Virus record (IMG/VR): IMGVR_UViG_3300009180_000243
Span: 1 to 21,900 of that record
Strand: one strand, 5' to 3'
DNA length: 21,900 bases
From: a virus
The notes under the pieces were generated by a model. The model had not been told where the DNA came from and ran no database searches. It was given only the letters and a program-made list of their open reading frames with translations. Positions within the stretch are counted from its first letter, which is position 1. Each line of letters opens with the position of its first letter. Made by a program: the position numbers and the translations under genes. Shown one piece after another: positions 1 to 21,900 of this stretch.

Positions 1-2
1 CG

Positions 3-359
3 CCTGCCGAGAGTGGGAGAGCGGTATTGGCGTTCTGGACCCGGATGGCGGAGATGTATGGCCACAAGTGGACAAGCCAGCAGGGCGACAAGCCGACGGC
101 GTTGTGGTCGAAGGCAATTTCCGCCTTGTCGGCTGACGAGCTGCGCGAAGGGATCCGCGGATGCTTGGCGAACGGACACGCATGGCCCCCGAGCCTTCCC
201 GAGTTCATGGCAATGGCCAAACCCCGCAAGCGCGAAAACGAGGGCATGTACCGCGCGCTGCCGCAGCTGCCGGCGCCGAAGAGCTCACAGGAAACAGCGC
301 GCCGCGAACTGCAGAAACTGTTTCTGATGGTTGGACGAGGACAAAGCCATGGCTCATGA
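3..359 (+). CDS. Replication protein P-like (C-terminal part, 5' partial)
   Basis: The reading frame is open from the window's left edge, so the true start lies upstream; about 118 residues are visible. The segment resembles the C-terminal half of lambda P-type helicase loaders. It has an AFWTRMAEMYGHKW helix, then a stretch in which a Trp-containing helix (ALWSKAI) is followed by LSADELREGIRGCL, and the WPPSLPEFMAMAKP motif that usually closes these domains. P-type proteins deliver the host DnaB helicase to the phage origin. Downstream genes follow a lambda nin-like order (NinB, YbcO-like, RusA, Q-like), which supports the call. The stop codon overlaps the next start (ATGA at 356-359), indicating translational coupling. 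A TTG at 27 could be taken as a start, but the frame continues upstream with plausible protein (ESGRAV), so I treat the gene as truncated. Family assignment is by pattern recognition, not alignment. Confidence 0.7.
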   Translation, partial: PAESGRAVLAFWTRMAEMYGHKWTSQQGDKPTALWSKAISALSADELREGIRGCLANGHAWPPSLPEFMAMAKPRKRENEGMYRALPQLPAPKSSQETARRELQKLFLMVGRGQSHGS

Positions 360-532
360 CCGCTGGGCCGTGGGAAATCGAGAAGTTCGAGTATCAAGAC
401 GGCGAGCGCTGGACTGGCAAGTTTATTTACTTGCTCTGGCGAAAAACGAAACACGGCCGGTCGGCCCACGGTGGGTTCGCGAGCGCGGCCAAAGCCATGG
501 CGAAAAAACGGGAGCTGTGCGGTGAAAGTTGA
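356..532 (+). CDS. Small hypothetical protein, 58 aa
   Basis: This 58-residue protein starts at the ATG that overlaps the stop of the P-like gene (ATGA), and its end overlaps the GTG start of the NinB-like gene by 11 bases. The tight packing on both sides is the main evidence that it is real. The protein is basic and aromatic-rich (EKFEYQDGERWTG, FIYLLWRKTKHGR) and ends in an Ala/Lys-rich helix (FASAAKAMAKKREL). The pattern of strands followed by one helix could be a small nucleic-acid-binding fold, but I do not recognise a family. It lies where lambda-like phages carry variable small nin genes. Confidence 0.65.
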   Translation: MTAGPWEIEKFEYQDGERWTGKFIYLLWRKTKHGRSAHGGFASAAKAMAKKRELCGES

Positions 533-851
533 ATGCTGCCCCGACTGTGGCGCCGTCCTTGAGGCCCGCAACAACTCGCAAAACGCCAAGTTGCACGCGC
601 TGCTGGCTGACATTGCCCGTCGCCATGTGTGGGCCGGCCAGCGCCTTGCCCTTGAGGACTGGAAGCGCCTTTTCATTGCTGCGTTCGTGCGGGCCAGCGG
701 TGCGCCCGCCAGGTTCATGCCGGCCCTCGACGGGCAGGGCTTTGACGTGATTTACCGGCGCAGCAGCCGCATGGGCAAAAAGGAAATGGCCGAATTGATC
801 GAGTTCGTTGAATGCTGGGACGCAGAACATGCAGTCGCGCAAGTTGCTTGA
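522..851 (+). CDS. ninB: NinB/Orf-like recombination mediator, short form
   Basis: The protein (109 aa with the GTG start at 522) matches the core and C-terminal part of lambda NinB (Orf): SQNAKLHALLADIARR, then W..QRLALEDWKRLFIAAF, a central DGQGFDVIYRRSSRM segment and an EMAELIEFVECW helix. Lambda Orf is a dimeric protein of about 146 residues that binds DNA and SSB and helps the phage recombination system without RecFOR. Here the usual N-terminal 40 or so residues are missing. They are replaced by about 14 residues starting KVECCPDCGAVLEA, which carry a CxxC pair. No NinB-like N-terminus is apparent in the preceding gene, which occupies another frame. The GTG start is chosen because it overlaps the upstream stop; an upstream start would make the overlap implausibly long. 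Confidence 0.8.
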   Translation: MKVECCPDCGAVLEARNNSQNAKLHALLADIARRHVWAGQRLALEDWKRLFIAAFVRASGAPARFMPALDGQGFDVIYRRSSRMGKKEMAELIEFVECWDAEHAVAQVA

Positions 852-1122
852 CGCGGCTCGGGGCCAGTCGTGTGCCCTGTGCGGTAACGACGACGGCACG
901 GTGGTCGCGGCTCACTACAGCGGCATTTACTCGTCGGCGCTTGGCAAAGGCATGGGCCAGAAAGCGTGGGACTTCTGCGCGGCGCACCTTTGCCACCGCT
1001 GCCACACCGACCTCGACGGCTATTCGGGCGGTAACAACGAGGAGCGTGCCGTGCGGTTCATGGTCGCCATTTTCAAAACGCAGAAACGCCTGTTCGACGC
1101 CGGGGTGCTGAAATGCGGTTAA
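829..1122 (+). CDS. YbcO-like (DUF1364) zinc-binding nuclease
   Basis: The 97-residue protein resembles the DUF1364 family, whose best-known member is E. coli prophage YbcO, a small HNH-like nuclease. It opens with RKLLDAARGQSCALCG, the typical conserved start, and carries the likely metal ligands Cys15, Cys18, His29, Cys50, Cys55, Cys58 and His59 (CALCG and CHRCHTDLDGY). The C-terminal FKTQKRLFDAGVLK helix also matches the family. It probably cuts or processes DNA during recombination. The start is the ATG at 829, 23 bases inside the NinB-like gene; a TTG at 808 is in frame but less likely. Its stop overlaps the rusA start, so the two are probably translated together, consistent with a joint role on branched DNA. 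Confidence 0.82.
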   Translation: MQSRKLLDAARGQSCALCGNDDGTVVAAHYSGIYSSALGKGMGQKAWDFCAAHLCHRCHTDLDGYSGGNNEERAVRFMVAIFKTQKRLFDAGVLKCG

Positions 1123-1505
1123 CCCTTCCATGGCCCCCGTCGGCTAACACTTACTACCGGCACGTCTCGCGAGGCCCGCTGGCCGGCCGGGTGTTGCTAG
1201 GCGAGGCGGGCAGGGCGTACCGCAAGGCCGTGGACGCTGTAGTGGCACAAGCTCGCGCACGCAAAGCCTTGGCAGTTCCGCTTGAGGTCCGCATTGCGGC
1301 GTTTCCTCCCGATCGACGCAAGCGCGATTTAGACAACCTGCTGAAGAGCGTATTGGACTGCCTCGAGGCGTCCGGCGTGATTGAGAACGACAACTTGATC
1401 GAAAGCCTGAGCATTTACCGCGCCGAGCGCGTCGCAGGCGGGCAGCTCGAGGTGCAAATCACCATGCTGGACACCGGCTGGCGCGAAGCCTTGGGCGACG
1501 CATGA
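1113..1505 (+). CDS. rusA: RusA-type Holliday junction resolvase
   Basis: The 130-residue protein has the hallmarks of RusA: the N-terminal LPWPPSANTYYRH strand-loop, and the catalytic cluster RRKRDLDNLLKSVLD followed by GVIENDNLI. By position, Asp72, Asp74, Lys78 and Asp93 correspond to the acidic triad and the lysine essential in E. coli RusA. All are present, so the enzyme is probably active. RusA dimers cut four-way junctions symmetrically, resolving recombination intermediates before packaging. The start codon overlaps the end of the YbcO-like gene and the stop overlaps the DUF3310 start (1502). Length is close to the family norm (about 120 aa). Confidence 0.93.
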   Translation: MRLTLPWPPSANTYYRHVSRGPLAGRVLLGEAGRAYRKAVDAVVAQARARKALAVPLEVRIAAFPPDRRKRDLDNLLKSVLDCLEASGVIENDNLIESLSIYRAERVAGGQLEVQITMLDTGWREALGDA

Positions 1506-1711
1506 GCGCACTAAACGAACAGGTGGGCGGCGACCACTACAAGAAGCTGGCCATTCAACCGGCGGAATACATCTACCGCAACGACCTTGGGTTCTTCGAG
1601 GGCAACGTCATCAAGTATGTCACGCGCTGGCGCGACAAGGGCGGCATTGAAGACCTGCGCAAGGCCCAGCACTACCTCGCGCTGCTGATTGGGTTCGAGG
1701 TGTCGAAATGA
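1502..1711 (+). CDS. DUF3310 family protein
   Basis: The 69-residue protein is almost entirely a DUF3310 domain: QVGGDHYKKLAIQPAEYI, then FFEGNVIKYVTRWRDKGG and IEDLRKAQHYLALLI. The same domain occurs in T7 gp1.7, reported as a nucleotide kinase, but most phage members are stand-alone and uncharacterised. A role in nucleotide metabolism is therefore only an analogy. The gene overlaps rusA by 4 bases (ATGA) and the next gene by 4 bases, so it sits in one translational unit with the recombination genes. Confidence 0.88.
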   Translation: MSALNEQVGGDHYKKLAIQPAEYIYRNDLGFFEGNVIKYVTRWRDKGGIEDLRKAQHYLALLIGFEVSK

Positions 1712-1938
1712 TTCGCTGGGAAAAGCACGGCACGAAATGGCTGGAAGCAATCGACAAGCCGCGCAGCCGTTACCAAGTCTGGCGCCGGGGTAACAAATGG
1801 GCGGCGGCCATCGCGCACTGGGGGCCGGGGCTCATGAGCGCGCCGCAGAATTTGAGCATGCACGACACACCAGCGCAGGCCATGTTGGCCTGTTTGACTC
1901 ACCAACAGCAAAAGCGTCTGGAGGCGGCAAATGGATGA
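1708..1938 (+). CDS. Small hypothetical protein, 76 aa
   Basis: The gene overlaps the DUF3310 stop by 4 bases and the next small gene by 8 bases, which supports its being expressed. The product is Trp-rich (RWEKHGTKW, YQVWRRGNKWAAAI, HWGPG), with an Ala/Gln-rich C-terminal helix (DTPAQAMLACLTHQQQKRLEAA). I see no membrane segment, signal peptide or metal site. The short beta segments followed by a helix are reminiscent of the 58-residue protein at 356-532, but no family is recognised. Confidence 0.65.
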   Translation: MIRWEKHGTKWLEAIDKPRSRYQVWRRGNKWAAAIAHWGPGLMSAPQNLSMHDTPAQAMLACLTHQQQKRLEAANG

Positions 1939-2107
1939 GCTTGACTGGCAGGGGATGTTGCTCGAGGTCTCGATGGACGTCGCGGAAAAATCGGTCGACA
2001 TTAAAAACTCGGAGAGAAAGCGGGCATGGCTCAACAAAGCGCGCGAGCATTTGATCGAAGCCCGGCATGCGTTGGACAAGGCGGCCGCATGTCCAGTGCA
2101 AAAATAG
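1931..2107 (+). CDS. Small hypothetical protein, 58 aa
   Basis: This ATG-initiated 58-residue frame begins MDELDWQGMLLEV and continues as a charged, helix-forming sequence (SVDIKNSERKRAWLNKAREH, then LIEARHALDKAA). Its start overlaps the preceding gene's end by 8 bases and its end overlaps the next gene's start by 19 bases, so it fills what would otherwise be a gap of about 150 bases in a dense operon. The product looks like a small acidic/basic helical bundle. No family is recognised and no function can be assigned. Confidence 0.6.
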   Translation: MDELDWQGMLLEVSMDVAEKSVDIKNSERKRAWLNKAREHLIEARHALDKAAACPVQK

Positions 2108-2475
2108 AGCGCGGGCAGGAGCGCTTTGAAAACTGGGCCAACTGGTCGCTGGCCCACAGCAGCAAGACCGGCTATCCCAAGGCCTGTGCCTTCGCGCGAA
2201 TGTACCGAGCTGACGCCGGCGACACATGGGAAGGCATCGAGCCCGACGAGTCCCGCCCCGCAGTGGACGAAGACGACGCCGACTTTGTCGAAGCCTTCGT
2301 GCGCCGATTGCCGCTATCGAACCGGCGTTGCGTCCTGGCCTTCTACATTGCCCGCGAGGCGCCGGTGATGAGCGCACGACGTTTCGGGCTCAGCCGCCAG
2401 CGGTTCTATGCGTTGATCGACGAAGCCGCTGAATGGCTGGCAGAAAGCGCTTGCAAAAATTCTCGACCTGAATAA
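2089..2475 (+). CDS. Probable Q-like late antitermination/transcription regulator
   Basis: The 128-residue protein has an N-terminal Trp/Arg-rich helix (RGQERFENWANWSLAH), an acidic linker (about residues 47-68) and a C-terminal helix-turn-helix (about residues 70-115). Key parts of the last are LPLSNRRCVLAFYI, then the turn MSARRFGLSRQRFYALIDEA. This architecture resembles phage-82/21-type Q antiterminators (Phage_antitermQ) and also sigma region-4-like phage activators. Q binds a site in the late promoter and lets paused RNA polymerase ignore terminators. Position favours the call: it is the last early gene and is followed at once by a candidate promoter, a strong terminator and the terminase genes. 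The start at 2089 (ATG) overlaps the preceding small gene. A generic HTH activator of late genes is the main alternative. Confidence 0.6.
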   Translation: MSSAKIERGQERFENWANWSLAHSSKTGYPKACAFARMYRADAGDTWEGIEPDESRPAVDEDDADFVEAFVRRLPLSNRRCVLAFYIAREAPVMSARRFGLSRQRFYALIDEAAEWLAESACKNSRPE

Positions 2476-2478
2476 ATT
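2451..2478 (+). promoter_or_regulatory. Candidate late promoter (pR'-like position)
   Basis: TTGCAA at 2451-2456 and TAAATT at 2473-2478 are separated by 16 bases, each matching 4 of 6 consensus positions. The elements overlap the end of the Q-like gene and would start transcription near 2485, just before the terminator at 2511. The location is right for a lambda-type late promoter, but the match alone is weak. Confidence 0.3.
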
Positions 2479-2485
2479 GGGCGTC

Positions 2486-2503
2486 GGGGCGAAGCTATGC
2501 CCC
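2486..2503 (+). other. Short GC hairpin in the late leader
   Basis: GGGGC at 2486-2490 pairs with GCCCC at 2499-2503 around an 8-base loop. No T-run follows, so it is not a terminator by itself. It would lie at the very start of a transcript from the candidate promoter, where pause or antitermination signals are found in lambda-like phages. Confidence 0.35.
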
Positions 2504-2510
2504 AAGCACA

Positions 2511-2539
2511 AGGCCGGTCAGAAATGACTGGCCTTTTTT
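2511..2539 (+). terminator. Intrinsic terminator between Q-like gene and terminase
   Basis: AGGCCGGTCA (2511-2520) and TGACTGGCCT (2525-2534) form a 10-bp stem with one G-T wobble, closed by a GAAA tetraloop and followed by six T residues. It lies upstream of all late genes and on their strand, so it would block them unless transcription is antiterminated. This makes it a candidate tR'. The rest of the 121-base gap before the terminase gene (2540-2596) shows no further gene. Confidence 0.85.
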
Positions 2540-2596
2540 GTTTCTGGGCTGGGCAACCCCGGCATGGAGGCATTGCAGAAACAGCAATGATCAGCG

Positions 2597-2854
2597 ATGG
2601 CAGGAAAAGGTAGCGCGCCCGGAGAGCGGCGCGGCGGGCGCCAAAAAGGCACGCCCAACAAAAGCACGCAGGCCGTTAAGGACATGATCCTCGAGGCCCT
2701 CGCACAAAAGGGCGGCGCCGACTATTTGGCCCGTCAGGCCGATGAAAACCCGGCCGCCTTCATGACACTCGTTGGGAAAGTGCTTCCGCTGCAGGTCACC
2801 GGAGACGGCGGCGGGGCTTTGGTTTGCACATGGCTGCCGCCCAGCGAGTCGTAA
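2597..2854 (+). CDS. Terminase small subunit
   Basis: The 85-residue protein starts with a basic GERRGGRQKGTPNKST segment, a common N-terminus of small terminase subunits, followed by a helical MILEALAQKGGADYLARQA region and FMTLVGKVLPLQVTGDGGG. The last motif recurs in phage proteins encoded just before TerL. TerS recognises the packaging site and recruits TerL. The protein is short for the family. Its last 25 bases overlap terL, typical of coupled terminase genes. No strong Shine-Dalgarno sequence is close to the start; a GGAGG lies about 28 bases upstream, too far to act simply. Confidence 0.8.
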   Translation: MAGKGSAPGERRGGRQKGTPNKSTQAVKDMILEALAQKGGADYLARQADENPAAFMTLVGKVLPLQVTGDGGGALVCTWLPPSES

Positions 2855-4143
2855 CCATTCCATACTCGCCGCGCCGCGCGTTTCTCGGCCTGCACAACCG
2901 CAGGCAGCGGTGGGCCGTAGTTGTCGCGCATCGGCGCGCAGGCAAAACTGTCGCCTGCATTAACGAACTGATCAAGTGCGCGGTCACCGCCAAGCCGGGC
3001 GCGCGGTTTGCCTATGTGGCGCCATTCTTTCGCCAGGCTAAGGCCGTAGCGTGGGATTACCTCAAGACCTTCAGCCGCCCGCTGCCGAATTTGAAGGTGA
3101 ACGAGGCCGAACTGCGCGTGGACTTCGCGAACGGCGCCCGCATTCAGCTGTTCGGCGCAGACAATGCAGACGCATTGCGCGGCCTTGGCTTCGACGGACT
3201 GGTGGCCGACGAGTACGGCGACTGGAAGCCCAGCGTTTGGGGTTACGTCATTCGCCCGGCGCTGGCCGACAAAAGCGGCTGGGCCATTGTGATTGGCACG
3301 CCGAAAGGCCGGAACTCATTCTGGGAAACCTACCGCGACGCGCAGGCCAGCGACGACTGGTACGTCGCCACGATAAAGGCTAGCCAGTCCGGCCTGCTGC
3401 CCGCTGCCGAGCTCGAGGCCCTGCGCGCCGAACTGACCGACGACGCGTGGCGGCAGGAAATGGAGTGCGACTTCGACGCCGCGCTGCCGGGCGCCATATT
3501 CGGCAAGGAGCTCTACGAGCTGGAGCAATCGGGCCGCATGACGCGCGACCTGTACGACCCGGCGCTGCCCGTGCATGCGGTGTTCGACCTTGGGTACTCA
3601 GACGACACCGCCATTTGGTGGTTTCAGGTGCGCGACGAGCTGCGCCTCGTCGACTGCTACAGCAGCAACGGCATGTCGATTGCGCATTACAACGACGTGC
3701 TGCAAGCCAAGCGGTGGAAATACGGCGAGTGGCTTTGGCTGCCGCACGACGCCAGGGCGAAGTCGCTGCAAACAGGCCGGAGCATTGAAGAGCAGTTTCG
3801 CAGCCTCGGCTGGAAGCCGCGCATTGTTCCCGAATTGGGACTCGTCGACGGCATTCAGGCCGCGCGCCTAACGCTGGCCGATGCGTACTTCGACGAGCGC
3901 TGCCGGGAAGGCTTGGACGCCTTGAAGCAGTACCAGCGCGAGTTCGACGAAGACAAGAAATGTTTCCGCGACCGACCGCGCCACGACTGGACGAGCCACT
4001 ACGCGGACGCGTTTCGCTATGCGTGCTTGGTGTGGCGCGAAGAAATGAAACCGCGCGCACCAGCTGCGCCACGGTTCCAGCAAGATTTGACGATCAACGA
4101 AATTATTCGGCGCCAAACACGCCGACGACTTGAGGACGCGTAA
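2830..4143 (+). CDS. Terminase large subunit
   Basis: This 437-residue protein is the DNA-packaging ATPase/nuclease. The Walker A motif AHRRAGKT lies at residues 33-40. Walker B (FDGLVADEYGDW) places Asp127-Glu128 as metal and catalytic residues, and IGTPKGR (residues 155-161) resembles the coupling motif. The C-terminal RNase H-like nuclease begins with VFDLGYSDDTAIWW (Asp253) and continues through HDARAKSLQTGRSIEEQF. Its last conserved acid is in HDWTSHYADAFRYA near the end. It docks on the portal vertex, pumps DNA and cuts concatemers. ATG at 2830 is preferred over TTG at 2824, two codons upstream. The stop overlaps the next start (TAATG). Length is usual for the family, and all key residues are present. 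Confidence 0.95.
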   Translation: MAAAQRVVTIPYSPRRAFLGLHNRRQRWAVVVAHRRAGKTVACINELIKCAVTAKPGARFAYVAPFFRQAKAVAWDYLKTFSRPLPNLKVNEAELRVDFANGARIQLFGADNADALRGLGFDGLVADEYGDWKPSVWGYVIRPALADKSGWAIVIGTPKGRNSFWETYRDAQASDDWYVATIKASQSGLLPAAELEALRAELTDDAWRQEMECDFDAALPGAIFGKELYELEQSGRMTRDLYDPALPVHAVFDLGYSDDTAIWWFQVRDELRLVDCYSSNGMSIAHYNDVLQAKRWKYGEWLWLPHDARAKSLQTGRSIEEQFRSLGWKPRIVPELGLVDGIQAARLTLADAYFDERCREGLDALKQYQREFDEDKKCFRDRPRHDWTSHYADAFRYACLVWREEMKPRAPAAPRFQQDLTINEIIRRQTRRRLEDA

Positions 4144-6053
4144 TGCCAGTCATTAACACAACCATGCAGGGCGCCGCACTGACGGTGGACGCGTCTGGTG
4201 GCGTGCCGTCGACCGCGACGTATTCTGGAGGGCTTGCGCTGCGTTCGGACGGGGCGTTGTACACCGCGCCGATTGGGGGGAACACCTACGACCCGCGAAC
4301 GCTGTTGATTGGCGACAGCCATTTGCAAATGGGCTGGACGAACAACTCGGGAAACCTGAGCGCGTTTACCGTTTCTGCGGGCGTGGCGTCTTTAACAATC
4401 ACCAACCATAACATCGCTCCCGGCAATAAATTCACGCTAATTGACACAGCGAACTCGGCGACGCTTGACACTTGCGTCATGTCATATGCAGAAGTAACCG
4501 CGTTGACAGCGCCGACCAACAACACGCTGACGGCTTCAGCAACCGTGGCCGGCGTAACGATGGCAGACGGGTCATATACGTCAGGAAGAACATGGCTCGC
4601 CATTCCGTGGCAGCACCAGCGGGACAGCACGTTTCTGCACAGCATTAATGGTTGGAACGGTGCGCCGTTTGTGTTTACGCACAATTTCACAGCCAACGGC
4701 ACCAGCAGCGCCCAACATTTGGCGGCGCTGCCGAAATTGCAAAGCCAAGCGCCAAAGTCAACATACGCCAATGTGGTCATTTCGCTTGGCACCAACGCAA
4801 GCGTGGCCGGCCAAGGCATGTTCCAGCAGGCGACGTTGGCAACGGCGATTGCTGCCGCTGAAACCGAATACAAGAACATCATGGCGATTGCCGACGCCCT
4901 CTATTCAAACGGCACGGTTTACATTGCCATCCCCATCGGGGGCACTACGGGAACCACAAACACCGCCAATTTCACCCGCGCAGTGAGCTATTTGCGCCGC
5001 AAGCTTTTGCAAACCCGCCGACCGTATCGACTGCGGTTTTTTGACTTGTTCGGCTTATCTGTTGATGGTTCGGACGCTAACGGCTTAATGGTAGCAAATT
5101 ATCAGCCGGCATCTGCGAACAACCATTTGTCCACATATGGTAATTACCGAATTGCCAAAGCCGAAACATCGTGGGATTCGCGCCTTGGTTGGGATACCGC
5201 TAATCGGTACGCATGGAAACCGATGAGCTACCTCGACGACAACACCAACGCGGTGACGTTGTGGGCGGCCAGCACTTCGTACACCGTTGGCGCGGTGCGG
5301 ATGAACAACTACACGGTGTATCAATGTGTAGCGATCACTGGAGCGGGCACTTCCGCCAGCAGCGGTGGCCCAACTGGGGATGGCACCGCCATCACTGACA
5401 ACCAAGTCACATGGTCGTCGCTCGGGCCGGCGGCTGTTAATCTGGTGCAGAACGGCCTGATGCAAGGCACGGGCGGCACCAATAGCGCAGCGTTTGCAGG
5501 GGCCACCACAACGGTCCCCACGGGCTGGACTTTGCAATCGGCGACCAACGTCACCTTGGCGTCGTGTGCAACGGCTGGCAACAGCACAATCACCGTAAAG
5601 CCGACCGGAATTGATTCGACTCCTGGCTTTGGCTGGGATTTGTCGATTGCGTACACCGCCGCTGAAGGGGTGGTGACCTGTTACCAAAACTGCCCGCTGA
5701 TGGCGAAAGGCGGCAACTGGTATCAAGCCAGAATGACCGTCACCGGCAAAACCGCCCTAAATACCGTGTTGAAAGCGGTGAGTTTGAGAATCCAGCCCAC
5801 GTTCGCGGGCACGGGAACATTCGTGGCGCAGGCAATGGCCACCGGCAACAACTCGACAACGATTCCGCTCGATACGACCGACACTTACGAAGTCGTGACC
5901 GCGCCGTTTTTTGTGCCGGCGTCTTTGGGCACATCAACCGACAACCAGATCTACATTGAAATCACGTCTAACGGCACGGCCGGCACGGTGAATTTGCAAC
6001 TGTCGAACATTGCCTACTACCCAGTTCGCGACCCGGCTGCCATTCCCGTCTAA
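4143..6053 (+). CDS. Virion-associated SGNH/GDSL hydrolase with carbohydrate-binding modules
   Basis: The 636-residue protein appears to be a receptor-binding or glycan-modifying virion protein. SGNH landmarks are visible: LLIGDSHLQMG (nucleophile Ser59), a possible block II in SINGWNG (about 168-173), VVISLGTNAS (Gly216, Asn218) and NNHLSTYGNYRIA (His328). The usual Asp three residues before that His is Ala325. Between blocks I and II, about 75 residues (74-150) form a beta-rich insertion. Residues 370-428 (WAASTSYTVGAVRMNNYTVY, then VTWSSLG) look like a chitin-binding/CBM5-12-type module. From 431, an NLVQNGLMQGTGG start leads to a jelly-roll-like domain. Such enzymes often deacetylate surface polysaccharide. 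Two sampled lines (5041-5160) are about 44% GC against about 63% in the portal gene, suggesting separate origin. The start is coupled to the terL stop. Confidence 0.75.
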   Translation: MPVINTTMQGAALTVDASGGVPSTATYSGGLALRSDGALYTAPIGGNTYDPRTLLIGDSHLQMGWTNNSGNLSAFTVSAGVASLTITNHNIAPGNKFTLIDTANSATLDTCVMSYAEVTALTAPTNNTLTASATVAGVTMADGSYTSGRTWLAIPWQHQRDSTFLHSINGWNGAPFVFTHNFTANGTSSAQHLAALPKLQSQAPKSTYANVVISLGTNASVAGQGMFQQATLATAIAAAETEYKNIMAIADALYSNGTVYIAIPIGGTTGTTNTANFTRAVSYLRRKLLQTRRPYRLRFFDLFGLSVDGSDANGLMVANYQPASANNHLSTYGNYRIAKAETSWDSRLGWDTANRYAWKPMSYLDDNTNAVTLWAASTSYTVGAVRMNNYTVYQCVAITGAGTSASSGGPTGDGTAITDNQVTWSSLGPAAVNLVQNGLMQGTGGTNSAAFAGATTTVPTGWTLQSATNVTLASCATAGNSTITVKPTGIDSTPGFGWDLSIAYTAAEGVVTCYQNCPLMAKGGNWYQARMTVTGKTALNTVLKAVSLRIQPTFAGTGTFVAQAMATGNNSTTIPLDTTDTYEVVTAPFFVPASLGTSTDNQIYIEITSNGTAGTVNLQLSNIAYYPVRDPAAIPV

Positions 6054-8374
6054 TGGACGCCGCCAGTCTCGAAAAAGTCACCGACCTCGGTACCTCGCCG
6101 CAGGCGGTGGCGCGCCGCTGGAAGCTCGAGCTGAAGCTGGCTTCCAAGCGCGAGGAGGCATGGCGCAAAAAGGCGCGCGACATTTGCAAGCTGTACACGC
6201 CGGACAACCCGATGGCGGCGAGCTTCAACATTCTGTGGACGAACACCGAAACCCTGCGCCAGGCCTGCTACAACAGCCTGCCGCAGCCGAAGGTTCGCCG
6301 TCGCTACAACGACGAAGACCCGTTGGGCAAGGCGGTCAGCGACGTGTTGACACGCGCGCTGGAGTTCTGCCAAGACGCCTACGACTTCGACTCCGTGCTG
6401 AAGGGCGACGTGTTGGCCATGCTGCTGCCTGGCCGCGCGGTGTCTCGCGTGAGATACGTTCCCAGCCTCCGGCAGGTGGGCGTGACCGAAGACACGCACG
6501 TCGAGCAGAACGAAGAGCCGACGCATGAGGCCCAGGAGGGCGCTTACGAGGAGATCGACTGGGAGCAGGTCGTCGTCGAGCGCGTGCAGTGGGACGATTT
6601 CCGCCTGAGTGCCGCCCGCTGTTGGGACGACGTGTGCTGGGTGGCGTTTCGGCACCACCTGAATCGCGAAGATCTGATCGAAAAGTTCGGCAACGAGATC
6701 GGCAACGCGGTCCCGCTGGACTCCGTGGCCGACGAAGACGTGAAGGCGCAAGCCGACATGGAAATGCTGTTCAAAACCGCCGAGGTCTGGGAGATCTGGG
6801 ACAAGGACGAACAGCAGGTGGTGTGGATTGCGACCGGCTACCCGAAGCCTGTGAAGATGCAGGCAGATCCGCTGAAACTGCAGGGCTTCTTCCCGTGCCC
6901 GCGCCCGCTGTACGCCATTGAGCAGCACGACACGCTGGTGCCAGCGGCCCTGTATAGCCAGTACGAGCAGCAGGCGAAAGAGCTCAACAAGATCTCGCGC
7001 CGGATCAACGGCATTGTCGACGCCCTCAAAGTGCGCGGCATTTACGACGCCACGCTGACCGAGCTCGGCGAGCTGATGAAGGCCGGCGACAACGAACTGG
7101 TGCCGGCGGCCAACGTCACCGCGCTGCTGGAGCGTGGCGGGCTAGAGAAAGCGATTTGGATGCTGCCCATGGAAACGGCAGCGTTTGTGTTAAAGGAACT
7201 CTACGCGCAGCGCGAGGCGACGAAGCAGGTGATCTACGAGATCACCGGGATCGCTGACATCATGCGGGCCTCGAGCGATCCGGCCGAGACGTTCGGCGCG
7301 CAGAAGATCAAGACGCAGTGGGGCACGCAGCGCTTGCAGCGCCTGCAGCGCGAGGTCCAGCGCTACATTCGCGACATTGTGCGGATCAAGGCTGAGATCA
7401 TCAGCGAAAAGTTCCAGCCCGAGACGCTGGAGAAAATGACGCTGGTCAACATGCCGCACGACGCGGAGGTGAGGGCCGAGCTGCAGCAGCAACTCCAGCA
7501 GTGGCAGCAGGCCGCCATGCAGGCCGCGCAGCAAGGCCAGCCGCCGCCGGCGCCCCCGCAGCCGCCGCAGGTGGTGACGTGGGAAACCTGCATCGACACG
7601 ATGCGCAACGACGCGGCGCGCACTTACCACATAGACATTGAGACCGACTCGACGCTGTCGGCTTCGCAGGACGAAGACATAACCGGCATCAGCCAGTTGA
7701 TGCAGGGCGTGACGCAGCTGATGCAGGGCCTTGCGCCCATTGTGCAGGCCGGCGTGATGCCGATCGACGCGGTCAAAGAGCTAGTGCTGGCCGCCGTGCG
7801 CCGGGCGCGAATGGGCTCGGCCGTTGAGGACGCGCTGACCAAGATGCAGGCGCCGCCGCCGCCCAGCCAGGACAACACCGAAGCGCAGAAACTGCAGATG
7901 CAGGCCCAGCAGCACGCCGCCGAACTGCAGGCCACCGCACAGCTCGAGCAGATGAAGGCGCAGCTGCAGGTCGAGGCCGAGCGCGGCAAGCAGCAGGCGC
8001 AGGCCGAGCAGTCGGCGCAGGAAAACCAGATGCAGGCCGAACGCGAGATGCAGAAGCAGCAGCTCGCCGCCGAAGTCGAGGCCCGCAAGCTGGAGCTGCA
8101 GCAGACGAACGACCTGCAGCGCATGGAATTTGAGAAATGGAAGGCCGAGCTCGAGGCCAGCACCCGCATTCTGGTGGCGCAACTCAGCGCACAGCAGATG
8201 GTCGCCCCCGAGGTTGGGGCAGCCGCCGCCGACAACGTGGTCGACGCGGTGGGCGATCCGCTGCTCGACATGCACCGCGAGACGCTGGCTGGTATTCAGC
8301 AACTGGTGGCCGCCATGGCGCGCCCCAAGACGATCGTGCGAGGCCCTGACGGCCGCGCCGTGGGGCTGACCTGA
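6053..8374 (+). CDS. Portal protein
   Basis: The 773-residue protein has the features of podovirus portals. There is an N-terminal helical stem region (RRWKLELKLASKREEAWRKK), then FNILWTNTETLRQACYNSLP and a wing region. The central crown/clip portion includes ALYSQYEQQAKELNKISRRI, ITGIADIMRASSDPAETFGA and a GTQRLQRLQREVQRYIRDIV helix. These last two are strongly typical of phage portals. A proline-rich linker (PPPAPPQPP, residues 497-505) precedes a final domain. Residues about 600-715 form a very long Gln/Glu/Ala coiled coil, like the barrel of P22-type portals. The dodecamer is the DNA channel and the binding platform for TerL, scaffold and adaptor. The gene begins at a TAATG overlap and ends overlapping the next ATG. 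Confidence 0.92.
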   Translation: MDAASLEKVTDLGTSPQAVARRWKLELKLASKREEAWRKKARDICKLYTPDNPMAASFNILWTNTETLRQACYNSLPQPKVRRRYNDEDPLGKAVSDVLTRALEFCQDAYDFDSVLKGDVLAMLLPGRAVSRVRYVPSLRQVGVTEDTHVEQNEEPTHEAQEGAYEEIDWEQVVVERVQWDDFRLSAARCWDDVCWVAFRHHLNREDLIEKFGNEIGNAVPLDSVADEDVKAQADMEMLFKTAEVWEIWDKDEQQVVWIATGYPKPVKMQADPLKLQGFFPCPRPLYAIEQHDTLVPAALYSQYEQQAKELNKISRRINGIVDALKVRGIYDATLTELGELMKAGDNELVPAANVTALLERGGLEKAIWMLPMETAAFVLKELYAQREATKQVIYEITGIADIMRASSDPAETFGAQKIKTQWGTQRLQRLQREVQRYIRDIVRIKAEIISEKFQPETLEKMTLVNMPHDAEVRAELQQQLQQWQQAAMQAAQQGQPPPAPPQPPQVVTWETCIDTMRNDAARTYHIDIETDSTLSASQDEDITGISQLMQGVTQLMQGLAPIVQAGVMPIDAVKELVLAAVRRARMGSAVEDALTKMQAPPPPSQDNTEAQKLQMQAQQHAAELQATAQLEQMKAQLQVEAERGKQQAQAEQSAQENQMQAEREMQKQQLAAEVEARKLELQQTNDLQRMEFEKWKAELEASTRILVAQLSAQQMVAPEVGAAAADNVVDAVGDPLLDMHRETLAGIQQLVAAMARPKTIVRGPDGRAVGLT

Positions 8375-8778
8375 TGGCCATTAAGTACAGCACCACTCAC
8401 CGCACCAATTCCATGACGCAGCTGGCCACCGACATTGGTGCCAGCTGCAAGATCAAGATTTGGACGGGCAGCATTCCCGCCGACTGCGCAACGGCGGACA
8501 CCGGCACGCTGCTGGTGACTTTCGTAGGGAATGCCGGCGGCTTTGGTTCGGCCGTTAGTGGCGTGTTGACAGCGGCAGCAGTCGCCAGCGTGACGGCGTC
8601 CGGCACGGGGACGGCGGGTTATTTCCGCATTTACCCGTCTGCCGACACCAGCACAAATGCAGTCGTTCAGGGCACGGTGGGCACGTCCGGCACGGACATG
8701 ATCGTGACGAACACCAGCATCAACGCCACGCAAGCCTGCAACTTCACCAGCTTGTTGGTGACGGCGTTCGGGGCCTGA
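8374..8778 (+). CDS. Conserved phage virion-module protein, 134 aa
   Basis: The product begins MAIKYSTTHRTNSMTQLATD and continues with KIKIWTGSIPADC, TLLVTF and a Gly/Ala/Thr-rich beta region (GTAGYFRIYPSADTSTNAVV). This is a pattern I recognise from small proteins encoded after the portal in many phages, though I know of no established function. It has no membrane segment or signal peptide. The ATG overlaps the portal stop by one base (TGATG), so translation is probably coupled. A minor capsid or tail-associated role is inferred from position only. Confidence 0.75.
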   Translation: MAIKYSTTHRTNSMTQLATDIGASCKIKIWTGSIPADCATADTGTLLVTFVGNAGGFGSAVSGVLTAAAVASVTASGTGTAGYFRIYPSADTSTNAVVQGTVGTSGTDMIVTNTSINATQACNFTSLLVTAFGA

Positions 8779-8779
8779 C

Positions 8780-9109
8780 GTGGCACAGGGCACGACAACC
8801 GTAAATTTCGGCACGTTTCCGGGCGCGACAGACACCAGCGTTGCGGTGACGGTGCAGGGCAGCATTCTGTCGACCAGTTTGGTCGAGGCCTGGGTATTTC
8901 CTACCGCCACGGCAGACCACAGCGTCGACGAACACTGGGTCGACGGCCCGCAGGTGATGGCGGGCAACATTGTGGCGGGCACGGGCTTCACCATTTACGC
9001 GTCGGTCAAACCGCAGACCGACGCCAAAGCCCCAACCGATTCGCGTCGCGGCAACAACGACAGCCCTCGAGCCTATGGCTCGTGGACAATCGCATGGGTG
9101 TGGAACTAA
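8780..9109 (+). CDS. Conserved phage virion-module protein, 109 aa (GTG start)
   Basis: The gene starts with GTG one base after the previous stop. The product is beta-rich: TTVNFGTFPGATDTSVAVTV, a SLVEAWVFPTATADHSVDEH segment, and GNIVAGTGFTIYASVK. Similar short proteins occur beside portal and capsid genes in several podovirus and siphovirus groups. The compact beta character suggests a small structural or decoration protein, but the family is uncharacterised as far as I know. The GTG is the only start that fits the tight spacing. Confidence 0.72.
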   Translation: MAQGTTTVNFGTFPGATDTSVAVTVQGSILSTSLVEAWVFPTATADHSVDEHWVDGPQVMAGNIVAGTGFTIYASVKPQTDAKAPTDSRRGNNDSPRAYGSWTIAWVWN

Positions 9110-9745
9110 ATGGCAATTCAAGTTCAGGGCAACGGCGGAACGACTCAGGAAGTGGATTCCACGTTTCGTGCGGCGCGCGTGTCGCTGCGGCCGGCGGAAG
9201 TCATTGGCTACTACTCGGTCGCCGGCGCGTCTGGCGCGCTGACGGGCGTCGCTGCCGCAGGCCCGGTGTGGAGCTTTCGGAACACGGGCGCAAACCTCAT
9301 TTTGGTTCGCCGGGTGTCGATTGGGTTTGTCACGACCACGGCGTTCACAACGGCGCAAGGCCTAGACTATCAGATGCTACGCGCCAACTCTTTCACGGCC
9401 AGTGACTCAGGTGGCACGGCGCTGTTTACGGCTGGGCAAAACAAGCACCGCAATTCATTCACCAACATTACGTCGGCCCCTGACATTCGCATTGCCAGCA
9501 CCGGCGCGCTGACGGCCGGCACCCGCACGCTGGAAACGGCGGGCGTGGGTATCGCGGGCGGCTCGAGCACGGCGGTGGGCACCTCCATGCCGATCACCGA
9601 CATTCTGGAGCAGGACAGCGGCGACTATCCGTTTGTGCTGGCTCAGAACGAGGGTTTTGTGATTACGAACGGCATCGCGATGGGCGCCGCAGGAGTCATT
9701 CGCCTGCAAGTGTCAGTGGAATACGCGGAAGCCGCCGCGTACTAA
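9110..9745 (+). CDS. Conserved phage virion-module protein, 211 aa
   Basis: The ATG immediately follows the previous stop. The sequence starts QVQGNGGTTQEVDSTFRAAR and VSLRPAEVIGYYSV, followed by repeated beta segments (VWSFRNTGANLILVRRVSIG) and a C-terminal YPFVLAQNEGFVITNGIAMG, ending RLQVSVEYAE. The pattern fits a globular beta protein found in phage morphogenesis clusters, perhaps on the capsid surface. I recognise the general family from phage genomes but not a function. Thr, Ala and Gly dominate and cysteine is absent. Confidence 0.72.
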   Translation: MAIQVQGNGGTTQEVDSTFRAARVSLRPAEVIGYYSVAGASGALTGVAAAGPVWSFRNTGANLILVRRVSIGFVTTTAFTTAQGLDYQMLRANSFTASDSGGTALFTAGQNKHRNSFTNITSAPDIRIASTGALTAGTRTLETAGVGIAGGSSTAVGTSMPITDILEQDSGDYPFVLAQNEGFVITNGIAMGAAGVIRLQVSVEYAEAAAY

Positions 9746-9748
9746 GCC

Positions 9749-10312
9749 ATGTCACTGCTGCTAAGCCAGCAGTCGGCCGTATGGGCTGTCACCGCTGCGC
9801 TTGTTGAGGGCGCCGACACCCTAGCCGCGCAACTGTCGCCCGTGGTGGCGGCTTCCAGCGCCGTAACCGACGGCGCAGACGTCCTGCAGGCGCAAGTCGG
9901 CCCGGTGCCGGCGTTTACGAGCGCCTCGACGGACGGCGCCGACGTGCTGTCCGCAGCGGTCGAGGTGCTGTCCGCAACAGATTTCTCAGCGTCCCTGCTG
10001 GACGGCGCAGACACCTTGGCGGCGCTGGTCGCGTTACCTACCAAACTGGGCGGCGACGATGTGCCGCGCGTCGAGATATGGACGACGCGCAAGGCGAAGG
10101 CCGTGCGCAAGCGCATCACGCGCAAACTGATAGAACTCAAAGCCGCCGCGCCGGACTTGGTCGAGAACCTCGCGGTTCCGGCCCCGCAGCCAGACTGGTC
10201 GGCCTATGTCGCGCAGCTGCAGGCCGTGGCCGCACAGCTCGAGGCGCTGCAAGCACGCCGCTGGGACGAATGGCTCGAACAAGACGACGAGGAGATTCTG
10301 CTGCTGCTATGA
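9749..10312 (+). CDS. Repeat-containing phage protein (four DGAD-type repeats), 187 aa
   Basis: Residues 20-96 carry four copies of an Asp/Glu-Gly-Ala-Asp-(Thr/Val)-Leu motif, at residues 20, 41, 62 and 85, spaced 21, 21 and 23 residues. Each is followed by an Ala/Val-rich stretch, suggesting stacked beta hairpins or a short solenoid. The rest is different: a basic helix (TTRKAKAVRKRITRKLIELK, residues 112-131), a Pro-rich linker and an acidic, Gln/Leu-rich C-terminus ending EEILLLL. Two-part layout suggests a surface repeat region attached by a helical anchor. The stop overlaps the next ATG (ATGA). Function is unknown; a head-fibre or decoration role is a guess from context. Confidence 0.75.
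   Translation: MSLLLSQQSAVWAVTAALVEGADTLAAQLSPVVAASSAVTDGADVLQAQVGPVPAFTSASTDGADVLSAAVEVLSATDFSASLLDGADTLAALVALPTKLGGDDVPRVEIWTTRKAKAVRKRITRKLIELKAAAPDLVENLAVPAPQPDWSAYVAQLQAVAAQLEALQARRWDEWLEQDDEEILLLL
9806..10036 (+). repeat. Protein-level tandem repeat, about 21 residues, four copies
   Basis: The encoded motif (D/E)GAD(T/V)L recurs four times with spacing 21, 21 and 23 residues, with surrounding Ala/Val-rich sequence. DNA identity between copies is limited to the motif core, so the repeats are old or under protein-level selection. Confidence 0.75.
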
Positions 10313-10647
10313 GAACGCGATACATCCAGCACCCGGAGACCGGCGAACTGATTCTGGCGCAAGACTACCGCGCGAACCGTCCGACGACGCCGTATGTGGT
10401 GGGCGACCTGCCCGATTACGAAAGCCCCATCGACGGGCGCGTGGTGCATGGCCGCGCCGGCCGCCGTGAAGACCTGCGCCGCAGCGGTTGCCGCCCCTAC
10501 GAGGGGCGCGAGGCGGAGCAGAAAGAATCGTCCCGCATTCGGCGTAACGACGAGCAGGCCCGCGATCGGGCAATCGAGCGCACCGCGCGGTCGGTGTGGG
10601 CAAACCTTTCCCCTGAGAAAAAGCGCGCCGCACTGCGCGCATTGTGA
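10309..10647 (+). CDS. Conserved phage hypothetical protein upstream of scaffold, 112 aa
   Basis: The 112-residue product starts MRTRYIQHPETGELIL, contains YVVGDLPDYESPIDGRVVHG, followed by GRREDLRRSGCRPYEGREAE, and ends in a basic helical tail (RTARSVWANLSPEKKRAALR). The middle motif, in which a Gly-Arg segment leads to a conserved RxxGC, recurs in small proteins encoded between portal and scaffold genes in many podoviruses. I know no experimental function. It overlaps the repeat protein by 4 bases and precedes the next gene by 7 bases, so it belongs to the same unit. Confidence 0.72.
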   Translation: MRTRYIQHPETGELILAQDYRANRPTTPYVVGDLPDYESPIDGRVVHGRAGRREDLRRSGCRPYEGREAEQKESSRIRRNDEQARDRAIERTARSVWANLSPEKKRAALRAL

Positions 10648-10654
10648 GGAACGC

Positions 10655-10873
10655 ATGGCTTTCACCGAAGCGCAGTTGATCGCGCAGGCCGATCCGAACG
10701 GCACTGCTCGAACCGTTATTTTTCAGAACTTCACCCCGGTGGGCACCACCCTTACCGACGTTTACGCCGTGGGCGTGATTGCGCCCTACGCCGGCCGCAA
10801 CCGCTGGGTGCAGGTGGCCCAGTCGAACACGCCAGCGCAGGCCTGGGCAGTCATTCAGGCCGCGCTGGCCTAA
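10655..10873 (+). CDS. Small hypothetical protein, 72 aa
   Basis: ATG at 10655 is preceded by a GAGGA element four bases upstream, a plausible Shine-Dalgarno site. This decides the start over earlier in-frame codons that would overlap the previous gene. The product is short and neutral (MAFTEAQLIAQADP, then ARTVIFQNFTPVG and RWVQVAQSNTPAQAWAVIQA). No family is recognised. It is the last gene before a double terminator and so ends the portal-proximal transcription unit. Confidence 0.65.
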   Translation: MAFTEAQLIAQADPNGTARTVIFQNFTPVGTTLTDVYAVGVIAPYAGRNRWVQVAQSNTPAQAWAVIQAALA

Positions 10874-10892
10874 GCCCAAAACGCCCTACACC

Positions 10893-10917
10893 AAGCCCGC
10901 CTCGTGCGGGCTTTTTT
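10893..10917 (+). terminator. Intrinsic terminator, first of a tandem pair
   Basis: AAGCCCGC (10893-10900) and GCGGGCTT (10906-10913) form an 8-bp stem with a CTCGT loop, followed by a T-run to 10917. It lies 20 bases after the stop of the 72-residue gene and upstream of the scaffold gene on the same strand. Confidence 0.88.
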
Positions 10918-10953
10918 GTTTCTAGCCCGCCCTGTGCGGGTTTTTTCATTTCT
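10894..10953 (+). repeat. Direct duplication of a 30-base terminator unit
   Basis: Positions 10894-10923 and 10924-10953 align without gaps and are identical at 25 of 30 bases; both contain the hairpin, the T-run and a trailing TTTCT. This indicates a head-to-tail duplication of the terminator. The remaining bases to 10962 hold only the scaffold gene's ribosome binding site. Confidence 0.85.
10924..10946 (+). terminator. Intrinsic terminator, second of a tandem pair
   Basis: AGCCCGC (10924-10930) pairs with GCGGGTT (10936-10942), including one G-T pair, with a CCTGT loop and six T residues. It is a near copy of the terminator just upstream and is slightly weaker. Confidence 0.82.
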
Positions 10954-10962
10954 GGAGTCCGC

Positions 10963-11982
10963 ATGCTCGAAAACGAAGGCGCAACCGCCGACGTCGAAGA
11001 GGTCGAGGCCGAAGCCCCGAAGTCGATCGACGACACCATTCGCGAAACCCTGCAAAGCCTGCGCGAGCGCGGTCTGGAACCGGCAGGGGACATTGGCGAG
11101 GACGTCCCGGACGCTCCGGAGGCCGCGCCAGAGGTGGCGCCGCGTGATGCGCAGGGCAAGTTCGCCAAAACCCCGGAGGCGGCCCCAGAGGCCCCGGAAA
11201 CGCGGCCTGCGCCCAACACATGGCGCAAAGAGGTGGCCGAGAAATGGGGCACGCTGCCGCCGGAAGTGCAGGCCGAGGTCGAGCGCCGCGAGGCGGACTT
11301 CCACAAGGGCATTGAGCAGTACCGGCAGGCCGCGCAGTTCCAGCAGGATTTCGGGCGCGCCATTCAGCCCTTCGAGGCGACGTTACGCTCAACGGGCCTT
11401 GACCCCGTGGGTGCCGTCACGCAGTTGATGGCGACCGACCACCTGCTGCGCCACGGCCAGCCGCAGGAAAAACTGGCCAAGATTCAGCAGATGGCCAGGT
11501 ACTACAACGTCGACCTCGGTCAGGTCGGCAGTTACGAACCGCAGGCTGTCGACCCGCAGGTCGCGCAGCTCCAGCAGCAGGTGCAACAGCTTTCGAGCTA
11601 CCTGCAACAGCAACAGCTTCAGGGCCAGCAGGCAGAGCAGTACTCGCTCAACAGCGAGATCGCTGCGTTCGCCGCTGATCCAAACCATGGGCATTTCGAG
11701 CAAGTCCGAGAGCACATGGCCGCGCTTCTACAAGCCGGCCTCGCCAAAGACCTGCAAGAGGCCTATGCGCAGGCCGTCTACGCCAACCCCACGACTCGCG
11801 CCACCGTTTCCCAACAGGAAGCCCGCGCAGCACGCGAGGAAGCGGCGAAGAAGGCGCATGTCGCGAGGCAGGCCGCGAGCGTCAATGTGCGCAGCCGCCC
11901 AGCCCTCCCGACGGACGTCCCGGCAGGGCAGTCCATGGAAGAAACGATCCGCGCCACGCTTCGCAGAGTGACTGGCGCTTAA
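10963..11982 (+). CDS. Capsid scaffolding protein
   Basis: The 339-residue protein has the composition and position of a phage scaffold. The N-terminus is acidic and Pro/Ala/Glu-rich (about residues 1-85). Next come a helical TWRKEVAEKWGTLPPEVQAE segment common to podovirus scaffold-like proteins, a DPVGAVTQLMATDHLLRHG region, a Gln-rich coiled coil (roughly residues 195-230), and a basic C-terminal tail (VRSRPALPTDVP, then EETIRATLRRVTGA). Scaffolds assemble inside the procapsid, contact the coat protein through the basic C-terminus and leave before DNA packaging. It lies directly before the capsid gene. A GGAG sequence five bases before the ATG at 10963 supports the start. Detailed homology was not tested. 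Confidence 0.85.
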   Translation: MLENEGATADVEEVEAEAPKSIDDTIRETLQSLRERGLEPAGDIGEDVPDAPEAAPEVAPRDAQGKFAKTPEAAPEAPETRPAPNTWRKEVAEKWGTLPPEVQAEVERREADFHKGIEQYRQAAQFQQDFGRAIQPFEATLRSTGLDPVGAVTQLMATDHLLRHGQPQEKLAKIQQMARYYNVDLGQVGSYEPQAVDPQVAQLQQQVQQLSSYLQQQQLQGQQAEQYSLNSEIAAFAADPNHGHFEQVREHMAALLQAGLAKDLQEAYAQAVYANPTTRATVSQQEARAAREEAAKKAHVARQAASVNVRSRPALPTDVPAGQSMEETIRATLRRVTGA

Positions 11983-12004
11983 CCCCATTTAGGAGTAACC
12001 AACC

Positions 12005-13000
12005 ATGCCGTCTCCAGGGCAAGGCTTTAGCGCCGGTAATTTCGGCGTTTTCTCGGAACTGGTGGCCACGACCTATCGTGCGCACCGCAAGGACGTCGCG
12101 GACAACGTGACGAAACACAACGCGCTGTTCAAGCGTCTGTCCGAAGGCGGCAAGGTTCGCCTCGAGGACGGCGGTCTCAGCATTGCCATGCCGCTTGAGT
12201 ACGCGGCCAACAGCACTTACACCCGATATTCGGGTTTTGACGTGCTGGCGATCAACGCGGTCGACGTGCTGTCCGCTGCGGAATACCCGTGGAGGCAAGT
12301 TGCCGTAAATATTGCCATTTCCGGCTTGGAAATGCGCACGAACAGCGGCGAAAACCGCATCGTGAACTTCATCAAGGCCAAGGTGAAAAACGCCCAGAAC
12401 TCGCTGGCCAACGGTCTCAGCGTCGACCTGTACAGCGACGGCACCGCCGCCAACCAGATCAACGGTCTGCAGGCGCTGGTGGCGGACGCGGGCACCGGCA
12501 CGGTGGGCGGTATCAACTCCAGCACCTATTCGTTCTGGCAGAACGTGGTCCAGTCCGCTGGCGCCCCGCTGCAGGGCGGCTCGGCGATCACCCCGTCGGC
12601 CTCGACGATTGAGTCGCTGATGCTGCCGCTGTGGATTCGCCTCACCCGGGGTTCGGATATGCCGGATCTGATCGTTATGTCCGACGATTACTTCACCTTC
12701 TACGAGCAGAGCCAGACCAGCCTCAAGCGCTACACCAGCGACGAGAACGGCAAGGGCGGCATGATCTCCATGAAGTACAAGTCGGCTGACGTGTTCTTCG
12801 ATTCGTCAGGCGGTATCCCGGCGGCCCACGCCTATTTCCTCAACACCGAGTACATGGATCTGGTTGTTCATCAGGACGCCAACATGACCATGCTCCCGGA
12901 GGTTGACTCCATCAATCAGGACGCGCTTGTCCGCACGATCATTTTCCAAGGCAACCTTGCCCTGTCGAATCGTTCGCTGCAGGGCGTGATCAAGGCCTAA
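12005..13000 (+). CDS. Major capsid protein
   Basis: The 331-residue product is a HK97-fold-type coat protein by size, position and sequence character. Examples are ELVATTYRAHRKDVADNVTK near the N-terminus, MPLEYAANSTYTRYSGFDVL, the long helix FIKAKVKNAQNSLANGLSVD (spine helix-like), LPLWIRLTRGSDMPDLIVMS and DSINQDALVRTIIFQGNLAL near the end. It forms the icosahedral shell around the scaffold. An AGGAG at 11991-11995, nine bases before the ATG, is a good ribosome binding site, as expected for an abundant protein. The 22-base gap after the scaffold gene holds nothing else. The exact capsid family was not determined. Confidence 0.9.
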   Translation: MPSPGQGFSAGNFGVFSELVATTYRAHRKDVADNVTKHNALFKRLSEGGKVRLEDGGLSIAMPLEYAANSTYTRYSGFDVLAINAVDVLSAAEYPWRQVAVNIAISGLEMRTNSGENRIVNFIKAKVKNAQNSLANGLSVDLYSDGTAANQINGLQALVADAGTGTVGGINSSTYSFWQNVVQSAGAPLQGGSAITPSASTIESLMLPLWIRLTRGSDMPDLIVMSDDYFTFYEQSQTSLKRYTSDENGKGGMISMKYKSADVFFDSSGGIPAAHAYFLNTEYMDLVVHQDANMTMLPEVDSINQDALVRTIIFQGNLALSNRSLQGVIKA

Positions 13001-13012
13001 AGGAGATCTGAC

Positions 13013-13753
13013 ATGACGACTTCCGCAAGCATTGTTCCGTTGGTTGGCTCTCAGGCCATTGGCAACTGGAACACCCCCGACACCGTTCAGCGCCACGCGC
13101 TAGGCACTGTCGTTTCCGTGACCGATCCCTACTGGGGCGGTCAGGAACTCATGTACGTCCAGTTCAGCTTCACCACCGGCACGCCGCTGCGTACCGGTGC
13201 CGTGATGGCCTACGACGTCGCGAGCTCTTTCACTGCCACGTTGGTGGCCAATACGGCCAACCTGGGCAAGTCTGTTGGGTTCAACCTCAACGCCATCCCC
13301 AGCGGCAACGCCACCGGCACCTACTTCCTGTGGATCGTGATCTCCGGCTCTTACGTCGCGTGGTCCTCTGCCTCGGTTGCGGCTGACACCGCAATCGGCA
13401 TTGTGGCCGCCGGTCAGGCTGGGGCGAACGCCGCTGGCAAGCAGCTGGTGAACTGCCGCTCAACCCGGCCGTCGTCCACCACCGTGGCCAAGACCAACAC
13501 CGTCACCCAGAACGGCTCGCCCATTCTGAAGGTGTCCAACACCGACGGTTGGTTTGTTGGTGGCTCGGTGTCTGGCACCGGCATCACGACCTCGTTGATC
13601 ACCGCCATTGATCCGGACAACCGGACGGTGACGCTGGCCAGCAACGCGTCTGCCACCGGATCCGTGACTGCCACGGAGACGTTCAACGACGGAACGAACC
13701 ACTTCAACAACGTCACGTTCAACCGTCCGTTTGCGCAGGGTGCTATCACCTAA
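13013..13753 (+). CDS. Probable capsid-associated (decoration/head) protein, 246 aa
   Basis: The gene follows the coat protein by 12 bases and has a very strong Shine-Dalgarno sequence (AAAGGAGAT at 12999-13007, overlapping the coat stop codon), consistent with high expression. The protein is beta-rich: an N-terminal region (ALGTVVSVTDPYWGGQELMY, then VQFSFTTGTPLRTGAVMAY), a middle hydrophobic strand (TYFLWIVISGSYVAW) and a distinct C-terminal module (about 158-222: VSGTGITTSLITAIDPDNRT, then VTLASNASATGSVT). This last module resembles small beta repeats in virion surface proteins. Position and expression signals suggest a decoration protein, but no family is recognised. It ends 23 bases before a strong terminator. 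Confidence 0.65.
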   Translation: MTTSASIVPLVGSQAIGNWNTPDTVQRHALGTVVSVTDPYWGGQELMYVQFSFTTGTPLRTGAVMAYDVASSFTATLVANTANLGKSVGFNLNAIPSGNATGTYFLWIVISGSYVAWSSASVAADTAIGIVAAGQAGANAAGKQLVNCRSTRPSSTTVAKTNTVTQNGSPILKVSNTDGWFVGGSVSGTGITTSLITAIDPDNRTVTLASNASATGSVTATETFNDGTNHFNNVTFNRPFAQGAIT

Positions 13754-13776
13754 GCATTCGGCCTGTTGGCCTTGGG

Positions 13777-13804
13777 GCGCCCTCTCCGGAGGGCGCTTTT
13801 TTTT
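13777..13804 (+). terminator. Strong intrinsic terminator after the capsid genes
   Basis: GCGCCCTC (13777-13784) and GAGGGCGC (13789-13796) make a perfect 8-bp GC stem with a TCCG tetraloop, followed by eight T residues. It ends the scaffold-coat-decoration unit. Bases 13805-13852 hold a small inverted repeat and the AAGGAG of the next gene; I see no convincing promoter there. Confidence 0.92.
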
Positions 13805-13852
13805 GGGCGCTCGACAGCGCTCAGAACAAAGCGCAACCGCTTAAGGAGACGT

Positions 13853-14452
13853 ATGGACAACCGCATTCCGTTTTTTGATTTCGTTCAGCGAGAACACGGC
13901 GTCGACGCCGAGCAGTCGACCGCAGCCGGCTATGAAGTGCCGAAACTCGTCACCTTCATCCGCATCACCCCGCATGGCCACCGTGGCGACCCCATGGAGT
14001 TTTTCGCCGACGACTTCGTCGAGCGCAAAGGCCGCGAAGCCCGCGAGGGCCGTTACGACCACAGCTGGGTGGCGCAGTTCAAAAACGCGCTGAGCGAATA
14101 CCGCGCCGGCCGCGAGCTGCCGCGCGAAGGCACGCCGCTCATGACGTGGGAACGCATTCTGAAAAGCCGCCGCGAACAGCTGGCCGCAAAGTTCCCGACC
14201 CTTGAGGACTTGGCCGCCTGCCCGGACACCACGCTCGGCGAAATTGGCCTCGACGGCCGCGTGCTGCGCGACATGGCCAAAGCCGAGCTGCAGGCGAAGA
14301 AGGACCTCGAGCCCGTCGTGCGCGAGCTCGCGCTGGCGAAAGAGGAAAACCGCCAGCTGCGCGACCAGGTGGAGCGGTTAGCCGCGCGCCTCGACGCGCT
14401 GGAAGACGACAAACCCAAGCGGCACCGCCGCACCATTGACGAGGCCGCGTAA
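13853..14452 (+). CDS. Conserved virion-module protein with coiled-coil C-terminus, 199 aa
   Basis: The start (ATG at 13853) is set by AAGGAG four bases upstream. The N-terminal half has an RIPFFDFVQREHGVD start and KLVTFIRITPHGHRGDPMEF, then RYDHSWVAQFKNALSEYR and REGTPLMTWERI. Residues 115-145 (FPTLEDLAACPDTTLGEIG, then LDGRVLRDMAKAEL) look like the helix-hairpin-helix-type stretch seen in a widespread phage protein family encoded after the coat gene. Residues about 147-185 form a coiled coil, and the tail is basic (KPKRHRRT). I recognise the general family but not a proven role; a head-tail connection or assembly function is inferred. The stop overlaps the tail spike start (TAATG). Confidence 0.72.
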   Translation: MDNRIPFFDFVQREHGVDAEQSTAAGYEVPKLVTFIRITPHGHRGDPMEFFADDFVERKGREAREGRYDHSWVAQFKNALSEYRAGRELPREGTPLMTWERILKSRREQLAAKFPTLEDLAACPDTTLGEIGLDGRVLRDMAKAELQAKKDLEPVVRELALAKEENRQLRDQVERLAARLDALEDDKPKRHRRTIDEAA

Positions 14453-16146
14453 TGCAAAAGTACGTCAACGACATTGCCACCGTTGTTGGCGGCTCACTCG
14501 CGCCGTTGGCCAGCGCCAGCTGCGCGGTGTATCTCACCGGCACCACGACCCTCGCGTCGTTGTATTCGGATAACGGCGTTACGGCGCTGGCGAACCCCAC
14601 CACCAGCTCTGCCACCGGCCGCCTGCAGTTCTATGCGGCCGACGGGCGCTACGACATTGTTTGCAGCAAGGCCGGGTACGCGACCACGACCATTGCGGAC
14701 GTGCTGCTCGACGACCGGGACACGGTGAGCATTAACGATTTCGGCGCGGTTGGGGATGGGGTGACGAACAACACGGCGACGGTAACGGCTGTCAGTGCTT
14801 ATCCCAAGGTTTATGTGCCGGACGGCACCTACAACACCACGTTTGTGAATTACACGACCGTCCCCGGCAGCTGGTGGGGTGTTGGCCAGATTGCCGATGC
14901 ATCAAACCGCAAACTGGCCCCGTGGTACGCGAACGCCAACGCAGCGCCGGCAAGCACCGGCAGCGCCAACAGCCTGTTGACCGCGTTTGACGGCGACCTG
15001 ACCCGTTGCCAATTCCCGGTGGGGCACAACATTCAAGGCGCGGCAACGCTGACACAACCGACGACTGGCTATGCGTATGTGAACGAGGTTTATCCTCACT
15101 TTACATACCTCACCAACTTCAGCGGCTGGAACCAATCAACGTCAGGAAACACCGGAAGAACGGCTGCGTGCGCGTACCGCACCAAGGTAGACAATTACGG
15201 GCAAGGTGATGCGGTTTGCTACAACGCCACGGCCTTTGTCACCGGCACTCGCGCCGGCAGCACCAATTTTCTAGCTAACCCAGCCGCCGTTCTTTTCAAC
15301 GGCGACATGACGGCAGGCGCTGATGGCGTGTACCTCAACCCCTACGAAACCATTTGCATTGACGGCGGTTATGACGTTGCTTGCGTGGGGCTGGTAAACA
15401 ATTTCAACCGCACCAACGCGACGGGCGCGAAGTCGGTTTTCTGGCACGGGTATCGGGCGCAAAACATTGGGTCTGCCACTTGCGACGCCCTAATTTCGGC
15501 TACTGGCCAATGGGTGACGGGCTTAGATTTGGCCATGAGCGGGTTGAATTTTGGCGCGGGCAAGGGCGCAGTCAGCCTAAAAGCAAACGACCGAATCTAT
15601 TTCAACAGCACCGCTGGCGCGTCCGGAAGTCTGAATGCCGACATACGCACGACTGTTTTTGGTACGTCATGGATGACGCTGGACAGTACGTCAGTAGATT
15701 TGCAATTTGCCAACAGCGGCGTCACCCAGTTTGCCGTGGGCACGACCGGATCTGCCGTAAATTATTTTCGGGTGAACGGTGGCCCTGCTGGTTCTGGCCC
15801 GCAATTTCGTGCGGTCGGCTCAGATACAAACATCAGTGTGGGATATCTCACCAAGGGCACCGGCTTCCATTTTTTCTACTCAAACGTCGCTGCGGCTGCG
15901 GTTCAGTTTGCGATTAACGGCAACCAAACTAGCGCGGTCAATTATTTGGAAGCATCAGGTTTCGGCGCAGGGTTTAGTCCAACCCTTACCGCAAAAGGTT
16001 CGGACACCAACATTGACCTATCTCTTATTACAAAAGGCACTGGTGTTGTGCAGTACGGCACTTATACCGCCGGAGTAGTGGCACAAGCCGGATATATCAC
16101 AATCAAAGACGCGGGCGGCACCACTCGCCGGCTGCTGGTGGGGTAA
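14452..16146 (+). CDS. Tail spike/fibre protein
   Basis: The 564-residue protein carries an N-terminal virion-binding domain (about residues 1-88). It includes a VYLTGTTTLASLYSDNG segment, GRLQFYAADGRYDIVCSKAG, and a linker ending DVLLDDRD, a typical phage spike attachment module. Residues 92-105 (VSINDFGAVGDGVT) are the start of a pectate-lyase-type beta-helix, as in many depolymerising spikes. The C-terminal part has a 60-residue repeat with A-GSDTNI-TKGTG motifs, ending ITIKDAGGTTRRLLVG, probably trimerising. I cannot identify catalytic residues, so enzyme activity is open. Two sampled lines near the 3' end are 45-48% GC, lower than neighbours, suggesting exchange of the receptor-binding part. 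The start is coupled to the preceding stop. Confidence 0.82.
   Translation: MQKYVNDIATVVGGSLAPLASASCAVYLTGTTTLASLYSDNGVTALANPTTSSATGRLQFYAADGRYDIVCSKAGYATTTIADVLLDDRDTVSINDFGAVGDGVTNNTATVTAVSAYPKVYVPDGTYNTTFVNYTTVPGSWWGVGQIADASNRKLAPWYANANAAPASTGSANSLLTAFDGDLTRCQFPVGHNIQGAATLTQPTTGYAYVNEVYPHFTYLTNFSGWNQSTSGNTGRTAACAYRTKVDNYGQGDAVCYNATAFVTGTRAGSTNFLANPAAVLFNGDMTAGADGVYLNPYETICIDGGYDVACVGLVNNFNRTNATGAKSVFWHGYRAQNIGSATCDALISATGQWVTGLDLAMSGLNFGAGKGAVSLKANDRIYFNSTAGASGSLNADIRTTVFGTSWMTLDSTSVDLQFANSGVTQFAVGTTGSAVNYFRVNGGPAGSGPQFRAVGSDTNISVGYLTKGTGFHFFYSNVAAAAVQFAINGNQTSAVNYLEASGFGAGFSPTLTAKGSDTNIDLSLITKGTGVVQYGTYTAGVVAQAGYITIKDAGGTTRRLLVG
15754..16044 (+). repeat. Repeat within the tail spike C-terminus (two copies, 60-residue period)
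   Basis: Residues 435-471 and 495-531 of the spike align over 37 positions with 20 identities, including an AVNY start, the GSDTNI core and a TKGTG end. The DNA copies have diverged much more than the protein motif, so the duplication is old. Confidence 0.8.
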
Positions 16147-16148
16147 CC

Positions 16149-16298
16149 ATGGAGCCGAAATACCTGATTCCCGAGTCGCTAATGAAAGCCATCCACGACT
16201 ACCTGTTGTCGCAGCCCATGCGAAACGTCGAGGGGCTTGTGTCTGCCTTGCGTAACGCAGAACGGGAAAAGACCGATGACCTCCCGGCTGCTGTTTGA
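16149..16298 (+). CDS. Small phage protein, 49 aa
   Basis: The ATG lies two bases after the spike stop and the frame overlaps the next gene by 23 bases. The product begins MEPKYLIPESLMKAIHDYLL, followed by SQPMRNVEGLVSALRNAERE. This is the usual form of short helical proteins found next to tail and lysis genes in many phages (an Ile-x-x-Tyr-Leu helix, a turn, then a Val-x-x-Leu-x-x-Leu helix). Function is unknown. The pattern, spacing and absence of another candidate in the gap support it. Confidence 0.65.
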   Translation: MEPKYLIPESLMKAIHDYLLSQPMRNVEGLVSALRNAEREKTDDLPAAV

Positions 16299-16578
16299 GC
16301 TTGAACACTTTCTGATTGCCGTCGTGGTGCAAGCCGCAGTGGGCTTTGCCACCGGCGACTGGTGGGCCGGCGCTGCGCTGGGCGCTGGCGTATTCATTGG
16401 CCGCGAACACGCGCAGGCCGAATACAAGTGGATCGAGCATTACGGCAAAGGACGGCGAGCCAACCTGCCCTGGTGGGGCTGGTTAGACCGCCGCGTGTGG
16501 AATTTTCATTCGTGGTTTTGGAACCTGACGCTGCCCGTGGTGGCAGTGGTGGTCATTGCGCAATTCAAGGTGATCTAA
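16276..16578 (+). CDS. Small membrane protein, holin-like candidate, 100 aa
   Basis: The protein has two hydrophobic segments: residues about 12-41 (HFLIAVVVQAAVGFATG, then WWAGAALGAGVFIG) and about 84-98 (LTLPVVAVVVIAQF). Between them is a charged Trp-rich loop (REHAQAEYKWIEHYGKGRRA, then WWGWLDRRVWNFH). Comparable proteins encoded in podovirus tail clusters are often labelled membrane or holin-like, without proof. It could act in lysis or in DNA entry at the inner membrane. The start at 16276 (ATG) is chosen because the earlier in-frame start (GTG/TTG type near 16237) adds a non-hydrophobic tail and lengthens the overlap. No endolysin is next to it, which weakens the lysis reading. Confidence 0.6.
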   Translation: MTSRLLFELEHFLIAVVVQAAVGFATGDWWAGAALGAGVFIGREHAQAEYKWIEHYGKGRRANLPWWGWLDRRVWNFHSWFWNLTLPVVAVVVIAQFKVI

Positions 16579-16581
16579 ACA

Positions 16582-17322
16582 GTGACAATCGTAGTCCCCG
16601 CGCTTAGTGCCAGCGGCAGCCTGACGCTGCTGCAACTCATTCAGTCGGTGTGCCGGCGCATTGGTATTCTGGCGCCGAACGCGGTAGTCACCAGCACAGA
16701 TCCGCAGGTGATCCAGCTGCTCGAGCTCAGCCTTGAGGAAGGCCGCGAGCAGCTGTCGCGCTACTCGTGGCAGGCCCTGCAGCAGGAAGCCACGTTCACC
16801 ACGGTGGCCACCCAACTGCAAACGACGCTGGCAGCCATCACCACCGGGTTTGAATGGATCGTCAACAACACCATCTGGAACCGCTCGCTGCGCCGGCCGG
16901 TGTATGGCCCGGATTCCCAGCAGGACTGGCAGCAGTCGCAGGCCATGCAGATCAACGGGCCGTTCAACCGGTTCCGCATCATCGCTGGCGCGATCAATTT
17001 TTATCCGGTGCCAACAGCCGGGCAGACGTGCGCGTTCGAGTACATTTCAAACGCTTGGATCACCACCAACCTTGGCGTGGGATCTTCGACGTGGACGTCT
17101 GATCTCGACACCACGGTGCTCGACGAGCAGCTCGTCATTCTCGGCACGGTGTGGCGCTGGAAAGCGGCCAAGGGCCTGCAGTACGCCGAAGACTTCCGCA
17201 AGTACGAAGCCCGCCTGCTCGACGTCATGAACCGCGACGGGGCCAAGCCCACGCTGACCATGACCGGCGCCAAGTACGACGTGCCGCCGGTCGTCATCGT
17301 GCCGGCTGGAAGCTGGAACTAA
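16582..17322 (+). CDS. Head-to-tail adaptor protein
   Basis: The 246-residue protein (GTG start) has the pattern of podovirus connector/adaptor proteins. Its N-terminal part is helical (LLQLIQSVCRRIGILAPN, then QVIQLLELSLEEGREQLSRY, then SWQALQQEATF). Further on are WIVNNTIWNRSLRRPVYGPD, FRIIAGAINFYPVPTAGQTC and a TVWRWKAAKGLQYAEDFRKY helix. Such proteins bind under the portal, close the packaged head and provide the platform for the nozzle. Immediate coupling to the nozzle-like gene (stop and start overlap at 17320-17324) supports the assignment. No tail tube or tape-measure genes are seen, consistent with a short tail. Exact family not determined. Confidence 0.78.
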   Translation: MTIVVPALSASGSLTLLQLIQSVCRRIGILAPNAVVTSTDPQVIQLLELSLEEGREQLSRYSWQALQQEATFTTVATQLQTTLAAITTGFEWIVNNTIWNRSLRRPVYGPDSQQDWQQSQAMQINGPFNRFRIIAGAINFYPVPTAGQTCAFEYISNAWITTNLGVGSSTWTSDLDTTVLDEQLVILGTVWRWKAAKGLQYAEDFRKYEARLLDVMNRDGAKPTLTMTGAKYDVPPVVIVPAGSWN

Positions 17323-19100
17323 TGCGCCAAGCCGCCCAACGCGCGCAGATCTCGCGCACGGTCTCGGTGCCCGCGCCCACCGGCGGCTGGAACACCCGCG
17401 ACGCCTTGGCGCAGCAGAAACCAAACGAGGCCGTGATCCTCGACAACTTCTTTTGCTTGCCGTACTCGGTGCGTGTGCGGCCAGGCTATTCCAACCACGT
17501 CACCGGCCTCGCAACCACCGCGCGTACGCTGATGAGTTACTCGCCGGCCAGCGGTGGGTCGCGCCTGTTTGCCGCTGCGGGCGCAAACATTGTCGACGTC
17601 AGCGTGCCCGGCCCGGCGCCCGTTGCGTCACTGACGCACCTGTCGAGCGACTCTTTCCGCAAGGTGGTCTTCGGCACGCCGGGCGGCCATTTTCTCGTGG
17701 CGGTGAACGGCGCCGACCTGCCTATCGTTTGGAACGGCACCAGCTGGGGCAATATCTTTAGCGCCGCGTTCGCCGTAACGGTCACCTCGATCACAAGCTC
17801 ACTCACCGCTTGCACTGTCACGATGAGCGGCGCGCACAACCTGCAGACCGGCATGTCGGTCACCATCACAGGCGCCACGGAACCCCCCTACAACGGCACG
17901 TTCGTGATTGTGCGAACCGGCGCCAACACGTTCACCTACACCGCCCTCAGCGTGCCCGGCACCAGCCCCGCAACCGGCGCCCCAGTGGTGACGCCTAACA
18001 TTAACGCTTCCATCACCGGCGTCTTGCCCAGCACCTTCACGCATGTGAACGCGCACAAGAACCGGCTGTTCTTTATCGCCAACAGCAGCCTCACCGCGTA
18101 CTACCTGCCCATTAACAGCATTGGCGGCGCAGCGCAGGCGCTCAATTTTCAGTCGCTTTTTACGCGCGGCGGCTACTTGGTGGCGATGGACACATGGACC
18201 GTCGACGGCGGCTATGGTCTGGACGATTACGCGGCGTGGATTACCTCCGAGGGGCAGGTGGCCGTCTATCGCGGCACCGACCCGGCATCGCCCACTACAT
18301 GGTCGCTGGTAGGCCTCTATCAGCTCAGCGCGCCCGTTGGCCGCAACTGCTTCCAGAAATACGGCGGCGATCTGCTGTGCATCACCAAGGAAGGCTTGGC
18401 ACCACTCACCAAAGCGCTGATTTCCTCGGCCGTCACCGACCGCATGATGTTGTCCGACAACATTCAGCAAACCATATCGGACTACACCACGCTTTATGGC
18501 GCGAATTCGGGCTGGCAGATTCTGCTGTACCCCGAAGAAAACCTGTTGCTGGTGAACGTGCCGACCAGTAACACGGTCAGCTATCAGCTGGTCATGAACA
18601 CCATTTCAGGCGCGTGGAGCCAGTTCAAAAACTGGAACGCTGCGTGCTGGGAACGGCACCAAGGCGCGATTTATTTCGCGACCGGCACCAACGTCGCTCT
18701 AGCGTGGACCGGCAACCAGGACAACGGCCAGCCCATCAGTTTTGAGGGCTTGCAGTCCTTCAACTACGCCGGTAACCCCTCGCAGTTGAAGCAGGTGAAA
18801 ATGCTGCGCCCACTGCTGCTGGCCGACGGCAGGCCCAACGTGCTGCTGGGCGTGAACGCCGATTTCGACACCAGCACGCCCACTGGCATCCCGAGCTTCA
18901 CGCAAAACACAGCCTCCGTGTGGGACACGGCGACGTGGGACGCCGGCGTCTGGACCGGCGACCCCGCCATCAAGCGCGACTGGCAAACCGCGTTCGCCAT
19001 GGGCTACTGCTTCGCTGCGCACATGGTCGGCACCATTAGCGTCAGCCCACTGAGCTGGATCTCGACCGACTACGTCGTCGAGGCCGGGGGCGTCATTTAG
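17322..19100 (+). CDS. Tail nozzle/hub-like protein
   Basis: The 592-residue protein begins RTVSVPAPTGGWNTRDALAQ, then KPNEAVILDNFFCLPYSVRV, a strongly conserved start of podovirus tail-tip (nozzle-type) proteins. It then runs through beta-propeller-like blades (VDVSVPGP, FLVAVNGADLPIVWNGTSWG, LLCITKEGLAPLTKALISSA, WQILLYPEENLLLVNVP, MNTISGAWSQFKNWNAACWE). Residues about 159-224 form an inserted beta module with HNLQTGMSVTITG and YNGTFVIVRTGANTFTYTAL, a small domain common in phage tail proteins. In other phages this protein forms the nozzle through which DNA leaves. The ATG at 17322 overlaps the adaptor stop. Assignment rests on position plus the N-terminal motif. Confidence 0.78.
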   Translation: MRQAAQRAQISRTVSVPAPTGGWNTRDALAQQKPNEAVILDNFFCLPYSVRVRPGYSNHVTGLATTARTLMSYSPASGGSRLFAAAGANIVDVSVPGPAPVASLTHLSSDSFRKVVFGTPGGHFLVAVNGADLPIVWNGTSWGNIFSAAFAVTVTSITSSLTACTVTMSGAHNLQTGMSVTITGATEPPYNGTFVIVRTGANTFTYTALSVPGTSPATGAPVVTPNINASITGVLPSTFTHVNAHKNRLFFIANSSLTAYYLPINSIGGAAQALNFQSLFTRGGYLVAMDTWTVDGGYGLDDYAAWITSEGQVAVYRGTDPASPTTWSLVGLYQLSAPVGRNCFQKYGGDLLCITKEGLAPLTKALISSAVTDRMMLSDNIQQTISDYTTLYGANSGWQILLYPEENLLLVNVPTSNTVSYQLVMNTISGAWSQFKNWNAACWERHQGAIYFATGTNVALAWTGNQDNGQPISFEGLQSFNYAGNPSQLKQVKMLRPLLLADGRPNVLLGVNADFDTSTPTGIPSFTQNTASVWDTATWDAGVWTGDPAIKRDWQTAFAMGYCFAAHMVGTISVSPLSWISTDYVVEAGGVI

Positions 19101-19513
19101 TGCTGGTCGTCGGCCCTGACGTTGTTCAGTGGGTCGCGACGCGCACTAACGAATTCGGGAACTTTGGCGCCGCCGTTGGCATTGGCTGGGCGCGCAACGG
19201 CGAGCTGGTGGCGGGCGTCGCCTATAACGAGTTCAACGGCGCGAACATTAACGCCCACATTGCCAGCAGTGGCCGCCATTGGCTGACCCGCGACTTTCTG
19301 TGGGCAATTTTCGACTACCCGTTCCGGCAGCTTGGGGTGCAGCGGATCACCGGGCTGGTGGGGGAAGGCAACGCCGCAGCCCGTCGGTTCGATGAGCACC
19401 TCGGCTTCACGTTAGAAACAAAACTCACTGGCGCGCACCCGACTGGCGATTTGCTGGTGTACGTCATGTGGAAACACGATTGCAGATGGCTGGAGAAAAA
19501 CCATGCGCAGTGA
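19100..19513 (+). CDS. GNAT-type N-acetyltransferase in the tail cluster
   Basis: The 137-residue protein has the reduced GNAT layout. An N-terminal strand pair (AAVGIGWARNGELVAGVAYN) is followed by FLWAIFDYPFRQLGVQRITG and the cofactor-binding segment LVGEGNAAARRFDEHLGFTL, where NAAARRF and the following LGF are typical of acetyl-CoA binding. The C-terminal strand is LLVYVMWKHDCRWL. GNAT proteins transfer an acetyl group from acetyl-CoA to an amine, but the substrate cannot be read from sequence. The gene uses GTG and overlaps the nozzle stop (TAGTG); it also overlaps the next gene by 11 bases. Related genes occur in podovirus structural clusters, with no role established that I know of. Confidence 0.8.
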   Translation: MLVVGPDVVQWVATRTNEFGNFGAAVGIGWARNGELVAGVAYNEFNGANINAHIASSGRHWLTRDFLWAIFDYPFRQLGVQRITGLVGEGNAAARRFDEHLGFTLETKLTGAHPTGDLLVYVMWKHDCRWLEKNHAQ

Positions 19514-20540
19514 ATTGTTAGGCCTGATCACGCGACGCGGCCGTCGCCTTGGCATGTGGGCGAAAGACAGCCCGGAAGCGCCGCCTGCGCCGGACTTTCT
19601 GGCCGCCGCCAAGGAAACCGCTGCCGGCAACCGCGCCAATTCCCTCGAGGCGCTGCAAAACAACCGGATCACTCAGAACACGCCGTTCGGCAGTATCACC
19701 TACACCAAGGACAAGAACGGCAACTGGGTTCAGAACCTCAATTACAGCAGCGCGCAGCAGGGCCTGTTAAACCGCCAAAACCAAATCTCAAGCCAAATTG
19801 CCGGGCAGCTCGGGACGTACCTCAAACGGTTTGGCGGCAGCCTCACAGGCGACGCCGGCAAGGTTGGCCAAGACGCGCTGATGGCTCGCTACCAGCCGCA
19901 GATTAACCAAGACCGGCAGGCGTTGCAGGCGCAGCTGGCCAACCAGGGGATCATGCAAGGCAGTGAGGCGTACAACAACGCCATGAGAACTCAGGGCCAG
20001 CAGGAAAACGACCTGTACCGCCAAGCCGGCCTGTACGGCCTTGAGGCCGGCCAGAAGGTGCAGGATCACTACATGAACCTGCTGGGCGCTGCGCGCCAAC
20101 AGTCGTCGCCTACTGCGCCCAACTTTGCGCCCGTGCCCCAGCAGCAATACACCGCCGGCCCCGATGTGCTGGGCGCCACGCAGTCGGCAGGAAACTATGC
20201 GCAGAACCTCTACAACTCGCAGGTGGCGCAGTACAACGCGGACGGTGGCTGGTTCGGCCCTATTGGTGGTGCAGCGCTCGACATTGGCAAAAGCGCGGCG
20301 GCCGGCGCGGCTGGCGGCTACGCTGCGGGCAGATTCTCCGACCGCCGCCTCAAAAAGGACGTGCAGGAAATTGGCAAAACCGACTCGGGCTTGCCGCTCT
20401 ACCTGTTCCGCTACCTTTGGGACAACGAAAACGAGTCGCCGCGCGTGGGCGTCATGGCGCAGGACGTCCTCGAGGTCATGCCGGACGCTGTGATGACGCG
20501 GCCCGACGGTTACCTAATGGTCGACTACGCGAGGATCTGA
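19503..20540 (+). CDS. Virion protein with C-terminal peptidase S74 domain
   Basis: The 345-residue protein has three parts. Residues 1-75 are basic then polar (AKDSPEAPPAPDFLAAAKET, and TQNTPFGSITYTKDKNGNWV, a motif common in phage internal proteins). Residues about 80-250 form a Gln/Ala-rich helical region (QISSQIAGQLGTYLKRF and LANQGIMQGSEAYNNAMR). Residues 254-277 are Gly/Ala-rich. The C-terminal 68 residues (from FSDRRLKKD) form a short S74-type domain. Ser279 and Lys284 are at the positions of the catalytic Ser-Lys pair, and GVMAQDVLEVMPDAV is well matched. S74 domains usually assist folding of trimeric spikes and cut themselves off. The start is set by overlap with the acetyltransferase gene. 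Position suggests an internal or tail-tip protein. Confidence 0.75.
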   Translation: MRSELLGLITRRGRRLGMWAKDSPEAPPAPDFLAAAKETAAGNRANSLEALQNNRITQNTPFGSITYTKDKNGNWVQNLNYSSAQQGLLNRQNQISSQIAGQLGTYLKRFGGSLTGDAGKVGQDALMARYQPQINQDRQALQAQLANQGIMQGSEAYNNAMRTQGQQENDLYRQAGLYGLEAGQKVQDHYMNLLGAARQQSSPTAPNFAPVPQQQYTAGPDVLGATQSAGNYAQNLYNSQVAQYNADGGWFGPIGGAALDIGKSAAAGAAGGYAAGRFSDRRLKKDVQEIGKTDSGLPLYLFRYLWDNENESPRVGVMAQDVLEVMPDAVMTRPDGYLMVDYARI

Positions 20541-20541
20541 C

Positions 20542-21900
20542 ATGGCAAACCCATTCACAGGCGGCGCGGCCGGGTTCTCCGGCATCGACTACCTTGCGCC
20601 GGAAGTCGCCCAGCAGCAGCGCGAAATTCAGCGACAGCAGGCCATTGCCGACCTGTTGCGCCAGCAGTCGTTGGAGAACAACAACCAGACGCAGGTCGTC
20701 AGCGGTTGGGCCATTCCAAACTCAAGCGCAGGTCGTTTTTCACAGTTAGGCCAGGCGCTCATGGCCGGCTACATGCAGCGCAAGATCGACGGCAAGCAAG
20801 CCGCAGTGGCGCAGCAGCTGGCCGAGCGACTGGGCGGCGTGTCCTACGCCCCCGCCAGCCAATCCGGCAGCGCGACCGCCGTAACGCAGCCCGGCACTGC
20901 CACCAGCGCGCCTATTGTCGACGGGTCGGTGAGCGCGCCCAGCTTTGACTCGCGCAAGACGGTGGCGCCGGGGGCTGCGGGCGGCTCTGGGTCGTTGTTC
21001 CAGACAGCCATGCTGTTCAACGCCATGGGAATCCCGATTCCGCCCGAGATGGCGAGACAAATGGCAGGCGTGCAGCCGACTTTGGAATTCGAGAGGATTG
21101 ACACCGGGGATGGAACTCAAGTTGTCGCGTTCAACCCTCTTACTGGCCAGTCGCAAGTGGTTAGCTCAGTGCCCAAGAACGTCTCGCCAGACGCGCAACT
21201 GAGTGCCGGCGTCAGTATTCGCGGGCAAGACGTTGGCTCTCAAACTACACAGCGCGGGCAGAACATGACTGCCGCCACCGCCGCAGCAGGGCAAGCCATC
21301 GACGCCGCGCGGCTGCTCAAGCCTGAAATCGTTGTTGGGCCAAACGGAGCCGTTTACCAAATCCCAAGCATGTCTGTTCCTGGCTATCCTGCCGCCCCCT
21401 CCGGCACGCCAGCTAACACACCAGCTGGCATTCCGAGCGCGACGCCTTCGCCGGCAGGCGCTGCGCCGCAAGCCGCGCCCGCCGGCCTTGTGCCGGTGGT
21501 GCCCGGCAAGACGGCTAAAGACAAGGCGGCGGAGGAAATTGAGATTGATGCGGCCAAAGCGCAAGCGTTGGCCTTCCGCAATTTGCCGGATGTGTTAGCA
21601 GGGGTGGAGCGAAGCGTAAAACTGGTCAAAGACCTGAAGGATTCGCCCGACCTCGACAAGCTGGTTGGAAGTACCTATGGGAAACTCCAGTCACTGATCT
21701 CGGGTACCACTGAAGCTGATCTGCAAGCGCGGATCAATCAAATAAAGGGCGACGCGTTTATTCAAGCCTTCCAAGACTTGAAGGGCGGCGGCGCCGTCTC
21801 CGAAACCGAAGGCGAGAAAGCCACGACGGCTCGCACGCGCATGTCGGAAGCTCAATCTGTGAAAGAGTTTCAGGCGGCGGCGCAGGAATACATCGACGTC
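20542..21900 (+). CDS. Probable ejection/internal virion protein (3' partial)
   Basis: The frame is open from ATG at 20542 to the window end, giving 453 residues, so the gene is cut. GAGGA six bases upstream supports the start. The N-terminus is Gln-rich and helical (EVAQQQREIQRQQAIADLLR), with a KIDGKQAAVAQQLAERLGGV helix, then Ala/Pro/Thr-rich linkers (about 265-310). From about residue 320 it is strongly helical. At residues 401-453 it carries IKGDAFIQAFQDLKGGGAVS followed by ETEGEKATTARTRM, a motif common in phage ejection-type and tail-internal proteins. Together with its place after the S74 protein, this suggests a protein released with DNA. A tape measure-like protein is an alternative, but no long-tail genes are present. 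Confidence 0.65.
   Translation, partial: MANPFTGGAAGFSGIDYLAPEVAQQQREIQRQQAIADLLRQQSLENNNQTQVVSGWAIPNSSAGRFSQLGQALMAGYMQRKIDGKQAAVAQQLAERLGGVSYAPASQSGSATAVTQPGTATSAPIVDGSVSAPSFDSRKTVAPGAAGGSGSLFQTAMLFNAMGIPIPPEMARQMAGVQPTLEFERIDTGDGTQVVAFNPLTGQSQVVSSVPKNVSPDAQLSAGVSIRGQDVGSQTTQRGQNMTAATAAAGQAIDAARLLKPEIVVGPNGAVYQIPSMSVPGYPAAPSGTPANTPAGIPSATPSPAGAAPQAAPAGLVPVVPGKTAKDKAAEEIEIDAAKAQALAFRNLPDVLAGVERSVKLVKDLKDSPDLDKLVGSTYGKLQSLISGTTEADLQARINQIKGDAFIQAFQDLKGGGAVSETEGEKATTARTRMSEAQSVKEFQAAAQEYIDV

Follow-up and report, generated by a model that had tools for sequence, protein, structure and literature searches.

In the 21.9-kb virus record from IMG/VR analysed here over its whole length (the window), the terminase large subunit gene (terL) and the portal gene are separated by a single ORF, and the question raised by this locus is what kind of gene occupies the interval and how it came to be there. 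An initial annotation, made from the letters of the sequence, had described an ORF that lies between the two genes and is joined to both by overlapping start and stop codons, and this description proved accurate. The three genes are arranged as follows.

2824..4143, plus strand: terL (terminase large subunit), left border of the slot (phrog_2, E 8.7e-39; PF03237)
4143..6053, plus strand: slot occupant, the tag and module protein of 636 amino acids reported here, with an ATG start (ORF)
6053..8374, plus strand: portal gene, right border of the slot (phrog_12082, E 7.1e-166)

The sequence TAATG, a one-base overlap of stop and start codons, is found at both the terL/occupant and the occupant/portal junctions. 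The TAATG that holds the portal start was present in the 7 same-backbone contigs inspected (the window and six sisters), irrespective of the occupant, and a GAGG motif in the final codons of terL, which resembles a ribosome-binding site for the occupant, was likewise kept across the seven. Profile searches of the full 636-aa protein against Pfam, PHROGs and NCBIfam gave no match. No homologue of this protein, nor of the occupant of sister contig L042, was detected among the isolated phages searched, and in the bacterial genomes searched its larger part (the module described below) was without any relative.

Our favoured reading, which we hold with moderate confidence, is that the terL-portal interval of this podophage-type clade is a fixed slot for exchangeable surface-recognition genes, and that the occupant is a module-swapped receptor-binding enzyme, likeliest a capsid head spike.

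The terL-portal interval in related phages

The usual adjacency of terL and portal, which had been assumed at the outset, was confirmed in five isolated relatives found via the portal protein. The portal lies directly 3' of terL in Mx8, Bradyrhizobium phage ppBjS10J-1, Rhizobium phage RHph_I3_18, Stenotrophomonas phage BUCT555 and Ruegeria phage 45A6, some of these records leaving the gene in the place of terL unnamed. The uncultured phage MW202489 is an exception, with three genes between the two, one of which carries a PhoD-like phosphatase annotation. In Herminiimonas contaminans (Burkholderiales), a related prophage (portal 58%) holds yet another small protein in the slot.

A portal search of viral contigs produced 73 loci, and both genes could be placed in 52 of them. 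The interval was absent in 5 of the 52 and measured at most about 3 kb in the other 47, whose main occupants fell into 20 sequence clusters. In the distant relatives L062, L069 and L070, the interval is filled by several small, ordinary-looking genes.

Contigs that share the backbone of the window (terL 95-99% identical) differ in the occupant of the slot: a 79-aa spike-base-like protein in L009, a protein of 262-268 aa in L010, L011, L012, L019 and L043, and a 711-aa protein in L042. The window-type gene was found at the same site in L001, L002 and L005, so that the occupant is not unique to the window contig. L009 and L010 match the window's DNA up to 4143-4147 and again from 6045-6048, borders that coincide with the terL stop codon and the position beside the portal ATG. 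In L042 the homology runs on to 4270, because the first 40 residues of an N-terminal tag are common to both proteins and a different module follows. By these comparisons the interval is a hypervariable slot in the window's own clade, and the one-off insertion originally proposed gives way to a recurrent cargo slot that holds unrelated occupants at the same site.

A backbone tag joined to an exchanged module

The window protein is composed of two parts that differ in composition and in distribution among phages.

4143..4283, plus strand: N-terminal tag, codons 1-47, backbone-type at 65% GC (composition, DNA comparison)
4284..6034, plus strand: exchanged module, with DNA homology to L003, L004, L006 and L007 (blastn borders, identities)

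The overall GC content of the ORF is 57.0% (GC3 0.68), versus 63.3% in terL (GC3 0.79) and 64.8% in the portal gene (GC3 0.87). A step occurs at codon 48, codons 1-47 having a backbone-like 65.2% GC and the remainder 56.5%. The description of the gene as low-GC thus applies from codon 48 onward but not to its first 47 codons; the values quoted in its support were exact (44.2% at 5041-5160, 63.3% at 6121-6180) but represent extremes.

The 589-aa module (56% GC) recurs in unrelated phages at 86-94% amino acid identity, behind different tags. Counterparts of residues 48-631 are present in L003 and L004, whereas the truncated contigs L006 and L007 contain parts of this region; no similarity to the terL or portal of the window was detected within the available DNA of these four contigs. 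In blastn comparisons the homology starts at 4284 in L003, L004 and L007 and ends at 6034 in L003, L004 and L006, and the N-termini that precede the module in L003, L004 and L007 are unrelated to the window's tag. L004 encodes a Mu gpT-like major head protein, while L007 carries a different terminase and a portal with a weak SU10-like match; in both, the module is positioned in the head gene region. Outside the module, L003, L004 and L007 have 52-54% GC, consistent with a lower-GC source pool for the module.

The initial 426 nt of the window's module have 89.0-89.4% DNA identity to L004 and L007, versus 78.5% to the sister contig L002, even though most of the backbone of this sister (L013, same contig) is 92-99% identical to that of the window. 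Since the module is nearer to unrelated phages than to a sister with a near-identical backbone, horizontal exchange is shown. An assembly chimera was rejected on the presence of the same arrangements in separate contigs (L001, L002 and L005; L003 and L004). The sequence comparisons thus establish the slot itself, the limits of the cassette, the junction of tag and module, and the horizontal exchange.

A conserved N-terminal tag, whose first 40 codons precede a different module in L042, together with a C-terminal module that is found behind other N-termini in L003, L004 and L007, gives the organization of a modular receptor-binding protein. Good support for the proposed swapped-in receptor or surface-modifying protein comes from the unrelated occupants on the same backbone and from the recurrence of the module, with the amendment that the tag belongs to the backbone and the exchange covers only what follows it. 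The same data bear on the very improbable reading of an ancestral, vertically inherited gene of the clade that is merely fast-evolving. Such a gene would account for its occurrence at the same site in L001, L002 and L005, the kind of relatives that the initial annotation had considered damaging to its own proposal had their composition also matched; however, the composition is mismatched and the other sisters differ. This reading was rejected on the unrelated occupants of 95-99% identical backbones and on the incongruent identities of module and backbone.

A second candidate gene of the tag/module type was noted in the window at 14452-16146, a 564-aa ORF of 57.5% GC with a break at about 14775. 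Its first ~108 codons are conserved, DNA homology to L011 and L013 stops at 14774-14778, and beyond the break the identity to L010 falls to 77-82%. Two further segments of the window, 8158-8320 (the C-terminal coiled/low-complexity part of the portal) and 9823-10034, are without DNA homology to L010, L011 and L043, in a backbone that is otherwise 88-98% identical.

Modular structure of the window protein

The regions delineated within the protein, with their predicted nature, are listed below.

4284..5180, plus strand: SGNH/GDSL-like core, residues 48-346 (PF13472 in homologues, invariant residues, Foldseek)
4347..4586, plus strand: beta segment inside the core, following the GDS block directly, borders approximate (predicted strands; gain in PF13472 match on removal)
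5262..5435, plus strand: weak CBM5/12-like motif (WAASTSYTVGAVRMNNYTVYQC...) (PF02839 in homologues)
5439..6050, plus strand: beta-rich C-terminal region (predicted strands, low confidence; kept among homologues)

S59 (in GDSH), G186, N218 (in GTN) and H328 of the window protein correspond to blocks I, II, III and V of the SGNH hydrolases, and the Ser, Gly, Asn and His of these blocks are invariant among the homologues. Canonical members of this group carry an Asp three residues ahead of the block V His (DxxH). This position is Ala325 in the window protein, and likewise Ala in L002 and L004, which renders catalysis uncertain. In uncut form the L004 core, which shares 91% identity with the window's core, matches PF13472 at E 3.6e-5, and after removal of the nested beta segment the L004 and L002 cores match at 3.7e-6 to 8.9e-6; the homologues score 24.8-28.0 bits, below the cut-off of 32.9 bits. 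PF13472 gave no match to the window's own copy, in which 5 aa are inserted after GTN.

Two AlphaFold models were of low confidence (pLDDT 38 and 44). In Foldseek, the top matches of the second model (pLDDT 44) were SGNH esterases (2q0q, E 0.0018, prob 0.98; none below 0.001), and its other leading matches included PAF-acetylhydrolase and a peptidoglycan O-acetylesterase. Sequence searches of the PDB with the module or the core gave no meaningful match, those to arenavirus glycoprotein and complement being judged chance. Alignment of the core with L039 and L042 by hhalign, using a profile almost without diversity, yielded nothing, and a home-made GDSL profile scored only slightly above shuffles. 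Sub-threshold Pfam matches to 'Rota_NS26' and 'EDR4' were taken as chance.

The GDS-type hydrolase core of the initial annotation therefore stands in part: the PF13472 matches of homologues, the Ser, Gly, Asn and His residues and a structure prediction in which SGNH esterases lead the fold matches speak for it, but the window copy is itself unmatched, the DxxH Asp is absent and the model is of low confidence. Together these data give moderate support to a divergent SGNH/GDSL hydrolase fold. The chitin-binding-like module fared similarly. PF02839 (CBM_5_12) was matched by the homologues in L004 (E 0.075) and L002 (E 5.8), far below the gathering score, and the window copy gave no match. The C-terminal region is a possible jelly-roll sugar-binding domain. 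The protein can be described as an SGNH-like putative enzyme, possibly O-deacetylating, with predicted modules of sugar-binding type.

Other occupants of the slot

Enzymes of related kinds were recognized elsewhere. The occupants of L039 (PF13472, E 2.7e-21) and L045 (E 6.6e-7, slightly under the cut-off) are GDSL hydrolases, and those of L015 and L016 are polysaccharide deacetylases (PF01522). The module of L042 is SGNH-like by motif (VTGDSYV...DIHLTVRGY), with a weak match to PF00657 (E 0.018).

Another set of occupants is related to the head spikes of the gene transfer agent RcGTA. The three ~80-aa occupants tested (L024, L059 and L060) all match NF048002, the family of the RcGTA head-spike base, and an alignment of eleven ~80-aa occupants matches the solved base Rcc01079 (6tb9, E 2.5e-7). 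A homologue of the head-spike fibre is present in L069, with matches to NF048003 and to the solved Rcc01080 (E 8.6e-45); its fibre domain has further PDB matches to baseplate and triplex proteins. In the L039 slot a spike base is followed by the GDSL hydrolase, an order that parallels rcc01079-rcc01080; this hydrolase also matches tail-protein PHROGs. All 14 spike-base ORFs in the contig DNA examined are located in the terL-portal interval or a short way upstream of the portal gene. The window protein has no NCBIfam match to the base (NF048002) or the fibre (NF048003), and a search of the window for a spike-base homologue found none anywhere.

The slots of L015, L016, L017 and L018 share a recurrent first ORF of ~160 aa with a common N-terminus GRLAGTTLNNGIETLQRAVVGSDGSQWTLEQ, which may represent another base/adaptor family, without a PHROG match. 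The second ORFs behind it (500-834 aa) are unrelated. A small domain matching phrog_9998 occurs in the window's amidase (17151-19100, residues 210-277) and in the enzyme-type occupants L015, L017 and L045, which suggests a reusable nested accessory domain.

Proposed function and alternative explanations

The window protein is, judged from its sequence, probably a swappable receptor-binding esterase of head-spike type; its association with the virion, its location on the head and its substrate are inferred. In the proposed mechanism, the short backbone-specific N-terminal tag would hold the protein on the particle, and the horizontally acquired 589-aa module would recognize and de-esterify a host surface polysaccharide (capsule or O-antigen) through its SGNH esterase-like core with the nested beta segment, followed by the CBM5/12-like motif and the beta-rich, sugar-binding-type end. 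Attached at the capsid as a head spike, it would make a first, reversible capture of capsule or O-antigen, after which the separate S74-type tail fibre (19503-20540) would act. The RcGTA base and fibre homologues among the occupants make the capsid the likeliest attachment point, and the head-region position of the module in unrelated phages favours the same site. The 'adhesin' of the initial annotation is thus retained as a receptor-binding protein but is better described, given these homologues, as a head-spike-like receptor-binding enzyme. Points that count against the favoured reading are the lack of any family match to the full-length protein, the low confidence of the structure models, the Ala in place of the DxxH Asp and the small, ordinary-looking genes in the interval of L062, L069 and L070.

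Since no base protein for the tag was found in the window, attachment at the neck or tail must also be considered. The protein would then be an exchangeable receptor-binding enzyme on the portal/neck or tail, an ordinary tailspike or tail fibre encoded in an unusual place. Of the SGNH receptor-binding proteins known so far, the majority are tail fibres or tailspikes (PMC13123978, PMC11058221, PMC11654681), the occupant gene is translationally coupled to portal, and the baseplate/triplex matches of the L069 fibre and the tail-protein matches of the L039 hydrolase point the same way. We nevertheless consider this reading unlikely, though a serious contender, because the slot also holds homologues of spike base and spike fibre, the S74-type tail fibre is encoded separately and the module has a head-region location in unrelated phages. 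Less probable still is a moron, a non-structural cargo gene that would modify surface polysaccharide in the infected cell or lysogen, for example excluding other phages. A gene that is exchangeable, foreign in composition and esterase-like in its core would suit such a role, surface-modifying genes do occur in phages, and a GNAT-like gene is present elsewhere in the window. Against it, the gene is embedded and coupled within the late packaging/head operon, the backbone retains the tag while the modules change, the predicted C-terminus is of sugar-binding type and head-spike homologues share the slot.

In the rest of the window, the GNAT-like acyltransferase gene (phrog_4470, 19100-19513) lies directly ahead of the S74-chaperone tail-fibre gene. 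Upstream of terL, a RusA-like resolvase and a weak Q-like antiterminator match (1113-1505 and 2026-2475) suggest a lambdoid-style temperate layout.

Comparison with known systems and implications

The RcGTA head spike consists of a base, a pentamer on the capsid, and a fibre held via its N-terminal residues 2-10, and attachment to the capsule takes place through the head fibres (PMC7296036, PMC10218006). Both components (Rcc01079 and Rcc01080; GhsA/GhsB) have homologues in the terL-portal slot of related phages, whereas in Rhodobacter the two spike genes stand outside the main GTA cluster (PMC8601537). If the head-spike model is right, the window protein would share with the RcGTA spike a short N-terminal anchor and a sugar-binding body (PMC7296036, PMC10218006). 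It differs in having no sequence similarity to either component and in its enzyme-like core. As it matches neither spike family, and the window encodes no spike base, it would work like an RcGTA spike rather than be a member of that group.

The modular receptor-binding proteins of Klebsiella and E. coli phages similarly combine a conserved N-terminal anchor with an exchangeable depolymerase module that spreads horizontally (PMC8262889, PMC10408124). They form part of the tail and are encoded with its other genes, whereas the gene described here lies between terL and portal, and the occupants of the slot change class completely. Receptor-binding esterases of the SGNH type are an established feature of Klebsiella prophages (PMC13123978), and such phage proteins, thought to deacetylate surface polysaccharide, have an SGNH/esterase-type domain to which the putative SGNH-like core of the window protein would correspond (PMC13123978, PMC11058221, PMC11654681). 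The window gene differs in its location outside the tail genes, in the beta segment after the GDS block and in the missing DxxH Asp. Each of these elements has been described before: receptor-binding proteins with an anchor and a swappable module (PMC8262889, PMC10408124), receptor-binding proteins of SGNH type, and the head spikes of GTAs. What appears new is a hypervariable, translationally coupled terL-portal slot with head-spike homologues and sugar-modifying enzymes; a search of the open literature found no described terL-portal receptor-binding slot, which does not prove its absence elsewhere.

More tentatively, and with slightly less than even confidence, we suggest that head spikes of the RcGTA type belong to a wider system, in which a podophage-type clade maintains a dedicated, hypervariable terL-portal head-spike slot, and binding and polysaccharide-modifying capsid spikes are exchanged as entire genes and as modules joined to a tag, even across unrelated phages.

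Receptor-binding genes are usually sought near the tail genes. A slot in the packaging/head operon would for this reason be missed by annotation pipelines, and reading the terL-portal interval offers a simple rule by which new polysaccharide esterases, deacetylases and binding domains could be found. The near-identical backbones with different recognition genes also provide a natural series. The slot suggests that phages use enzymatic capsid spikes resembling those of the RcGTA gene transfer agent, and, if the wider reading is true, the capsid, besides the tail, would be a fast-evolving determinant of host recognition.
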